Positions 1-64,000 of a stretch of DNA of 64,000 bases are shown in pieces; the stretch's first letter is position 1, and every line of letters starts with the position of its first letter. A program made the translations under genes and the position numbers. The stretch spans positions 1-64,000 of the forward strand of contig SZXX01000026.1 of the NCBI GenBank assembly GCA_005843825.1. Reading direction: 5' to 3'. The notes under the pieces were generated by a model. The model was not told where the DNA came from. It saw only the letters and a list, made by a program, of their open reading frames with translations, and did no database searches. This DNA is from Chlorobium sp. (GTDB lineage: Bacteria > Bacteroidota > Chlorobiia > Chlorobiales > Chlorobiaceae).

Positions 1-236
1 TAAATACCGGTGCGCTCAAGATAATCATTGCCGGAAAACTTGAGTTTACAGCGCTCCATTATTTAGTGAAAAGGGTCTCAAAAAAACCTCTAAACCATTC
101 AAGGCATGTAAGATGCTGTATGATGGATATTGGGCAATCTACGTTCAATTTTTGCATTATATATATAAAGTATATTTATAAGTTAGGAAATCACTTTTAA
201 CGCTTTTATATTGAGTCATTTTATATATCATCGATA

Positions 237-242
237 TATAAT
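237..242 (+). promoter_or_regulatory. Candidate -10 element upstream of the Lys-rich exported protein
   Basis: A perfect TATAAT lies 62 bases before the start codon at 304 inside an AT-rich stretch. A TTGAGT at 211-216 could act as a -35 box, but the 20-base spacing is longer than usual. Bases 1-236 otherwise hold no gene that I can support. Confidence 0.35.
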
Positions 243-303
243 CTAGAGGCGAAAGCAGACAGTTTATTTTTCCACTCTACTAACAAACCAAAGGACAAGT
301 CAA

Positions 304-690
304 ATGAAGAAAAAATTTATCGCAGGTATGATTGTTGCTCTTGCAATGACAGGAGTGTTTGGCGGCGTTTCTTTTGCCGCTGACAGTGCAACTGAAGTAA
401 AAGCTTTAAACAAAGCAGAGAAAAAGGCAGACAAGAAGGAAGAGATCAAAGCCAATTTGAAATCTGATATCAAAGCTGAGAAAAAGTCTGAAAAGAAAGA
501 AGAGATTAAAGCAGAAGAAAAAGCTGAAAAGAGAGCTGTAAAAAGAGCTGAGCTGAAAGAAGACCAGAAAGCTGAAAGAAAGGCAGAGAAAAAAGCTCAC
601 AGAAAAGCCAAGAGACTAAGAAGAGCAAGGATAGCTGACAAAAAGGCTGATGCTAAAGCCGCTGAAGCTAAAGTCGACGCCGGCAAATAA
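304..690 (+). CDS. Exported Lys/Ala/Glu-rich helical protein of unknown function
   Basis: This 128-residue protein starts with a signal peptide (basic MKKK, hydrophobic core, cleavage expected near residue 25 after SFAA). The rest is almost entirely Lys, Glu, Ala, Asp and Arg in repeats such as KAEKKADKKEE and KAEKKSEKKEE. The regular i to i+4 alternation of acidic and basic residues predicts a long charged helix or coiled coil. The start is preceded by the purine-rich AAAGGACAAGTCAA, a good ribosome site. A strong terminator follows 45 bases after the stop, so it is probably a single-gene transcript. I recognise no named family. The very basic C-terminal half could bind nucleic acid, lipopolysaccharide or peptidoglycan, but that is inference only. 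Confidence 0.75.
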   Translation: MKKKFIAGMIVALAMTGVFGGVSFAADSATEVKALNKAEKKADKKEEIKANLKSDIKAEKKSEKKEEIKAEEKAEKRAVKRAELKEDQKAERKAEKKAHRKAKRLRRARIADKKADAKAAEAKVDAGK

Positions 691-734
691 GATTGTCCTG
701 ACTGTTCAAATAGAGAGCCATCGGTATGGCTTAC

Positions 735-768
735 AAGAAAAGCCCCTTCGCAAGTCGGGGCTTTTCTT
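735..768 (+). terminator. Rho-independent terminator after the Lys-rich protein
   Basis: A perfect 12-bp stem (AAGAAAAGCCCC pairing with GGGGCTTTTCTT) encloses a 10-base loop. The stem itself carries the T-rich 3' side, and the A-rich 5' arm lets it work in both directions. Confidence 0.8.
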
Positions 769-845
769 ATTTGAGGAGAATTTCCAACTCGAAGTATTAC
801 AGTAAATGGGGCAGGTTCCCTGGCAGTTAACGTCTTTAGTTGCTG

Positions 846-1157
846 TCATATTTTGGCAGCAAGGACTGATTGAACAACAGCAGCCATAGACTCTCGAGTA
901 ATACCACGAGTGATGCAATAATTTGAGTCAAGCCAATTGACAAGACTTTTTGCACCCTTGCTTGAGTTGCATCCAATACAGCACAAAACAATATTTTCAC
1001 GGGTGATGATGCTTACATCATTAATAATGTGCTCCCATGATGCTCTGTTACGTCTAGAGCCGTTTTTGTCAGAAAACTTCCCTCCACAGTATACACAGCA
1101 ACGGTCACGTTCAATAACCTCAAGCTCAAGCCAGTTTGGAATATTCCATCTGTTCAT
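846..1157 (-). CDS. Small HNH endonuclease
   Basis: This 103-residue protein carries an HNH/treble-clef fold. A first zinc CXXC is at residues 21-24 (CVYC). It is followed by the catalytic EH pair at 42-43 (WEHI), Asn55, and a second CXXC at 60-63 with Asn64 and a following SSKG. These match the spacing of the small HNH nucleases found in phages, restriction systems and defence loci. No methylase or specificity subunit is next to it. The start has no obvious ribosome site, so the N-terminus is uncertain. It is transcribed toward the Lys-rich gene and divergently from the DUF6602-like gene. The family is clear from the motifs; the biological role is not. Confidence 0.75.
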   Translation of the reverse strand: MNRWNIPNWLELEVIERDRCCVYCGGKFSDKNGSRRNRASWEHIINDVSIITRENIVLCCIGCNSSKGAKSLVNWLDSNYCITRGITRESMAAVVQSVLAAKI

Positions 1158-1432
1158 CTGCTATCACAATATTTTTTTGATGATTTTATCAGTATAGTAC
1201 TAAAAAATGTACGGTCTTTCACTTTTTTTTATCTGAATGTACATCAAGTTAATAGCTTTTTTTCTCTTTTCGGTGAGTTATAAGACGTAATGTCCTGCTC
1301 CTATTATTACCGAAAAAATCCGTACATTTACCGTAATACGTGACAATACAATTTTATAAGGGTTACAATTAAAACATCCGCGGTTTAGGCTGATCAGTCT
1401 AAACAATGTTGGGTCAAAAGAAGGAACTTTGG

Positions 1433-2215
1433 ATGACAAGGATTCAAAACTACTTCAACGGAGTTGCAGACAAGATTGCAAGTTCTTCGATTATTTCGAG
1501 CACTGCGGATCACCGGCCTGACATAGGGGCAAATAGAGAAAATATCGTTAGAGACTTCCTAATTCACCATCTACCGAGACGACTTTCTGCCTCACTTGGT
1601 GGGCAGGTTATTTCCCATTATGGCCGAGAATCTAGCCAGGTAGATGTTATCGTCTCGAATGACCTTGGTGTGAGATTTGACGAAAACGAGAAGACTTTTT
1701 TTACCACCGAAAGCGTCGCAGGGGCTATTACAGTCAAATCTTCTCTAAATAAAGCCACTTTGATCGATTCGCTCACCAACTTATCCACCATTCCTGAACC
1801 AAGTACTGAAGTGCTTGGCTTCAAAATTTTCAGACCAGGATCAGTTGAAGCATTTCTGGAGCGACACCCTTCCCTGTACGTTTTTGCTTACGATGGTATT
1901 GGTGGTGAAATGTGCCTTACACATATTCGGGACTTCTATAACAACCGTCCCGATATTCCATGGCGAAGATATCCAAAGGGAATCATCGTTAACCGAAAAT
2001 ACATGATTCGTTTTTTCCGGAACGAAATACGCACATCGACAGGTCTCTTGGTGCCAAAAGATAGTTTCTTCTTAATGACGTTGGAAGAGTCAATGCGTGG
2101 CTATCCATTCGTACAACTGCTAAATGATTTGTCGTCTTATACGGACTGGCTTAATCACATGAGCTTTGACATTCATCATTATTTTAATGCGGGGTTTGGA
2201 TTATCCAATGCATAG
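1433..2215 (+). CDS. DUF6602-like protein, degenerate PD-(D/E)XK nuclease fold
   Basis: This 260-residue protein resembles the DUF6602 family in order and spacing: an RE...FL...LP block (residues 35-48), a G-x-V/I strand, SSQVDVIV with Asp71, then a strand ending ITVKSS (99-104). In the PD-(D/E)XK superfamily the last motif is normally E-x-K. Here Thr100 replaces the Glu while Lys102 is kept, so catalytic activity is doubtful unless Glu93 substitutes. I chose ATG 1433 because AAGGAA sits 7 bases upstream; the frame is also open from an ATG at 1406 that lacks such a site. It lies between an HNH gene and a T5orf172 gene. Function is unknown. Confidence 0.6.
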   Translation: MTRIQNYFNGVADKIASSSIISSTADHRPDIGANRENIVRDFLIHHLPRRLSASLGGQVISHYGRESSQVDVIVSNDLGVRFDENEKTFFTTESVAGAITVKSSLNKATLIDSLTNLSTIPEPSTEVLGFKIFRPGSVEAFLERHPSLYVFAYDGIGGEMCLTHIRDFYNNRPDIPWRRYPKGIIVNRKYMIRFFRNEIRTSTGLLVPKDSFFLMTLEESMRGYPFVQLLNDLSSYTDWLNHMSFDIHHYFNAGFGLSNA

Positions 2216-2355
2216 TCGCAACCCAACATTCCACCGGATGCTACGCGATAAAGCTGCAACAGCAAGCAATAATTCAAAGATCCGCGGTTATGACGGATCT
2301 ATCTAATTATTGTTATGTAATTCTTGTAATGAAGAGGTTCGATCAGGAGTTGATA

Positions 2356-2382
2356 ATGGATTTACACACGGCGCCCTTATGA
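2356..2382 (+). CDS. Possible 8-codon leader peptide coupled to the T5orf172 gene
   Basis: An ATG at 2356 follows CAGGAG with 7 bases of spacing and encodes MDLHTAPL. Its TGA stop overlaps the ATG at 2379 as ATGA. The downstream gene has no ribosome site of its own, so coupled re-initiation is plausible. The arrangement is directly visible, but translation is inferred. Confidence 0.3.
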   Translation: MDLHTAPL

Positions 2383-3281
2383 AAAGTGCAATGAAGTCAG
2401 GTTATATATATGTTTTGGCGCACCCATCTGATCCTGACCTTTACAAGATCGGAATAACGATTCGTAAACCTGAACAACGACTTTCCCAACACAATAGCGA
2501 TTACACACAGCTAACAGGGCGTGTTGTAAAAGAAACGGGCCAGAAATGGGAATTGAAGGAATTCCACGCCGTCCCTGATCCGTATTGGGCCGAATCTGTT
2601 TTTTGGGGGGCAACGCCTTTCGCAGATATTCCGTATCGATATGGAGTTGAATTTGAAAGGATGGACTGGGCCCAAGTGCAGAAAGGGTTAGAAGTAGCAA
2701 AGAAAGCGGGTGTCCGCCCAAGTCAAGGGCCTTTGCCTGATCATGTCTATGCCTACACAGCATCGATCAGAAAACGACTGGAAGGCCGAGGTATCACCCT
2801 TTTAGGATACGTGAAAAGCATTATAAGTGGAAAGGCTTACTTTCGATGCAGCAATGGGCACGAATGGAGGACGACACCTAGTATTGTGGGGGAAGGTCAA
2901 GGTTGTCCTGAGTGCGGGATCGGTGGACGAGATCCCGAAGAAATCAGAAAAAGGATTAAAGTGGGTATTATCTGCCTATTAACGCATCCTGACAAGCCAG
3001 GGTTTGTAAACATTGGGTTGGGTTACGGTACTCCCGAAGAGGTTTGTAGAGCAAGGCCTTGGGGCGACTGGGAGATGCACCGCTACCGAAATGTCGAGGA
3101 AGTCGCTCTAGCTGAATCGCTAATCTGGGAATTGCTGGGTGAACCACTGCCCCATGATCGCGAACCAATCAAAAGAGATTTGAGTGTAGCAGAGGACGCC
3201 TTTCGCAAATTGATTTACGCGATGCAAGAAAAGATTGCTTTGGCAGAAAAGGCAAAAGAATTCATTCAGAAAATCGAATGA
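2379..3281 (+). CDS. T5orf172/MUG113 (GIY-YIG-like) protein with zinc ribbon and duplicated domain
   Basis: This protein has about 300 residues. The N-terminal domain (GYIYVLAHPSDPDLYKIGIT, then RLSQHN) has the order of the T5orf172/Mug113 branch of the GIY-YIG nuclease superfamily. The middle holds a zinc ribbon built on C-x-NGHEW and CPEC, as in many nucleic-acid-associated zinc-ribbon proteins. The C-terminal third (VGIICLLTHPDKPGFVNIGLGYGTP) repeats the first domain in a degenerate form, with the tyrosines of the active site changed. The ATG at 2379 overlaps the stop of a mini-ORF; the frame is open further upstream to 2310. No partner gene identifies a pathway. DNA cleavage or binding is inferred from the fold family. 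Confidence 0.65.
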   Translation: MKSAMKSGYIYVLAHPSDPDLYKIGITIRKPEQRLSQHNSDYTQLTGRVVKETGQKWELKEFHAVPDPYWAESVFWGATPFADIPYRYGVEFERMDWAQVQKGLEVAKKAGVRPSQGPLPDHVYAYTASIRKRLEGRGITLLGYVKSIISGKAYFRCSNGHEWRTTPSIVGEGQGCPECGIGGRDPEEIRKRIKVGIICLLTHPDKPGFVNIGLGYGTPEEVCRARPWGDWEMHRYRNVEEVALAESLIWELLGEPLPHDREPIKRDLSVAEDAFRKLIYAMQEKIALAEKAKEFIQKIE

Positions 3282-3446
3282 ATTTTAATCTAATGGGATA
3301 AAACACATAACAATGCGCCCCAACCGACGCATGAAGAATATCAGACTTAACAAACGGATTTTTTCCAGCCGCAGGTGGTATGGTATACGGGGGGTACGTC
3401 CAACCGAACATGATAACATATTGTTATAAAGTATCTTAAGTGATCA
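3282..3446. other. Intergenic gap between convergent genes
   Basis: The stretch contains a weak hairpin (ATGCG at 3313 pairing with CGCAT near 3329) just after the T5orf172 stop, which could terminate transcription. Nothing else is recognisable. Confidence 0.3.
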
Positions 3447-4955
3447 TCAAATTTTGAATGCAAAATCTTCAGTGAATTCTGAGCGGTTCATCAGAGCGCT
3501 GACAACCCAGTCATTTGCTGTACTGTTGAGTAGACTTCCGCAGTATGAACACTTGATATCAAGCGTGTCTTTGACAGGTCCACCACAAGATGGGCAATTA
3601 TGTTGATAGATTGAGCCCTTTCCAGCCCCTGCGAGGGCATCGCGGGTCAGAACAATTACCTCTTCCCTGGTCATAATATCCTGATCAACCAGCTCCATCC
3701 TGTTGTTTGCAACCAGCACTCTCTGGATCGAGCTGGTGACAGCAAATGTGAGGATGTTTTTATTTTCCTTCTTCTGTGCCCCGATGAGAGTCACCTTGTT
3801 CAGAAAAATACGATTGAAAATCTCACGATTCATTTCAATCTTTGGTGCAAGCTGCTGGAATAATTCATCTGAGACAAACCGACGCATAAGTGAAGGGTCA
3901 TGCATGGCTTTTGCAGTCATGATCTGCATGTATGCATTTGAAGCCTTGTCCTCAACCAGTTGAACTGAAAAATCTCCATACACCGATACCATGTCATGTA
4001 TTTTTGTTTCCAGATTACCAGGCTTTTCTGAAAACACATCATCGCTGTAGTAATCATCTTTTTGGGTAATTTCTGAAAGTATCCAGTCGAACTCCCCGGA
4101 GTTGAGCGTTGCATTGCAATGTGTACATTTGCAGACCTCGCCTATATTCTCTGGCAGGGGAGCGCCACAGTTAGGACATTTATCTGAATCATAGATGTCT
4201 TTTTTCGGTACTCCGCGCTTGCGGATGAAAGACCAGAACTCGACAAAATCCTGAGAACCTTCCTCGTCAAGATTGTGGTTCAGGGCACATTCGAACCTAT
4301 CGTTCATGCTGGCTTCGACTCCAACCTGCATAATGTCATACAGGCCGTCCTGTTCGATCTTATCGACCCAAATATTCGCAATTTTGATATTGCTTATAGG
4401 GTTAGTCTGCTGAAGAAGTTTCATCATCTTGAACTGGGTGTTGAACCGCTGATAGACACCGTCAGTAATGAACCTGCGCATGCGATTCGTATTTTGCTCA
4501 GACCAGGATGTTTGAACTTCGATGAAGGCTTTGCGGACTTTCAGCAAAAATTCAGATAAATCAAAGTTCGGATTCGCTGCAATAAATTCGTTCCATCCAT
4601 CGATTTTTTCAGATGACTTTTTTTCATTGCCGACAATCGTGGTGTTCGTTGCAATCGAAGATTTCTTTAAAAATAAAACAAGTCTGAACGCCAGGAAGAG
4701 GAGCACAATAAGAATAATAGCGGTAAAAAATGGAGAAAAACCGAAATGGCTGGATCCACTATAGTAGCTGGAAGAATGTCCCAAGCCAGAGTATCCACCA
4801 CTGCTGTGCCCGCTTCCTCCACTATGGCTTCCTCCGCCACGGTGACCTCCTCCGCCACCCCCGGCCCGTGCAATAAGCTCCTCACTGATGAAAGGAATAC
4901 CAAGAAAGGAAAGGGTGATAATACAAAGGAACTTTAAAAAGTGCTTGGATCGCAT
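3447..4955 (-). CDS. Tim44-like membrane protein with two zinc ribbons
   Basis: This 502-residue protein has an N-terminal hydrophobic signal, a Gly/Ser/His-rich linker (about residues 30-75) and a transmembrane helix (about 75-97). Two tandem copies follow of a Tim44-like alpha/beta domain (motifs MRRFITDGVYQRF and MRRFVSDELFQQL), each ending in a CxxC...CxxC zinc ribbon plus a conserved DW. Tim44-like domains bind membranes or unfolded substrates; the bacterial versions are mostly uncharacterised. I chose ATG 4955 over the upstream in-frame ATG at 4997 because CAGGTGTCACCT precedes it and it opens a normal signal sequence. It begins 50 bases after the SPFH gene, so the two are almost certainly one operon, and they may act together at the membrane. 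Confidence 0.7.
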   Translation of the reverse strand: MRSKHFLKFLCIITLSFLGIPFISEELIARAGGGGGGHRGGGSHSGGSGHSSGGYSGLGHSSSYYSGSSHFGFSPFFTAIILIVLLFLAFRLVLFLKKSSIATNTTIVGNEKKSSEKIDGWNEFIAANPNFDLSEFLLKVRKAFIEVQTSWSEQNTNRMRRFITDGVYQRFNTQFKMMKLLQQTNPISNIKIANIWVDKIEQDGLYDIMQVGVEASMNDRFECALNHNLDEEGSQDFVEFWSFIRKRGVPKKDIYDSDKCPNCGAPLPENIGEVCKCTHCNATLNSGEFDWILSEITQKDDYYSDDVFSEKPGNLETKIHDMVSVYGDFSVQLVEDKASNAYMQIMTAKAMHDPSLMRRFVSDELFQQLAPKIEMNREIFNRIFLNKVTLIGAQKKENKNILTFAVTSSIQRVLVANNRMELVDQDIMTREEVIVLTRDALAGAGKGSIYQHNCPSCGGPVKDTLDIKCSYCGSLLNSTANDWVVSALMNRSEFTEDFAFKI

Positions 4956-5005
4956 AGGTGACACCTGATAGTTGCATTCTAAAAAATTGAATCGCATAAC
5001 ATCGA

Positions 5006-6013
5006 TTACAGTTGTGCAAGAATCTGCTGCTTTTTCGTATCGTATTCTTCCTGGCTGATGAGGTTGCCCTCAAGCATCTGTTTCAATTTGGCAAGCTTGG
5101 CCACAGGATCTTCCGACGCTGTCTGGGGTGCATTCATGTTGGTCATCATGCCAGCCATTGCCTGGCCCATTCCAACGCCAGCACCAAGCCCAACTCCCAT
5201 ACCTGCAACTCCGCCCTGGTTCTGGGCCGCATCTCGAAGAGCTGCCAACTGCTGAACTTGAGCAAAATTCAAACCTACGGCTTGGGCCGCCTGTGCCTCA
5301 GCCTGCATGTCAGCAATACGTTGCACTCTGTGCTTTGTGTCATCATCAAAATCAGTATTTTCGACACGAAGATCCTTAAGCTCGAAACCAAGGGTCAAAA
5401 AAATCGGGGCTACCTTTTCCTTTATTCCATCAGCAATTTCATTCCTGTTGGCATCAATTTCATTGTATCCGAACTTGGCTTCTGCAAGAAAATCGGTAAG
5501 TGGCTGGACAAGCCTTGCCACAATGACAAGACGGAGTTCATCAATGAAGTACTCATCCTTCTGACCCATAATATTGATGAAGAAACTTCCCGCATCTGAA
5601 ATACGGAAAGAGAAATTTCCAAATCCTCTCATCCCTACCGGAAACTTGTACTGCGGATCGATATATTTCACCGGCCCGGGAGTACCCCAGCCCTGATTCA
5701 AAATTTCAGCTGTCCGAAAAAAATAGATCCCGACCTTGTGTTCACTCCTGAACGCCTGCATGAATTTTGTGATAGTAGTCCAGAACGGGATGTTTTGTGT
5801 TTTCAAATCGATCATGCCAGGTTCTGTAATAACAGCTTGCGGACGACCCTCATAAACAAATATCGCACCTTGACCGGGCCCAATAATAAGTTTCGACGCA
5901 TTTTTGATCTCATCTCCATTATCCGTCCATCGTTGGAAAAGAACATCCGCAGCAGGATTTTTCCATTCAATGACTGATCGTAATTGCCCTGTGATTGAAT
6001 TCCATAACGCCAT
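5006..6013 (-). CDS. SPFH-domain protein with C-terminal SHOCT motif (YdjI/virion-core-like)
   Basis: This 335-residue protein contains an SPFH/band-7-like domain of the virion-core-protein type over residues 1 to about 235 (IIGPGQGAIFVYEG and RGFGNFSFRI segments). An Ala/Gln-rich coiled coil, a Gly/Met-rich linker, and a SHOCT motif at the extreme C-terminus (LAKLKQMLEGNLISQEEYDTK) follow. SHOCT motifs are short oligomerisation elements. ATG 6013 has AGGAGGGTTTAT directly upstream. There is no signal peptide or membrane helix, so it is probably cytoplasmic at the membrane face. It is followed by the Tim44-like zinc-ribbon gene. Bacillus YdjI is a comparable SPFH protein in an operon with zinc-ribbon and membrane proteins, which suggests membrane-stress organisation; this is inference. 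Confidence 0.75.
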   Translation of the reverse strand: MALWNSITGQLRSVIEWKNPAADVLFQRWTDNGDEIKNASKLIIGPGQGAIFVYEGRPQAVITEPGMIDLKTQNIPFWTTITKFMQAFRSEHKVGIYFFRTAEILNQGWGTPGPVKYIDPQYKFPVGMRGFGNFSFRISDAGSFFINIMGQKDEYFIDELRLVIVARLVQPLTDFLAEAKFGYNEIDANRNEIADGIKEKVAPIFLTLGFELKDLRVENTDFDDDTKHRVQRIADMQAEAQAAQAVGLNFAQVQQLAALRDAAQNQGGVAGMGVGLGAGVGMGQAMAGMMTNMNAPQTASEDPVAKLAKLKQMLEGNLISQEEYDTKKQQILAQL

Positions 6014-6074
6014 ATAAACCCTCCTGTTATTTCTTTTAATTTTAATACTGTAGCAAAACCGCAGCACTTGCAGG

Positions 6075-6228
6075 CACCTCTATTTATTCAAATGGGATGC
6101 ATAAAAAATTGATTATCAAAACCTTATCTCCGCAAGCTATAGTATGAGCGTTTTTATCTTATAAATAACGGAAAAGATTTGATTGTTTTTCTATCGTAGG
6201 TTGGGGTGATTCCTGAACCCCAACAAAG
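6075..6228. repeat. Dispersed hairpin repeat, copy 1 (split)
   Basis: Part A (6075-6121) includes CTCTATTTATTCAAA and ATTGATTATCAAAAC. Part B (6196-6227) is GTAGG followed by an 8-bp stem, GTTGGGGT / ACCCCAAC. About 75 unrelated bases separate the two parts. Copies recur at 19357-19440 and 32380-32440. Confidence 0.7.
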
Positions 6229-6237
6229 CAGTCCAGG

Positions 6238-6714
6238 TTAAATCTTTCGCTGCAAACAATGAAGTCCTCTTTTTTCTGCCTGCCGGTAAACACAATAAGG
6301 TTGATATGATGGGCATATTTCAAGATACCTGCCAGACACTTTTGAGATGATGAGAGGGTGACCAGAACTCTTTTGCAGACATTCCTCAGCCTCTTCTAAT
6401 GTGGCCATCCTTGCTTTTCCGACCGATGCCATTGCAACAGCAAGTTCATTGAGAAAAACTGATTCAGTAAGGGCAGATTCCGGATGAAGTGCTCTGCAAA
6501 CGCTTTCACCTATTGCAATGGATGTGGCGTTGCAAATGTATTCTGCAGCCTGATTGAGTGACAGTATCAGTGGCTCAAACTCCTTGATGTTTTGAAGCAG
6601 GTGCTGACCTTTTTCATCCTGAGTAAGCGGCCCTTCCGTGGAATCAAAAAAGTGCAGCGCCTTGCTTATGCTTTCGAGTATAGAGCCTCCGGTATAATCC
6701 GCAATGGTTCCCAT
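6238..6714 (-). CDS. Hypothetical protein
   Basis: The 158-residue protein is mainly helical and has no signal peptide, membrane helix or recognisable domain. The C-terminus contains four cysteines (ICPSYQPYCVYR and LHCLQ, plus one earlier), which could bind metal but form no standard motif. The start has no strong ribosome site. Upstream, at 6756-6792, lies a cluster of TTTAC/GTAAA half-sites that could be its operator. It stands alone, with a dispersed repeat immediately after its stop. I do not recognise the family. Confidence 0.55.
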   Translation of the reverse strand: MGTIADYTGGSILESISKALHFFDSTEGPLTQDEKGQHLLQNIKEFEPLILSLNQAAEYICNATSIAIGESVCRALHPESALTESVFLNELAVAMASVGKARMATLEEAEECLQKSSGHPLIISKVSGRYLEICPSYQPYCVYRQAEKRGLHCLQRKI

Positions 6715-6755
6715 AGTGACCGGGTGGGTTGCTGTAATAATTTTTGTACTGTTTA

Positions 6756-6792
6756 TTTACAAAAATTTACCTGGTAAAGGTAAACAATTTAC
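6756..6792 (-). promoter_or_regulatory. Candidate operator: five TTTAC/GTAAA half-sites
   Basis: The sequence shows TTTAC (6756), then the interrupted palindrome TTTACC-T-GGTAAA (6766-6778), an abutting GGTAAA (6779-6784) and TTTAC (6788-6792). It sits 42-78 bases before the start of the hypothetical gene at 6714. Clustered half-sites like these typify a repressor or activator site; the regulator is unknown. Confidence 0.4.
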
Positions 6793-6838
6793 TTTATGCG
6801 AGGGTCATTGCTTGCGACTTGTTTTATACCTGAAAGCA

Positions 6839-6875
6839 AAAAAGGCATGATCATCAATAACGATCATGCCTTTTT
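6839..6875 (-). terminator. Terminator after the cytochrome-porin gene
   Basis: A 14-bp stem (AAAAAGGCATGATC pairing with GATCATGCCTTTTT) with a 9-base loop has T-rich ends on both strands. A second hairpin (CCCTCTC / GAGAGGG, 6891-6915) lies between it and the stop at 6925. It is well placed to end the leftward porin transcript. Confidence 0.75.
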
Positions 6876-6924
6876 GAAGCGGAAGTTTATAATCCCTCTC
6901 AGAAAAGAGAGGGTTACGTTATAC

Positions 6925-8283
6925 TTAGAAGCTTGCCCTGACAGCCAGAGCGAAAGTGTTCTGATTGGTTACGCCTGTCACTGCGTTAACAGTTCTCTCT
7001 TTAGTGAAATAGGTGTAGGTTCCTGTGAGTGAAACAGCGGGCGACAACCATGCGGAAATCGCAGGCGCTATTGTTGGCTGATGCACGTCATAAGGTGTTG
7101 CTATTTTACTTGCATTTGCGATGTCCGAGTAAGAGACTTTTGCAAAAAGCCAGGAGTACATGAAGTATCCAGCTTCAACCTTGAAGTTGTTGAGTTGCAG
7201 ATCACGGTCATGGCTTACAGCTACACCAATCTGAAAGTCTTTATAGACGCCCTGGATATCACCACCGTAGACTAAGGATTCTCCAGTATAATTGCCGGTA
7301 AATCCAATTGTCGGAATGATTTTAGTTGTTGGATCAGCTACGCCGCTAATGCTGTTTTTGGCGTAAGTGAGTCCGCCTCCGATGACGATTTGGTTGTCCA
7401 GACCGGTATAGGGGTTGCCGAGTTCTCCATTGGCGCCGCTGAGCAGGCCTGCACCGAAGAGCTTATATTTTCCACGAAGATAAAGCAGATCGTCAATGGT
7501 ATTTGAAGTTGCAACTATAGGAGTCGTGGTTTTAGCTGCCATGCTGGTACCTGCAGTAAGGGAGTATCCAGCAATCTCTCCTCTTGTGAAGTTGATTTCA
7601 GCGTAGGTTGCCGGAGAAGGTAGTACACCCGAAACATTTACTACGCCACCAACGCCTACACCATTCCATGTAACATTGCTGAAACTGTTGCCGAGAGCCA
7701 GGTTAAGGCCTGGAGAAAATTGCCAGACTGCCCTTACATTAGACGAAACAGGAGTATCAACAGTAGAAGTTGTTGTCGCATCCTTGTCGGTTTCCACAGC
7801 AGCACCGCCAAATCCATTTATTTCACCGAATATCGTTAGATGCTCACCTACTGAGCCGCCAAAAAAAAGCGAAGCTACATTCGGGGCGTTGTACGTAAGC
7901 TCTTTCCCTGAAACGGTAGTGCCGTCAGGTTTGTGTGTCGGTGCTTTATAACTGATCAAATTGCCGCTGAAAGCAAGGCTTAATGGATCAAAAGAAGGGT
8001 AGGAGCTCTCGACAGGTGCTCCAAGGGTTTTTTTCCATTCCTCATTACCAATCTTGACCTGCTGTTGACGGGTAAACGCCTCTTCAACGCCCGATGGCAT
8101 ACGATACCCGTTGTTTTTGAAGGCTTCACCGACAGCATTCCGCTGCGGCATACCAGAGTGACACATCAGACAGGAGGTCTGGTACTTCCTTCCCCAAGAT
8201 GGTATAGCCTGGCTCTCTGAGCTCCAGAACAGAATTGGCAGCATACATAGTGTCGCAATAGATGCAAATGTCATTTTCCTCAT
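6925..8283 (-). CDS. Outer-membrane porin fused to a monoheme cytochrome c (Cyc2-like architecture)
   Basis: This 452-residue protein has a signal peptide (cleaved near residue 26 after SQA), then a short mature N-terminus with a single CLMCH heme site (Cys38, Cys41, His42). The block PQRNAVGEAFKNNGYRMP follows, and then about 370 residues of alternating beta-strand sequence rich in Gly, Ser, Thr and aromatic residues ending in Phe, typical of an outer-membrane barrel. One heme at the entrance of a barrel is the architecture of Cyc2, which moves electrons from extracellular Fe(II) to periplasmic carriers. A paralogue lies at 36065. The gene is divergent from a cytochrome c5 that could be its periplasmic partner. 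The architecture is directly visible; substrate and membership of true Cyc2 are inference. Confidence 0.75.
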   Translation of the reverse strand: MRKMTFASIATLCMLPILFWSSESQAIPSWGRKYQTSCLMCHSGMPQRNAVGEAFKNNGYRMPSGVEEAFTRQQQVKIGNEEWKKTLGAPVESSYPSFDPLSLAFSGNLISYKAPTHKPDGTTVSGKELTYNAPNVASLFFGGSVGEHLTIFGEINGFGGAAVETDKDATTTSTVDTPVSSNVRAVWQFSPGLNLALGNSFSNVTWNGVGVGGVVNVSGVLPSPATYAEINFTRGEIAGYSLTAGTSMAAKTTTPIVATSNTIDDLLYLRGKYKLFGAGLLSGANGELGNPYTGLDNQIVIGGGLTYAKNSISGVADPTTKIIPTIGFTGNYTGESLVYGGDIQGVYKDFQIGVAVSHDRDLQLNNFKVEAGYFMYSWLFAKVSYSDIANASKIATPYDVHQPTIAPAISAWLSPAVSLTGTYTYFTKERTVNAVTGVTNQNTFALAVRASF

Positions 8284-8338
8284 AAGAGAGTCTCTCCGTT
8301 GTTTGATTGTTATGATTGTTATGTTTTAGCAAAAAAAA

Positions 8339-8365
8339 AGAGCTCCTCGATAAAAGAGTAGCTCT
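8339..8365 (-). terminator. Terminator-like hairpin in the 5' leader of the cytochrome-porin gene
   Basis: On the minus strand a 10-bp stem with one mismatch (AGAGCTACTC / GAGGAGCTCT) is followed by nine T residues, about 50 bases before the porin start at 8283. No leftward gene lies upstream that it could end. It could be an attenuator or the end of a small RNA. Confidence 0.5.
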
Positions 8366-8499
8366 GAAAAAAATCAGAAAAACAAATTTTGATCAATTAT
8401 GTGCTCACGAACCTGAATAGTGGGCCGTTTCGTGAAATATCAAGGCTGATGTTGATGACCCTTAAACCCCCCGAAAATATTCAACAGGTCAAACTAAGC

Positions 8500-8527
8500 T
8501 TGACTAAGATAAAAAAATATGTAAAAT
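8500..8527 (+). promoter_or_regulatory. Candidate promoter for cytochrome c5
   Basis: TTGACT (8500-8505) and TAAAAT (8522-8527) are separated by 16 bases and lie about 120 bases before the cytochrome start at 8646. Confidence 0.4.
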
Positions 8528-8645
8528 ATATATAAAAAATTCTTTAATAATTCTTTAAAAATTATTAGGAACCTTCGTGCAGATTTCTAAATTATTAGTC
8601 GATTTTGAAAACAACCAACCATTAATCATTTCCGGGATACAGTTT

Positions 8646-8969
8646 ATGTCACGATTTTTTTTAGTAATAGTGTTGTTAGCATTGAGTTTCAGCGATGCTA
8701 TGGCGGCCTATGATCTCAATTCTGGTAAGGCGGTTTACGATAAAGCCTGTATAGTCTGCCACAAGACAGGCATGGGTGGAACACCAAAACTCGGCGACAA
8801 AGCGGCATGGACTCCGCGTATTGCACAGGGCATGGATCTGTTAATAAGCAAATCCATCAAGGGTTTTCAGGGCAAAACAGGGCTGATGCCGGCAAAAGGT
8901 GGCAATCTTGAGCTTACGGATGCTCAGATCGGTAACTCTGTAGCCTATATTGTTGAGCATAGCAAGTAA
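8646..8969 (+). CDS. Periplasmic monoheme cytochrome c5-type protein (copy 1)
   Basis: This 107-residue protein has a signal peptide ending in AMA at residue 20, a CIVCH heme site (Cys35, Cys38, His39), and a MPAKGGN segment whose Met81 is the likely sixth ligand. The layout K-TG-x-x-G-x-P-x-x-GDKAAW...RIAQG is that of cytochrome c5. The frame is open upstream to a GTG at 8577, but ATG 8646 gives a normal signal peptide and matches the MSRF start of its paralogue at 16304. It is divergent from the cytochrome-porin gene and probably accepts electrons in the periplasm. A hairpin follows the stop. Confidence 0.85.
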   Translation: MSRFFLVIVLLALSFSDAMAAYDLNSGKAVYDKACIVCHKTGMGGTPKLGDKAAWTPRIAQGMDLLISKSIKGFQGKTGLMPAKGGNLELTDAQIGNSVAYIVEHSK

Positions 8970-9038
8970 GAACTATTACCAGTCTGCTCAATCAATAATT
9001 CCGCCCACTCTTCGAAGCGATTCCTTTTCAGCAGTCAC

Positions 9039-10272
<1,234 letters not shown>

Positions 10273-10408
10273 TTACCTTATCCATGAAAATAGAGCAAAT
10301 TTCAAAGGCACCCCGGTTTCTTCCTGAGTTTGAACGCTCTTTGACACTCACCCTGAAAATTTGTCGATCATGTGCTTCAAGTTTAAGAATAGATGCGCTT
10401 TACAACAG

Positions 10409-10804
10409 ATGAAGAGAGTCACCCTTTTTATTGCAGCTTTCATAACACTATCTTGTTTTGCACAGGTTCTGCATGCTGAAGAGTTTAAGAAACCGCTTCA
10501 TTTTGCTCAGGGTAAAAAATCCGCAATAGTCAGCGGTGATGTAGTCAGGGGCGACAGGGATGTGTACCTCATCAGGGTTCATTCCGGTCAGGTGATGTCT
10601 ATTGATCTTTCATCGCTTGAAGATAATGCAGCATTTGACCTTTTTGAACCCGGGGCGAGGGGTTCCAGAAAAGAAAAAGATATCACAGGGGGTTCTGATA
10701 TCACAAAATGGAAAGGCACTCTCTCTAAAACAGGTGAGTATAAAATCGTTGTAGGCGGAACAAGAGGGAATACAAGTTATAAACTTCAGGTTGCCGTGCA
10801 GTGA
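10409..10804 (+). CDS. Small exported protein, PPC/PliG-like beta-sandwich
   Basis: This 131-residue protein has a clear signal peptide ending in VLHA near residue 22. The mature part (FAQGKKSAIVSGDVVRGDRDVYLIRVHSGQ, then LSKTGEYKIVVGG) has the beta-rich pattern of bacterial pre-peptidase C-terminal domains, with similarity to periplasmic g-type lysozyme inhibitors (PliG). ATG 10409 was chosen because it opens the signal peptide; no strong ribosome site is present, and an upstream in-frame ATG exists at 10361. It lies 31 bases before the Mtd1-like gene and might be cotranscribed. A binding or inhibitory role in the periplasm is inference. Confidence 0.6.
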   Translation: MKRVTLFIAAFITLSCFAQVLHAEEFKKPLHFAQGKKSAIVSGDVVRGDRDVYLIRVHSGQVMSIDLSSLEDNAAFDLFEPGARGSRKEKDITGGSDITKWKGTLSKTGEYKIVVGGTRGNTSYKLQVAVQ

Positions 10805-10835
10805 AGAATGAAACAACATCTATAGAGCAACAATT

Positions 10836-11726
10836 ATGAATCTACTCGAGCCTAATAATACTGCTGCCAGTTTTCGGGATATCGTCAAAAGAGAGATCAG
10901 CAAAGAAGGATATAAGATAAATATTGTCGGTCTTCTAGCCTCAGAAGACCCAGCCTCCATAACCTATTCCAATTACGCACGGACTGGATGCGAGGATGTC
11001 GGCATCACCTTTAATTTGATTACGGTGAACCCTGATTCGATCGGGCGGATACTTTCAGAGGTAAATAGTGATAACACCATTCATGGAATATTTATCTATT
11101 ACCCGATTTGGAATGATTATCGGGATGCGGAAATTCGGAACATGGTCTCTCCGCATAAGGATGTAGAAGGGCTTACCTCTTATTGGATAAGCAAACTGTA
11201 TGCTAATGATCGTTTTGATGATACAGAACAACGAAACAAGGCTATACTTCCCTGCACCCCCCTGGCAATTACTAAATTGCTGCAGGAAACGGATGCTTAT
11301 ATGCCTTATGGCCTGCCTTTCTCAGGGCAGACTATAACTGTTTTTAATCGTTCAGAAGTTGTAGGAAGGCCCCTGGCCTATATGCTATCCAATGATGGTG
11401 CCAGAGTTTTTTCCTTTGATGTCAATGGTGGCGTAGTAGTTGATATTTCGGCCAATCAAAAGGAAGAAATCGCTGTGACTCGCCGGGAGGCGTTAATAAA
11501 ATCTGATATCGTAATAACAGGGGTGCCGTCGAAAAACTTCGAGAAGATCAGGGCAGATGAATTAAAACCGGGGGCAATTTGCCTCAATTTTTCTTCAGTG
11601 CAGAATTTTGAAGAAGATGCAAGGGAGGCGGCCACTCTCTTCATTCCGCGAGTTGGCACTATGACAGTGGCTATGTGCATGCGTAACGCCTTGCAGCTCT
11701 ATCACAATTATCATCAAATAAGTTAA
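10836..11726 (+). CDS. Mtd1-like NAD-dependent 5,10-methylenetetrahydrofolate dehydrogenase
   Basis: This 296-residue protein belongs to the FolD superfamily: KDVEGL, then ILPCTPLAI at about residues 136-145, then NRSEVVGRPLAYMLSNDGA with the Rossmann nucleotide site and DIVITGVPS. The wording of these motifs follows the yeast monofunctional enzyme Mtd1 more closely than bacterial FolD. The FolD catalytic Lys in the YVxxKxK helix is absent; here the helix reads YSNYARTGCEDVG. This fits loss of cyclohydrolase activity with retention of dehydrogenase activity. It would oxidise methylene-THF to methenyl-THF in one-carbon metabolism. It follows a small exported-protein gene and has no folate neighbours. 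Confidence 0.8.
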   Translation: MNLLEPNNTAASFRDIVKREISKEGYKINIVGLLASEDPASITYSNYARTGCEDVGITFNLITVNPDSIGRILSEVNSDNTIHGIFIYYPIWNDYRDAEIRNMVSPHKDVEGLTSYWISKLYANDRFDDTEQRNKAILPCTPLAITKLLQETDAYMPYGLPFSGQTITVFNRSEVVGRPLAYMLSNDGARVFSFDVNGGVVVDISANQKEEIAVTRREALIKSDIVITGVPSKNFEKIRADELKPGAICLNFSSVQNFEEDAREAATLFIPRVGTMTVAMCMRNALQLYHNYHQIS

Positions 11727-12023
11727 CTGCAGGAACCCCCTCAAGCTTCATGTCGTGCTCTCCTCTCTTGACATATCATGATATCAACCCTGAAAAGTCT
11801 GAAAATAAGCCCCTTTATTTTATATATTATATACATATAAGCCTATTGCCGCGATGTTTCGCGTCTCGCCCGTTTGTTGCCTGTTATTTATAAATATATA
11901 TAAATAATAATGTTAGATATGGCGGCCGTATCAATAAAAAAGTTTTTGTTTGCATATAAAAAACATATATTTCTTTGTGTTATGAATTTGACTGATCTAT
12001 GAAAACCAATAACAGGGGACACC
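11727..12023. other. AT-rich intergenic region
   Basis: This 297-base stretch has runs such as TATATATTATATACATATA and no supportable reading frame. It probably carries the promoter of the small gene at 12024, whose ribosome site (AGGGGA) lies at 12014-12019. No clear terminator for the upstream gene is visible. Confidence 0.4.
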
Positions 12024-12215
12024 ATGTCTACAGCACTGTTAGTCATATCAAAGAAATGTGAGAACAAAGACTCTGAACTGACTCCTGAACAGCGTGAAGA
12101 AAAAATCAGGGTTGAATCTTATTATCAGTGGAAAGCGAAAGATGGAAATCTCTGGTCAGATAAAACTGACTGGTATGAAGCTGAAGATTACCAGGTTGAT
12201 GGGATTACCGACTGA
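12024..12215 (+). CDS. Small DUF2934-like protein
   Basis: This 63-residue protein resembles DUF2934 (consensus I-R-x-x-A-Y-x-x-W-E-x-x-G...W-x-x-AE) in its segment IRVESYYQWKAKDGN followed by KTDWYEAEDY. DUF2934 proteins are small, acidic and of unknown function. The start is preceded by AGGGGACACC, and a good hairpin terminator follows, so it is a self-contained transcript. There is no signal peptide, so a cytoplasmic location is expected. Confidence 0.6.
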   Translation: MSTALLVISKKCENKDSELTPEQREEKIRVESYYQWKAKDGNLWSDKTDWYEAEDYQVDGITD

Positions 12216-12260
12216 AAGTAGCGGTAACGTGTAAATTGAAATTGATGCTGACTGAGAACG

Positions 12261-12302
12261 CATTGAAAAACCGTGTAGGCGGTTAAGCAATGCCTATTTT
12301 TT
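12261..12302 (+). terminator. Terminator after the DUF2934-like gene
   Basis: CATTG and CAATG flank an inner stem AACCG / CGGTT, with a symmetric internal bulge. CCTATTTTTTG follows. Confidence 0.6.
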
Positions 12303-12327
12303 GTTACTGGACATAGCCAATCACGTT

Positions 12328-13626
12328 ATGAAGTTATTTATAAAGGGAGCGGCCTGTTTTCTTGCATTTTCCTGCCTGTCACTACCTCATTACAATAGTG
12401 TAATTGCGCAGCCTTTGAAAATTCCTGATGTACGGCCTGACAACCAACAGTTAGCGTCCATTTTCCCGGATGCTGAAAAAGAGAAAAATAATGTGAGGCC
12501 TCGTGATTCAGGGGCGGAGATTGAGCTCTATCCGAATTATGATTATGCCTCTGAGTACGGAGTGTTTCTAGGCGTGGGGGCAAAAGTTGAGGATTACGGT
12601 TTCAATAATGAAACGTACCGATACAGAATGCAACTGGACGGAGGCGCTGCCACAGCGAATGATATTCGTTATAAATTACATTACATCGGTGATTTTAGAA
12701 CGCTCATCACTAATACCTCTCTTCTTGTTGAAGCCGGTACGACAGGCCTTGATATCATTCAGTTCTACGGGCTTGGAAACGAAAAATACTTTAAAGGCAG
12801 GGGCTTGGAAGAAGAAGATTTCGAAATTTTAAATCAAGTCACCTCATTAAAAGCTTCATTGGGCTATCCGATGAATACAAACTATAAATGGAGCGCAGGG
12901 ATCGATGCGAAATGGATAGATCTTTCTCTTAAACCCGGCACATATAATTATCTGCACAGAGCTGAAGTTCCTGGTATCGATAATAATTTTGCCGGTAGTT
13001 TCACTCTTGGATTTCATTATGATTCAAGAGAAAGTGGTGATGCAATTGAGCAGGCTTCCCGATATGCAAAAAGTAATCCGGCAACTCAAGGTTCTACAAC
13101 AGCGCTCAGCGGTATCCTGCTCGATGTGACAGGGAAGTACTACCCGGAATTTATGGGAAATAAAAATGCGTACGAAAAAATCAGTGGAGAATTCCGGACC
13201 TATATTCCGCTTGTCTCATCCCGTTATTCAAGAGTGGTCTTCCGTCTTGGAGGAGAGAAAATCTGGGGTGATTATCCGTTTTATGAGGCGGCTTTTCTCG
13301 GCGGGTCTACCTCACTAAGGGGCTATGACAAACAGCGCTTTGCTGGCGATGCATCACTCTATGCCGGTTCGGAACTTCGTTTATATATGGGTACTTTCAA
13401 GCTTTTTGTTCCGGTTAAGTATGGCCCGCTGTTCTTTGCCGAAACTGGAAGAGTGTTTCTTGCCGGTGAAAATTCAGATGCATGGCATTCGTCTGCAGGT
13501 GGTGGATTATGGTTCACCCTGCCTGATCCCCGCTATACAGCGACCATTGCGTTTGGACAGGGGTTTGATAATGGCCGCCTGATGAGTGATTATGGAATAT
13601 ATCTCAGGACCGAATTCAGCTTTTAA
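12328..13626 (+). CDS. Omp85-superfamily outer-membrane barrel without POTRA domains
   Basis: This 432-residue protein has a signal peptide ending in VIAQ and a beta-rich body. HYDSRESGD sits midway, and the segment GGSTSLRGYDKQRFAGD near residue 325 is the Omp85/surface-antigen signature (SLRGY plus RFAGD). The C-terminal residue is Phe (TEFSF), as expected for recognition by the Bam machinery. No POTRA repeats precede the barrel, so it is not BamA or TamA itself. Such single barrels may be lipid- or protein-translocating pores. ATG 12328 fits the signal peptide; a TTG at 12301 is in frame. It is convergent with the next gene. Confidence 0.75.
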   Translation: MKLFIKGAACFLAFSCLSLPHYNSVIAQPLKIPDVRPDNQQLASIFPDAEKEKNNVRPRDSGAEIELYPNYDYASEYGVFLGVGAKVEDYGFNNETYRYRMQLDGGAATANDIRYKLHYIGDFRTLITNTSLLVEAGTTGLDIIQFYGLGNEKYFKGRGLEEEDFEILNQVTSLKASLGYPMNTNYKWSAGIDAKWIDLSLKPGTYNYLHRAEVPGIDNNFAGSFTLGFHYDSRESGDAIEQASRYAKSNPATQGSTTALSGILLDVTGKYYPEFMGNKNAYEKISGEFRTYIPLVSSRYSRVVFRLGGEKIWGDYPFYEAAFLGGSTSLRGYDKQRFAGDASLYAGSELRLYMGTFKLFVPVKYGPLFFAETGRVFLAGENSDAWHSSAGGGLWFTLPDPRYTATIAFGQGFDNGRLMSDYGIYLRTEFSF

Positions 13627-13633
13627 CTGAGAA

Positions 13634-13656
13634 TGGAGTTTTTGTGCTACTCCATG
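13634..13656 (+). terminator. Weak hairpin between convergent genes
   Basis: ATGGAGT pairs with ACTCCAT around a short T-rich loop just after the Omp85-like stop. It lacks a clear T tail, so it is only a possible terminator. Confidence 0.35.
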
Positions 13657-13692
13657 GCTGCATCCGCTGCAGCAGGGGGTTCCCGTTACGCG

Positions 13693-14901
13693 CTAAACGT
13701 GATAAACATACTCTCCTCCGCTGAACTGAACCAGGTTGATGGAGGTGTCAATCGGGTTTTGCCTGTTGATCCACTTCAGAAAACTGCTGCCCAACCAATC
13801 CTGGCGTGTACCTGTAAATCCTGAATTGGCCGGATATATGTCAGTAAATTCTTTGAAAAGCTTCGCAGTAAATTCTGTCTCTTTCCCGACCGGTTGGTAT
13901 GTCTCCTTACCCGGACATCGTTTGCACTGCGAGTCGCTGTCGGCCAGAGAACACAGTGAACTTGGTGCGGTCAGGTATCCGCAGTGGCTTCCGTTTTCAA
14001 CATTGGCGACAACCGCCCAAGAATCACTTCCAACGGGAGCCATCTGGCTGTACTCAGTCACAACCGACGGATCGCTGGACCATGCCGGTGGCTGCGATGA
14101 ATCAAGGCTGGCACAATCGCACTGACCAACAATCATCAGGTTCGGTATCGGGATGGTTGCAAGTTTTTGCCGGTAAGGTTCCATGCCGCTAAAAAGCGGA
14201 TTGTTCATATCTACGGGAGAGAGCTGGACAAGGCCGACTGGGTTGGCCCGGCTTTCCCCCCCCCAGGTCGAAAGCTTCCCGGTAGCTCTTGGAAAGATAA
14301 TTCTGTCGTACACAATGGGGTCAAATCTCTTGTTTGTTTTTTCTCCGATCGCCTGCAGGTTATCAAATCCGGTTGCTGCAGCCTGTGCATGAGCACCTCC
14401 AACAGAGTGACCGGCAAAAATGACATTATTTGAGTTCATGAACTGAAATAGCTTTGAGCGGTTTGCATCGTAGAATGTACTGGTTGCGCCGAAACAGATG
14501 AGATAGGATGCAGCCATAAACGCTTCCTGTCCAACCCTCGGATTACCGCCGAAATCAGTCGTAGGAATAAATTGGCTTTGCTCGTGAGTCGAGGTCACAA
14601 AAGCCATTGCCCAGTTCTTTTCTACAATGGCTGAGGTATAGTTGTAGTAATTGGAGGGATAGTTGTCAAACAACGGTTCCTTCTCTTTGTCAAAAATGCC
14701 TGCAAGAAGTCGTTTTGGAAAATAGAGGAGGTCGGGACCGATCAGGAAGCCATGACTGAACATGACAAGTCCATTCGCCTGTCGATTTTTTGGATAATAT
14801 ACATCAATGGCTATTTCAGTGAAATTAAGATCTCCAGAAGCATACTGCATCCAGAAGTACACTCTTTTGAAACAGTAGTCATTAATGATGATAGGTTCCA
14901 T
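13693..14901 (-). CDS. Alpha/beta hydrolase (chlorophyllase/lipase-like)
   Basis: This 402-residue protein contains the alpha/beta hydrolase elements MFSHGF (oxyanion strand, residues 47-52) and the nucleophile elbow GHSVGG with Ser166. A late NGSHCGY may contain the catalytic His. The overall layout resembles the chlorophyllase/dienelactone-hydrolase branch, whose elbow is GHSRGG. No clear signal peptide is present. It is the last gene of an apparent operon, after cytochrome c5 and an exported HAD phosphatase, with gaps of 20 and 27 bases. An esterase acting on a pigment or lipid ester is possible, but the substrate is unknown. Confidence 0.7.
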   Translation of the reverse strand: MEPIIINDYCFKRVYFWMQYASGDLNFTEIAIDVYYPKNRQANGLVMFSHGFLIGPDLLYFPKRLLAGIFDKEKEPLFDNYPSNYYNYTSAIVEKNWAMAFVTSTHEQSQFIPTTDFGGNPRVGQEAFMAASYLICFGATSTFYDANRSKLFQFMNSNNVIFAGHSVGGAHAQAAATGFDNLQAIGEKTNKRFDPIVYDRIIFPRATGKLSTWGGESRANPVGLVQLSPVDMNNPLFSGMEPYRQKLATIPIPNLMIVGQCDCASLDSSQPPAWSSDPSVVTEYSQMAPVGSDSWAVVANVENGSHCGYLTAPSSLCSLADSDSQCKRCPGKETYQPVGKETEFTAKLFKEFTDIYPANSGFTGTRQDWLGSSFLKWINRQNPIDTSINLVQFSGGEYVYHV

Positions 14902-14928
14902 GATGAATTGAATTTGTTGATCAAAACC

Positions 14929-15954
14929 CTATTTGCTCTTCCAGACAGTTTTAAATTCCTGAGCCATATTAACAAGCTTCCACTTGTTTACTGACAAAGA
15001 ATCTCTCCAGGCAGGAACTGAACCTCCATGATATGGTGGGTATGCATACTCGCGAATTGCATCATCATGATTGAGTAACAGCTCGATATTGGGGTATTTG
15101 TTTGTGGCGGTTAAATGAAACATACCAAAGTCGCCGTTAGTATTTCCAAAAGCAAATACAGGCTTTTTGCCGATTTGTGAATAGATATTTATGCTTTTCC
15201 CGTCTTTATCATCCTTCGAAGGGAAAATTCCTTTATTGATAATAAACAGTGTCTTATAATCGCCAGGCTTATAAACAGGGTTTAAAATCTGACGGGTGCC
15301 GATAAGATGCGCTCTGTCCAGATTGATTATTTGAGGACAAACGCTCCATATAACCCCCTGCATTGAACCGGATACTATGTAGACAGTGAATTTATTTTCC
15401 TTCAAATACCTTATCAGCTCAAGCATTGGCTGATAAAACATATTTGCAAGAATGATGTTGTATTTTTTGTCTTTTGTTGTTGTTAAATATGAGCGGGCTG
15501 AATCTACATAGCTTTCATGGTCAACTCCTTCGTATGCTTTCCAGACCATTGAGTCGATATAGTTATAGTAAGGCGCTTTAGTGAAGTTAGTCCAGTTGTT
15601 TATAACCGATGTATCAGCAGGGTCCACTGCAAGTTTTTTTGCATACTGATATTCCGGATATTTCAGTAACTCCGGTTTCTTTGCGGATTTCCGGTTCAAG
15701 CCGTCAATTGCAGCATACATTTCAAACCACAATGGAGCTTCGCAGGCAATAGTGCCATCCATATCGAAAACCGCAATACGATCTGCAACAGGGATTTTCT
15801 TTTTTGCCAGGGTTACAAAATCTACAATTGATTTTTTATTCGGAGTATTATTCCATGCCGGGAGTGGATCGCAGCTTGCTTTTTCGTTTTGGCAAAAAAG
15901 GCAAAGTGTTACTGCTGCGAATAACAGTAAATAAGGAAAATTATTTTTTTTCAT
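14929..15954 (-). CDS. Exported HAD-family phosphatase
   Basis: This 341-residue protein has an N-terminal signal (MKKNN plus a hydrophobic core) and then the HAD motifs: FDMDGT with nucleophile Asp64 and acid Asp66, IVSGS (motif II), and GNTNGDFGM (motif IV, Mg binding). HAD enzymes use the first Asp to form a phospho-enzyme, so a periplasmic phosphomonoesterase is likely. Cysteines at 18 and 21 sit where a lipobox could be, but CLFC is not canonical. It lies between cytochrome c5 and an alpha/beta hydrolase in a tight leftward operon. Confidence 0.8.
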   Translation of the reverse strand: MKKNNFPYLLLFAAVTLCLFCQNEKASCDPLPAWNNTPNKKSIVDFVTLAKKKIPVADRIAVFDMDGTIACEAPLWFEMYAAIDGLNRKSAKKPELLKYPEYQYAKKLAVDPADTSVINNWTNFTKAPYYNYIDSMVWKAYEGVDHESYVDSARSYLTTTKDKKYNIILANMFYQPMLELIRYLKENKFTVYIVSGSMQGVIWSVCPQIINLDRAHLIGTRQILNPVYKPGDYKTLFIINKGIFPSKDDKDGKSINIYSQIGKKPVFAFGNTNGDFGMFHLTATNKYPNIELLLNHDDAIREYAYPPYHGGSVPAWRDSLSVNKWKLVNMAQEFKTVWKSK

Positions 15955-15974
15955 CGCTTTATTTTTTTCTTCAT

Positions 15975-16304
15975 TTACTTGCTTTGCTGAACGATATAGG
16001 CGACAGCATTACCGACCTGGGCATCAGTCAATTTCGGATTACCACCTTTTGGCATCATCATCCCCTTTTTCCCCTGGAATCCTTTAATTGACTTACTCAC
16101 GAGTATAGCCATGCCTTGAGCAATACGTGGAGCCCATGCTGCCTTGTCACCGGTTTTTGGAGCACCCATCAAGCCGGTTTTATGGCAGGTAATACAGCTG
16201 ACATCATAAACAGGTTTGCCTGCACTGGCATTATACGCAGCAACTGCATCCCTGGAAGAAATAAGAATGGCACAAAGGAGAGCTAGAGGCAGGAAACGTG
16301 ACAT
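15975..16304 (-). CDS. Periplasmic monoheme cytochrome c5-type protein (copy 2)
   Basis: This 109-residue paralogue of the protein at 8646 has a signal peptide starting MSRF, heme site CITCH (Cys37, Cys40, His41), the GDKAAWAPRIAQGMA helix, and MMMPKGGN as the probable Met ligand segment. The ATG is preceded by a GGGGGT purine run. It begins an operon with an exported HAD phosphatase and an alpha/beta hydrolase. It probably carries electrons in the periplasm. The two copies are similar along their full length but clearly diverged at the nucleotide level, so the duplication is not recent. Confidence 0.85.
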   Translation of the reverse strand: MSRFLPLALLCAILISSRDAVAAYNASAGKPVYDVSCITCHKTGLMGAPKTGDKAAWAPRIAQGMAILVSKSIKGFQGKKGMMMPKGGNPKLTDAQVGNAVAYIVQQSK

Positions 16305-16534
16305 AATAGTACCCCCGTTAAAGAGCGTTCTGAAATACTATATCTTACAGTTCAAAGTTACTCTTTACAGAGATTTGCTGCAACATTCTTGAGAATATGA
16401 AAGTTGTACCTTGCTCCATTTTTATGGTCAGGGTAAGAAGTTATCTCTTCCATCAAAATGATAGATAAGGCTTCGCCGCCTCATGAAATGTAACGGAAGG
16501 GAGGCGGCAGAAGCGAGATGACAACAGTAACTGC

Positions 16535-16864
16535 TCAAGCTCCGTAGATAAGGACATCCACGCCATCTGAACCGCTGCCGCCAAGTGCATCAGCAAAGAT
16601 AGTCAGTTTTGCACCTGGAACTTCGTAGACCTTTGTTACTTGAGTATGCGGTGTCAATGTCAGTACATCCAGCTGAGCCACTAATTCATTTCCTTCCGTG
16701 ATCGTGAGGCGGATGTTGACACCAGTGCCTGAACCCACACGCTCATCGGCAACAACCCTGATTGACGAAAACGGACTAACGTCGACCACACCCAACTGCT
16801 TTGATTGTCCTGCAGGAATGGCGACCGACCCGACAGGTGTTCTGAATGCAAGTTTTGTACCCAT
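16535..16864 (-). CDS. Hypothetical beta-rich protein
   Basis: This 109-residue protein has no signal peptide, membrane helix or cysteine. It consists of alternating hydrophobic strands (SSIRVVADER, VNIRLTITEG, KLTIFADALG) suggestive of a small beta-sandwich. The start is well supported by AAAGGAGTCAACACTT. Upstream bases 16865-17273 hold nothing recognisable. After the stop, an inverted repeat (GCCGCCTC / GAGGCGGC, 16470-16505) may terminate transcription. I do not recognise the family. Confidence 0.6.
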   Translation of the reverse strand: MGTKLAFRTPVGSVAIPAGQSKQLGVVDVSPFSSIRVVADERVGSGTGVNIRLTITEGNELVAQLDVLTLTPHTQVTKVYEVPGAKLTIFADALGGSGSDGVDVLIYGA

Positions 16865-17273
16865 AAGTGTTGACTCCTTTTTATGTTTTATGAAGCGCGC
16901 TAAATGTTGCTATTTCCTTTTCGCCGCGCTCCTTGGCGAGAGGTTTCAAAATCAACTTTTTCGACGACGAACCTTCCTCCCCTTCTTTGACAGAAAAAAG
17001 TGGTACTGATATGTATGTAATGATGAACTGCGAGGGTATCGAAAGGACTACCGGATGGAATTTTTGCGGACAGGATGAAAGCAATAAAACTATAGGGATA
17101 GCTCAACCTTCTTAAAAAATCCTTAAGGAAATATATAAAATAGTTGTATAAAAATTGTGCGGCCTTGGAGATTTAACAGGAAATATTACAATCCTTACTG
17201 CCGTATTATTCGGTATTCTTGTACATAAGCGGATATGAGTATCGCTCTGTTTTGACTGGGAATCCAAAACATT
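16865..17273. other. Intergenic region without recognisable gene
   Basis: Apart from the ribosome site of the leftward gene at 16864, this stretch has only short unsupported frames. An AT-rich segment at 17110-17160 could include promoter elements. Confidence 0.3.
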
Positions 17274-18395
17274 CTATCTCGGTATACTGAAACGTTCTTG
17301 AATGCCGTTTTTTGAAAGCAGCACCTGCCATAACTGGTTGGTTCTCGACCTGAACCCTCCAGTGCAGCTCAGCAGGTAGTATCTCCACATGCGTTGAAAC
17401 TCTTCGTTGTACCGCGGCGGAAGCAATTGCCACTTGTTCTCGATGTTCTCATACCATGCCATGAGTGTCCGGGCGTAATCGTCATGGGTAAAAACATGCC
17501 AGTCCTCAAGAGTAAACAGCCCTTCATAGCTTTCAGTGATCTGGCTGGCTGACGGGACGTTTGAGTTTGGAAAAATGTATTTGTTCGCCCATGGTTCAAC
17601 ACTGTATGTCGACTTGTTTCCTCCGATGGTGTGCAAGAGGGTCAAGCCGTCCTCTTTCAGACATTGGTGGACAATTTTGAAATAGTCCCGGTAATTCTTG
17701 TATCCGACATGCTCGAACATGCCGATAGAATAGATGCGATCGAAAGAATCCTTTACTCTCCGGTAGTCTGTCACTTCTATGGTAACGGGCAGGTCAGCGC
17801 AATGCTCGCGTGCAATTGCCGCCTGTTCTGTTGAAACTGTGACCCCATGCACTGATACTCCATAGTGTTCGGCAGCGAACCGTGCGGCCCCACCCCATCC
17901 ACATCCGATGTCAAGCACCTTCATTCCGGGTTTAAGCTGCAGCTTCTGAAAAATCAGGTGGAGTTTCTTTTCCTGTGCCTCTTCAAGGTTTTTGGCATCT
18001 TTCCAATAGCCGCAACTGTAAAGCATCCGCTTGTCAAGCATCTCTTTAAACAGGTCATTGCCGATATTGTAATGTTTTTCTGCCACCTTGAAGGACCTTG
18101 AGGGACGCTGCATGTTGTAAATCGTGCTGATTACCTCGCCAAAGAGCATTACTGGTGGCGAAACTTTATCCTCAGCCCTGGAACTGATAATCCTGTAAAA
18201 AAACTCATCAAGCCGTTCACAATCCCACCAGCCATCCATGTATGCCTCGCCCAAACCAAGGTTTCCCTGTGATATAACACGACGGTAGAGCTCCGGCCTA
18301 TGGACCTGAATGTCCCACTCCCGGTTACCGCCTATTTTGATATCGGCAGCATCAAGGATGCGCTCAACCTGCTTTTTATAAAATCCGTCCAGCAT
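17274..18395 (-). CDS. cfa: Cyclopropane-fatty-acyl-phospholipid synthase
   Basis: This 373-residue protein transfers a methylene group from S-adenosylmethionine to cis double bonds of phospholipid acyl chains at the inner membrane face. The N-terminal region (GNLGLGEAYMDGWW) and the AEKHYNIGNDLF helix are family signatures. The SAM site is VLDIGCGWGG at residues 160-169, and the active-site block SIGMFEHVGYKNY follows. Length matches the usual 370-390 residues. It stands alone. Cyclopropane lipids generally help bacteria withstand stress and stationary phase. Confidence 0.93.
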   Translation of the reverse strand: MLDGFYKKQVERILDAADIKIGGNREWDIQVHRPELYRRVISQGNLGLGEAYMDGWWDCERLDEFFYRIISSRAEDKVSPPVMLFGEVISTIYNMQRPSRSFKVAEKHYNIGNDLFKEMLDKRMLYSCGYWKDAKNLEEAQEKKLHLIFQKLQLKPGMKVLDIGCGWGGAARFAAEHYGVSVHGVTVSTEQAAIAREHCADLPVTIEVTDYRRVKDSFDRIYSIGMFEHVGYKNYRDYFKIVHQCLKEDGLTLLHTIGGNKSTYSVEPWANKYIFPNSNVPSASQITESYEGLFTLEDWHVFTHDDYARTLMAWYENIENKWQLLPPRYNEEFQRMWRYYLLSCTGGFRSRTNQLWQVLLSKNGIQERFSIPR

Positions 18396-18615
18396 ACTGT
18401 GAGGATTCAGTTGTCGTTAAAAAGTCAATATGAACAAGGACATTGCCAGAGAGTTTCTCCATTACGGTTTTATTTTCGACATCCGGATTTAATTCACCCT
18501 GCCGACAGGTTTTGATTTCGGGATTTATTATAAACGAATTGTATGTGTTGGGCTCTATCTGCTCTTCCTATAGTGCTATAATATACAAAATGTAGCAAAA
18601 AGAGAGGATATAAGG

Positions 18616-18681
18616 ATATCCATCGATGATGATGTACAGGAGGCATTAGAGCGGAAACAATGCAGAATGAGGAGGGAATGA
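18616..18681 (+). pseudogene. Possible remnant of a ribbon-helix-helix antitoxin gene
   Basis: A TATAAT (18577-18582) and a GAGAGG (18602-18607) precede a frame reading ISIDDDVQEALERKQ and stopping at 18679. The ISIDDDVxEAL phrase is characteristic of CopG/VapB ribbon-helix-helix antitoxins. The expected ATG is ATA, and the frame is short, so this looks like a decayed fragment. No toxin follows. Confidence 0.3.
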
Positions 18682-18710
18682 AAAAAAGGATCCCCCCGGC
18701 GTCAATCGGT

Positions 18711-19277
18711 CTAAATTCCAAACCAGGCGAGCACACCAAAAACCAAACCTATCCCGGCGCATGTCAAACTCACATACTCAAGCCAGTTTTTTCGAGTCAG
18801 GATTGTTATCGCTGCAAGTGAAATCGCAATTTGAAGCATCGTCACTCCAGTAGCCCAACGGTGGTGGGAATGCATATACTTTTCCGAGCGTTCATCAGCC
18901 TCACGCGAGAGCTTCTCTGTTGCTTCGGCTTTCTTTTTAATCTCAATTTTTTCAGTGGTATACCGTGCGATATCAATTTTTTTATCCTCCTTATCCTTAC
19001 CGGCAGTCAGCTTTGTTGCGAGTTCCGCAAGATTTTGCTTATTGCTTTTCGCCTGATAAAAATTCCATTGATCAGAAGCTTCAGTTTTCTTGATAGCCGC
19101 TTCATTTTTGCTGAGAATAGCTTCGCCAAGAGTGACGCTGGCTTCGTAAGAGATTAGAGCGCCGATTGTTGCCATGATTGCAGTCATAACCGCAATCCGG
19201 TTATTAAAGCTCTGGCCTCCTTCTCCTCCTTCCAATACTTCTTCGTGAGGTCCTTTAACTTCAAATTCCTCGCTCAT
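18711..19277 (-). CDS. DUF4337 membrane protein
   Basis: This 188-residue protein has a first hydrophobic segment (RIAVMTAIMATIGALISY, residues 27-45), then a long charged region with the conserved SDQWNFYQAKS, a Lys/Glu-rich coiled coil, and two C-terminal membrane helices. This is the DUF4337 pattern, a bacterial membrane family of unknown function. The ATG follows AGGAGCCTGTA. It is monocistronic. A dispersed hairpin repeat sits upstream at 19357-19440. Confidence 0.8.
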   Translation of the reverse strand: MSEEFEVKGPHEEVLEGGEGGQSFNNRIAVMTAIMATIGALISYEASVTLGEAILSKNEAAIKKTEASDQWNFYQAKSNKQNLAELATKLTAGKDKEDKKIDIARYTTEKIEIKKKAEATEKLSREADERSEKYMHSHHRWATGVTMLQIAISLAAITILTRKNWLEYVSLTCAGIGLVFGVLAWFGI

Positions 19278-19356
19278 TACAGGCTCCTTGTCTTATTGAT
19301 TCATGTTTGCAAAGAAGATAACTCCAGAACGATACAAATGAAAAATCATTGATGCG

Positions 19357-19440
19357 TACCTCTATTTATTCAAAGGGATGTATTAAAAATATTGATTATC
19401 AAAACGATGTAGGTTGGGGTGATTCCTGAACCCCAACAAA
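19357..19440. repeat. Dispersed hairpin repeat, copy 2 (compact)
   Basis: The full element is contiguous here: ACCTCTATTTATTCAAA, ATTGATTATCAAAAC, then GTAGG and the stem GTTGGGGT / ACCCCAAC with loop GATTCCTGA. The hairpin part is identical to copies 1 and 3. Confidence 0.75.
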
Positions 19441-19502
19441 ACAAACGTCGTCCAGAGAGGAAAGCTCTTTTCAGCCTGCAGGTAAAGTTTGCCTTCCATC
19501 TT

Positions 19503-20057
19503 TTATTTCAATCGTTTGTAGTACGAAATAAGAGATGCCTTTGCTATCGCATTCTGATTCAGCATGAACCCGATCATCGCGGGTGGCGTTTTTCCATCAA
19601 CGTCCAGTTTCGCTACGTTGAGGGCATATACTGTAAAGATGTAGCGATGTGGTTTGTCGCCAACAGGAGGGCACGCACCGCCAAAACCAGGCTTTCCATA
19701 GTCAGTTACGCTTTGTATGCTGCCTTTGGGTGCCACCGACTTTTGTGGATCGCCGGCATCTTTTTTAAGTTCATTAGTGTTTGATGGAATGTTCACAATA
19801 ATCCAATGCCACCATCCGCTTCCTGTAGGTGCGTCAGGGTCATAGACCGTTACGGCGAAGCTTTTTGTGTCGTGAGGAGCATTGACCCATTTCAGGGAAG
19901 GAGAGATGTTTTTCCCTGTGCAGCCGAATCCCGAAAATACCTGTTCTTCTGTCAGCTGTCCTTTTAAGTCATCACTTTTCAAGGTGAATTCTTCACCATG
20001 TGCGTTAGGGGCACCTATAAAAGCCAACATAAACACAACAAAAGCCAGTTTTTTCAT
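19503..20057 (-). CDS. Exported PEBP/YbhB-type protein
   Basis: This 184-residue protein has a signal peptide ending in AHG near residue 22, followed by a phosphatidylethanolamine-binding-protein fold. DPDAPTGSGWWHW and GGACPPVGDKPHRYIFTVYAL are the two conserved ligand-pocket motifs. The bacterial members (YbhB, YbcL) are of uncertain function. The signal peptide places it in the periplasm, like YbcL. The ATG is preceded by GGAGAAAAGACA. It is divergent from ogt and appears monocistronic. Confidence 0.9.
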   Translation of the reverse strand: MKKLAFVVFMLAFIGAPNAHGEEFTLKSDDLKGQLTEEQVFSGFGCTGKNISPSLKWVNAPHDTKSFAVTVYDPDAPTGSGWWHWIIVNIPSNTNELKKDAGDPQKSVAPKGSIQSVTDYGKPGFGGACPPVGDKPHRYIFTVYALNVAKLDVDGKTPPAMIGFMLNQNAIAKASLISYYKRLK

Positions 20058-20153
20058 TGTCTTTTCTCCGTTGTTTTTTTGATTACTGTTCTATGAAGCT
20101 TTTTTATAGTCTGTTTCCACGTAAGGTAAGCAACATACTTGTAATGCCGTAAA

Positions 20154-20630
20154 ATGAGCAATATCCTTTTTCTTTATTATCAACAGACTGATATAGGCTG
20201 TGTTGGCATAGCGGAGAGGGGAGGTTCTATAACCAGCCTCCATTTTGAATCAGCTGCTCCTCCGCCCGATGCCGAACTCATCGAAACAAAGCTTATTGCA
20301 GAAGCGTTTCGGCAATTGAACAGTTATTTTGCCGGAATGCTGAAACAATTCTCATTACCGCTCGCCCCTTCAGGGACGCCGTTCATGCAGCAGGTCTGGA
20401 AAGCCCTTTGTTCAATTCCCTATGGAACGACCGTGACCTATAAGGATATTGCCACTGCTGTCGGAAACCCTCTTGCCGTCCGTGCTGTTGGAATGGCGAA
20501 CCACCGCAATTCCATACCAATATTCATTCCCTGTCACCGGGTTATCGGCAGTGATGGCACTCTTACCGGATATAGGGGAGGCCTCGCATTAAAACAAAAA
20601 CTCCTTGAACTTGAACAGAGCTGCCGGTAA
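20154..20630 (+). CDS. ogt: Methylated-DNA--protein-cysteine S-methyltransferase
   Basis: This 158-residue protein removes O6-alkyl groups from guanine onto its own cysteine, in the cytoplasm. The acceptor motif PCHRVIG contains Cys127. The helix-turn-helix SIPYGTTVTYKDIA and the arginine-finger region LAVRAVGMANHRN precede it as in all family members. Length is normal for Ogt/MGMT without the Ada domain. It lies divergent from the PEBP gene and upstream of a repeat-rich gap. Confidence 0.95.
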   Translation: MSNILFLYYQQTDIGCVGIAERGGSITSLHFESAAPPPDAELIETKLIAEAFRQLNSYFAGMLKQFSLPLAPSGTPFMQQVWKALCSIPYGTTVTYKDIATAVGNPLAVRAVGMANHRNSIPIFIPCHRVIGSDGTLTGYRGGLALKQKLLELEQSCR

Positions 20631-20632
20631 TC

Positions 20633-20795
20633 AGTTGGCAGTTGGCAATAATCACCCTCTCACGTTCAAGCCAAAAAGCCCTTTGTCACCCCGAACTCCC
20701 GTGAGAGGGGTTTATCTTCTATCTTAACTGCCCACTGCCCACTTGTTTTCTTTCTTAACTCAGCACTCATCACTCAGCCCTCAGCACTTTTTTTA
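20633..20795. repeat. Composite intergenic repeat: CCCGAACTCCCGTGAG box plus CAACTGC/ACTGCC-type short repeats
   Basis: The block contains CAGTTGGCAGTTGGCA, then GTCACCCCGAACTCCCGTGAG...TATCTTCT (20685-20720), then TTAACTGCCCACTGCCCAC and CAGCACTCATCACTCAGCC. The same order (CCCGAAYTCCCGTGAG, TATCTTCT, CAACTGCCAACTG, CTCAGCCCT) recurs at 32515-32580, and the first box recurs at 63442-63474. It is non-coding. Confidence 0.6.
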
Positions 20796-20995
20796 AGGTA
20801 TGCATCATACCCTAAACAAGGTATTTGCATGGTGCAGTTTGTTGCTACATTTATTGACAGGCAATATTTGAGGTGAATAAGCGTTATGATGTCAAATTAT
20901 TTATGAAATTCTTATGTTATTGCTACTTATAGGTTAATTTCGACAACAAAGTTATTGTGCTGAAAGAGTACTTGATTGTTTCTGGCAAGTCCATA

Positions 20996-21035
20996 AAGAA
21001 GCCGATTCTTGATGTCAAAGGATCGGCTTCTTTAT
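20996..21035 (+). terminator. Orphan terminator upstream of the RND operon
   Basis: An 11-bp perfect stem (AAGAAGCCGAT / ATCGGCTTCTT) with a 15-base loop ends in TTTAT. No gene lies between ogt (stop 20630) and this point, so it may end a small RNA or act in the leader of the efflux operon. Confidence 0.5.
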
Positions 21036-21114
21036 GAACCTGGATATTCGATTCTTCCCGGGTTTCATCAAAAGACTCGTTGAACATGTTTTCTGCGGAT
21101 AAATAAAATGATCT

Positions 21115-22296
21115 ATGAATAAAAAACTGAGAAACAGGTTTATCAGGATGTCGTCAGTTATCGGACTTTGCCTGCCGGTAATCTTTTATGGCTGCGGACC
21201 TGGAAGTGACAGCAAAGATGCCGGTAAGCAAAAGCCCTCGTTGCCCGTTATGACGGTTAATCTGTCAGATGCTACCGTGACAACCTACTATTCGGCTCTT
21301 CTCGAGGGAAAAGTCAATGTTGAAATTCGTCCGCAGGTTGATGGCACGCTCGAGAAAATCTATGTCGATGAAGGCGCCTTTGTCAAAGCAGGTTCTCCGC
21401 TGTTTAAAATCGATGACCGGGTTTACCGTGAGCAGTACAACAGCGCATTGGCATCTCAACATGCAGCTGAAGCGAAGCTCGTCGTCGCTAAGCTTGACGA
21501 GGAAAAACTTGTGCCGCTTGTTCAGAATAAGGTGATCTCTGAAATTCAGCTGAAAACCGCGACAGCCAACACCCATGCAGCTCAGGCTGCCACGGAACAG
21601 GCTAAAGCCGCCACCCGTTCTGCATTAGTGAATCTTGATTATACGGTCATTAAAGCACCCGTAAGCGGCTATATCGGAAAGATCCCGTTACGGCTTGGCA
21701 GCCTGGTCAGTAAAAACCAGAGTGCATGGCTAACTCTTCTCAGTGATGTCAGTGAAGTTTACGCCTATTTCAGTATCAGTGAAAATGACTTTATGCGTTT
21801 TCGCCAGCATTATGCCGGTGCTTCCCTGCAGGAAAAGCTGCGCCAGCTTCCTCCGGTCTCATTGCTGCTGTCGGACGGTACCCGCTACACTGAAAAAGGT
21901 GTCATCGGCTCCATAAGCGGGCAGTTTGATCAAACGACAGCATCTGTCAGGATAAGGGCGGTTTTTCCCAATTCCCACGGTTTTTTGCGTTCAGGTAATA
22001 CCGGAAAGGTTGTAATGGAATCACAGTTCCATAATGCACTGCTTGTCCCGCAGGCTGCGACGGTTGAGTTGCAGGACAAGATCTTCGTTTTTTTTCTTGA
22101 TACAGGCAATAAGGTCAGGCAGCAGGTTGTAACGGTTTCCGGAAAGAGTGGCAATAATTATATCGTAAGTGACGGCCTGAAACCCGGTGACACTATTGTT
22201 ACTGCAGGCATAGATAAATTAAAAGGTGGTATGGTTATCAACCCGCAGAAAGGGACTCCTGGACCTGCGGATTCCAAGGCATTGAAAGTCAAGTGA
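21115..22296 (+). CDS. RND efflux periplasmic adaptor, lipoprotein
   Basis: This 393-residue protein is a membrane-fusion subunit linking an RND pump to an outer-membrane channel. A signal ending in FYGC (Cys27) indicates a lipid-anchored protein. The barrel-sandwich (biotinyl-like) halves are seen at VNVEIRPQVDGTLEKIYVDEGAFV and YTVIKAPVSGYIGKIPLRLG, flanking a helical hairpin of about 75 residues. The AcrA/MexA type is closest. It heads a three-gene operon with the RND permease (50-base gap) and the outer-membrane factor. A possible attenuator or terminator lies 80 bases upstream. Drug specificity cannot be read from sequence. Confidence 0.93.
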   Translation: MNKKLRNRFIRMSSVIGLCLPVIFYGCGPGSDSKDAGKQKPSLPVMTVNLSDATVTTYYSALLEGKVNVEIRPQVDGTLEKIYVDEGAFVKAGSPLFKIDDRVYREQYNSALASQHAAEAKLVVAKLDEEKLVPLVQNKVISEIQLKTATANTHAAQAATEQAKAATRSALVNLDYTVIKAPVSGYIGKIPLRLGSLVSKNQSAWLTLLSDVSEVYAYFSISENDFMRFRQHYAGASLQEKLRQLPPVSLLLSDGTRYTEKGVIGSISGQFDQTTASVRIRAVFPNSHGFLRSGNTGKVVMESQFHNALLVPQAATVELQDKIFVFFLDTGNKVRQQVVTVSGKSGNNYIVSDGLKPGDTIVTAGIDKLKGGMVINPQKGTPGPADSKALKVK

Positions 22297-22346
22297 AATG
22301 AGGCATTTTTTGTACAACGATCTGGCAGAGCTAAACGCACGTATTC

Positions 22347-25300
22347 ATGTTTGAAAGATTTATTTCAAGGCCGGTTCTGGCAACGGTCATCTCGGTGATT
22401 CTGGTCATCCTCGGTGCGGTTGGCATTTTCCAGTTGCCGATCACCCGATTTCCGGATATTGCTCCTCCGAGTGTTGTTGTGTCAGCCAGTTACCCCGGAG
22501 CCAGCGCTGAAACTGTTGGTCGTTCAGTAGCTCCTCCCCTCGAAGAGGCAATCAACGGGGTGGAAAACATGACCTACATGACCTCAACCTCCGCCAATGA
22601 CGGCTCTCTTTCCATAACAGTATTCTTCAAGCAGGGAACAAACGCCGACCAGGCAGCTGTCAATGTTCAGAACCGGGTTGCACAAGCCACAAGCCAGCTT
22701 CCAGCAGAGGTTAACCAGATAGGAATTTCGACTGTCAAGCGCCAGAACAGCCAGATCATGCTCATCAATCTAGTGAGCGATGTCAAGGAGCATGATCAGA
22801 TTTTCCTCCAGAACTATGCTAAAATCAATATTGTTGACGATCTCTCAAGGGTTCCAGGCGTTGGTCAGGTTTCGGTATACGGCAATCTGGATTACTCGAT
22901 GCGTATATGGCTGAGGCCACAGCAGATGGCGGCCTATAAGGTGACACCGCAGGAGGTCTCCTCCGCTATCAAGAGCCAGAACCTTGAGGCTGCTCCAGGA
23001 TCATTTGGAGAGAACAGCCGAGAGGCTATGCAGTATGTCATGAAGTACAAGGGAAAAAACCCTTATCCGGGTGATTATGAGCAGATCGTGATCCGGGCCA
23101 ATCCTGATGGCTCAGTTCTCAGACTTGGCGATATTGCCCGAGTTGAGTTCGGGGCTTACCGCTACACCGTCGATACAAAAGCAAACGCTCAGGATGCCGT
23201 TGTGCTTGCTGTCTATCAGTCACCTGGTTCTAATGCCAATGAGGTTGAAACGGGTCTTCGCAAGGCTCTTGAAAAAGCCTCAGCTTCATTTCCATCAGGT
23301 ATTAAATACTCCATACCGTTCAGTTCCAAGAAGGTTGTTGACGAATCAATTCAGCAGGTTCAACACACTCTTATTGAAGCATTTATTCTTGTTTTTCTTG
23401 TGGTCTTCATTTTTTTGCAGGACTTTCGTTCAACCCTGATACCAGCAATTGCAGTTCCGGTAGCCATTGTCGGAACTTTCTTTTTTATGAACCTGTTCGG
23501 CTTTTCCATTAATGTTCTGACTCTTTTCGGACTGGTTCTCGCAATCGGTATTGTGGTCGATGATGCCATTGTTGTTGTCGAGGCGGTTCATGCCAAAATT
23601 GAGCAAAAGCACTATCCTGCCAAAGCAGCTACCGTTTCGGCTATGCGTGAAATCACGAAAGCCATTATTACCATTACCCTTGTGATGTCATCGGTGTTTC
23701 TCCCGGTAGGTTTTCTTCAGGGCTCAACAGGAGTATTTTACCGACAGTTTGCCTTTACCCTTGCCATTGCCATTCTTATCTCAGCTGTTAACGCCTTGAC
23801 GCTCAGTCCTGCGCTCTGCGCCCTTTTTCTCCAAGATCTTCATCAGGAAAGCAGCGCAGGTAAACACGAAAAGCTCAAAAAATTCGGAGCATTCGGCCAT
23901 CGTTTTTTTGTAGGCTTCAATACGGGATTTGAAGCGTTGAAAAAAAAATATATCGGAAGCCTTGTTTATTTGATTCGCAACAAGCGCCTTTCTTTTACTC
24001 TCCTGGCTGTAATGATAGGGCTTTCATTCTGGCTGTTTAAAACATTGCCTACCGGATTTATCCCTGATGAGGATAACGGGTTTGTGATTGTCTCTGTCAC
24101 ACTTCCGCCAGGTGCTTCCTTTGCCCGCACCAAGGCTACCATGGACCGGGCTGTTGTAACCCTGCGCAACACCATGCCTGCTCTGCAAAAGGTAATATCT
24201 GTCGCAGGTATTAACATTCTTTCCCGAAGTTCCTCACCCTCTTCAGGTCTTCTTTTTATTCAGCTTAAAGATCATAAGGATCGTGGGCCTGATGGTAATA
24301 TCAAGACAATTCTTGCTACGATAACCAGGAATCTGAGTAACAGGGAAGGATCATTTTTTGCCCTTGCGCAGCCCACAGTTCCCGGTTTCAGTGCCGTTGG
24401 TGGTCTTGAATTTGTTCTGCAGGATCGAACCGGCGGGCGTCTTGACAAGTTCGGTAATGTGGCTGAGGGCTTTCTCGGTGAATTGATGAAACGTCCTGAA
24501 ATAGGATTTGCATTCACAACCTTCAAGGCAACATTTCCTCAATATGAACTTGAGGTTGACAATATCAAGGCTGCACAGCTAGGGGTTAACGTCAGCGATC
24601 TTCTGACGGTACTTCAGGCTTACTACGGCAGTATGCAGGCATCCGATTTCAACCGTTTCGGCAAGTACTACCGTGTTGTCATGCAGTCTGAATCTATTGA
24701 CCGTGCAGAGCCGGCATCCATGCAGGGGATCTTTGTGAAAAATTCTCGAGGTGAAATGGTCCCGGTCAGTTCAGTGATAACCTTGAAACGGGTCTACGGT
24801 ACTGAATCGGTTGACCATTTTAACCTCTTTAATGCTATTTCAGTCAACGCTGTGGTTAAGCCTGGTTTCAGTACCGGGCAGGCAATCAAGGCTGTTGAAG
24901 AGGTCTCTAAAACGCATCTTCCCTTAGGGTACAGCTACGACTGGAAAGGCCAGAGCCGTGAAGAGCTTGAATCAAGCGGTGGGCTGATCCTTATCTTCAT
25001 GCTCTCTGTGGTCTTTGTCTATTTTCTGCTTTCAGGTCTGTTTGAAAGCTATCTGCTTCCTTTTGCTGTGATGCTCTCTATCCCGACAGGGTTACTTGGC
25101 GTTTTTTGCGGTATAAAACTGGCAGGTATAGCTAACAACATCTATGTCCAGGTTGCTGTTATCATGCTGATCGGTCTGCTGGCTAAAAATGCAATTCTGA
25201 TTGTCGAGTTTGCACTGCAGCGAAGGGTTGAAGGCATGTCACTTTCAGCCTCTGCTATTTCAGGTGCAAAGGCAAGGCTAAGGCCTATTCTTATGACTTC

Positions 25301-25562
25301 GCTAGCTTTTATTGCAGGTCTTCTGCCTCTTCTTTTTGTTGGCGGTCCGACTGCCCAGGGCAACCACTCTATCGGTGCAGCAGCTATTGGCGGTATGTTT
25401 ATGGGTATGGTGCTTGGTATTTTTATTGTTCCAGTCCTCTTTATCGCATTCCAGCATCTTCAGGAGCGTATTACCGGTCCGGCATCTCCCATAGTGGAAG
25501 CAGGGGAGCTTCTTGAAGTGGTTCTGGATAACGAAAAAGATCGCTCCGTGAAGGCATTGTGA
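22347..25562 (+). CDS. RND multidrug efflux permease, HAE1 family (AcrB-like)
   Basis: This 1071-residue inner-membrane pump uses the proton gradient to expel hydrophobic compounds. The layout is MFERFISRPVLATVI at the N-terminus (first helix), a periplasmic loop, helices 2-6 with the proton-relay VLAIGIVVDDAIVVVE (two adjacent Asp), the second periplasmic loop and helices 8-12. The double Asp and length are those of hydrophobe/amphiphile exporters, unlike the metal-type CusA at 57455. It overlaps the next gene by four bases (GTGA). The C-terminal tail of about 30 residues is acidic. Confidence 0.95.
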   Translation: MFERFISRPVLATVISVILVILGAVGIFQLPITRFPDIAPPSVVVSASYPGASAETVGRSVAPPLEEAINGVENMTYMTSTSANDGSLSITVFFKQGTNADQAAVNVQNRVAQATSQLPAEVNQIGISTVKRQNSQIMLINLVSDVKEHDQIFLQNYAKINIVDDLSRVPGVGQVSVYGNLDYSMRIWLRPQQMAAYKVTPQEVSSAIKSQNLEAAPGSFGENSREAMQYVMKYKGKNPYPGDYEQIVIRANPDGSVLRLGDIARVEFGAYRYTVDTKANAQDAVVLAVYQSPGSNANEVETGLRKALEKASASFPSGIKYSIPFSSKKVVDESIQQVQHTLIEAFILVFLVVFIFLQDFRSTLIPAIAVPVAIVGTFFFMNLFGFSINVLTLFGLVLAIGIVVDDAIVVVEAVHAKIEQKHYPAKAATVSAMREITKAIITITLVMSSVFLPVGFLQGSTGVFYRQFAFTLAIAILISAVNALTLSPALCALFLQDLHQESSAGKHEKLKKFGAFGHRFFVGFNTGFEALKKKYIGSLVYLIRNKRLSFTLLAVMIGLSFWLFKTLPTGFIPDEDNGFVIVSVTLPPGASFARTKATMDRAVVTLRNTMPALQKVISVAGINILSRSSSPSSGLLFIQLKDHKDRGPDGNIKTILATITRNLSNREGSFFALAQPTVPGFSAVGGLEFVLQDRTGGRLDKFGNVAEGFLGELMKRPEIGFAFTTFKATFPQYELEVDNIKAAQLGVNVSDLLTVLQAYYGSMQASDFNRFGKYYRVVMQSESIDRAEPASMQGIFVKNSRGEMVPVSSVITLKRVYGTESVDHFNLFNAISVNAVVKPGFSTGQAIKAVEEVSKTHLPLGYSYDWKGQSREELESSGGLILIFMLSVVFVYFLLSGLFESYLLPFAVMLSIPTGLLGVFCGIKLAGIANNIYVQVAVIMLIGLLAKNAILIVEFALQRRVEGMSLSASAISGAKARLRPILMTSLAFIAGLLPLLFVGGPTAQGNHSIGAAAIGGMFMGMVLGIFIVPVLFIAFQHLQERITGPASPIVEAGELLEVVLDNEKDRSVKAL

Positions 25563-26998
25563 AGAGAAATATTGTATTAATGGTCTCCCTTATGAGAAAA
25601 CAAACGAACAGTTTTATATTTGCCTGCATACGCTTTTTGATGTTCAGCTCTCTCTGTGCATGTGGTGTCACCCATGAGTACAAGAAACCTGATGTGGCAT
25701 TGCCAGACTCTTATCGCGGCAGTTTGCCTGCAGCTGGAGCTCATGCAGATACGGTCATCTCCCTCTTGCCATATAGAAGTTTTTTTGCCGATGCCAAACT
25801 CCGGGCACTTATCGACACTGCTGTAGTAAACAATATTGACCTGCAGGTTGGCCTGAAAAACATTGATATTGCCCGGCAGACTCTTAATTCCGCAAAACTT
25901 GGAATTCTTCCCGCTCTCAGCATTGGAGTTCAGGAGACTCGAACAAATCCATCCGATAACGGGGTTCAGACTACCCGCCAGGATTATGTTGCCTCGGCAT
26001 CCGCTTCATGGGAAGCGGATATCTGGGGAAAAATAAGAAGTCGCAGTAAATCGGCCCTTGCCTCATACCTGAAGACCGAGGAAGCCACAAAAGCAGTTCG
26101 AACCAGACTTGTTGCGGATGTTGCATCCGGATATTACAATCTTCTTATGCTCGATTCGCAGCTTGATATTTCAAGAAAAAATCTGGCGCTTGCCGATACC
26201 ACTCTGAAGATGATCGGGTTTCAGTACACGGCCGGTCAGGTAACCTCTCTCGGCGTTCAGCAGCAGGAGGCATCAAAGCAGTCAATAGCCTTATCCATAC
26301 CTCTGCTTGAGCAGAAAATAGCAGTGCAGGAAAATGCTCTCAGCACTCTTTGCGGTAGAATGCCAGGCACCGTCAATCGTGATAAATCTTTTTTCAGCAT
26401 AAAGGTTGCCGATGATCTTCCTCCTGGTATCCCTTCTTCGCTGCTTCAGAACCGTCCGGACGTTCGAGCGGCAGAACTTGCTGTAAGAGGCGCTCATGCC
26501 GATATGGGCGAAGCCAAAGCAAATCTCTACCCGACCTTTACCATTACGGCCACAGGAGGTTTTGACGCCCTTAAATCCACCAACTGGTTTTCGACGCCGG
26601 GTTCATTGTTCAGTTATCTGCAGGGCGGTGTGCTGCAACCCATCTTTCAGCGAGGCCAGTTGAAGGCAAAGTATGAGCAGTCAAAAATAAAACGTGAGCA
26701 GTCGGAACTTGAATTCAAGCAGTCGCTGCTGAAAGCGGTTGAGGAGGTCTCCAATGCCCTTGTTCAGCTCGAAAAGATAAAAGCACAGGAAGTTATTGCT
26801 GAAGAACGGGTTGCAACCCTTCATCATGCTGTTGCCAATGCCTCTATGCTTTTCCGGAGTGGCATGGCCACCTATCTTGAGGTCATTGTCGCCGAGACCA
26901 GTGCGCTGCAGGCCGAACTCAACCTTGCCGATATCCGGCGGCAGCATCTTTCAATCATGGCAGAGCTCTATCGTTCGCTGGGCGGGGGATGGAGGTAA
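25559..26998 (+). CDS. Outer-membrane efflux lipoprotein, NodT/OprM type
   Basis: This 479-residue protein is the outer-membrane channel of the RND system. The hydrophobic leader ends in LCAC, the probable lipidated Cys at residue 35. The two TolC repeats are visible: PALSIGVQETRTNP...SASWEADIWGKIRS, and PTFTITATGGFD...GVLQPIFQRGQLKAKYEQSK. The GTG at 25559 overlaps the permease stop as GTGA and has GAAGG upstream; a later ATG at 25592 would give a shorter signal. The gene ends 9 bases before the convergent pentapeptide gene. Confidence 0.92.
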   Translation: MKRNIVLMVSLMRKQTNSFIFACIRFLMFSSLCACGVTHEYKKPDVALPDSYRGSLPAAGAHADTVISLLPYRSFFADAKLRALIDTAVVNNIDLQVGLKNIDIARQTLNSAKLGILPALSIGVQETRTNPSDNGVQTTRQDYVASASASWEADIWGKIRSRSKSALASYLKTEEATKAVRTRLVADVASGYYNLLMLDSQLDISRKNLALADTTLKMIGFQYTAGQVTSLGVQQQEASKQSIALSIPLLEQKIAVQENALSTLCGRMPGTVNRDKSFFSIKVADDLPPGIPSSLLQNRPDVRAAELAVRGAHADMGEAKANLYPTFTITATGGFDALKSTNWFSTPGSLFSYLQGGVLQPIFQRGQLKAKYEQSKIKREQSELEFKQSLLKAVEEVSNALVQLEKIKAQEVIAEERVATLHHAVANASMLFRSGMATYLEVIVAETSALQAELNLADIRRQHLSIMAELYRSLGGGWR

Positions 26999-27006
26999 GG
27001 GGGAAT

Positions 27007-27582
27007 TCACCATTCAATCTCGATATCGTACGTCGTCAATAAGCCAGTAACCCCCGGTATTGAGAACCGGGCCTTTCTGATACGGTTTATTTCCGGATTG
27101 ATGGAGTAATGAGAGGCCGAACGGAAATCTGCTTTTTCGAGATTTGTATGCATAAATGTTGCTAGAAGCAGATCACAATTATCAAATAGAGCTCCAGTCA
27201 GGTCCGCTTCGGAAAAATCCGCTTCCTGCAGATTGCAGTTTTTAAACGCTGTGTTTTTGAGCTTCAGCTTGTAAAAAACAGAGAGTTTCAGCATGCAGTT
27301 TTCAAAATAAAGCCGAAGCAGAAATCCATTGCACTCATGAAACTGCACACCAAGCAGTTTGCTGTTCACAAACCGCACATCCTGCAGAATCGTGCTTTTG
27401 AGTTTAGTCAGGCTGCAATCGCAGTTATTGAATGAGCATGTTCTGAATGTAATTCCCGAAAGGTCGACACTGTTAAAGTTGCAGTTATTGAAGGTACACT
27501 CTTCGAAAATCCCTTTGACAAGGCTATGTTCATTAAAGGATATTTTTTCAAAAACCTTATTCTCAGTAAGCATTGTGTTCAT
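27007..27582 (-). CDS. Pentapeptide-repeat protein (Qnr/McbG-like)
   Basis: This 191-residue protein is built of A(D/N)LXX-type five-residue repeats, for example CTFNNCNFNSVDLSG and NLQEADFSEADLTGALFDNCDLL. They fold into a right-handed quadrilateral beta-helix. The C-terminal SINPEINRIRKARFSIPGVTGLLTTYDI is shared with Qnr/McbG-like relatives that mimic DNA and protect gyrase. The number of cysteines is high. It lies convergent with the drug-efflux operon. Quinolone protection is possible but only inferred; many members have unknown roles. Confidence 0.85.
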   Translation of the reverse strand: MNTMLTENKVFEKISFNEHSLVKGIFEECTFNNCNFNSVDLSGITFRTCSFNNCDCSLTKLKSTILQDVRFVNSKLLGVQFHECNGFLLRLYFENCMLKLSVFYKLKLKNTAFKNCNLQEADFSEADLTGALFDNCDLLLATFMHTNLEKADFRSASHYSINPEINRIRKARFSIPGVTGLLTTYDIEIEW

Positions 27583-27679
27583 TTTTTTGTTACGGATGAA
27601 CGGTTATCACGAGAGGTATGTTCATATATATAAGTCTTTAACCCATTAAAAAAGTATCAGTATAAAGGAGTCAGGGCTT

Positions 27680-28480
27680 ATGGATTCTTCAATCTATAAT
27701 GCAACGGTTATAAGTAAAATCCTGATCAATCCGGATATGATGATTGTTCAGATTAAAACCGATGAACCGCAAATTGAGTTCGAAGCCGGCCAGCATACCT
27801 TGCTTGGTCTTTATGGTTTCGAAAAGCGCTCTTCCAATTCAGCAATTGAGTCATTTCCCGCTGAAGTTGACAAGCTGATCAAGCGGCCTTACTCAATTGC
27901 TTCGGCAAAGGATGAGACCGGGCACTTTGAGTTTTATATTTCACAGGTCAAATCCGGTCAGCTCACCCCGAGGTTGTTCAATCTCAACATCGGAGACAAG
28001 GTATATGTCGGTACAAAGATTTCTGGCATGTTCCAGCTTGACGAAACACCTGAGGGCACCGATATCATCATGGTTGCAACAGGAACCGGTATTGCGCCCT
28101 ACATCAGTTTTTTACGCTCCAGTATAGTCCAGCGTCCCGAAAGCAAAATGATTGTAATTCAGGGTGCTGCCCAACGCTGGGATCTTGGTTATTACAGTGA
28201 GCTGACATTTCTGGCAGAGAGCTATGCCAACTTTTTTTATGTGCCCACACTGACTGACCCTGATGATCAATGGAACGGTTATCAATTACCAATTGAGGAG
28301 TTGCTGAAGAACGATATTCTGCAAAACGAATTTAACATAACGCCTGATCCTGAACGGACACGCTTTTTTGTCAGTGGAAAGCCTGAAATGGTAGGTCAGG
28401 TAACTGACTGGCTGCATGATTTCGGCTACAACAAGCACCGACCCGACAATTCAGGAGAGGTGTATGTCGAGGAGTTCTGA
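27680..28480 (+). CDS. Ferredoxin/flavodoxin--NADP+ reductase, bacterial type
   Basis: This 266-residue flavoprotein moves electrons between reduced ferredoxin and NADP(H). The FAD-binding signature is RPYSIAS (about residues 69-75), and the NADP domain begins with ATGTGIAPYISF. The protein ends in an EEF tail that stacks on the flavin, as in bacterial Fpr enzymes. AAGGAGTCAGGGCTT precedes the ATG. Note that many green sulfur bacteria use a different, thioredoxin-reductase-like FNR as the main photosynthetic enzyme. This Fpr-type enzyme may serve stress defence or another donor. Confidence 0.88.
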   Translation: MDSSIYNATVISKILINPDMMIVQIKTDEPQIEFEAGQHTLLGLYGFEKRSSNSAIESFPAEVDKLIKRPYSIASAKDETGHFEFYISQVKSGQLTPRLFNLNIGDKVYVGTKISGMFQLDETPEGTDIIMVATGTGIAPYISFLRSSIVQRPESKMIVIQGAAQRWDLGYYSELTFLAESYANFFYVPTLTDPDDQWNGYQLPIEELLKNDILQNEFNITPDPERTRFFVSGKPEMVGQVTDWLHDFGYNKHRPDNSGEVYVEEF

Positions 28481-28537
28481 GCTGATAAAGAAAGGGATGC
28501 CCGGGAAAACCCCAAGGGTTCCTCTCTTTGCTATCGG

Positions 28538-28873
28538 TCAATAATCATCCGAAAAGGTGTCTTTATCGCGGGCACCATACTTTTCCTCAAGTGCCTCAAT
28601 CCAGAATCCTCCACCGGTAAAGGACACCATAGGTCCCCATATCAAGTGCTCGTACAAACCGCAATCACTCGGCAAGGTTCTCCCGTTGGACTTGATTCCC
28701 CTGTTAAGGATTGACGTTACAAACATCTCAGTCAGGGATTCATTCTCATACTCAATTCCATCAGGTGCGTAAGTGCCAATGATGTCCAGCGCATCGTTCC
28801 AGTCTGCCCAACAAAAACCATTGAGGTCATTATTGGATTCTACACGCATTATCATCTCTTTCAGCGTAGTCAT
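28538..28873 (-). CDS. Hypothetical small acidic protein
   Basis: This 111-residue acidic protein has no signal peptide or membrane segment. It is rich in Trp and Gly (FCWADWNDAL, GPMVSFTGGGFWIEALEE). A GGAGAGATAACG precedes the ATG. It is convergent with the FNR gene. I do not recognise a domain. Confidence 0.6.
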   Translation of the reverse strand: MTTLKEMIMRVESNNDLNGFCWADWNDALDIIGTYAPDGIEYENESLTEMFVTSILNRGIKSNGRTLPSDCGLYEHLIWGPMVSFTGGGFWIEALEEKYGARDKDTFSDDY

Positions 28874-29098
28874 CGTTATCTCTCCGTCCAGTCATTATCA
28901 TGAAGGCTAAAAAAAATACAAATGCTGATTCAGAGTTGTTCGTTCAATATAAATAGTGATTAGAATGGAAGGTGGTGAATCGGGTTATTACTAACCGAAT
29001 GGAGGGGGTTGCACAAAAAAGGCTTAGACGTACTTTGCTTTTATGCGCGAAAGGTGCCTATCTTTTTATACTAAATAACCTTTACTCTAATAAAGGAT

Positions 29099-29800
29099 TT
29101 AGTTGACCGCAGTAATACCGAAAAATTCAGATGCCGGCTGAGTCTCTGGAAGTATATAGACGATACCATTTGAAGCGGCAAATATCTTACGCATAGTTCC
29201 ATTGAAAAATTTTACCGGAACATTAATGCAGCCCCATGAAATCCTGTGCTCAGCAGGATCAGCCGATACTATTCGTATCAGACGTCTTTGCCCCGGGGGA
29301 TTTACGACGGCATGGATGGCGAGGCCCGCCTTGTAATTAATCCAGAAATACTTTCCTTTACCTAAATATTTGCCACCCCAGCCTGTATATCGTCCTGCAG
29401 GGGTTATACGTTGTTCCGGTGGAATATGTGCCAGTGTTTTATTGCCGACGCCCTCAAAGTCTTTATCACCGACAGCCGCGCCAAGAAGCGCCGGAGCTGC
29501 CCCAATCAGCCGTCCGTCACGATTAAAGAGAAATAATTTTGCCTGTTTTTTATCAAGGATAACAAAAGGTATTCCCTTATTATCCTGTGATCTGAGTGAC
29601 CAGTCAGCAACGATTCGAACATCATCAGAAGCCTGTTCTGTTCCAAAAAAAGCTTTTCGTTCTTCCTCAGCTGCTGAACATGACACCGATGAAAAAGCAA
29701 TGCTGCTGATGAAGGCAATAATGATAAGGAGCCAGGAATAAATGTGGCGTTCAGGTTTCTGCATTACAGCGGTTGAAGATTTGTTGATGGAACTACCCAC
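29099..29800 (-). CDS. Exported L,D-transpeptidase (YkuD domain)
   Basis: This 233-residue protein cross-links peptidoglycan or attaches proteins to it using a catalytic cysteine. The active-site motif is HAVVNPPGQR...HRISWGCINVPVKFF, matching HxxxG...SxGC-I-N-V with the essential Cys near residue 194. A transmembrane or signal segment (WLLIIIAFISSIAFSSV) at about residues 22-40 directs it to the periplasm. The start may be the GTG at 29800 or the ATG at 29764; the second gives a shorter, more typical leader. It is monocistronic. Confidence 0.88.
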   Translation of the reverse strand: MGSSINKSSTAVMQKPERHIYSWLLIIIAFISSIAFSSVSCSAAEEERKAFFGTEQASDDVRIVADWSLRSQDNKGIPFVILDKKQAKLFLFNRDGRLIGAAPALLGAAVGDKDFEGVGNKTLAHIPPEQRITPAGRYTGWGGKYLGKGKYFWINYKAGLAIHAVVNPPGQRRLIRIVSADPAEHRISWGCINVPVKFFNGTMRKIFAASNGIVYILPETQPASEFFGITAVN

Positions 29801-29927
29801 CTGTTAATTATTAAAAATCGGTAACAGGCTTTTTTGCATTCATCCCATTATGGTACTTTTTTTGAAAATATAGTTATTTTTCATTATAAAGCTCAGTTTG
29901 TAATTGTATCACAATAATTCGGAAAAT

Positions 29928-30128
29928 ATGATTCCAACTCCGGTCAAAGTAGCTGTTCCTGCAGCTCTTCTTGCTCCTGTTGCCATCCCGGTTCTTCATG
30001 GTATTGCTGGCATAGCAGTGGTAGGTCTCGGTATTTTTGCAGCAGGTACGATTGTCAGCAAGACGGTAAAAGCCTTTACGGGCAACCCTGCACATAAAAC
30101 AAGCGAAGAAGATTCCTCTTTAAGCTGA
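29928..30128 (+). CDS. Small membrane protein of unknown function
   Basis: The 66-residue protein has a hydrophobic stretch of about 40 residues (alanine, valine and glycine rich) capable of one or two membrane helices, and a short charged tail (KTSEEDSS). ATG 29928 is used; a TTG at 29904 is also in frame. Nothing ties it to a named family. It is upstream of the PAP2 gene but separated from it by about 125 bases. Confidence 0.5.
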   Translation: MIPTPVKVAVPAALLAPVAIPVLHGIAGIAVVGLGIFAAGTIVSKTVKAFTGNPAHKTSEEDSSLS

Positions 30129-30255
30129 CGGCAGCGGTACAAAATTTTTCTATCAGAGTAAGTCCTCTTTTCTGAGAGCTTCATGTGTTCTGTTCATAAT
30201 TCATTCCCTTCCAGACGTTTATTGCAAACCTTAACCATTTAAATCATAGCCATCT

Positions 30256-30804
30256 ATGCGCAATTTTATCTTTCGAGTGAATGCATCGTTCATGACCCTG
30301 TTTCTTTGCCTCATTTTTACTGTTCCCGCAAGAGCAGCCGGTGGTATTGAAACTGCGGGTGACATTATTGCGGTTGCTTTACCCGTCGGCGCAGCCGCAC
30401 TTACCCTTGTCAATCATGATCAGGATGGCTTCATCGAACTTTCGCAATCTGGTATTCTAACGCTCGCAGTCACTTACGGATTGAAATATACAGTCTCCGA
30501 GACCCGTCCTAATGGTTTGGATAATCACTCCTTTCCATCAGCTCATACCTCTGTCTCTTTTGCCTCCGCCGAGTTTATCCGCGAACGTTACGGCTGGAAC
30601 TACGGAATTCCCGCTTATCTTGCCGCATCATTTGTCGGTTACAGTCGGGTAGAATCCAAAGCGCACTTTACGCGAGATGTCATAGCTGGCGCCGTCATTG
30701 GAATCGGAAGCAGCTGGCTTTTTACCACTCCGAACGATACGTGGAACGTCCGGCCAGTGGCAGGCAACTCATACTATGGTATTGGCCTGAGTCGCAATTG
30801 GTAG
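30256..30804 (+). CDS. PAP2-family membrane-associated phosphatase
   Basis: This 182-residue protein has a signal peptide (cleaved near residue 27) and the three PAP2 motifs: K77...RP84-85, PSAH at 94-97, and SRVESKAHFTRDV. The two His and the Arg form the phosphohistidine active site. Members dephosphorylate lipid phosphates such as phosphatidic acid or undecaprenyl diphosphate on the periplasmic side. The short length, with few membrane segments, resembles soluble periplasmic acid phosphatases. It is followed by the MsrBA gene at a gap of about 80 bases. Confidence 0.85.
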   Translation: MRNFIFRVNASFMTLFLCLIFTVPARAAGGIETAGDIIAVALPVGAAALTLVNHDQDGFIELSQSGILTLAVTYGLKYTVSETRPNGLDNHSFPSAHTSVSFASAEFIRERYGWNYGIPAYLAASFVGYSRVESKAHFTRDVIAGAVIGIGSSWLFTTPNDTWNVRPVAGNSYYGIGLSRNW

Positions 30805-30882
30805 ATGACTTTTGAAACCTTCTGCATTCACCGCTGGTTATAGTGGTAATACAACAGCCATAATAATTAATTGCGGCAAGTG

Positions 30883-31896
30883 ATGCGTTCAAGGAGAATC
30901 AGGAGTTATGTAAAGATTCAGGGTCTGATCATAGCAGGCATACTGCTTGGTCACCTTTTTCTATTGTGCGCATGTTCGCGCAATGAAATTTCATATTCCT
31001 CAGGGAAGCCTCGCTTGACTGTTCAACAGGAGAATAGCAGTATGAGTTACAACAAGTTGTCGGCCGACGAAGAGCGCGTTATCGTCAATAAAGGAACCGA
31101 ACCGCCTTTCAGTGGTAAATATTATTTGAATAAGGAGCAGGGAAGCTACCTCTGCAAACGTTGTGATGCTCCTCTTTTTCGCTCATCCGCCAAGTTCGAG
31201 TCCGGCACTGGCTGGCCAAGCTTTGATGATGCAATTGACGGCGCTGTAAAGCAGATTCCTGATGCAGACGGTCGGCGTACGGAAATAGTCTGTGCACATT
31301 GCGGGGCACATCTAGGGCACGTTTTTTTTAGTGAGGCTTTCACAGCAAAAAATGTTCGTCATTGCGTTAACTCGCTCTCCCTGAATTTTCTGCCTGAAGC
31401 CAGTGCTGCAACAAAAACAGAAAAGGCCATTTTTGCCGGTGGATGCTTCTGGGGTGTTGAGTACCATTTCAGTAAAATAAAAGGAGTGCTCTCAGTCAAA
31501 TCAGGGTATACGGGTGGTTTGACCGATCATCCCACATACAAGCAGGTTTGTTCCGGCAACACAGGGCATGCTGAAGCAATCGAGGTGGAGTTTAATCCCG
31601 CTCAGGTCAGCTATGAAACGCTTGCAAAACTCTTTTTCGAAATTCACGATCCAACCCAGTTGAACCGTCAGGGCCCGGATATTGGAACGCAGTACCGTTC
31701 AGCTGTTTTTTATACCAGTGAAGAGCAAAGGAAGGTGGCTGAAAAACTCATTGCACTCTTAAAAACCAAGGGATTCAATGTTGTCACCAGTGTCGAAAAA
31801 GCCAGAACCTTCTGGGAAGCAGAAGCCTACCATCAGGACTACTACCAGAAAAACGGTCACCAGCCCTACTGCCACATCTACCAGAAAAGGTTCTAA
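30883..31896 (+). CDS. MsrB-MsrA fusion lipoprotein (methionine sulfoxide reductase)
   Basis: This 337-residue exported enzyme repairs oxidised methionine on periplasmic proteins. A signal with lipobox LCAC (Cys31) comes first. An MsrB domain (about 50-165) with zinc cysteines CKRC and CAHC and catalytic RHCVNS follows. An MsrA domain then begins AIFAGGCFWGVEYHF with its catalytic Cys in GCFWG. It handles both R and S sulfoxides. The B-then-A order is less common than A-then-B. ATG 30883 was preferred over the TTG at 30871. A 9-bp-period repeat begins 14 bases after the stop. Confidence 0.93.
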   Translation: MRSRRIRSYVKIQGLIIAGILLGHLFLLCACSRNEISYSSGKPRLTVQQENSSMSYNKLSADEERVIVNKGTEPPFSGKYYLNKEQGSYLCKRCDAPLFRSSAKFESGTGWPSFDDAIDGAVKQIPDADGRRTEIVCAHCGAHLGHVFFSEAFTAKNVRHCVNSLSLNFLPEASAATKTEKAIFAGGCFWGVEYHFSKIKGVLSVKSGYTGGLTDHPTYKQVCSGNTGHAEAIEVEFNPAQVSYETLAKLFFEIHDPTQLNRQGPDIGTQYRSAVFYTSEEQRKVAEKLIALLKTKGFNVVTSVEKARTFWEAEAYHQDYYQKNGHQPYCHIYQKRF

Positions 31897-31909
31897 TCGA
31901 GTCAAGCGT

Positions 31910-31950
31910 TATAGGTCCTATAGGTCCCATAAGTCCTGTAGGACCTATTC
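31910..31950. repeat. 9-bp-period degenerate repeat, copy R1
   Basis: Units CCTATAGGT, CCCATAAGT, CCTGTAGGA and a terminal CCTAT. The terminal CCTAT supplies the stop codon (TAG, 31945-31947 complement) of the leftward gene. Related copies lie at 35465, 53943, 56292 and 63490. Confidence 0.7.
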
Positions 31951-32301
31951 TTTCTTCTCATTCAAGCTCTCCCTGATTTTCTCAATGAGATCATCAAGAC
32001 CGGTAAAACCGTCAATCTCCTTTTTTGAAAGAAGAATCTCTATCTCTTCCTCCTTGCGAAGAATCACAGGGTAGTCGAATGTGAGTCCGTATTTTTTCTC
32101 AAACTCATCACGGTGCAGAAACTCCATTTCCGTCCCGGCACTCTCCCTGAAAGCTCTCCAGGCCTGCTTTTCAGTAATCGTATCATAAGTAAGTCTGCAG
32201 AGACCGCATGAATAGGTGCCTGGGCTGATGATTTTATGACCGATATCAAAGAGCCCGCTGATGGGGCCGCTATCGGCATTGTAAACAAAGATCAGTTGCA
32301 T
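31945..32301 (-). CDS. Conserved hypothetical protein with a CxxC
   Basis: This 118-residue protein begins with a beta-strand plus loop (LIFVYNADSG). It then carries SPGTYSCGLCRLTYD, with a CGLC pair like a redox or metal site, followed by helices rich in Glu and Lys. I recall related hypothetical proteins with this N-terminal block but no assigned function. The fold might be thioredoxin-like, but that is a guess. Its stop codon lies inside repeat R1, which suggests that the repeat has replaced the original 3' end. Confidence 0.6.
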   Translation of the reverse strand: MQLIFVYNADSGPISGLFDIGHKIISPGTYSCGLCRLTYDTITEKQAWRAFRESAGTEMEFLHRDEFEKKYGLTFDYPVILRKEEEIEILLSKKEIDGFTGLDDLIEKIRESLNEKKE

Positions 32302-32379
32302 AAGTGTATCTCATTGGTTTAACCATTAATCCCTTCTTTAAGCAACACGGTTAACTCCCATGAGGTTCCATATTAAGAA

Positions 32380-32440
32380 AATTGATTATCAAAACGTTAT
32401 ATCTGTGTAGGTTGGGGTGATTCCTGAACCCCAACAAAAC
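32380..32440. repeat. Dispersed hairpin repeat, copy 3
   Basis: ATTGATTATCAAAAC at 32380-32394 is followed by GTGTAGG and the same 8-bp hairpin (32409-32434) as copies 1 and 2. It lacks the CTCTATTTATTCAAA part. Confidence 0.7.
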
Positions 32441-32514
32441 AAAAGTTTTCCCGAGAGAAGAGTAAAGTGGGCAGTGCGCAGGACTCAGTACCCAGTACTT
32501 TCTTTCGAGCACGT

Positions 32515-32580
32515 GTCACCCCGAATTCCCGTGAGGAGTCTATCTTCTGTTCCAACTGCCAACTGTCCTCCCTCAGCCCT
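32515..32580. repeat. Composite intergenic repeat, second copy
   Basis: GTCACCCCGAATTCCCGTGAGGAGTCTATCTTCT is followed by CCAACTGCCAACTG and CTCAGCCCT, the same arrangement as at 20685-20780. Confidence 0.6.
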
Positions 32581-33115
32581 TGTCTAATACCTCAAGCACT
32601 TCCTGAACAGTATTGCATATCGAATAGTAGCTGCCATAGTGTTCCGTTATCATATGTTCCTCAGCAATACGGTTGAAAAACAGCAGCAGAGGGTTCCAGA
32701 ATCCGTTCAGATTCAAGAGGATGATCGGTTTATGATGGCGGCCAAGATGTTTCCATGTTATAACTTCGATCAGTTCATCAATGGTTCCGAACCCGCCTGG
32801 CAGAACAAGATAGGCATCTCCCCATTCTGCCAGTTTCATTTTGCGCTCGTGCATGGTTGCAACCACATGCAGCTCACTCAGTCCGTAATGGGCAACCTCC
32901 CGTTCTTCAAGAAACTTTGGAATGATGCCTCTGACTGTTCCTCCCTGCTCCATGACGGCATCGGCAATACAGCCCATCAAACCCACCCGGCCTCCACCAA
33001 AGACCAGGCCTATGTTTCGTTTTGCCAGTTCACGGCCAAGATCTTCAGCAGCGGCAAAATACTCAAGGGGAGCGAGATTGCTTGAACTGCAGTATACGGT
33101 TACAGATGAGATCAT
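32573..33115 (-). CDS. LOG-family (TIGR00730) nucleotide phosphoribohydrolase
   Basis: This 180-residue protein has the LOG signature: VFGGGRVGLMG, then PGGFGTIDELIEVITW near residue 105, with Arg and Glu of the active site. Members release the base from AMP or cytokinin nucleotides and were long mis-annotated as lysine decarboxylases. It is the last gene of a leftward operon, six bases after the GT2 gene. The 3' end abuts a composite repeat. Confidence 0.88.
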   Translation of the reverse strand: MISSVTVYCSSSNLAPLEYFAAAEDLGRELAKRNIGLVFGGGRVGLMGCIADAVMEQGGTVRGIIPKFLEEREVAHYGLSELHVVATMHERKMKLAEWGDAYLVLPGGFGTIDELIEVITWKHLGRHHKPIILLNLNGFWNPLLLFFNRIAEEHMITEHYGSYYSICNTVQEVLEVLDKG

Positions 33116-33121
33116 GGATAG

Positions 33122-33751
33122 CTAATAATTAAGGGTAATGCTGTCCTCAGCACGCTGGTAGACATAGGTTTTCGGATCTTCTATCTTTTTCACTGCATAG
33201 AGCGCCTCAGCTCTTTCCCACAAGTCGGCATCCTCAGCATATTCCAGGTCTCTGAACCCCTCCAGAGACAAAAAGATCTCTCGGGTTCCAAAAAAAGTGC
33301 CTCCAAGAATGCACTCCCGGATGTTAACCAGCTTGTCACTGTTATAGCGGTCTTTGACCCGGATATCTTCATCGCAGATGAATCCTCCGGAAAGCAGGGA
33401 AATGGTCTCATATTCTTTTAGAATGGCTACTCTCGTTTCGAGATGATTAGCCAGATAATGGTCATCACTGTCAAGAAAGGTGATATAGCGCCCGAAAGAG
33501 GCCTGAATACCCGCATTGCGTGAGAGTGCAGCTTTACGGTTCTTATGTTTCAGGTAGCGTATATTTGCAAACCGTTCGATATAAGGGTTGAGAGTTTCAA
33601 AGGTATGGTCAGAGCTCCCGTCATCGACAATAATAAGCTCCCAGCTCTCGAAAGATTGATCAATAACGCTTTGAACGGCATTTTCAAGATGCCTGGCCCG
33701 GTTAAAAGTGGGCATAATCACCGAAATTTCCGGATTGTAACTGAACCTCAT
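33122..33751 (-). CDS. Glycosyltransferase family 2 (short form)
   Basis: This 209-residue GT-A enzyme transfers a sugar from a nucleotide donor. VIMPTFNRARHLENAVQSVIDQ and LIIVDDGSSDHT form the nucleotide site, and FLDSDDHY carries the DXD metal site. It has no membrane helix. The start overlaps the stop of the upstream chlorophyll synthase-like gene as ATGA, so expression is coupled. A role in glycosylating a carotenoid or other lipid is conceivable because of that neighbour, but it is shorter than the known carotenoid glycosyltransferase CruC. The acceptor is unknown. Confidence 0.85.
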   Translation of the reverse strand: MRFSYNPEISVIMPTFNRARHLENAVQSVIDQSFESWELIIVDDGSSDHTFETLNPYIERFANIRYLKHKNRKAALSRNAGIQASFGRYITFLDSDDHYLANHLETRVAILKEYETISLLSGGFICDEDIRVKDRYNSDKLVNIRECILGGTFFGTREIFLSLEGFRDLEYAEDADLWERAEALYAVKKIEDPKTYVYQRAEDSITLNY

Positions 33752-34752
33752 GGTCTTGCCGCTTTAATGGCAAATGCGCAGAGCAGCATGCCGGCTACAA
33801 GAAAGTTTTGCGCAATGGCGTTATAGCGCACATCCATTGTGGCTGGTGAACGGATAAGGGAAAACTGCAGAATAAATTGAGGAACGATCAGCAAACCGAC
33901 AATGACTCCATAGATGGTCTGACCGATGATGAACATATAGCCGGAGGCCAGAAGCTGCCCGCTATTGATCAGTACTGCTGCGATCAATGCTGCCTTGGTC
34001 TCTCCGAACACAACAGGGAGTGTCCTGATACCGTTTTGGCGGTCGCCTTCAATTGATTTAAAATCGTTGATGGTCATGGTTCCTGTACTCGAAAGAGTAA
34101 AAAGCCCCGCAACGATAAGTGATGGTTGAAGCGACGAAAGGGTAAATGTCTGGCTGTAAGCTATTTCTCCAGCTATCCAGGGTATGATGAGGTATGAAAT
34201 CGCAACAATGATATTGCCGGCCCAGAGTCGTTTTTTCAGCTTTATCGGATTGGCGCTGTAGAGGTGGGCATTAATAATGCCGATGACCACATATAACCCG
34301 ATCAGGGGATGAATCAGATATCCTGTGATAACCGAAAGCACCGACCAGATGGCAATAAGTATTGTTGCGTTTTTTAGCGACATAGCTCCGCCGGGTATCG
34401 GGCGGTTAGGCTCGTTGATTTCATCGAGATCGCGGTCAAAATAGTCGTTAAGCATCTGGCAGGTACCGCTTGCCAGAGGTCCTGTCAGCAGCATCCCGAG
34501 TATGAATTTTATGCCGGACATCTCATTCCATCCAAAAGCACCGCTTGCCACAGCACCACAAAGAAAGCTCCACATGACCGGAATCCATGTAACCGGTTTT
34601 AGAAACCGGATAATGAGAGCGACCCTGGAAATATTCTCGGCAGGCATGCTTCTTGCATCCACCAGCTTCCTCACACTTAATGGCGTTTTGAACTCTCCGT
34701 TATCCGGCGGTTTCAATCGCCCAGAATCTTTAATGGAATGAAAATCACTCAC
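33748..34752 (-). CDS. (Bacterio)chlorophyll synthase-type UbiA prenyltransferase
   Basis: The protein has about 334 residues and 8-9 membrane helices. It esterifies chlorophyllide-type pigments with a polyprenyl diphosphate. The first aspartate motif, NDYFDRDLDEINEPNRPIPGG, is diagnostic of the ChlG/BchG branch, and KPVTWIPVMWSFLCGAV is the conserved start of the core. Green sulfur bacteria encode several paralogues (BchG, BchK, ChlG); I cannot say which this is. The start is uncertain: GTG 34752 is used here, ATG 34647 would give a core-length protein, and the frame is open to 34911. It leads an operon with GT2 and LOG-family genes. Confidence 0.82.
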   Translation of the reverse strand: MSDFHSIKDSGRLKPPDNGEFKTPLSVRKLVDARSMPAENISRVALIIRFLKPVTWIPVMWSFLCGAVASGAFGWNEMSGIKFILGMLLTGPLASGTCQMLNDYFDRDLDEINEPNRPIPGGAMSLKNATILIAIWSVLSVITGYLIHPLIGLYVVIGIINAHLYSANPIKLKKRLWAGNIIVAISYLIIPWIAGEIAYSQTFTLSSLQPSLIVAGLFTLSSTGTMTINDFKSIEGDRQNGIRTLPVVFGETKAALIAAVLINSGQLLASGYMFIIGQTIYGVIVGLLIVPQFILQFSLIRSPATMDVRYNAIAQNFLVAGMLLCAFAIKAARP

Positions 34753-34974
34753 CCTTACTGACTTATGTTGGAGAAATATTGCCGGTATGAAAATAACATG
34801 TAAAACTAAAGAAAGGAACCAGAGTATCGTAAAACAGCCAAGTTTATGTTTAATATCCTGAAATATCCTGAGGAATTTTTTTAAACTCGAAAAACAGCAT
34901 GAATTATTCAACTTAATAAGCAGTGCTGTTGTTATTCTGACTTCAACCCACCATTAAAACAGGAGATATATTCC

Positions 34975-35448
34975 ATGGCAGGTCCGGGATTGTTCAAGGA
35001 TATGAAAAAGACCTTTCTGTTTCACGCTATCTCTGCTCATTTCAGTAACGGTCTGATTCCAGTTGCAGTCCTCTATCTTCTGTTGACACTTTCAACAGGA
35101 AGCACCTATTTCGAGCATACGGTTGAGCATCTTATTGTCATTGTCGTCATGGCTATTCCTGTCTCTTTTTTTTCAGGTATATACGACTGGAAAACAAAAT
35201 TTCGCGGAGCAAAAGCCCCCATATTTATTAAAAAACTTAGACTTTCAGGCTTGCTCTTTGTGTTATGTATTTCTGCTGTTGCCATCAGGTTGAGCATTCC
35301 CGACGTTATGAATCGTCAGGGTGTCGAGCATTGGCTTTATATCGTCCTTCTTTTTTCCATGCTTCCCGTTGTGACGCTTCTTGGTCATTATGGCGGCAAA
35401 CTCTCCTCCCTCCCAAAGCCTCAGCAAAAGCCACCTCAGAAACCTTAA
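34975..35448 (+). CDS. Four-helix integral membrane protein of unknown function
   Basis: This 157-residue inner-membrane protein has about four hydrophobic helices. Histidines lie at helix ends (FHAISAHFSNG, FEHTVEHL, LLGHYGG), a pattern seen in membrane heme or redox proteins, but no motif identifies it. The conserved-looking FFSGIYDWKTKFRGAKAP loop is between helices two and three. A good AGGAGATATATTCC precedes the ATG. It is divergent from the chlorophyll synthase-like gene, so they may share a control region. Repeat R2 follows its stop. Confidence 0.65.
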   Translation: MAGPGLFKDMKKTFLFHAISAHFSNGLIPVAVLYLLLTLSTGSTYFEHTVEHLIVIVVMAIPVSFFSGIYDWKTKFRGAKAPIFIKKLRLSGLLFVLCISAVAIRLSIPDVMNRQGVEHWLYIVLLFSMLPVVTLLGHYGGKLSSLPKPQQKPPQKP

Positions 35449-35464
35449 GCCTGCCTTTTTTATA

Positions 35465-35507
35465 GACCCTATAAGTCCTATAAGTCCTATAAGTCCTATT
35501 GGTCCTA
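35465..35507. repeat. 9-bp-period repeat, copy R2
   Basis: Three CCTATAAGT units, one CCTATTGGT and a terminal CCTAT form the cleanest tandem copy. It begins 17 bases after the stop of the membrane-protein gene. Confidence 0.75.
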
Positions 35508-36064
35508 TCTTCCTTCCTTATTCTTAAAAAAAACTTAAAAAATAATTTGCTGCATATCATTTCAATTGTTAAGTTCTTGTTAATGGGGTAATGTTATACG
35601 TAATGCAGAGTAAAATCTCTGAGCCTCTTTTACGAAGATTGTTCTTTATCAGTTAACAGCAACGCTGATTTTTCCATATTTCCACACATTCATTTATTAC
35701 GTTTATCTCTGTTCGATGCGTAATTGTCAAGCGATTGACCATAAAGGGTGATGCGTTTTATCTATGATTGCTGCCTTTTTTTGATATGCAGTCATAAGCC
35801 TTAGGCGCATTTTCTTCATTCGTGTGTACTCCTGATACTAAAATTCATGTAACGATTTTCGTCTTGTAATATTCCGTTACGGCTTTTCTTGCGCAGGTTC
35901 CTGGTCATTACCGATAGTATTCTATAGATAAATAGTAAGGCGCATTATACGCTCTTTATAAGGGGTTTGCTTTTTTTCGCCCATAGAGGCATTGTTCTTT
36001 TAAGGTGGAGCATAGCTTTTTTATAAGTATGCAATTATTGATCAATCACATAAACGGAGAGAGT
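35508..36064. other. Long AT-rich leader region of the second cytochrome-porin
   Basis: About 550 bases without a supportable gene. The ribosome site AACGGAGAGAGT lies at its end. The length suggests an extended regulated 5' region, but I see no clear riboswitch or regulator palindrome. Confidence 0.35.
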
Positions 36065-37441
36065 ATGACAAAGAATGCCGGGCCGGTTTCGGCCATCAGA
36101 AGTAAAAAAAGGTGTAGTTTTATTTTCCTCTTGTGTAGTATGGTATCTCTTATTGTTTTATCGGCGCAGGATAGTTTTGCTTTGCCGGTATTCGCACGAA
36201 AATACCATACCGCATGTTCCACCTGCCATATAGCATTCCCTGCCAGAAACGGTTTTGGCGAAGCTTTCCGTAACAACGGTTATCGCTTCCCTGATGGCAC
36301 CGATGAAGATATGGTAAAGGAAGAACCGATCAAGCTTGGTCAGGACGCCTATAAGGATGTCTTCCCTGATGCAATCTGGCCTTCTGATTTGCCAAATATG
36401 CCCTCTCTTGGTTTCCTGGCAAGGAGCGGAGGCTCGTTGAAAAAGAGCCCGACTACCGGGTACAGGAATGTGGATGTCAATTCCTCAGTTGATATGTTTT
36501 TTGCCGGGACGATAACCAGGCAGTTGAGCTATATCGGCGACTTGAACTTTGGTACTGATCCTACAACTCTTGGACGCCTGCAGTTGCTCTGGACGTTCAA
36601 ACCCGGGATCGGTATTGCATGGGGAGATATTGGCTTTCCGGAACAGTTTGACTTGATTTCAACCACACCTGGCGCTGACCTGAATGGTTATGCAGTAACC
36701 CTCCCGAATCCCAACAAAGGGATTGAATTAAGGATTGCCGGGAATACAGGAACCTGTGGAGGCTATTCGTTTCTTGCTGGAATCGGCCGGAATTCTCAGT
36801 TCGGTGCAGCTGGTTTCGACAACGTTTCAGGCAATTTTGCAGATACCAGATTTGTACGGGCAACCTACAAGGTCGGTGGCAACGGTTTGATGAGTGGGGT
36901 CGGCGGGTCCTATGGCGTTCAGGCTATAGGAATGGACAACTCTGTAACTTTCGGCGTTGATTATGTCAATTCAGGTCAAGGTGCGAGCACTGGTTCTGGA
37001 GATGCCTATGCAGGTTTGACTAAAACAGCTTACTCCGGTGATGTGCGGATTAATTACGGGTCATTGCGTGCTGTCGCACAGTATGCCCGCTTTAATGAAG
37101 TGGTCAATGATGGAGTGTTGGCTGGTGCCGCGGATGATGGTTCCGATATTGCAATAGGCGGCAAGGATTTTGGTAAACGCTCAGCTCTTTCTCTTGAAGC
37201 GGACTACTGGATCTATCCTTGGCTTTTTGGACTTGTTCGTTACGAGCATCTCCAGGATGATTTTAACGGAAAGATCAACAAGGTTATTCCTGGTATCGGG
37301 GCCTTGCTTAGACCGAATGTCAAGTTTGGTATTGAGTATGTTGCTGTTACAAAAGAGGCGTCTACTATCGCAGGTGCTTCCTCGGCGGCCTTTGATCAAG
37401 CAGCCAACTCAATATCCCTCTATACCCAGGTTGGCTTTTAA
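36065..37441 (+). CDS. Outer-membrane porin fused to a monoheme cytochrome c (second copy)
   Basis: This 458-residue paralogue of the protein at 6925 has a signal peptide of about 39 residues, then LPVFARKYHTACSTCH with one heme site (Cys51, Cys54, His55). The shared block PARNGFGEAFRNNGYRFP follows, and then a long beta-barrel sequence with Phe at the C-terminus (TQVGF). ATG 36065 has AACGGAGAGAGT upstream; a further ATG at 36005 is in frame but unsupported. It stands alone with a strong terminator. Heme position and barrel match the Cyc2 design for electron exchange with extracellular donors; the natural donor is not known. Confidence 0.78.
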   Translation: MTKNAGPVSAIRSKKRCSFIFLLCSMVSLIVLSAQDSFALPVFARKYHTACSTCHIAFPARNGFGEAFRNNGYRFPDGTDEDMVKEEPIKLGQDAYKDVFPDAIWPSDLPNMPSLGFLARSGGSLKKSPTTGYRNVDVNSSVDMFFAGTITRQLSYIGDLNFGTDPTTLGRLQLLWTFKPGIGIAWGDIGFPEQFDLISTTPGADLNGYAVTLPNPNKGIELRIAGNTGTCGGYSFLAGIGRNSQFGAAGFDNVSGNFADTRFVRATYKVGGNGLMSGVGGSYGVQAIGMDNSVTFGVDYVNSGQGASTGSGDAYAGLTKTAYSGDVRINYGSLRAVAQYARFNEVVNDGVLAGAADDGSDIAIGGKDFGKRSALSLEADYWIYPWLFGLVRYEHLQDDFNGKINKVIPGIGALLRPNVKFGIEYVAVTKEASTIAGASSAAFDQAANSISLYTQVGF

Positions 37442-37485
37442 CGGTTTCCGTTGTTGATGTTCTTTTTTTGCTTGTGTGTTGTGTG

Positions 37486-37551
37486 GAGAGGCGTGCTTTC
37501 AATACAGGGAGATTTTTGTTTCCATGTATGAAAGCACGCCTCTTTTTTTTT
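37486..37551 (+). terminator. Strong terminator after the second cytochrome-porin
   Basis: A stem of about 17 bp (GAGGCGTGCTTTCA.. / TGAAAGCACGCCTC) is followed by nine T residues. Confidence 0.85.
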
Positions 37552-37646
37552 GTCTGAAAAGAGATACATGACTGACATTTTCAGTATCCAAAGCCACAAA
37601 CATATTGTACTTTCCTTTCTCTTCGTAACAGAAACAAATTGCTCGC

Positions 37647-38273
37647 ATGATCGACAATACCGTTCTTCTGGCATTTTTTACGACATCAGTCATTCTTGCG
37701 CTCTCTCCCGGTCCCGATAACCTTTTTGTCATGGCGCAGTCAGCCCAGAAGGGTCGCATGGCAGGCCTGTTTGTAACACTGGGCCTTGCTACAGGGCTGA
37801 TTGGTCATACTGTTGCCGTCGCATTCGGTCTTGCCGCCATCATCCGTGCTTCGACACTTGCGTTCACTGCCCTGAAATTTTCAGGTGCAGCCTATCTTCT
37901 TTATCTTGCATGGCAGGCTTTCAGGGCTGGGGCTGCAACCGTGAAGAAGGACGATGTTCAGGCATTTTCTCGTGGTAATCTCTATCGGCGCGGGATTATC
38001 ATGAACCTCACGAACCCTAAGGTATCTCTCTTTTTTCTAGCTTTTCTTCCGCAGTTTGCTGATCCCCGGCGTGGTTCCATGATGCTTCAGTTTTTTCAGT
38101 TGGGAGGGATTTTCATCATGGCAACCATTTTCGTTTTTGGGCTCATTAGTTTCATCGCTGGAGGAGTGGGGGAGAAGTTCAGCAGCTCTCCGCTAGCGCA
38201 GAAAATCGTCAACAGAATAGCTTCTGCGGTGTTTGTCGGGCTTGCCTTGAAACTGGCACTATCTGAACGCTAA
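37647..38273 (+). CDS. LysE/RhtB-family amino-acid exporter
   Basis: This 208-residue inner-membrane protein has about six helices. The family motif SPGPDNLFVMAQSAQKGRMAG is at residues 20-40, and GAAYLLYLAWQAFR follows at about 79-92. Members export amino acids such as lysine, threonine or homoserine. Substrate cannot be told. It is followed 13 bases later by the Rieske-flavodoxin gene, so the two are probably cotranscribed. The ATG has no classical ribosome site, only AACAGAAAC nearby. Confidence 0.9.
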   Translation: MIDNTVLLAFFTTSVILALSPGPDNLFVMAQSAQKGRMAGLFVTLGLATGLIGHTVAVAFGLAAIIRASTLAFTALKFSGAAYLLYLAWQAFRAGAATVKKDDVQAFSRGNLYRRGIIMNLTNPKVSLFFLAFLPQFADPRRGSMMLQFFQLGGIFIMATIFVFGLISFIAGGVGEKFSSSPLAQKIVNRIASAVFVGLALKLALSER

Positions 38274-38286
38274 AAAAGTCATAATC

Positions 38287-39399
38287 ATGCAATACATACC
38301 TCTTATCCCCCTCTCGGACCTTCCGGAAAACACCCATAAATCAGTAAAACAGGGCAGCAAATCGATTGCGCTGTTTCATTACGAAGGCATTATATCTGCG
38401 CTTGATCATGCCTGTATCCACAAAGGCGGAGATCTTGGGGAGGGCTTCATCCAGATACTTGATGACCGGGAGCGTTATGTTGCCTGTCCCTGGCATGGAT
38501 GGCAGTACAACCTGAAAACCGGTAAAGCTCCGGATGGCTACAAGGACCGACAGGCAATCTACGATGTCATTGTGCGGGATGGGATGATTTGCGTGTCTGA
38601 AAAACCGGTGACAGATGCTTTCAGGTCTGAACACGAATCTGATCCCCTGGCCGACTTGAGGAGCCTCAACTATCAAACCACAGCGACCTCTCTCAATGTC
38701 CTTGGAATTTCTACTACAAATATGAATCGTGATCTTCCGAGGCCTTCAACTTCAGAGACAGCATTGCAAAGCGCTCTTGATATAGCGGCCTCAAAATTTG
38801 GTGCTCAAACAAAAATGATAAAACTCCGTGAGTTGAACTTTCGTCATTGTGAAGGTTACTACAGCCGTCATGAGAAAGCTTGCACATGGCCGTGTTCCAT
38901 TTCAGAAATGGATGCAAATGACGGTATGAATGAAATATACCGTTCCCTGGTGTTGTGGGCAGACGCCGTTATCCTTGCAACCCCGATCAGATGGGGAAAT
39001 GCATCGTCGCTTTATTATAAAATGGCAGAACGGCTCAATACCGTCCAGAATCAGATCACTATTCACGATAAGGTGCTTATAAAAAACAAAGCAGTATCGT
39101 TGATTATAACCGGTGGTCAGGATAATATTCAGGGGGTTGCAGGACAGCTCAACTCATTTTTTGCTGATCTTGGTTTTTCGTTTCCACCCTTCAACTATCT
39201 CGGCTGGAGCAGAGGCTGGATAGCTGAAGATATGGAAAACAATTACACCCGTTTTTTTAAGAACCGCTATGTTAAGCGCTCAGTCGTTGATCTGGTCACC
39301 AATACGGTCAAGCTGGTCCAGCAAATAAAGCAAATGGATGCATCACAACTTCAAGCCCCGAAGCCTAAAATATCTGAGGCTGGAAGTCTTTCTGAATAG
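38287..39399 (+). CDS. Rieske [2Fe-2S] domain fused to an NADPH-dependent FMN reductase/flavodoxin-like domain
   Basis: This 370-residue cytoplasmic redox protein has a Rieske domain at about residues 1-103, with the cluster ligands CIHKG and CPWHGW (two Cys, two His). A flavodoxin-like domain from about 137 (LNVLGIS, then ATPIRWGNASSLYYKMAERL for FMN binding and ITGGQDNIQGV) follows. The flavin domain resembles the NADPH-dependent FMN reductase family. The fusion would pass electrons between NAD(P)H, FMN and an iron-sulfur cluster in one polypeptide. No oxygenase subunit is near. It follows a LysE exporter by 13 bases. The partner is unknown. Confidence 0.85.
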   Translation: MQYIPLIPLSDLPENTHKSVKQGSKSIALFHYEGIISALDHACIHKGGDLGEGFIQILDDRERYVACPWHGWQYNLKTGKAPDGYKDRQAIYDVIVRDGMICVSEKPVTDAFRSEHESDPLADLRSLNYQTTATSLNVLGISTTNMNRDLPRPSTSETALQSALDIAASKFGAQTKMIKLRELNFRHCEGYYSRHEKACTWPCSISEMDANDGMNEIYRSLVLWADAVILATPIRWGNASSLYYKMAERLNTVQNQITIHDKVLIKNKAVSLIITGGQDNIQGVAGQLNSFFADLGFSFPPFNYLGWSRGWIAEDMENNYTRFFKNRYVKRSVVDLVTNTVKLVQQIKQMDASQLQAPKPKISEAGSLSE

Positions 39400-39457
39400 G
39401 GAGTGTTAACGGATGTTGGCAGTTTTGGTTTATGTTTGTTTTTAATGACAAAATTCA

Positions 39458-39489
39458 GTACAATTAATTGTACGTAAAAGAGTACAATT
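39458..39489 (+). promoter_or_regulatory. Candidate autoregulatory operator of the Phd/YefM antitoxin
   Basis: A perfect 16-bp palindrome GTACAATTAATTGTAC (39458-39473) is followed by a third half-site GTACAATT (39482-39489). Phd/YefM antitoxins bind TGTACA-type palindromes in their own promoters, so this is the likely self-control site. Confidence 0.6.
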
Positions 39490-39501
39490 CTTAAATGGTG
39501 T

Positions 39502-39744
39502 ATGGGTAGTATCAATCTTGAAGAAGATATAAGGCCGTTGTCGGAATTTCGAGCAAACACGGCCTCGTTGGTAAAACACGTCAAAAAAACCGGACGACCT
39601 CTCGTGCTGACGCAGCACGGCAAAAGTACGGTAGTATTGCTTGATGTAAGTCACTATCAGTCGATGGTATCTAACATTGAGTTGTTTTCAGGTGTAGTTG
39701 CCGGTCAAGGTAAAAGTATTCTGGCCTCTACACTCAAAAAGTGA
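39502..39744 (+). CDS. Phd/YefM-family antitoxin (apparently without toxin)
   Basis: This 80-residue DNA-binding antitoxin contains the Phd/YefM pattern: IRPLSEFRANTASLVKHVKKTGRPLVLTQHGK at the N-terminus, then VVLLDVSHYQSMV. It normally represses its promoter and neutralises a Doc or YoeB toxin encoded just downstream. Only 123 bases separate it from the next gene, with no toxin frame. A palindromic operator lies just upstream. It could be a solitary transcription regulator, an antidote to a toxin elsewhere, or a remnant. Confidence 0.85.
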   Translation: MGSINLEEDIRPLSEFRANTASLVKHVKKTGRPLVLTQHGKSTVVLLDVSHYQSMVSNIELFSGVVAGQGKSILASTLKK

Positions 39745-39867
39745 ACCTCAATATTTTGTTAATAAAAGGATGAATTGATCTCTTTTTTACCTTCAGGTTA
39801 CTTTGTCGAGTGGTAGAAAAGTTTAGTTTTCCTCTCAATTGAACATTAAGAACAGCAGCCAAGAACA

Positions 39868-41151
39868 ATGCCTAATAAAATCCTGACATTTGCGATGTCC
39901 CGCTCGCAGAACAAGGCTATCCTGCACAACAGGAAACTCATTCCCTACGCTCTGTCAATCTTTGCCTTTCTGGTAACACTCCTCTTTGCCTCGGCTCTGG
40001 TGCTGCCACTGGTGTTGCATGCCCATACAGCAGAAGATTCACTGCACTCTCAGGTTCCAATAAACTCCTATATCCTCAAGGAGATAGGCACTTCGGCAGT
40101 CCTGATGGAAAAGGATATTGACAGACCGGTTTCTCCGGCAAGCCTCACCAAGATACTCACCTGTACCATGGCGATTGAAAGTGGCAGGCTTGATCATGAT
40201 GTGCTTATTACTAAAGAGGCAACGATGGTTGAGCCCTCAATAGCTGGATTCAAAGTGGGTGAAAAAATCAAGCTTATTGATCTGGTCAAAGCTGCCATGG
40301 TCAATTCAAGCAACGATGCGGCATTTGCTATCGCAATCTATCTCTCCGGCAATGTCGATGCCTTCGTTACCGCCATGAACTCCAGGGCGAAAATGATAGG
40401 AATGAAAAATTCCAGGTTTACCAATCCGGCGGGTTTTGATAAAGGTATCTATGCTGGTAATATCTCCACAGCCGGAGACCTGTTGCGCCTCACTGAACAC
40501 GCGGTAAAAAACCCTGTTTTCAACGATATAGCCCGCCTTGAGAAAGCTGTTTTTACAGAGCAGACAACCCAGAAGGTTTACTCGCTTAAAACGCACAATA
40601 AGCTTCTGGATAGATACCCCTATGCTGTCGGTATTAAAACCGGTTTTACCACCAAAGCAGGCGGATGTCTTATCGCCAGGGCCATCAAAAACAACAAGGA
40701 TGTTCTTCTGGTGATGCTTAACGCCAGAACAGACAGATGGCATGTTGCGGCGAACATGTTTGATATGGCTTTTTCAGGTGTTAATCCTGATCAGGCATCA
40801 ATATTTCCGCCATCCAGGGGCGATTCAGGTCGTGCCCAGGTTTCTGTTGTAAAAGAACGGGGACGGTCAGGCAAAAGAGTCTATCATTTGTCAAAGGCAG
40901 CTCTGAGGTCTAAAAACAATTCCATAGCCTTGTCAAAGTCCGGCAGAAAGCAAAAACACAATGCTCTTGCTCTTGCAAAGCAAGGCCATAAAGCAAGGAG
41001 AGCTGCTCCTGCCATTGCGAAATCCGGCAGAAAGGGGAAGAAGCATGAGCTTCTCGCTTCTCGACAAGTCAGAAAAAACAAAAAAAGAGTAAATCTTTCA
41101 TACAAGCCATTCAATATCAATACTGCAAGCCAACGTTATATCGCGGCGTAG
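39868..41151 (+). CDS. D-alanyl-D-alanine carboxypeptidase (S11) with a basic C-terminal tail
   Basis: This 427-residue penicillin-binding protein trims the last D-Ala from peptidoglycan peptides. A signal anchor (about residues 24-50) comes first. The active site then has SLTK (Ser92, Lys95), SSN at 147-149, and KTGFT near 258. After about residue 310 an unusual tail appears, rich in Lys, Arg, Ala and Ser, with repeats such as SKSGRKQKHNALALAKQG. The tail replaces the usual PBP5 C-terminal domain and might bind DNA, wall polymers or the membrane. A Dabb gene follows 55 bases later. Confidence 0.88.
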   Translation: MPNKILTFAMSRSQNKAILHNRKLIPYALSIFAFLVTLLFASALVLPLVLHAHTAEDSLHSQVPINSYILKEIGTSAVLMEKDIDRPVSPASLTKILTCTMAIESGRLDHDVLITKEATMVEPSIAGFKVGEKIKLIDLVKAAMVNSSNDAAFAIAIYLSGNVDAFVTAMNSRAKMIGMKNSRFTNPAGFDKGIYAGNISTAGDLLRLTEHAVKNPVFNDIARLEKAVFTEQTTQKVYSLKTHNKLLDRYPYAVGIKTGFTTKAGGCLIARAIKNNKDVLLVMLNARTDRWHVAANMFDMAFSGVNPDQASIFPPSRGDSGRAQVSVVKERGRSGKRVYHLSKAALRSKNNSIALSKSGRKQKHNALALAKQGHKARRAAPAIAKSGRKGKKHELLASRQVRKNKKRVNLSYKPFNINTASQRYIAA

Positions 41152-41206
41152 TTGACTCTCTGTTTTCTTCACTGTTCTCACTTTTATTAAATCTAATGAG
41201 AGGGTA

Positions 41207-41509
41207 ATGGTCAAGCATATTGTAATGTGGCGCCTTAAAGACACTGCACATGGAAATGACCCGGCAACCAATGCTTGTCTTATCAAGCAGAAGCTTGAAG
41301 GTCTGCGGGGCAGAATTCCAGGACTGATCGCTATCGAGGTGGGCATTGATTTCAGCAGGACAGAAAGCTCAGGAAATATCGTGTTATATAGTGAGTTCGC
41401 AGACAGGGAGGCTCTTGCATCCTATCAGGCACATCCGGAACACCAGGCATTGATTCCGTTTATCGGTGAAGCGACAAGTGAGCGCAGGCTGGTTGATTAC
41501 GAGATGTGA
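41207..41509 (+). CDS. Dabb-family (stress-responsive A/B barrel) protein
   Basis: This 100-residue protein has the dimeric alpha+beta barrel pattern: MVKHIVMWRLKD at the start, LIAIEVGIDF in the middle, then LASYQAHPEHQALIPFI. Bacterial members are small dimers of mostly unknown function; some are enzymes or bind small ligands. It lies after the carboxypeptidase gene and is followed by a strong bidirectional terminator. Confidence 0.85.
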   Translation: MVKHIVMWRLKDTAHGNDPATNACLIKQKLEGLRGRIPGLIAIEVGIDFSRTESSGNIVLYSEFADREALASYQAHPEHQALIPFIGEATSERRLVDYEM

Positions 41510-41556
41510 GCAGTTTATGGGTCTGAGTACAATGCGGTGCAGAAATAACAGAAATA

Positions 41557-41592
41557 AAAAAGCGGATGGTCAAAAACCATCCGCTTTTTTAT
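41557..41592. terminator. Bidirectional terminator between Dabb and ferredoxin genes
   Basis: The stem AAAAGCGGATGGT / ACCATCCGCTTTT has A-rich and T-rich flanks, so it can serve the Dabb gene (plus) and the ferredoxin gene (minus), which converge here. Confidence 0.85.
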
Positions 41593-41615
41593 TGTCGCTT
41601 TTTTCCTGTTCAGGT

Positions 41616-41804
41616 TTATCCCTGAACGATGCACTCTGCTGGGCAGACTGCAGAGCAGGCTGGGGAGTCAGAGTATCCTACGCACTCTGTGCAGGTTGCA
41701 GCATCGATGATATAAACATCATCGCCGGCAGAAATCGCATTGACTGGACAATCTGGTTCACAGGCTCCGCAGTAAGTACATTCTTCAGTAATGTAGAGTG
41801 CCAT
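41616..41804 (-). CDS. 2[4Fe-4S] ferredoxin, Chlorobium type (copy 1)
   Basis: This 62-residue protein carries two [4Fe-4S] clusters. The first motif is CTYCGACEPDCP. The second is CTECVGYSDSPACSAVCP, with the extra residues between the second and third Cys that mark photosynthetic bacterial ferredoxins. In green sulfur bacteria such proteins accept electrons from the type I reaction centre and reduce the enzymes of the reductive TCA cycle. AGGAAATTAAT precedes the ATG. It follows a second very similar gene on the same strand by about 210 bases. Confidence 0.95.
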   Translation of the reverse strand: MALYITEECTYCGACEPDCPVNAISAGDDVYIIDAATCTECVGYSDSPACSAVCPAECIVQG

Positions 41805-42016
41805 ATTAATTTCCTAGCTTAATAGTTGTAAAAAAAAGGAAAGAACGATTCGGGTGAATTTCGACTAATATAAGATTTTTTTTTAGCTCAAAAAAAACGT
41901 CGTATGCTCTGAGGCGTTATTTTAAGCCAAAATAGCATTGTTTATTCAAGGCCGGGGGAAAATCAGCCTGGTAAAAAGATGCTTGGGCCTTTGCGCAAAA
42001 CCCATCAGTTGGATTT

Positions 42017-42205
42017 TCAGACTTTGATGATGCAGTCAACCGGGCAGACCGAGACGCATGCAGCTTCATCATGAAATCCTATGCAGTCAATGCAGGTTGT
42101 TTCATCAATAACATAATAATCCTCACCAGCTGTAATTGCGCTTACCGGGCATTCAGGTTCGCACGCTCCGCAATAGGTACAGGTATCAAGAATTCGATGT
42201 GCCAT
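42017..42205 (-). CDS. 2[4Fe-4S] ferredoxin, Chlorobium type (copy 2)
   Basis: This 62-residue twin of the ferredoxin at 41616 has CTYCGACEPECP and CIDCIGFHDEAACVSVCP as its cluster motifs. ATG 42205 has the strong ribosome site AAGGAGGACAAA; the frame is open to 42271 but that start is not supported. It lies 98 bases after the phoH stop. The two ferredoxins probably share a reaction-centre acceptor role but may differ in potential or partner. Confidence 0.95.
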   Translation of the reverse strand: MAHRILDTCTYCGACEPECPVSAITAGEDYYVIDETTCIDCIGFHDEAACVSVCPVDCIIKV

Positions 42206-42303
42206 TTTGTCCTCCTTGATTAAAACTGAGAAAATGATGGATGATCTGTGTTGATCTGAAAGCTTCTCCACAAACGCAAATTTACAGAAATATCCCGGGA
42301 TTA

Positions 42304-43263
42304 TTATTCCTGTTCATGGATTTCATATGCGTTGATGATATCACGGACAAGCTTATGGCGGACAACATCTGTTTTATCGAGATATACAAAGCTGATACCC
42401 TTGATATCCTTCAGTATCTTCGGAGAATTGGTAAGTCCTGAATCGAGATCCTTGGGAAGATCAATCTGGGTGACATCGCCGGTAATGATAGCTTTCGAAT
42501 TGACACCCAGCCTTGTCAGGCACATCTTCATCTGCTTGTTCGAAGCGTTCTGGGCTTCATCGAGAATAATAAACGCATTGTTCATTGTTCTTCCCCGCAT
42601 ATAGGCAAGAGGCACAATCTCGATAATGCGCTGCTCCGTAAGGAGTTTCAGCTTTTCAGCAGTCAGCATATCCTGCAATGAATCATAAAGGGGGCGAAGA
42701 TAAGGATCTATTTTCTGAGCCAGATCGCCCGGTAGAAACCCAAGGCTTTCACCAGCTTCCACAGCAGGCCTTGCAAGAACTATCCGCTTGACTCTTTTTT
42801 CTTTCCATGCAGCAACCGCTATGGCAACGGCGGTATAAGTTTTACCCGTACCTGCCGGTCCGATGGCAAACACAATGTCGTTGTTTTTCGCTTCAGCCAC
42901 CATTCGCCGCTGACCGTTTGTTTTTGCTCTGACCGTATAATTCGGGGAGGTGACTATTATATCCTCATCACCCATAGGTGTCGCTGCCGTTCTGGGAGAA
43001 GGGGAGAGGGCCAGGTTGATAAGCGCATTCAGGTCAGTGTCAAGCACCTCCCCATGCTTGTTGGCAAGCAGAATCATCTCACTGAATATCTGTTCAAGCA
43101 GTGCCACACCATCTCTACTTCCGCGGAGGGTAATCTGAGTTCCGCGAGCAGTTATCTGCATCTCGGAAAACTCATTTTTAATTTTTTTAAGGAGAGAATC
43201 GTAAGGGCCAAAAAGAATGACAGGCTCAATGCCCTGAATTTCAATGATTTTTTCTGTGGTCAA
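42304..43263 (-). CDS. phoH: PhoH-family ATPase
   Basis: This 319-residue protein has a Walker A motif GPAGTGKT (residues 135-142) and a Walker B stretch FIILDEAQNAS, as in all PhoH-like proteins. An N-terminal KH-like segment precedes them. PhoH is thought to act in RNA metabolism. It is 11 bases after hldD, so the two are one leftward operon. Confidence 0.92.
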   Translation of the reverse strand: MTTEKIIEIQGIEPVILFGPYDSLLKKIKNEFSEMQITARGTQITLRGSRDGVALLEQIFSEMILLANKHGEVLDTDLNALINLALSPSPRTAATPMGDEDIIVTSPNYTVRAKTNGQRRMVAEAKNNDIVFAIGPAGTGKTYTAVAIAVAAWKEKRVKRIVLARPAVEAGESLGFLPGDLAQKIDPYLRPLYDSLQDMLTAEKLKLLTEQRIIEIVPLAYMRGRTMNNAFIILDEAQNASNKQMKMCLTRLGVNSKAIITGDVTQIDLPKDLDSGLTNSPKILKDIKGISFVYLDKTDVVRHKLVRDIINAYEIHEQE

Positions 43264-43274
43264 AATAGAAGTTG

Positions 43275-44276
43275 TTAAGCATTATAGGGAGCTCGAACAA
43301 TATCAAGATATGGATTGGAATCGGAGAGGTAGTGCTGCACATACTCTTTTACGCCAGCTTCAATCGAGGTAAAAGCTTCGCTGAATCCCGCCGAACGAAG
43401 CTTTGTCACTTCAGCACAGGTGTAATACTGATATTTGTCACGCAAGGTTTCCGGCATGGGGATGTAGTTGATAGCCGGTTCACGGCCTAAAGCAGAAAAT
43501 GTTGCCGTAGCAAGGTCTTTGAAGCTTCTTGCCGTGCCAGTCCCGACATTGAAGATTCCCGCTACGGAAGGGTTTTCCAGCATCCAGGCCATTATTCTCG
43601 TACAGTCTTTGACGTATATAAAATCCCTCAACTGTTCGCCGTCTTTGTAGTCCGGTCTGTGCGACTTAAAGAGATTCAGCGATCCTTTTTCGAGTATCTG
43701 ATGGAACGCCTTATAGACCACACTGCTCATATCCCCCTTGTGGTACTCGTTCGGCCCGTAGACATTAAAGAATTTCAGCCCGGCCGCTTTGTCCAGAATA
43801 TGATTCTTCACTGCCCAGCGGTCAAATAGCTGCTTGGAGTACCCGTACATATTGAGGGGACGAAGCACGTTGAGGCCTTCAATGTCATCGTTGTAACCGC
43901 TTGAACCGTCACCATACGTTGCAGCGCTCGATGCATAAAGAAGCCTTACATCATGAGCTGCACAGAAAGCGGCTATTGTTTTTGAGTAGCCGAAATTATT
44001 GGTGAGCAGATGATCAGCATCAGTTTCCGTTGTCGAACTGTTCGCACCCATGTGGATAATGGCAGAAATGCCCTTCAGTGCGTTCCTCTCAAGAAGATCA
44101 GGAAAAAGATCCTTCGGGATAAAATCAGTAAATGCGAGTCCGGAAAGATTGCGCCATTTTTCCGTTGTTGTCGACCCTAGATCGTCAACAACAATGATAT
44201 TCTCTTCACCCTTACGGTTGAGTTCCAGAAGCATGGCACTGCCGATAAATCCCGCGCCGCCGGTGATAATGATCAT
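43275..44276 (-). CDS. hldD: ADP-L-glycero-D-manno-heptose 6-epimerase
   Basis: This 333-residue extended short-chain dehydrogenase makes the heptose precursor of the lipopolysaccharide core. NADP binding is at TGGAGFIGS (5-13), and the catalytic YxxxK is Tyr144...Lys148. Family-specific blocks are IIHMGANSSTTETD, KFFNVYGPNEYHKGDMSSVVYK and DGEQLRDFIYVKD. Length matches HldD/RfaD. It is the first gene of an operon with phoH. A bidirectional terminator lies upstream at 44340-44368. Confidence 0.95.
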   Translation of the reverse strand: MIIITGGAGFIGSAMLLELNRKGEENIIVVDDLGSTTTEKWRNLSGLAFTDFIPKDLFPDLLERNALKGISAIIHMGANSSTTETDADHLLTNNFGYSKTIAAFCAAHDVRLLYASSAATYGDGSSGYNDDIEGLNVLRPLNMYGYSKQLFDRWAVKNHILDKAAGLKFFNVYGPNEYHKGDMSSVVYKAFHQILEKGSLNLFKSHRPDYKDGEQLRDFIYVKDCTRIMAWMLENPSVAGIFNVGTGTARSFKDLATATFSALGREPAINYIPMPETLRDKYQYYTCAEVTKLRSAGFSEAFTSIEAGVKEYVQHYLSDSNPYLDIVRAPYNA

Positions 44277-44339
44277 GTATGGAAAAAGGTATAGTTTAAT
44301 GCAGGTGCAATCGAATATACAGAGGCGGGTATAAAAACA

Positions 44340-44368
44340 AAAGGCCGCCTGTAATTAAAGCGGCCTTT
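44340..44368. terminator. Bidirectional terminator upstream of hldD
   Basis: AAAGGCCGC pairs with GCGGCCTTT around an 11-base loop. It ends the sigma-like gene at 44382 on the minus strand. Confidence 0.75.
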
Positions 44369-44381
44369 CAAATAAAGCGCG

Positions 44382-44804
44382 TCATGCAGTGGCCTGAAGC
44401 AGGCCATCGTTAGCCAGAAGCTTTCTTCCCCAATAGAGCCACAATCTTACAGTATTAACCGGTTTGCCGACAATGGCCGATATCTGGCGATGTTTAAGCC
44501 CCGATATTTCACTCAATAGAACTGAAAGTTTGATATCAGCAGCCCACTGTCTCAACGAATCAATCAGCTGAAAGTGATTTTTACAGGGCTTGCCGCTGAT
44601 ACAGAACTCTGTGTTCTGGCCGAACTGGTCCACATAGCACTTTCTGAAGGTTTTAAGCAGATCACCCTCCCTCGTTGTTGTGTTGGCATAGAGATAGGTC
44701 TTGTTGACCAGTTCGCTGGATACACTCTCACTGCCGGTCATCCAGTATGCAAGGCTGTATATATCATCCAGAAGATCAACAGGTGTTTTTTTAATCTGTG
44801 TCAT
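44382..44804 (-). CDS. Small sigma-factor-like protein (region 4 helix-turn-helix)
   Basis: This 140-residue protein ends in a helix-turn-helix (LLSEISGLKHRQISAIVGKPVNTVRLWLYWGRKLL) like region 4 of extracytoplasmic-function sigma factors. The N-terminal half (DDIYSLAYWMTGSE..ELVNKTYLYA) loosely resembles region 2, but its DNA-melting residues are not evident. Two cysteines sit mid-protein (FCISGKPC). It could be a true divergent ECF factor, a regulator that only binds DNA, or an anti-sigma partner. No anti-sigma gene is adjacent. The ribosome site is AGGAGAGATT. Confidence 0.65.
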   Translation of the reverse strand: MTQIKKTPVDLLDDIYSLAYWMTGSESVSSELVNKTYLYANTTTREGDLLKTFRKCYVDQFGQNTEFCISGKPCKNHFQLIDSLRQWAADIKLSVLLSEISGLKHRQISAIVGKPVNTVRLWLYWGRKLLANDGLLQATA

Positions 44805-44981
44805 AATCTCTCCTTTATATTGGATTAATTTTGTCTTGTTTTAATTTATAAAAAAAAAGCAGATTGTCCAGATTTATTTCATGGATTGTATGAAAAAGAT
44901 GTTTTTTTAATCATGTTGACTGCCATAGCAGGCTACTAATACCGGGATAAAAGATTTACAGCCAGCAAACAGAGTGTTACC

Positions 44982-46049
44982 ATGCAAAGAGATATCAAGA
45001 GTATACTCAACCCTGCCCTGCAGAATATTGCGACCTACAAGGTCGAAGGCGGACAGCAGGCCGAGATAAAACTGAATCAGAACGAAAGCCCCATTGATGT
45101 GCCGATGTGGCTCAAGGAAGAAATTACCAGTGAGTTTATCAAAGAGCCATGGAACCGTTATCCTGATATTCTGCCATATAGAGGTATGCAGGCCTATGCC
45201 GATTTTCTTGGAGTTTCCGCTGATTCTGTAATGATGAGCAACGGATCAAATGAAATGCTCTATACCATATTTCTTGCATGCCTTGGTCCCGGCCGGAAAA
45301 TTCTGATTCCCGATCCATCCTTTTCGCTCTACGAAAAAATTGCCCTCCTGTTGCAGTCTCGTATTGTCAGCGTTCCCATGCTTCCAGGTCTCGAATTCGA
45401 TACCGATGCCATTCTTAAGGCAGCTCGTGACGAGCAGGTCGATTTTATTGTTCTCTCAACACCAAACAATCCTACAAGTAAATCGCTCTCTTTTGATGAA
45501 GTCCGTCTGATTGCCGAGTCCAGCGACGCTCTTGTGCTTGTTGACGAAGCCTACATCGAGTTTTCCCGCCAGCGCTCTGTTCTTCAGCTCATCGATGGGC
45601 TCCCTAATCTTGTTGTGCTTCGCACCATGTCCAAAGCTCTGGCTCTTGCGGGTATCCGTATTGGTTTCGCAATTGCCAATCCCATACTCATGGCCGAGCT
45701 TGCCAAACCAAAAATTCCTTTTGCCTCCAGCAGGCTGGCCGAAATAACCCTGACCCGTGTGCTGGCCAATTACTCCCTTGTGACCGATGCCGTCTCCTTC
45801 ATCCTGCATGAGCGTGATTTACTTTATCGTGAACTGCTTGCAATTGATGGTATCGAACCCTTCGAGAGTGATACCAATTTTCTGATCATCAGGATAAAAG
45901 ATGCAGGAGAAGTTTTCAAAAGTCTTCAAAGTGACGGTATTCTTGTGAGAAACGTTTCCGGCTACAAGCTTATGGACAACTGTCTGCGCTTCAATGTCGG
46001 TCTTGTTGAAGAAAACCGCCGTCTCATTGAAAAACTTCGGACGATTTGA
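44982..46049 (+). CDS. hisC: Histidinol-phosphate aminotransferase
   Basis: This 355-residue fold-type I PLP enzyme converts imidazole acetol phosphate to histidinol phosphate. LNQNESP at the N-terminus, SNGSNEML, SPNNPTS-like STPNNPTSKS, and TMSKALALAGIRIGFAI with the PLP Lys are all visible. The length is normal. SpoU methyltransferase begins two bases after the stop, so the genes are co-expressed. His genes are otherwise not clustered here. Confidence 0.95.
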   Translation: MQRDIKSILNPALQNIATYKVEGGQQAEIKLNQNESPIDVPMWLKEEITSEFIKEPWNRYPDILPYRGMQAYADFLGVSADSVMMSNGSNEMLYTIFLACLGPGRKILIPDPSFSLYEKIALLLQSRIVSVPMLPGLEFDTDAILKAARDEQVDFIVLSTPNNPTSKSLSFDEVRLIAESSDALVLVDEAYIEFSRQRSVLQLIDGLPNLVVLRTMSKALALAGIRIGFAIANPILMAELAKPKIPFASSRLAEITLTRVLANYSLVTDAVSFILHERDLLYRELLAIDGIEPFESDTNFLIIRIKDAGEVFKSLQSDGILVRNVSGYKLMDNCLRFNVGLVEENRRLIEKLRTI

Positions 46050-46051
46050 GC

Positions 46052-46594
46052 ATGCAAGAATTCAGAAAGCTGCATGGAAGTGAAATGAGCAGGCTGACGG
46101 TGGAGCAATATGCCGAAGTCCCGAAGCACCCTGTGGTTCTTTTGCTGCATAATATCCGAAGCATGTGGAATGTCGGATCAATGTTTCGCACCGCTGATGC
46201 TGCAGGAATTGAAAAAATTATTCTTTCAGGCTATACCGCGACTCCTCCGAGAAAGGAGATCGATAAAACCGCACTGGGTGCTCAGGAAACAGTTTTGTGG
46301 GAGTATCACGCCGATCCACTTGAGGCACTTTCAGCCTTGAAAAAATCGGGGCTCCGAATCTATGGACTGGAAATTACAGAAGGCAGTCGTCCTTATACGT
46401 CGCTCGATCCCTGCGTTTTTCCGCTCTGTCTTGTCGTAGGCAACGAAGTGGATGGTCTTGAAAACGAAGTCCTTGCACTGTGTGATGAGGTGCTCGAAAT
46501 CCCGCAGTACGGCACCAAACATTCGCTCAATGTAGCTGTCGCAGCAGGAATTGCCCTGTTTGAGATGGTCAGAGTTTTTCGGAAAGAGGTGTAA
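46052..46594 (+). CDS. SpoU/TrmH-family RNA 2'-O-methyltransferase
   Basis: This 180-residue SPOUT methyltransferase has motif 1 LHNIRSMWNVGSMFRTADAAG, motif 2 LVVGNEVDGL and motif 3 IPQYGTKHSLNVAVAAGI, which form the knotted SAM site. It methylates a ribose in rRNA or tRNA; the target is not clear from sequence. ATG 46052 starts just after the hisC stop; a TTG six bases earlier is also in frame. Confidence 0.92.
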   Translation: MQEFRKLHGSEMSRLTVEQYAEVPKHPVVLLLHNIRSMWNVGSMFRTADAAGIEKIILSGYTATPPRKEIDKTALGAQETVLWEYHADPLEALSALKKSGLRIYGLEITEGSRPYTSLDPCVFPLCLVVGNEVDGLENEVLALCDEVLEIPQYGTKHSLNVAVAAGIALFEMVRVFRKEV

Positions 46595-46658
46595 CTTTTT
46601 GTTTTTTACTGAGGTTTTGTTTACTTAAGGACTTAAATGTTTATAACTGCGGTTTTCC

Positions 46659-47486
46659 ATGCTTCATTACAAGACATACGAGTTGGATGATGCCACTGCC
46701 CCCTGGGTCGTTTTTGTTCACGGCGCCGGCGGTAGTTCCTCCATCTGGTTTTTGCAGATCAAGGAGTTCATCAGGCATTTCAATGTTCTGCTTGTTGATT
46801 TGAGAGGTCATGGAAAGTCAAAAGCCTTAGCTGCTCACAAGGAGGACCGTCATTACGATTTTGAGGTTATCACCCGTGATATCATCGAAGTGCTTGACTC
46901 CCTCAACATCCACAAAGCCCATTTCATCGGTATTTCACTTGGGACCATTCTTATCCGCAACCTGAGCGAAATTGCTCCGGAGAGGGTCAGTTCAATGGTT
47001 ATGGGTGGAGCCATCATAAGGCTTAACATCCGCGCAAAGGTTCTTGTAACCGTTGGCAACATGTTCAAGAGGTTTGTTCCCTACATGTGGCTATACAGCT
47101 TTTTTGCCTGGATTATCATGCCAAGTGAACGACATAAAAAGTCACGACTCCTTTTTGTCAACGAAGCAAAAAAAGTTGCACAGAAAGAGTTCATGCGCTG
47201 GTTCCGTCTCACCTATGAGATAACCCCGCTGTTGAAATACTTTGAAGAAAAAGATACAGCTATTCCTACACTCTACCTTATGGGTGAAGAAGACCATATG
47301 TTTCTCCCCGCAGTACGGTATATCATTACCCGCCACACCAACTCCTGGCTTGAGGTTATCGTCAATTCCGGCCATGTCTGCAATGTCGACCAGCCTAGTG
47401 AGTTCAATGCGCGCGCTATTTCCTTTTTGAAAAAAATGTCTGCAGGCGATTCATCTGAAAAAACGATCAAGCTGGCGGTCTGCTAA
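46659..47486 (+). CDS. Alpha/beta-fold hydrolase
   Basis: This 275-residue protein has HGAGGSSSIWFLQ (oxyanion), GISLGT with the nucleophile Ser, GEEDHMF with the likely Asp, and SGHVCNVDQP with the catalytic His. This is the canonical hydrolase/esterase layout with no signal peptide. The substrate is unknown. The stop overlaps the stop of pth on the opposite strand. It follows the SpoU gene by 64 bases. Confidence 0.88.
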   Translation: MLHYKTYELDDATAPWVVFVHGAGGSSSIWFLQIKEFIRHFNVLLVDLRGHGKSKALAAHKEDRHYDFEVITRDIIEVLDSLNIHKAHFIGISLGTILIRNLSEIAPERVSSMVMGGAIIRLNIRAKVLVTVGNMFKRFVPYMWLYSFFAWIIMPSERHKKSRLLFVNEAKKVAQKEFMRWFRLTYEITPLLKYFEEKDTAIPTLYLMGEEDHMFLPAVRYIITRHTNSWLEVIVNSGHVCNVDQPSEFNARAISFLKKMSAGDSSEKTIKLAVC

Positions 47487-48055
47487 ATCGCAGGCTTGTT
47501 GTAGTTGTTCATGGCATGCCCGATGCCGTTGATCGCAAAATCAAGAGCCGCATCTCCCGAAACAGGTAGTACCTTACTCATTACCGTTTTTTCCTCCTCG
47601 CTGAACTTCCCCAGTACAAACGATGAAAAAGAGCTCAAAGGCTGCTCTTCAAGCCTTATGCCTATCCTCATCCTCGCAAACTCTTCACTTCCCAGGCACT
47701 CAATAATGTGTTTCAGGCCATTTTGTCCACCGGCGGATCCTTTAGCGCGTATGCGTATGGAGCCCGAAGGGAGGTTGAGATCATCGCAAATGACAAGGAT
47801 ATCCATGCGCTCGATTTTATAGAAATTCATCGCAGCTATAACCGCATGACCTGAAAGGTTCATATAGGTCATAGGTTTTACAAGGATGATCGACTCCCTT
47901 CTGTGGATAAGTTTCGCACTGAGGTATTTTCCTTTCCCACGAATGAATCCAGCCCCGAAAGAGGCAGCAATTGAGTCCACAACATCAAACCCGATATTGT
48001 GCCGTGTACCGTTATACTGGGATTCAGGATTTCCGAGACCTACAATAAGTTTCAT
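47483..48055 (-). CDS. pth: Peptidyl-tRNA hydrolase
   Basis: This 190-residue enzyme frees tRNA from dropped-off peptidyl-tRNA. GLGNPESQYNGTRHNIGFD contains the catalytic His20 and Asn10. KPMTYMNLSGHAV and CDDLNLPSGSIRIRAKGSAGGQNGLKHI are further family blocks. Length is normal. Upstream bases 48056-48348 hold no gene that I can support. Confidence 0.97.
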   Translation of the reverse strand: MKLIVGLGNPESQYNGTRHNIGFDVVDSIAASFGAGFIRGKGKYLSAKLIHRRESIILVKPMTYMNLSGHAVIAAMNFYKIERMDILVICDDLNLPSGSIRIRAKGSAGGQNGLKHIIECLGSEEFARMRIGIRLEEQPLSSFSSFVLGKFSEEEKTVMSKVLPVSGDAALDFAINGIGHAMNNYNKPAI

Positions 48056-48348
48056 AACACAAGCACCAGATTCGGGGAACTCTACCGGTTTTTATTTCAC
48101 AAAAGAGTACAGCAACCGCCAAGAATATAGCAGGAGCAAAGCAGAATCTGTAATAAAACATTCATGGAGATAATGGAAAAACACATTGCAACGATTGACC
48201 CCGAATCAGGGTGAACCCCATAAGAACTTCTACAAAAAGGTATTGAGATTCCTTAAAAAAGTTGCAAATTACATCTTACTGTTTCCAACAGGATTGTTCC
48301 TTCTTATGATTTAGCTGACAACATTTTTTTCTTGAGTCAAGAAAAACA

Positions 48349-50850
48349 GTGAAAAAAAAAGCAATGAAAAAATCGTTAAAAGTAACATGGTTGTCCAGAA
48401 TTGTTTCAATTCTGGGAGGTCTAGGCATTGTGTTGCAGTCGCAAAATGCGTTTGCAAGTGAGGCCGATTTGTTGTTGCCTGATTTGCATTCGGTGTCATT
48501 CCTTGGCGGAATACCCGGAAGCACTCTTCTTTTGTGGGGTCTTGCAGTCTGTCTGTTCGGTATGGTTTTCGGGATCATACAGTATGTCGGAATTCGCAAG
48601 CTTCCAGTTCACAGCGCCATGCGGGAGATCAGCGAGCTGATCTACGCAACCTGCAAAACCTACCTTGTCACTCAGGGTAAATTTATTCTCATACTCTGGG
48701 TTCTGATCGGAGCCATTATTGTCGCCTATTTCGGTTGGCTTCGGCACCTTCCTGCGATCAAGGTTATTTTCATTCTAGTAGCCAGTCTTATCGGTATTCT
48801 CGGAAGTTATATCGTTGCCTGGTTCGGTATGAGGATCAACACATTCGCCAACTCAAGGACAGCATTCGCAAGTCTCGGCGGCAAACCTTTTCCAACCTAC
48901 GAAATTCCTCTCAGAGCCGGTATGAGTATCGGTATGCTGCTTATCAGCATCGAACTCTTCGTTATGCTCTGCATCCTTCTCTTTGTACCTCGCGATTTTG
49001 CCGGACCATGCTTTATCGGGTTTGCTATCGGTGAGTCGCTCGGTGCTTCAGTGCTTCGTATTGCCGGCGGTATCTTTACCAAGATTGCCGACATCGGCTC
49101 CGATCTTATGAAGATCGTTTTCAAGATCAAGGAAGACGACGCCCGTAACCCTGGCGTTATTGCCGACTGTGCCGGCGACAATGCAGGTGACTCAGTTGGT
49201 CCTACAGCTGACGGTTTTGAAACCTACGGTGTTACCGGTGTAGCCCTTATCTCCTTTATCCTTCTAGCCATCAAGGCTCCCGAAGTGCAGATCATGCTGC
49301 TTGTCTGGATCTTCGCCATGCGCCTTGTGATGATTCTTGCCAGTGCGTTCTCCTACTGGACAAATGCTGCCCTGGCCAAGATGAAGTACAGCAATGCCGA
49401 TGAGATGAACTTCGAGAAGCCTCTGATCACTCTGGTATGGCTTACCTCGATTGTCTCAATCATCCTTACCTACATAGCATCCTACTTCCTTATCAGCACA
49501 CTCGGCGATGGCACCATGTGGTGGAAGCTTGCTTCGATCATCACCTGCGGAACGATTGCCGGTGCACTTATTCCTGAGCTGGTGAACCGCTTTACCTCCA
49601 CAGAGTGTGCCCATGTCCGTAACGTCGTTCAATGCTCCAAAGAGGGAGGCGCAGCCCTGAACATTCTTGCAGGTCTTGTTGCCGGTAATTTCAGTGCCTA
49701 CTGGATGGGCCTTGCCATTGTCGGTTTGATGGGAGCCGCCTACGGACTCAGCACACTTGGCATAGCCACTCTCGGGCTTACTCCTGAGCTGATTGCTTCG
49801 CAAGGGCTTCTTACTGTCGGCCTTACCAAGGTTATCATGCTTGCACCTTCGGTCTTTGCTTTCGGTCTTGTCGCCTTCGGATTTCTCAGCATGGGTCCTG
49901 TCACCATTGCAGTCGACTCGTATGGGCCGGTTACAGACAACGCTCAGTCAGTCTATGAGCTTTCCCTGATCGAAACTATTCCGAATATCAAGCAGCAGAT
50001 TCAGAGCGAGTTTGGTTTCCAGCCAGACTTTAACAATGCCAAACGCTACCTTGAAGCCAACGACGGCGCAGGCAACACCTTCAAGGCAACTGCTAAACCG
50101 GTGCTTATCGGTACTGCTGTGGTCGGTTCCACCACAATGATCTTCTCGATCATTATGATCCTGACCAACGGTCTCGCTGATACAGGTGCAATTGCAAAGC
50201 TCTCAATCCTTTCGCCTCCGTTCCTCCTTGGCCTCATGATGGGCGGTGCAATCATCTACTGGTTCACCGGAGCCTCAATGAATGCCGTCACAACGGGAGC
50301 GTACTACGCGGTGGAATTCATCAAGAATAACATCAACCTTGACAGTTCCGTTGAAAAAGCCTCCATCGAAGACAGCAAGAAGGTTGTTGAAATCTGTACC
50401 AAGTTTGCCCAGAAAGGTATGATCAACCTCTTTCTTACCGTATTCTTTACGACACTGGCTTTCGCCTGTCTCGACTCATTCTTCTTTATCGGCTATCTCA
50501 TCTCCATTGCGCTTTTCGGTCTCTACCAGGCCATCTTTATGGCCAATGCCGGCGGTGCATGGGATAACGCCAAGAAGATTGTTGAAACTGAGCTTAATGC
50601 CAAGGGCACTCCGCTTCATGATGCCTCAATTGTCGGTGATACGGTCGGCGATCCTTTCAAGGATACCTCTTCGGTTGCTTTGAATCCGATCATCAAGTTC
50701 ACCACATTGTTTGGTCTTCTTGCCATTGAACTGGCTATCGAACTTCCTCCTCAGATAGCACTCTCTCTGGCCGCAATCTTTTTTGCCCTTTCACTGGTTT
50801 TTGTCCATCGCTCCTTCTTCTCAATGAGAATAAAGGTCGACGAGCACTAA
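48349..50850 (+). CDS. hppA: Membrane H+-translocating pyrophosphatase, divergent Na+-regulated type
   Basis: This protein of about 830 residues has about 16 membrane helices. It couples pyrophosphate hydrolysis to proton pumping. The PPi and Mg sites are seen in DDARNPGVIADCAGDNAGDSVGPTADGFE and in DTVGDPFKDTSS. At the key position it has Lys in GNTFKAT, which confers K+ independence. The sequence departs from canonical pumps and matches the described Chlorobium/Cellulomonas group, which pump H+ and are inhibited by Na+. The start is GTG 48349 or ATG 48364; neither has a ribosome site. A leader-like hydrophobic segment ends in AFAS. Confidence 0.93.
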   Translation: MKKKAMKKSLKVTWLSRIVSILGGLGIVLQSQNAFASEADLLLPDLHSVSFLGGIPGSTLLLWGLAVCLFGMVFGIIQYVGIRKLPVHSAMREISELIYATCKTYLVTQGKFILILWVLIGAIIVAYFGWLRHLPAIKVIFILVASLIGILGSYIVAWFGMRINTFANSRTAFASLGGKPFPTYEIPLRAGMSIGMLLISIELFVMLCILLFVPRDFAGPCFIGFAIGESLGASVLRIAGGIFTKIADIGSDLMKIVFKIKEDDARNPGVIADCAGDNAGDSVGPTADGFETYGVTGVALISFILLAIKAPEVQIMLLVWIFAMRLVMILASAFSYWTNAALAKMKYSNADEMNFEKPLITLVWLTSIVSIILTYIASYFLISTLGDGTMWWKLASIITCGTIAGALIPELVNRFTSTECAHVRNVVQCSKEGGAALNILAGLVAGNFSAYWMGLAIVGLMGAAYGLSTLGIATLGLTPELIASQGLLTVGLTKVIMLAPSVFAFGLVAFGFLSMGPVTIAVDSYGPVTDNAQSVYELSLIETIPNIKQQIQSEFGFQPDFNNAKRYLEANDGAGNTFKATAKPVLIGTAVVGSTTMIFSIIMILTNGLADTGAIAKLSILSPPFLLGLMMGGAIIYWFTGASMNAVTTGAYYAVEFIKNNINLDSSVEKASIEDSKKVVEICTKFAQKGMINLFLTVFFTTLAFACLDSFFFIGYLISIALFGLYQAIFMANAGGAWDNAKKIVETELNAKGTPLHDASIVGDTVGDPFKDTSSVALNPIIKFTTLFGLLAIELAIELPPQIALSLAAIFFALSLVFVHRSFFSMRIKVDEH

Positions 50851-50877
50851 CCGCGTTCTTGAAATTATGTTAAAACG

Positions 50878-50906
50878 GAGCCGCAGTCATGCGGCTCTTT
50901 TTTTTT
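50878..50906 (+). terminator. Terminator after hppA
   Basis: GAGCCGCA / TGCGGCTC with a 4-base loop is followed by nine or ten T residues. Confidence 0.9.
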
Positions 50907-51087
50907 GTGTGGAGCCTGAAGATATTTGATTGTCTGGCTGAGCTGAAATGGGTAGGGAGACAGATAAAGAATTATTATGTCTCAATTTGAGGCGCTAGAG
51001 TATTTTTACCAAACATTCAGATTGACTCATGAAATAGCATATGTAATTTCTATATTATTATAAAGTTAGCTATTAGTGAGAATATCG

Positions 51088-51177
51088 ATGCCTTTTAGTT
51101 GTTTCCTCTTATTCTTTTGGCTTACTTATTGCAGTAATATCGTTTATGCTCCTGCTGAATTTGAGAATTACGGTTAA
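51088..51177 (+). CDS. Possible 29-codon signal-peptide-like leader ORF
   Basis: ATG 51088 encodes MPFSCFLLFFWLTYCSNIVYA followed by PAEFENYG and stops 24 bases before the TPR gene. It looks like a bare signal peptide with a short tail. GTGAG lies 10 bases upstream. It could be a small secreted peptide, a leader for the TPR gene, or chance. Confidence 0.25.
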   Translation: MPFSCFLLFFWLTYCSNIVYAPAEFENYG

Positions 51178-51201
51178 CAGTTTATCAATAAGGATTTATC
51201 C

Positions 51202-51834
51202 ATGAAAAATCTTGTTCGTTGTTTATTTACGGCCAGCATCGCTTTAATGCTTGCGTCTCCTTCTGCTTCTGCGGCTGTAAATTCGAAACCGCTGTACTCC
51301 AGTGCGGCAGCAAAACTTAAATCGCACGATACACAGGGAGCTATAGCCGATTACACAAAGGCAATTGAACAGGACCCCATGGACACCTATGCATATATTC
51401 GACGAGGGATTATAAAGAACTCTATCGGCGATACTCTTGGAGCAGTAACTGACTTTACGAAAGTTATTGAGATTGATCCTAAAAATCCTCAGGGATATTC
51501 TAATCGAGGGATTCAAAAAGAACAAAATGGTGCATTTAAGAGCGCAATAGAAGATTATACGAAGGCTATTGAGCTTAACCCTAAATATGCTATAGCCTAC
51601 ATTAATCGGGGAAATGCAAAAACGAAGGCATGGGATTTTAATGGCGCCATAGCAGACTACACGAAGGCTATTGAGCTTAACCCATTTTCTACGTTAGCCA
51701 TCAGTAATAGAGCTACAGCAAAAGGTCTGCTCGGAGATAAAGAGGGCGCCATAGCGGATTATAAAAAAGCAGCAAAACTAAACGATCCCGATGCCAAGGC
51801 ATGGCTGAAAGCCAGAGGGCTGCCGCTCAAGTGA
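51202..51834 (+). CDS. Exported TPR-repeat protein
   Basis: This 210-residue protein has a signal peptide ending in ASA. Five TPR units of 34 residues follow from about residue 33, with the consensus AIADYTKAIELNPKYAIAYINRGNAK repeated with small changes. TPRs bind peptides or proteins; the partner is unknown. The unit boundaries are very similar at nucleotide level (AAGGCTATTGAGCTTAACCC occurs twice), which suggests recent internal duplication. AAGGATTTATCC precedes the ATG. Confidence 0.88.
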   Translation: MKNLVRCLFTASIALMLASPSASAAVNSKPLYSSAAAKLKSHDTQGAIADYTKAIEQDPMDTYAYIRRGIIKNSIGDTLGAVTDFTKVIEIDPKNPQGYSNRGIQKEQNGAFKSAIEDYTKAIELNPKYAIAYINRGNAKTKAWDFNGAIADYTKAIELNPFSTLAISNRATAKGLLGDKEGAIADYKKAAKLNDPDAKAWLKARGLPLK

Positions 51835-51867
51835 GTTAACCGTTTATAAGAATCGAGCTTAAAATAC

Positions 51868-51905
51868 AATACCCCTTGGTGTCTTCTTGATCCAGGGGGT
51901 ATTTT
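51868..51905 (+). terminator. Terminator after the TPR gene
   Basis: AATACCCCTTGG pairs imperfectly with CCAGGGGGTATT and ends in TTTTC. Confidence 0.65.
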
Positions 51906-51932
51906 CATTATAAAAGTTTTGTCAAGCTCAGT

Positions 51933-52724
51933 TTAAAATCTTGTAGTAAGTCCGGCAAGAATAGTTTTATCTGTCTCAGCATGGTTCAATCCAGCTTTTA
52001 CACCCAGATCAAGATCAAAGGTGTCATTTACGCTGTAGATCAATCCGCCGAGCAAAAAAACACGATTAGGATCCGCTGTCCTCTCATTATTGCTATCGAT
52101 GCTTACATCAGCTACAGAGCGCAGTTTCTCAGTCATATGAAATTCCGCAGCAACTGAAGCATGCCAGATATCCTGTTTTAATATTGCATTATCCTGTGCC
52201 AATGCGTATGAATTGTGGGTGTACCCGATATTACCGTGCAGAGCCCTGTGCTCCCACTCCTTGGTAGCAATCAGCAGCACACCCCCAGATATGTTACCGT
52301 TACCCAATCCTTTTTGAGCATCCCCGGTTGGAAATATCACTTTCGGCTTCAGAGCTACGCTGAACTCTTCCTTTTTACATTCAAAAAATCTCCATTTAAC
52401 TTCGACCGATGTATCACCGATCCCATTATCATTGGAAACAAGGTTCCCATCCACACTGAGAGAACCCCACTGCCAGGGAAGCCCGACTACGATATCCAGG
52501 TTATCGGTCATGCCATAGGTCAGTGCGGCAGTAAGAGTTCCACTCGTTTCCTTTTCCGCAACGCCTGCTTCATGTTCATCATCTCTTGAATATTCGCCGT
52601 TATACTCAAACTGAAATTTCCCTTTTCCCTGAGTTCCGGTATCATCGGTCATCAAAGGGTGTGCAGCAAAAGCTGGAACTGACCATAGCAAGGCCAGAAT
52701 TATGGGGGGAATTCTTTTTATCAT
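51933..52724 (-). CDS. Outer-membrane beta-barrel protein, phenol MetA-deg/transporter type
   Basis: This 263-residue protein has a signal peptide ending in AFA (residue 20), then HPLMTDDTGTQGKGKFQFEYN, a common start of the Phenol_MetA_deg family. The rest alternates strands and turns and ends in TTRF, a barrel terminus. Members are outer-membrane channels thought to take up hydrophobic compounds. No catabolic genes are near. It is convergent with the TPR gene. Confidence 0.75.
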   Translation of the reverse strand: MIKRIPPIILALLWSVPAFAAHPLMTDDTGTQGKGKFQFEYNGEYSRDDEHEAGVAEKETSGTLTAALTYGMTDNLDIVVGLPWQWGSLSVDGNLVSNDNGIGDTSVEVKWRFFECKKEEFSVALKPKVIFPTGDAQKGLGNGNISGGVLLIATKEWEHRALHGNIGYTHNSYALAQDNAILKQDIWHASVAAEFHMTEKLRSVADVSIDSNNERTADPNRVFLLGGLIYSVNDTFDLDLGVKAGLNHAETDKTILAGLTTRF

Positions 52725-52868
52725 TGATAATGGGTTTTTCGAGTCGTTTACTTAATTCAAAGTACAAAGGTAATAGACAAAAAAAATCGATTGGTGACGT
52801 GTATTCAGAATTTAACTCGCTAAATTGATCACGATTGGTTTTCGAGAACATTATCAGGAGCGCTCTCT

Positions 52869-53327
52869 ATGTTGAAAGAGTTCAAAGAATTTGCCGTTAA
52901 AGGTAATGTAGTTGATATGGCCGTTGGTATCATTATCGGGGGAGCTTTCGGCACAATTGTCAATACAATGGTTTCCCAGGTTCTGATGCCACCACTTGGT
53001 TTGCTGGTAGGTGGAGTCGATTTTTCAAACCTCTATATTGTTTTGAAAGAAGGGGCTAAGGTTGCCGCTCCATACGCTGCGCTTGCAGATGCCAAGGCTG
53101 CCGGTGCTGTCACAATCAATTACGGAATGTTTCTGAATTCTGTAATCAGCTTTTTGATCATGGCTTTTGCTGTTTTTCTGCTCGTCAAGGCAATTAACAC
53201 GTTTCGTCGGGATGAAAAGCCGCTTCCTCCGTCTCCAGCGACAAAAGAGTGTCCGTACTGCCTTAGCAATGTACCAATCAAGGCAACCCGTTGCCCAGCC
53301 TGTACGTCAGAGATACGCGGTCAGTAA
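52869..53327 (+). CDS. mscL: Large-conductance mechanosensitive channel with a C-terminal zinc ribbon
   Basis: This 152-residue inner-membrane channel opens under osmotic downshock. The first half is canonical Msc[25 protein letters not shown], two membrane helices and the loop between them. The second helix ends at INTFRRDE. Instead of the usual cytoplasmic helical bundle alone, the C-terminus carries a zinc ribbon with CPYC and CPAC. This could bind a partner or nucleic acid, or respond to redox or zinc. GAGCGCTCTCT before the ATG is only a weak ribosome site. Confidence 0.93.
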
Positions 53328-53344
53328 TGCTGTTAGATTTTCTT

Positions 53345-53375
53345 AAACGGAGTTTAATTATTTTTTAATCCGTTT
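53345..53375 (+). terminator. Weak terminator after mscL
   Basis: AAACGGA pairs with TCCGTTT around a T-rich loop of 17 bases. Confidence 0.4.
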
Positions 53376-53465
53376 TGAAATATTTTTTTGTATAGTGTTA
53401 AGGATATGAAGTCCCTCATATTCTTCCAGTCTTTTTAATTATCGGCGCTGATTATCAACGGAGTA

Positions 53466-53939
53466 ATGATGAAAAAACTTCTCTTGGTCGCAGGACTATT
53501 GGTGTCAATTATTTTTCTGGATCACAATACATGTCAGGCTAAACTTTTTGTTCAGCTTCGTAATCACCTTAAATACGATGAAGCAAAAGCATCGTTTATA
53601 CCTTCCACTCAAGGGTGGGGACAGATCATACGTATCTTCAAAAGCGACACTGTCAATAAAAAAACTTCTTCAAAAAATACTATCACCAGAGAAGTCCGCT
53701 TAAGTATCAATGAAGCCTCTGATCTTATATTTTTGTATATCACTCCAAAAGATGCGAATGATCTTGCTTTTAACAAAGTAATAAAAGTTCAAAAAATGAT
53801 CATAAGCAAAGAGATTGCTAACTTTAACCTTGGCGTGAACACTGAGATTATAGTGCCGGAACAGTTGGCAAAAGTTGAAGAGGATTCAAAAGACCAGGTC
53901 AAAATATCCTTTAAATTCAGTCACCCCGACAAACACTGA
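53466..53939 (+). CDS. Hypothetical exported protein
   Basis: This 157-residue protein has a signal peptide (MMKKLLLVAGLLVSIIFL, cleaved near CQA at residue 25) and a mature basic, Lys-rich beta-type domain with no cysteines. The start may be 53466 or the next codon at 53469; AACGGAG is upstream. Repeat R3 begins directly after the stop. I do not recognise the family. Confidence 0.6.
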   Translation: MMKKLLLVAGLLVSIIFLDHNTCQAKLFVQLRNHLKYDEAKASFIPSTQGWGQIIRIFKSDTVNKKTSSKNTITREVRLSINEASDLIFLYITPKDANDLAFNKVIKVQKMIISKEIANFNLGVNTEIIVPEQLAKVEEDSKDQVKISFKFSHPDKH

Positions 53940-53942
53940 TTT

Positions 53943-54000
53943 CCTATAGTCCCATAATTGCTAAAGGGCCTATAAGTCTCATAGGCCCTATAGGACCTAT
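53943..54000. repeat. 9-bp-period repeat, copy R3
   Basis: Units CCCATAATT, GCTAAAGGG, CCTATAAGT, CTCATAGGC, CCTATAGGA and terminal CCTAT fill the gap between a hypothetical gene and copA. The final CTA (53997-53999) is the complement of the copA stop codon. Confidence 0.7.
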
Positions 54001-56252
54001 TCTTCCAGCTTCTTTCTCTTCAGTCTTAGCGAATTGCTCACCACCGAAACGCTGCTGCCTGCCATGGCAAGTCCCGAAAAAACCGGATTAAGAACAATGC
54101 CCCAAAACGGGTAGAGCGCTCCAGCTGCAAGCGGAATTCCAATGATGTTATAGATAAACGCCCAGAAGAGGTTCTGGCGTATCACCCTCATAGTGGCGCG
54201 CGAAAGGGTGATTGCCTGGGCAACCTTCCTGATATCGCCCTTGAGCAGGGTAATTCCGGCAGACTCAATGGCAACATCAGTTCCTGTAGCCATAGCAATT
54301 CCTACATCAGCCTGAGCCAGAGCCGGCGCATCGTTGATGCCGTCTCCAACCATGGCAACCTTTCTTCCTTTCGCCTGCAGCTCTTTGACTTTTATTGCCT
54401 TTTCCTGCGGCAGCACCTCGGCAATCACCTCGTCAATGCCAACTTGACGTGCCATAAAGTCTGCCGCCAACCGGTTGTCGCCCGTCATCATGATGACCCT
54501 TACCCCTTTCTTGAGCAGTGCGTCAACAGCCCTCTCTGCATCCTCTTTGACTGTATCGCTCAGCGCAATCAAACCGGCGCATATCCCGTTTATCTCAACG
54601 ATGACGACACTTTTCCCCTCCTTCTGCACTCTCTGGACTTCAGTGATGTTTTTTTCAGTCTCAACCGGTTTGCGAACTCTCACCGCAATGGTATCGATCA
54701 CAGCCGAAACGCCGATGCCCTCAAAAGCTTCAAATGCACTGGTATCGCTAAGAGTGATCTGCTGTTCTTTAGCTTCCGTCACAATTGCCTGAGCAAGAGG
54801 ATGTTCCGAGCGGTTTTCAACACTGGCTGCCAGTTGCAAAAGGGAAGCCGCGCAGCTCTCACTGTCAAGCGGTATGATATCTGAAACCTGCGGATTGCCC
54901 GTCGTCAGCGTCCCTGTTTTATCAAATACCACCGTATCAACTGAACTGAGCTTTTCAAGGCTTTCAGCATTCCGGATAAGGATGCCGTACTCAGCCCCTT
55001 TCCCTATACCTACAATGATTGCTGTAGGAGTTGCCAGACCAAGTGCGCAGGGACAGGCAATCACCAGAATACCGATAAGGCCGGAGATGGCAAAGGGGAG
55101 TGCAATAGAAAATCCGAGAAAATAGGTTCCGACAGTCAGCCAGATGATAAACGTCGCCAATGCAAGAAGCAGCACAACAGGAACAAAAATCCCGGCAATT
55201 TTATCAGCCATATTCTGTATGGGAGCTTTCGATCCCTGGGCATCTTCAACCATCCGTATAATGCGCGCAAGCAGCGTCTCAGATCCAACCTTCGAAGCGG
55301 TGAAGGTAAACGATCCCTGTTTGTTGATGGTGCCTCCGATGACCTGGTCACCAACCGCTTTATCAACGGGTATCGACTCTCCGGTCACCATAGATTCATC
55401 AAGTGACGAATACCCCTGGGTAATCATGCCGTCAACAGGTATTTTCCCCCCTGGTTTGACAATCACAGCATCGCCCGTTCTCACCTCTTCTATCGCAATC
55501 TCAATCTCTTTTCCCTCGCGTATCACAAGGGCCGATTTAGCCTGCAGGCCAATCAGCTTTTCGATAGCCTCACCGGTTTTCATCTTAGAGCGTGCCTCAA
55601 GGTATTTCCCCAGCAGCACAAAGCCAATCACAACAATGGTAACATCGAAATAGGTATAGTTGGGTATTTGCAGCAGCTCTCTTACGGAGGGAATCAGCGT
55701 CACAACAGCACTGTAGAGATAGGCAGTCAGTGTCCCGATGCCGATCAGCGTATCCATACTCGCCGCTCCACTCTTAACGTACATCGATATTCCGTGCAGA
55801 AATGGAGCCCCGATCCAGAACACCATATAGGTGGCAATAACCATGGAGACAAGATTGAACAACTCCATGGAAATCGGCATGTTCGGGATAAAAGAGAAAA
55901 ACATCGAACCGGTATCCCACATCATAAGGATGAACACAAGCAGAGCCACCGGCAGGGCAAACCGCACCTTCTTCAGTTGCTCCTGAAGCTCTTTCTCTTT
56001 TTCCTCTTTTAAATGGAGAGCATTACCCCTCTCTTCCGTCTGTTCAGCACTGAAGGTATAACCGTATTTGCCGATAAGATCATTAACCGCCTCCGCCGAC
56101 AGTGCAGTGCTGTAAAACTCAAGCTTAGCCTTCTCGGTAGCAAGATTGACGTTAACCTCACTAATGCCCTCAACCTTCGAAAGCTTCTTGGTAATAATCG
56201 CCGCACAACTGGCACAATGCATCCCCTTGACGCTATAAGTCCTACTCGTCAT
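53997..56252 (-). CDS. copA: Copper-exporting P1B-type ATPase
   Basis: This 751-residue inner-membrane pump exports Cu(I). A single N-terminal metal-binding domain carries GMHCASC (Cys13, Cys16). The transport site is [12 protein letters not shown], phosphorylation is at DKTGTLTTG, and the family HP and GDGINDAP motifs follow. The YN in NLFWAFIYN and the MAGSS pair near the end complete the copper site of P1B-1 ATPases. The stop codon is formed by repeat R3. A cupredoxin gene precedes it, and an RND copper system lies beyond, so the region is a copper-resistance locus. Confidence 0.96.
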
Positions 56253-56291
56253 ACCAAAGTATTTATCTCACTCTTGATAGTCCCAAAGCTG

Positions 56292-56325
56292 CTATAGGTC
56301 CCATAAGTCCTATAGTACCTATTCT
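56292..56325. repeat. 9-bp-period repeat, copy R4
   Basis: CTATAGGT, CCCATAAGT, CCTATAGTA and CCTAT lie between copA and the cupredoxin gene, just after the cupredoxin stop on the minus strand. Confidence 0.65.
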
Positions 56326-56333
56326 TCCAAACC

Positions 56334-56729
56334 TCACTTCACCACAATAACCCCGCGGTTCACACCCATGGCACAGGTTATCTTATAAGAACCTGCCCGT
56401 TTAGGCGTAAACTCCATAACAATTTTTTTCCCCCTGATAATCGGTTCAGGTTTGTCCCACAATCCCGGCACCATAATGGTATTCATGCACCCGGTTGCTG
56501 TATCCAGAGGATTGACTTCAAGCCGTACCCTCTCGCCTGTGTTTACCGTAAACGAATTTGGTGCAATATTTTTGGCATTTGAATAGAGTATGGTCAATGT
56601 CTTCACACCGCTCGTTTGAGGCACCACGGTTTTTGTGGCATTTGACGTTGCCTTCTGGTCAGCAGCGAACAATGCTGTCGTCGCTGTACAGGTAAAAAGT
56701 GCTATAGTGATCACTATGCTTGTTTTCAT
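56334..56729 (-). CDS. Exported cupredoxin-like protein
   Basis: This 131-residue protein has a signal peptide ending in FAA, then a beta-sandwich of plastocyanin/nitrosocyanin type. The likely copper ligands lie in GCMNTIMVPGL and near the end in YKITCAMGVNRG, where a Cys and a Met are in ligand positions. It probably carries or binds copper in the periplasm. ATG 56729 was chosen because it begins the signal peptide; the frame extends to 56783. It lies upstream of copA with a repeat between, and could be cotranscribed. Confidence 0.75.
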   Translation of the reverse strand: MKTSIVITIALFTCTATTALFAADQKATSNATKTVVPQTSGVKTLTILYSNAKNIAPNSFTVNTGERVRLEVNPLDTATGCMNTIMVPGLWDKPEPIIRGKKIVMEFTPKRAGSYKITCAMGVNRGVIVVK

Positions 56730-57013
56730 GGTACTGCTTCTATTTTGATTAATCTTATTATAACAGTCTATAATCACTATCATTTACCATGCCAGAACAA
56801 TACAGCCTGTCATGGCGTTCCTTTTACTGCTTGCTGATTGTAGCGATATGGAGAATATTCAACACTTCTGAAGCATACTCCTCAAAAGAGAGTATACTAA
56901 ACTAATAATGCGACTATTTGTTATTATACAGGACGGTTAGAAAAGTAGTATTTCAATTGTTGTTTCTATGAGTCCCACAAGCTCATTAGTAAACTGTTTA
57001 ACGGAGAGAAAAA

Positions 57014-57400
57014 ATGAAAATGTTATTAACTGTTCTGGCGGGTTTGACGCTGTTCAGTGTTTCTGCGAATGCAGAGCCGAAAGAGGGTATGATGCAGGGT
57101 CAAATGCCCAATAAAGCCATGAAGATGGATCAACCCTGTACTATGACTCCCAACTGTCCGATGATGGGTGATAAAGCAATGCCCATGAAAAACCCCATGT
57201 ATGATATGATGCGCCCCATGGTTGATATTATTAAAATGCAGCAGAAGATCATAAAGGGTGTGAAGCCGTCAGAGAAAAAAGCAATGCTGAAAGAGATCGA
57301 TAAAAAGATTGATCAGATTGAGAACGTGGAGGCTTATATGCCGTGTGTACAGCCTCCGCCATCCGGTCATGATCATGAGCATATGCCGATGGGGAAGTAA
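57014..57400 (+). CDS. Exported Met/His-rich putative copper-binding protein
   Basis: This 128-residue protein has a signal peptide ending in ANA (residue 20) and about 20 methionines in motifs such as MMQGQMPNKAMKMD, NCPMMGDKAMPM and GHDHEHMPMG. Met-rich, His-tailed exported proteins bind Cu(I) or Ag(I), like CusF or PcoE-type chaperones. A helical central part (KMQQKIIKGVKPSEKKAMLKE) has no recognised fold. AACGGAGAGAAAAA precedes the ATG. It lies between the CopA and Cus operons, and a bidirectional terminator follows. Confidence 0.75.
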   Translation: MKMLLTVLAGLTLFSVSANAEPKEGMMQGQMPNKAMKMDQPCTMTPNCPMMGDKAMPMKNPMYDMMRPMVDIIKMQQKIIKGVKPSEKKAMLKEIDKKIDQIENVEAYMPCVQPPPSGHDHEHMPMGK

Positions 57401-57423
57401 CTCCCTTTTCAGCGAGTCTCCTG

Positions 57424-57453
57424 AAAGCCCGGTATGTACCGGGCTTTTTTTTC
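57424..57453. terminator. Bidirectional terminator between Met-rich gene and cusA
   Basis: AAAGCCCGGTA / TACCGGGCTTT with almost no loop, followed by TTTTTT, serves the two converging genes. Confidence 0.85.
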
Positions 57454-57454
57454 G

Positions 57455-60400
57455 TCAGTGTTTCATACCCGAATGGTGCAGCCGCCCCTTTTTCAGATCC
57501 CGTGTCTTCATCAGCACAAAAATGACAGGGGTCATAATGAGCACATGCACTGCAGAGGAGATCATCCCGCCGATCATTGGCGCTGCGATAGGTTTCATCA
57601 CATCAGCACCCGTACCTGTTGACCAAATGATTGGAATCAAGCCCAGGAGTGCCACAGCAACGGTCATAAGTTTCGGCCTAAGCCTGAGCACCGCCCCCTC
57701 AAATGCAGCATCATAGATATCCTGTTCGGTGCAGGGCCCATTGACAAGCTTCTTATCCAGCGCCTCATGCAGGTAAATCACCATCACAACCCCGGTCTCC
57801 ACAGCAATTCCATATAAGGCGATAAACCCGACCCAGACCGCAACAGAGAGGTTATACCCCAGAGCCGAAACCAGATAGACCCCGCCCACAAGAGCGAAAG
57901 GCACAGAGAGCATCACCATGGAAGCTTCTATGGCTGAATGGAAAGTGAAGAAGAGCAGGATAAAGATAATCACCATGCCCAGCGGTATCAGCACCTGCAA
58001 GCGAGCCTTGGCACGAATCTGGTTCTCCCACTGTCCCGACCATGTCACATAATAACCTGCCGGCAGTTTGAGCTTTTGTTCCAGAATCTGTTTGGCCTCG
58101 GTTACAAAGCCTCCCATATCCCGGCCACGAACATTAAGATAGACCAGCGAACGAAGCAGTCCACCCTCACTGTTGATCTCAGGTGCGCCGGTCGACAGTT
58201 TCAGTTTTGTCACCAGCGACAGGGGAATCTGGCTGCCCTCCATACCGCCCACCAGAATACGTCGGATCGAGTCAATGTTATCACGGTAGTCACGCAGGTA
58301 GCGGATTCGGATCGGAAAGCGGTTGCGTCCTTCAACCGTGGTCGAAAGCATCTCGCCGCCGAGAGCCGTCTCTATCACATCCTGTATATCTCCCACACTG
58401 ACCCCGTACCGGGCTGCTGCCTGACGATCAATGTCGATGTCCAGGTAGTTGCCTCCGGTAACCCGTTCAGCCACCACGTCGGCCGCCCCATTAATCGGTT
58501 TGAGAATTGTTTCAGCTTGAATGGCAAGATCCTTCAGCACATTCAGGTCATTGCCGAATATCTTCACCCCAAGGTCAGTGCGCACACCGGTCGAGAGCAT
58601 GTTGATGCGGTTGATGATCGGCTGTGTCCATCCATTTCGCACACCTGTCTGCTGCAGTTTTGAGTCCAGTTCCGCAACAATGTCAGCCTTCGTCATTCCC
58701 GAACGCCACTCAGCTTTCGGCTTCAGGATAATGATGCTTTCAAACATTGAGACGGGAGCCGGATCAGTTGAAGTCTCTGCTCTGCCGACTTTACCGAGCA
58801 CATGTTCAACCTCCGGCACGCTTTTGATGATTGAGTCCTGCACCTGGATAATCCGTTTTGCCTCCGTGATGGAGACGTTCGGCAGGGTCACCGGCATATA
58901 GAGCAGCGAGCCTTCATCAAGTGGCGGCATAAACTCCGAACCGAGATTCATGAACAGGGGCACCGCAATGGCAAGAGCCGCCAGGTTAAGGGCAATGGTG
59001 GTTTTCTTCCATTTCAGCACCCATCGGATAACCGGCGAATAGATTTTGATGAAAAAGGTTGAGACCGGGTTTGAGCTTTCCGGAGGCATCTTGCCCCGCA
59101 TGAAAAAGTACATCAGCACCGGCACCAGCGTTATGGCAATAATGGCCGACCCCATCATCGAGAATGTCTTGGTGAAAGCCAGCGGGTGGAACAGTTTGCC
59201 CTCCTGTCCCTCCAGCATGAAGACCGGTATAAACGAGAGCACAATGATCGCGAGAGAGAAAAATATCGCCCGACCGACCTGCTTGGCCGATGTAATGATC
59301 ACCTCCAGCCGTTTTACGGCTCGCTCCTCAGGCGGCATCTCCGAGAGGTGGCGATAGCAGTTCTCCACCATAATAACACCCGCGTCAACCAGCACGCCGA
59401 TTGCGATGGCAATACCACCGAGCGACATGATGTTGGAGGTAACTCCCATGAGCTTCATGGTGATAAAGGCAATCAGCACCGAAATCGGCAGGGTGAGTAC
59501 AATCACCAGCGCACTTGGAAAGTGGAGCAGAAAGACCAGAATCACAAGGGAGACAACGATGGACTCCTCCAGCAGGTTCTCCTTCAGGGTATCCACGGCC
59601 CTCGATATCAGGTCGGAGCGGTCATAGGCGACCTTTATCCTGACACCCGGAGGCAACCCTTTCTCCAGTTCTGTTATTTTTGTTTTTACCCGGTCAATAA
59701 CCTCTTTGGCATTTTCACCGTACCGCATCACTACAATACCGCCAACCTTCTCGCCCTCACCGTTCATTTCCAAGAGACCGCGCCGTATTGCTCCACCAAT
59801 CTGGACGGTGCCGAGATTTTTCAGGTAGACAGGAGTTCCGCGCATATCAGCCCCGACCACGATGTTCTCCAGGTCAGCTTTCGATTTCACGTATCCGCTT
59901 CCCCGTATCAGGAACTCGGCATCCGCCTGTTCGATCAGCCGGCCGCCCACATCCTTGTTTGAAGCCTTGACCGCCTCCATCACTTTCCCTACCTTGATGC
60001 CGTAGGCAAAGAGCTTGTTCGGGTCCAGATCAATCTGATATTCACGCACAAATCCGCCTATTGAGGCAACCTCTGCCACTCCCTGCACTGTATTGAGCTG
60101 GTAGCGCACAAACCAGTCCTGCAGGGTTCTGAGTTGCTCCAGATCGTACCCCTTCCCCTCAATGGTGTACCAGAACACATGCCCCACACCGGTCCCGTCA
60201 GGGCCAAGCGTCGGAACCACCCCCGATGGCAGAAGCGACGCGGCGTAGTTCAGCCGCTCAAGCACACGTGTTCTTGCCCAGTAAATGTCAGCCTTGTCCT
60301 CAAAAATCACATAGATCATGGAGAAGCCGAAGGCACTCGATGCCCTAACGGCACGGACCTGCGGCAGCCCCTGCAGGTTGACCGCCAGAGGGTAGGTCAC

Positions 60401-60592
60401 CTGATCTTCCACTACCTGCGGCGACCGGCCGGGGTAGTCGGTAAAAACGATCACCTGGTTGTCGGACAAATCAGGAATGGCATCTACCGGCGTGTTATAG
60501 ACCGACCATCCGCCCCAGGCAATGACAAGGGCAAAAAACATCAGCACAATAACCCGGTTTCGGGCGGAATACTCTATGATCTTTTCTATCAT
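57455..60592 (-). CDS. cusA: Heavy-metal RND efflux pump, CusA/CzcA family
   Basis: This 1045-residue inner-membrane pump drives metal ions out through the tripartite channel. It starts MIEKIIEYSARNRVIV, and the proton-relay helix reads IAIGVLVDAGVIMVENCYRH. Of the three methionines of the E. coli CusA copper site, those in the SMFES and RINMLSTG segments are matched, while the third (MTVADV in CusA) is Val in RYGVSVGDI. Cu(I) or Ag(I) export is likely, from these residues and the CopA neighbourhood. It overlaps cusB by four bases. Confidence 0.93.
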   Translation of the reverse strand: MIEKIIEYSARNRVIVLMFFALVIAWGGWSVYNTPVDAIPDLSDNQVIVFTDYPGRSPQVVEDQVTYPLAVNLQGLPQVRAVRASSAFGFSMIYVIFEDKADIYWARTRVLERLNYAASLLPSGVVPTLGPDGTGVGHVFWYTIEGKGYDLEQLRTLQDWFVRYQLNTVQGVAEVASIGGFVREYQIDLDPNKLFAYGIKVGKVMEAVKASNKDVGGRLIEQADAEFLIRGSGYVKSKADLENIVVGADMRGTPVYLKNLGTVQIGGAIRRGLLEMNGEGEKVGGIVVMRYGENAKEVIDRVKTKITELEKGLPPGVRIKVAYDRSDLISRAVDTLKENLLEESIVVSLVILVFLLHFPSALVIVLTLPISVLIAFITMKLMGVTSNIMSLGGIAIAIGVLVDAGVIMVENCYRHLSEMPPEERAVKRLEVIITSAKQVGRAIFFSLAIIVLSFIPVFMLEGQEGKLFHPLAFTKTFSMMGSAIIAITLVPVLMYFFMRGKMPPESSNPVSTFFIKIYSPVIRWVLKWKKTTIALNLAALAIAVPLFMNLGSEFMPPLDEGSLLYMPVTLPNVSITEAKRIIQVQDSIIKSVPEVEHVLGKVGRAETSTDPAPVSMFESIIILKPKAEWRSGMTKADIVAELDSKLQQTGVRNGWTQPIINRINMLSTGVRTDLGVKIFGNDLNVLKDLAIQAETILKPINGAADVVAERVTGGNYLDIDIDRQAAARYGVSVGDIQDVIETALGGEMLSTTVEGRNRFPIRIRYLRDYRDNIDSIRRILVGGMEGSQIPLSLVTKLKLSTGAPEINSEGGLLRSLVYLNVRGRDMGGFVTEAKQILEQKLKLPAGYYVTWSGQWENQIRAKARLQVLIPLGMVIIFILLFFTFHSAIEASMVMLSVPFALVGGVYLVSALGYNLSVAVWVGFIALYGIAVETGVVMVIYLHEALDKKLVNGPCTEQDIYDAAFEGAVLRLRPKLMTVAVALLGLIPIIWSTGTGADVMKPIAAPMIGGMISSAVHVLIMTPVIFVLMKTRDLKKGRLHHSGMKH

Positions 60593-61845
60593 TTCAGTTG
60601 GGATTCAGAGTCAATAAGGTATCCGCCCGATACTGCCACCTTGTCGCCTGCATGGAGGCCCGATAAAATTTGAACTTTTTCGCCCGACTGCTGTCCGACC
60701 TGAACCGTCCGTGATTCAAACATGCCGGGTGAGCTTTCCACCCACACCACCTGCCGTTTGCCTGTATTCATGAGAGCTGTGACCGGAACGACAAGAGAAG
60801 GGGAGAGCGGCACCCTGATGATCGCATTAACGAACATCTCAGGCTTCAGCTTTAGCCCCGGGTTAGCCAGTTCAACCCGGGCCTTGACCGTTCTGGTCTT
60901 GGGATCGAGAAAGGGATAGACAAACGCTATCCGTCCGGTTGAAGGCTTGTCGGGGAAAGACTGTGACCGAATTTCCACCTGCTGACCAATGTGAATATTC
61001 GAAAATTCATTCTCATATACCTCCACTTCAACCCAGACGCTCGAGAGGTCAGCGATATTGAAGAGAGCCTCACCCATGGCGACATACTGTCCCTGCTGAA
61101 CCATTTTTTCAATCACAACACCTGAAAAAGGGCTATAGATCGGGATTCTGATATTTGGCTTGCCGCTCTTCTCAAGTTCAGCAATCTGACTCTCCTTTAC
61201 GCCAAAAAGCAGCAGCCGCTGTCTGGCCGATCCAACCAGTCCTTCGCCATTCTGCGAGATAGAGGCGATCGGTGAGTTTTTCAGCTGTTCACGACTTTTA
61301 AGGGCAAGGAGGTACTCCTGCTGCGAGGCAACAAGATCAGGAGAGTATATCTCTGCCACTGGCTTCTCTTTGCTGACGAAGGCTCCAACACTGTTGACAT
61401 TCAATTTTTCAAGGCGACCTGCAATCCATGCGGTGACTTTAGCTTGTCGCGACTGATTGTACTGCACAATGCCGACAGCGTTGATCTCCTTGTTCAGAGT
61501 TTCATTTTTTGCTTCTGCCGTAGCGACATTGGCCATGACCCGCTGTTTCTCTGACAGCGAAACATGCTCGTGCATGTCAGTCTTCTTTGGCTCTCCTACC
61601 GGCTGAACGATTCCTTTTGGAGCGGTATCAATTTTCTTGATCAGTTCCATGCCGCATATCGGACAGAGGCCGGGCTTTTCCTTGATGATAAAAGGATGCA
61701 TGGAACAGGTGTAAAGTTGCTTGACCTGTGCTTGATCAGTTGCTTTGCTGCCCTGTTTATTCTGCCATAGATACCAACCTCCACCAGCAGCAATTGCAAG
61801 CAGTATAATCACCAGAGGAATTACGTATTTTTTGTTCAGTGCCAT
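60589..61845 (-). CDS. cusB: Heavy-metal RND adaptor, CusB family
   Basis: This 418-residue periplasmic adaptor has an N-terminal membrane anchor (VIPLVIILLAIAAGGGWYLW). A heavy-metal-binding domain with CSMHPFIIKEKPGLCPICGMEL, which presents Met and Cys to metal, comes next. Helical hairpin and barrel-sandwich regions follow (IAGRLEKLNVNSVGAFVSKEKP). It joins CusA to the outer-membrane channel. Its stop overlaps cusA, and the tolC-type gene ends 19 bases before its start. Confidence 0.93.
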   Translation of the reverse strand: MALNKKYVIPLVIILLAIAAGGGWYLWQNKQGSKATDQAQVKQLYTCSMHPFIIKEKPGLCPICGMELIKKIDTAPKGIVQPVGEPKKTDMHEHVSLSEKQRVMANVATAEAKNETLNKEINAVGIVQYNQSRQAKVTAWIAGRLEKLNVNSVGAFVSKEKPVAEIYSPDLVASQQEYLLALKSREQLKNSPIASISQNGEGLVGSARQRLLLFGVKESQIAELEKSGKPNIRIPIYSPFSGVVIEKMVQQGQYVAMGEALFNIADLSSVWVEVEVYENEFSNIHIGQQVEIRSQSFPDKPSTGRIAFVYPFLDPKTRTVKARVELANPGLKLKPEMFVNAIIRVPLSPSLVVPVTALMNTGKRQVVWVESSPGMFESRTVQVGQQSGEKVQILSGLHAGDKVAVSGGYLIDSESQLK

Positions 61846-61864
61846 GGCTCTTACGTTGGTATTG

Positions 61865-63217
61865 TTATTTGTTTGGAAGTTCGTGGTTTTCAGACCGAGG
61901 TGCCGCAGGTATTGCAGCAGATGCAGGTGTTACTGTTACCTCACTGCCCACCACAGCTTCAAGCTGTGCGATCTTCATCATATATTCGGCCTTCGATTCG
62001 AAAAGTTCCCGCTCATAGTTGAAGAGGTTCATCCTGCTGTCGAGCAGTGTCAGAAAATCCACCTTGTTGACCCTGTAACTGATGAGTGCCGATTCCAGTG
62101 ATTGTCCCGACTGGGGGATGATACCACCGCTGTAAAGCTCCACCTGTTGACGTCGACGGTCAAGCTGGGCAAGGGTTTCGTTGATGGTGTAGCTGATGCT
62201 GTTCTTCAAGGCATTGAGTTCTTCAGTGGCCATCGTTGTCTCAAACGTTGATTCAGCAAGCATTGCGCGGCGTTTCTGCTGCTGAATGGGCAGGTTGAAG
62301 GAGAGGCCAACGCTGAACATGTTGTAGCCCGGATCAGTGGTCATTCCGGTTGTTATCGGCTCACGGAACATATACTCTGCGGAGAGGTTGAAATCAGGAT
62401 ACGACTCTTTTTTGGCAAGGCGGCGCGATGCTTGAGCCTTGGTCACCAGACTCGCCAGACTTTTCACCTGGGGGCGATTATTGAGAGCAGCCTCGTTCAA
62501 TTGTTCACGCGACAGGGTGACGCGGGGGAGTGTGAAATCCGGAAATGTGCCAATCGGTGTATTGCCCGAACGATAGGTAAGGTAGTTGAGGTTGGCTTCC
62601 AGGCTTTTACGTTGCTGCTGGAGCGAAATCTGCATGTCGAGCATCTTTGACTTTTCAAGTCCCGCCTTGTAGATATCCTGCTGCACTCCCTGACCGACCG
62701 AGTACTTTAACTCGTTAATGGTCAGAAAATTAGAGAGGATTTTCAGGTTCTTATCAATAATCCCGATCATCTTGTTCACAGCCCAAAGCTGGTAGTAGTT
62801 CTCCTTCACCATTTTTGTCAACTCAAGCTTGCGTTCCTCAAACGCCCACTTGTACGACTCAGCTTCACTCAAAGCAACTTTCTCTCGCAAACCCCGCTTT
62901 CCCCAGAAGGGGAGTTGCTGCGATATGCCGACTACCTTCGCGGATGTGGGGTCCAGGTTAAAAACTCCCGGTTGGCGGGTCAGCATGTTCTGTAGTTTAA
63001 ACATCACCATCGGGTCATCGAGCGCTTTTGCCTGCTTCGCCTTACTGGCAAACATCTGCCAGCGTGCTTCTGATGCTTTCAATTCAGGGTTGTTGGAGAG
63101 TGCGGTGGTAACAAGAGCTGCAATGTCTTCCGCCGGGTCGTTCACCTCAGCCGACCATGCGAATGCAGGTATAAGAGATAGCTGGATAAATAAGGCAAAT
63201 ACCAGGCGCTTTTTCAT
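61865..63217 (-). CDS. cusC: TolC-type outer-membrane factor of the Cus system
   Basis: This 450-residue protein has a signal peptide ending in AWSA and two TolC-like helical repeats (SNPELKASEARWQMFASKAKQAKALDDP and NRPQVKSLASLVTKAQASRRLAKKESYPDFNLSAEY). It forms the outer-membrane exit channel of the metal pump. It has no lipobox Cys, unlike E. coli CusC. It leads the leftward operon cusC-cusB-cusA. Confidence 0.9.
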   Translation of the reverse strand: MKKRLVFALFIQLSLIPAFAWSAEVNDPAEDIAALVTTALSNNPELKASEARWQMFASKAKQAKALDDPMVMFKLQNMLTRQPGVFNLDPTSAKVVGISQQLPFWGKRGLREKVALSEAESYKWAFEERKLELTKMVKENYYQLWAVNKMIGIIDKNLKILSNFLTINELKYSVGQGVQQDIYKAGLEKSKMLDMQISLQQQRKSLEANLNYLTYRSGNTPIGTFPDFTLPRVTLSREQLNEAALNNRPQVKSLASLVTKAQASRRLAKKESYPDFNLSAEYMFREPITTGMTTDPGYNMFSVGLSFNLPIQQQKRRAMLAESTFETTMATEELNALKNSISYTINETLAQLDRRRQQVELYSGGIIPQSGQSLESALISYRVNKVDFLTLLDSRMNLFNYERELFESKAEYMMKIAQLEAVVGSEVTVTPASAAIPAAPRSENHELPNK

Positions 63218-63441
63218 AGGATTTCAAGACGATAAGTTGTCGATCTAACTCTATATAACATAAAGCGTGCCATTCACCGTTCATCCCGGTATTGTTGAGC
63301 TAACGAATGCATTGTTGATAAGTTATGGAGAATATTCTTCACTTGAAGGACAATAGTCCTCATAGTCGCACAAATTCTTCCCAGGCATCGATACCGCCTC
63401 CGCATCAATCTGTTCCGTACCATCCCGAACTCCGCTCCTTT

Positions 63442-63474
63442 GTCATCCCGAACTCCTGTGAGGGATCCATCTTC
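63442..63474. repeat. CCCGAACTCC-box repeat, third copy
   Basis: GTCATCCCGAACTCCTGTGAGGGATCCATCTTC matches the first element of the composite repeats at 20685 and 32515. A partial CATCCCGAACTCC precedes it at 63421. Confidence 0.6.
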
Positions 63475-63489
63475 ACCAACCCAATTTTC

Positions 63490-63526
63490 TATAAGTCCTA
63501 TAGGACCTATAAGTCGTATAAGTCCT
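63490..63526. repeat. 9-bp-period repeat, copy R5
   Basis: CTATAAGT, CCTATAGGA, CCTATAAGT, CGTATAAGT and CCTAT follow the CCCGAACTCC box directly. The whole gap from 63218 to 63613 is non-coding. Confidence 0.7.
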
Positions 63527-63613
63527 ATTCCCTCTACCGAAGGAGCTTCATGGTTTGATTTCGCGAGCTGAGGAAGATTGGGTAATCAATTTGGCTAAGG
63601 AGGGCATCAATAT

Positions 63614-63910
63614 TCAATCTCGAGCGTAAGACTGAAAATCTATGTGTGGCTTTACTCCAAAAACAGCTCCGACGCGGCGCAGAAATGCGAGACTGACGTT
63701 TCTGTAAGTTCCTGATTCCAGGCGGGAAATCGCAGCTTGTGAAGTATTTGCCCGGCGCGCAAGTTCCTTTTGAGTCATACCTGCATTTATGCGGAGGTGG
63801 ATAATTTTTTTGGAGACCTCAAATTCCTCTTCGAGTGCTTCATACTCTCTTTTAACATTTTCGTCTTTGAGATTCTCTGCCAGCAGGTCGTTAAAATTAG
63901 TTGTTTTCAT
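63614..63910 (-). CDS. HigA/XRE-family antitoxin
   Basis: This 98-residue protein has an XRE helix-turn-helix (residues 36-90) with GMTQKELARRANTSQAAISRLESGTYRNVSLAFLRRVGAVFG. It follows a toxin-like frame that enters from the window edge and overlaps it as ATGA. In this toxin-first order the antitoxin neutralises the toxin and represses the promoter. GAGGAGATGACACA precedes the ATG. The 3' neighbour region is repeat-rich. Confidence 0.88.
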   Translation of the reverse strand: MKTTNFNDLLAENLKDENVKREYEALEEEFEVSKKIIHLRINAGMTQKELARRANTSQAAISRLESGTYRNVSLAFLRRVGAVFGVKPHIDFQSYARD

Positions 63911-64000
63911 TGTGTCATCTCCTCTATAAATCTCTTTCGTAGTTTTTGAGCCTTTTCAATTTCACCTTGATCTGTTTTCATCTCTTTTTTTATGTAGCCA
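63907..64000 (-). CDS. C-terminal end of a HigB/Gp49-like toxin (partial)
   Basis: The minus strand from the window edge is open for 31 codons and ends GYIKKEMKTDQGEIEKAQKLR, a tail typical of phage Gp49-like/HigB toxins (FxKKTxKTPxxEIxxAxxR). The TGA overlaps the antitoxin ATG. The N-terminal part with the RNase core lies outside the window. Confidence 0.6.
   Translation of the reverse strand, partial: GYIKKEMKTDQGEIEKAQKLRKRFIEEMTQ

Follow-up and report, generated by a model that had tools for sequence, protein, structure and literature searches.

A gene for a fused cytochrome-porin, here termed porA, and a divergent gene for a cytochrome of the c-555 (c5) type were identified in a 64,000-nucleotide stretch of DNA from a Chlorobium sp. 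(hereafter the window). The pair probably forms a route for electron uptake, PorA being an outer-membrane conduit of the Cyc2 kind and of a separate lineage that passes electrons via the linked c-555 to the reaction centre. This explanation, the best of those considered, is supported by the architecture of PorA, by the homology of its heme domain, and by a c5 gene and a TlpA-DUF4266-DUF3570 block that are exclusively common to PorA and canonical Cyc2. The features of porA and its product are:

6925-8283, minus strand: porA, an ORF for a fused monoheme cytochrome c/beta-barrel porin of 452 aa
8206-8283, minus strand: putative signal peptide, residues 1-26 (SESQA^IPS), assigned by eye from the sequence
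8158-8172, minus strand: CLMCH heme-binding site, residues 38-42
8095-8208, minus strand: cytochrome domain signature A-x-P-x-W-G-R-K-Y...CxxCH...P-x-x-N...NGYRMP, residues 26-63, homologous to the N-terminus of Cyc2
6928-7983, minus strand: predicted beta-barrel (AlphaFold2 and Foldseek), residues 101-452, with 16 predicted strands and a C-terminal Phe

The PorA chain starts as MRKMTFASIATLCMLPILFWSSESQA^IPSWGRKYQTSCLMCHSGMPQRNAVGEAFKNNGYRMP... and ends in LAVRASF, the last residue being Phe. As proposed in the initial annotation, a single heme site, CLMCH, is located at the start of the mature chain; it is the only CXXCH of the ORF, lies near the N-terminus after the signal-peptide-like start MRKMTFASIATLCMLPILFWSSESQA, and is not a chance occurrence, since all 54 homologues retain C38, C41 and H42. 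The PorA alignment showed no conserved Met or additional His that could serve as the sixth heme ligand. Structure modelling, suggested as a check on the barrel, predicted a 16-strand porin fold: AlphaFold2 with 54 aligned relatives placed 16 strands across residues 101-451 (mean pLDDT 71, pTM 0.72), confidence being mostly low for residues 1-98 (the heme domain), and Foldseek searches with the model returned 16-strand general porins (BpsOmp38, E 4.9e-10; OmpU, PorB and OmpF). The claimed barrel was thus recovered as a prediction, with a length of about 350 instead of about 370 residues, and the claimed fusion of cytochrome and porin holds in that one CXXCH and a predicted 16-strand barrel are present in one chain. 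Sequence searches with PorA produced no Pfam family, no NCBIfam match above cut-off and nothing usable in PDB, and its 90-95% orthologues were found within uncultured Chlorobiaceae.

The divergent gene, the region between the two genes and the other c-555 copy of the window comprise the following features:

8646-8969, plus strand: periplasmic monoheme cytochrome of 107 aa, a cytochrome c-555 paralogue, with CIVCH at 8748-8762
8284-8645, no strand: intergenic control region common to the divergent pair
8500-8527, plus strand: sigma-70-like promoter site facing the c-555 gene (TTGACT-16-TAAAAT)
8331-8365, minus strand: terminator-like hairpin followed by a T-run in the porA leader (AGAGCTACTC-TTTTATC-GAGGAGCTCT-T8), read from the sequence, about 55 bases upstream of the ATG
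15975-16304, minus strand: second c-555 copy, with no porin adjoining

The neighbour of porA had been described as a periplasmic monoheme c5 on the opposite strand with a shared control region, and both parts of this description were borne out. The 8646-8969 protein is a clear member of the cytochrome c-555 (c5) family of green sulfur bacteria by homology (PDB 4j20, E 7.5e-38, residues 21-107 aligned; Pfam Cytochrome_CBB3, E 3.4e-12), and has one CXXCH, a signal peptide and a mature domain of about 87 residues; its true start is very likely ATG 8646 and not GTG 8577. Unlike a general c-555, it is a diverged extra copy, linked to porA and 66% identical to the other copy in the window, and in a c5 tree it forms its own clade with other porA-divergent copies (support 100/100). 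The 15975-16304 copy is probably the general c-555, a role that we infer. The closest clade, of which the window is one of six members, keeps the divergent layout throughout. The promoter-like site matches the consensus at 10 of 12 positions, such sites occurring in the region at near chance number. The leader hairpin was present in the same six closest-clade members (the window and L003-L007), with a consensus stem of 9 pairs, one of which is altered on both sides; there is no gene upstream on the porA strand within the intergenic region, yet the hairpin is kept in six genomes, and from its sequence it looks like a transcription attenuator of the porin gene. An Rfam search of the window gave no match.

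Relatives of PorA were sought in 86 Chlorobiaceae genomes and found in 58, where they sorted into the PorA clade, a mid group (mid_M), a far group (far_B) and a set of very weak N-terminal matches, the last being canonical Cyc2 with a c5 gene upstream. Canonical Chlorobium Cyc2 and PorA were separate clades (SH-aLRT 100), with tree support of 99 for PorA, 100 for canonical Cyc2 and 100 for far_B, the mid group being weakly supported. The hallmark of the PorA clade is a W that replaces F in the motif before the heme. When group profiles were compared with HHalign, the cytochrome domains of PorA and canonical Cyc2 were homologous (prob 98.2, E 4e-14), and no homology was detectable between their barrels (prob 1.45); both domains were common to PorA, mid_M, far_B and non-Chlorobi FARKY-type proteins. 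The proposed search with a Cyc2 profile, built here from 22 Chlorobium Cyc2, matched all 26 PorA proteins (window PorA, E 3.4e-7), with the match to the window PorA covering only residues 5-63 (iE 8.7e-7). The suggested resemblance of the NAVGEAFKNNGY block after the heme to Cyc2 was thereby upheld, the heme-domain homology including NAVGEAFKNNGY.

Cyc2 has been defined by AXPXFAR[Q/K][T/Y] before the heme and PXL after it (Keffer et al., PMC8406198). At the first motif PorA has AIPSWGRKY, with F changed to W and A to G (its orthologues have WARKY, WSRKY or WGRKY), and in place of PXL it has PQRN. By broader standards PorA is similar to Cyc2, with one N-terminal CXXCH, a homologous cytochrome domain, and 16 predicted strands in 452 aa (about 16 strands and at least 365 aa being expected); the full-length homology that marks Cyc2 cluster 1, the Chlorobium Cyc2 clade, was not found. 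Like these canonical proteins, PorA has a signal peptide, one N-terminal CXXCH, a fused porin and a c5-type neighbour; unlike them, it carries SW[AGS]RKY and PQRN (Cyc2: [FY]ARQT and PLLN), stands in a separate clade and has a barrel without detectable homology to theirs. Membership of canonical Cyc2, which the initial annotation had left unproven, was accordingly rejected on the basis of the tree, the published motif and the barrel comparison. With cluster 2/3 Cyc2 and Leptospirillum Cyt572, a low-identity family united by the cytochrome domain, PorA has in common the fused monoheme cytochrome-porin layout. FARKY-type relatives from Ignavibacteria, Acidobacteria and others fit the published Cyc2 motif, and PorA, unlike cluster 2/3 Cyc2, has W-[AGS] for F-A and no PXL, a distinction drawn by motif. 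PorA was not filed as Cyc2 because both published motifs are missed, though its architecture is Cyc2-like; judged by its sequence, it is Cyc2-like in architecture and heme domain and distinct from the Cyc2 of photoferrotrophic Chlorobium.

Gene neighbourhoods were compared for 22 PorA, 22 canonical Cyc2, 31 mid_M, 14 far_B and 19 non-Chlorobi loci. A c-555-type gene was present within 400 bp at 14/22 PorA and 21/22 canonical Cyc2 loci, and at 0/31 mid_M, 0/14 far_B and 0/19 non-Chlorobi loci; the suggested pairing with a c5/c-555-type carrier was therefore conserved and, among the five cytochrome-porin groups, specific to PorA and canonical Cyc2. The eight PorA loci with no c-555 nearby belonged to one subclade. 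While the c5 gene was upstream in 21 of the 22 canonical Cyc2 loci, the c-555 gene of the window is divergent and not upstream in an operon, and the layouts of PorA pairs as a whole varied (divergent, downstream or upstream). The PorA-linked carriers came from several places in the c5 tree, that is, from several separate pairings. Some PorA loci match canonical Cyc2 loci in their c5 lineage and in having TlpA-DUF4266-DUF3570 downstream: the upstream c5 proteins of PorA and 12 c5 proteins of canonical Cyc2 formed one clade (100/99) and were co-directional with the porin in both, and TlpA-DUF4266-DUF3570 was directly downstream at 12/22 PorA and 4/22 Cyc2 loci and in no other group. PorA and Cyc2 therefore occupy the same operon slot, which is the strongest argument that PorA does Cyc2's kind of work.

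Divergently upstream of 13 PorA loci were ResB-CcsA genes (System II cytochrome c maturation). One locus read fully (L113) had CcsA-ResB divergent to c5-PorA-TlpA-DUF4266-DUF3570-Ig-like-ApbE-DsbD, and in genome G034 (L035) c5-Cyc2 preceded the TlpA-DUF4266-DUF3570 block. This block, which immediately follows some Cyc2 genes and PorA genes other than the window's, is part of the DsbD-TlpA-DUF4266-DUF3570-ApbE flavinylation system, the published flavinylated DUF3570 being from Chlorobium luteolum (Meheust et al. 2021, PMC8238504). PorA of the window's clade is not joined to the block and has c-555 as its only partner; unlike at other PorA loci, the flavinylation-system genes (TlpA-DUF3570-ApbE-DsbD) of the window's genome are on another contig, C12, and not beside porA. 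PorA genes with a downstream c5 had a divergent two-component system (L262:6371-8556, L263:5319-7486 and L062:2855-5058), and since the L062 response regulator scored best, below cut-off, with the heavy-metal (CopR/CzcR) family, this score suggests metal-controlled expression. Genome G070 encodes a 380-aa protein with 14 CXXCH sites (L262:1939-3078) roughly 6 kb away from its second PorA gene. Broken PorA copies were seen in close relatives (G075:C227:148-1229 and G060:C51:21566-22920), and G075 had seven cytochrome-porin matches altogether, some of them fragments.

The window holds one further cytochrome-porin:

36065-37441, plus strand: cytochrome-porin of the far_B group, about 458 aa (ALPVFARKY...CSTCH), 30% identical to PorA (E 4e-29)

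This protein has the Cyc2 AXPXFARKY motif, belongs to a clade with support of 100 and has a barrel predicted with low confidence. Conserved neighbours of far_B were a LysE-type gene, a Rieske/flavodoxin-like fusion and a UbiA-like prenyltransferase (the last two named partly by eye), and c-555 was never beside far_B loci. The mid_M cytochrome-porin gene comes first in an operon, divergent from ResB-CcsA (L035:3192-10484 and L257:4100-9499), whose further genes encode a Rieske protein, a 2[4Fe-4S] ferredoxin, a split cytochrome b and a cytochrome c with eight hemes. Most of these genes were present in about 19 of the 31 loci; going by gene content, the operon could possibly encode an outer-membrane-to-quinone chain, which is not known to have been described. 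The octaheme gene of this operon was not found in the window's genome.

The window's genome (2.55 Mb, 98% complete) has six c5 copies and a [NiFe]-hydrogenase, and neither a canonical Cyc2 nor, above cut-off, dsrA was detected in it, which makes PorA and its c-555 the best candidate entry point for extracellular electrons to the reaction centre. Contig ends (the start of C33, with ResB/CcsBA, and the end of C12) interrupt in this genome the electron-transfer island seen in other Chlorobium, and a third cytochrome-porin could therefore hide in the assembly gap; no cytochrome-porin was present in the slot before TlpA on C12. Across the genus, PorA was found in 27 and Cyc2 in 22 of 65 genomes. 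PorA was carried by 15/22 genomes without and 12/43 with dsrA (p 0.003), PorA or Cyc2 by 20/22 and 21/43, respectively (p 0.0009), and 9 of the 11 genomes with neither dsrA nor Cyc2 had PorA; far_B showed no such trend (p 1). The association of PorA with dsrA absence was not significant for independent pairs on a gyrB tree (in which row G030 had an absurd branch length, probably from a misframed back-translation, and a meaningless placement), and was not used as proof because it lost significance once relatedness was controlled.

In green sulfur bacteria c-555 carries electrons to the reaction centre. In the proposed mechanism, one electron would pass from a soluble extracellular donor with access to the pore to the PorA heme, which, near the mature N-terminus, would sit either within the 16-strand barrel or at its periplasmic face; the c-555-type carrier encoded by the divergent gene and dedicated to PorA would accept this electron and deliver it to the photosynthetic reaction centre. 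We infer the outer-membrane location, the heme loading, the inward direction and the reaction centre as sink, and by gene context electron uptake is the best reading. Speaking against it are the lack of a conserved sixth-ligand residue, the eight PorA loci with no c-555 close by, the mostly low model confidence of the heme domain and the dsrA association that loses significance on the gyrB tree. The initial annotation named iron, sulfur or minerals as candidate donors; the most likely ones would be Fe(II) or reduced humic substances, and another cell is a further candidate; in Trout Bog Lake, Chlorobium with Cyc2 homologues were abundant and the water was oxidised in response to sunlight (PMC12285243). 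The proposed role is that of an outer-membrane electron conduit like PioAB/MtoAB, which have a separate decaheme cytochrome and a larger barrel where PorA has one heme fused to a 16-strand porin; no multiheme gene is next to porA in the window.

That PorA is strictly an Fe(II) oxidase, and the organism a photoferrotroph without Cyc2, is rather unlikely: the heme-domain homology, the equivalent operon slot and the undetected dsrA would agree with it, and a Mariprofundus Cyc2 homologue does oxidise iron, but Keffer et al. warn that function is uncertain for homologues distant from those tested (PMC8406198), the strict motif is missing from PorA and its barrel shows no detectable relationship to that of Cyc2, and the Trout Bog study prefers humic substances, acting directly or indirectly, as donor for lake Chlorobium (PMC12285243). 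Somewhat short of an even chance is the possibility that PorA belongs to the cluster 3 type of Cyc2 and has been included as a Cyc2 homologue in published screens, which is a rival in naming only and compatible with the uptake conduit. Both domains are indeed common to PorA, mid_M, far_B and the FARKY-type proteins, and the three Cyc2 homologues reported for Trout Bog Chlorobium (PMC12285243) would be consistent with such a count; in the GSB-B genome analysed here, one canonical, one mid_M and one far_B protein were found. The filter of the published tree, PXFAR[Q/K][T/Y], however, excludes PSWGRKY and PSWARKY.

The DsbD-DUF3570-ApbE genes beside other PorA loci count against the uptake reading, since they fit export as well as import. 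On this main opposing reading PorA would be an electron exporter, moving periplasmic electrons (from c-555, or from DsbD/TlpA/flavinylated DUF3570 where present) to an external acceptor, for example Fe(III) for iron uptake. TlpA-DUF4266-DUF3570 at 12/22 PorA loci, with ApbE and DsbD also at L113, the iron-assimilation role suggested for the DsbD-DUF3570-ApbE system (Meheust et al., PMC8238504), and the FeGenie category of Cyc2 cluster 3, 'probable iron oxidation and possible iron reduction' (PMC7005843), all point this way. We nevertheless regard export as improbable, given that PorA of the window's clade stands outside that gene cluster with a c-555-type protein as sole partner, that canonical Cyc2, an uptake protein, occupies the same cluster, and that System II cytochrome c maturation also uses TlpA, DsbD, ResB and CcsA. 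An ordinary solute porin, its heme domain serving as a structural element, sensor or gate and its c-555 adjacent for shared regulation only, would explain the resemblance of the barrel to general porins and the subclade without c-555 close by; it is improbable in view of the C, C, H and surrounding signature, invariant in 54 homologues, and of the repeated, group-specific re-pairing with c-555-type genes.

Fused cytochrome-porins are already known, and a c5 gene adjoining Cyc2 in Chlorobium, a linkage re-derived here from gene neighbourhoods, has previously been reported. What appears to be new in the open literature is the separate PorA clade, the partner and slot that it alone has in common with Cyc2, and its occurrence in genomes where neither Cyc2 nor dsrA was detected. 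Tentatively, green sulfur bacteria may have a second family of electron-uptake porins that replaced or joined Cyc2 in its operon slot and several times recruited its own reaction-centre-type carriers; if so, many lake Chlorobium that fail strict Cyc2 screens would live by photoferrotrophy or by light-driven use of reduced humics. Cyc2 serves as a marker for photoferrotrophy in green sulfur bacteria, and the strict Cyc2 motif would miss PorA, which is as common in the genus. PorA may let cells without Cyc2 draw electrons from outside, and if it does Cyc2's job, Chlorobium able to use extracellular electrons are undercounted and the donor of lake populations without sulfur-oxidation genes would be directly testable via one gene pair.
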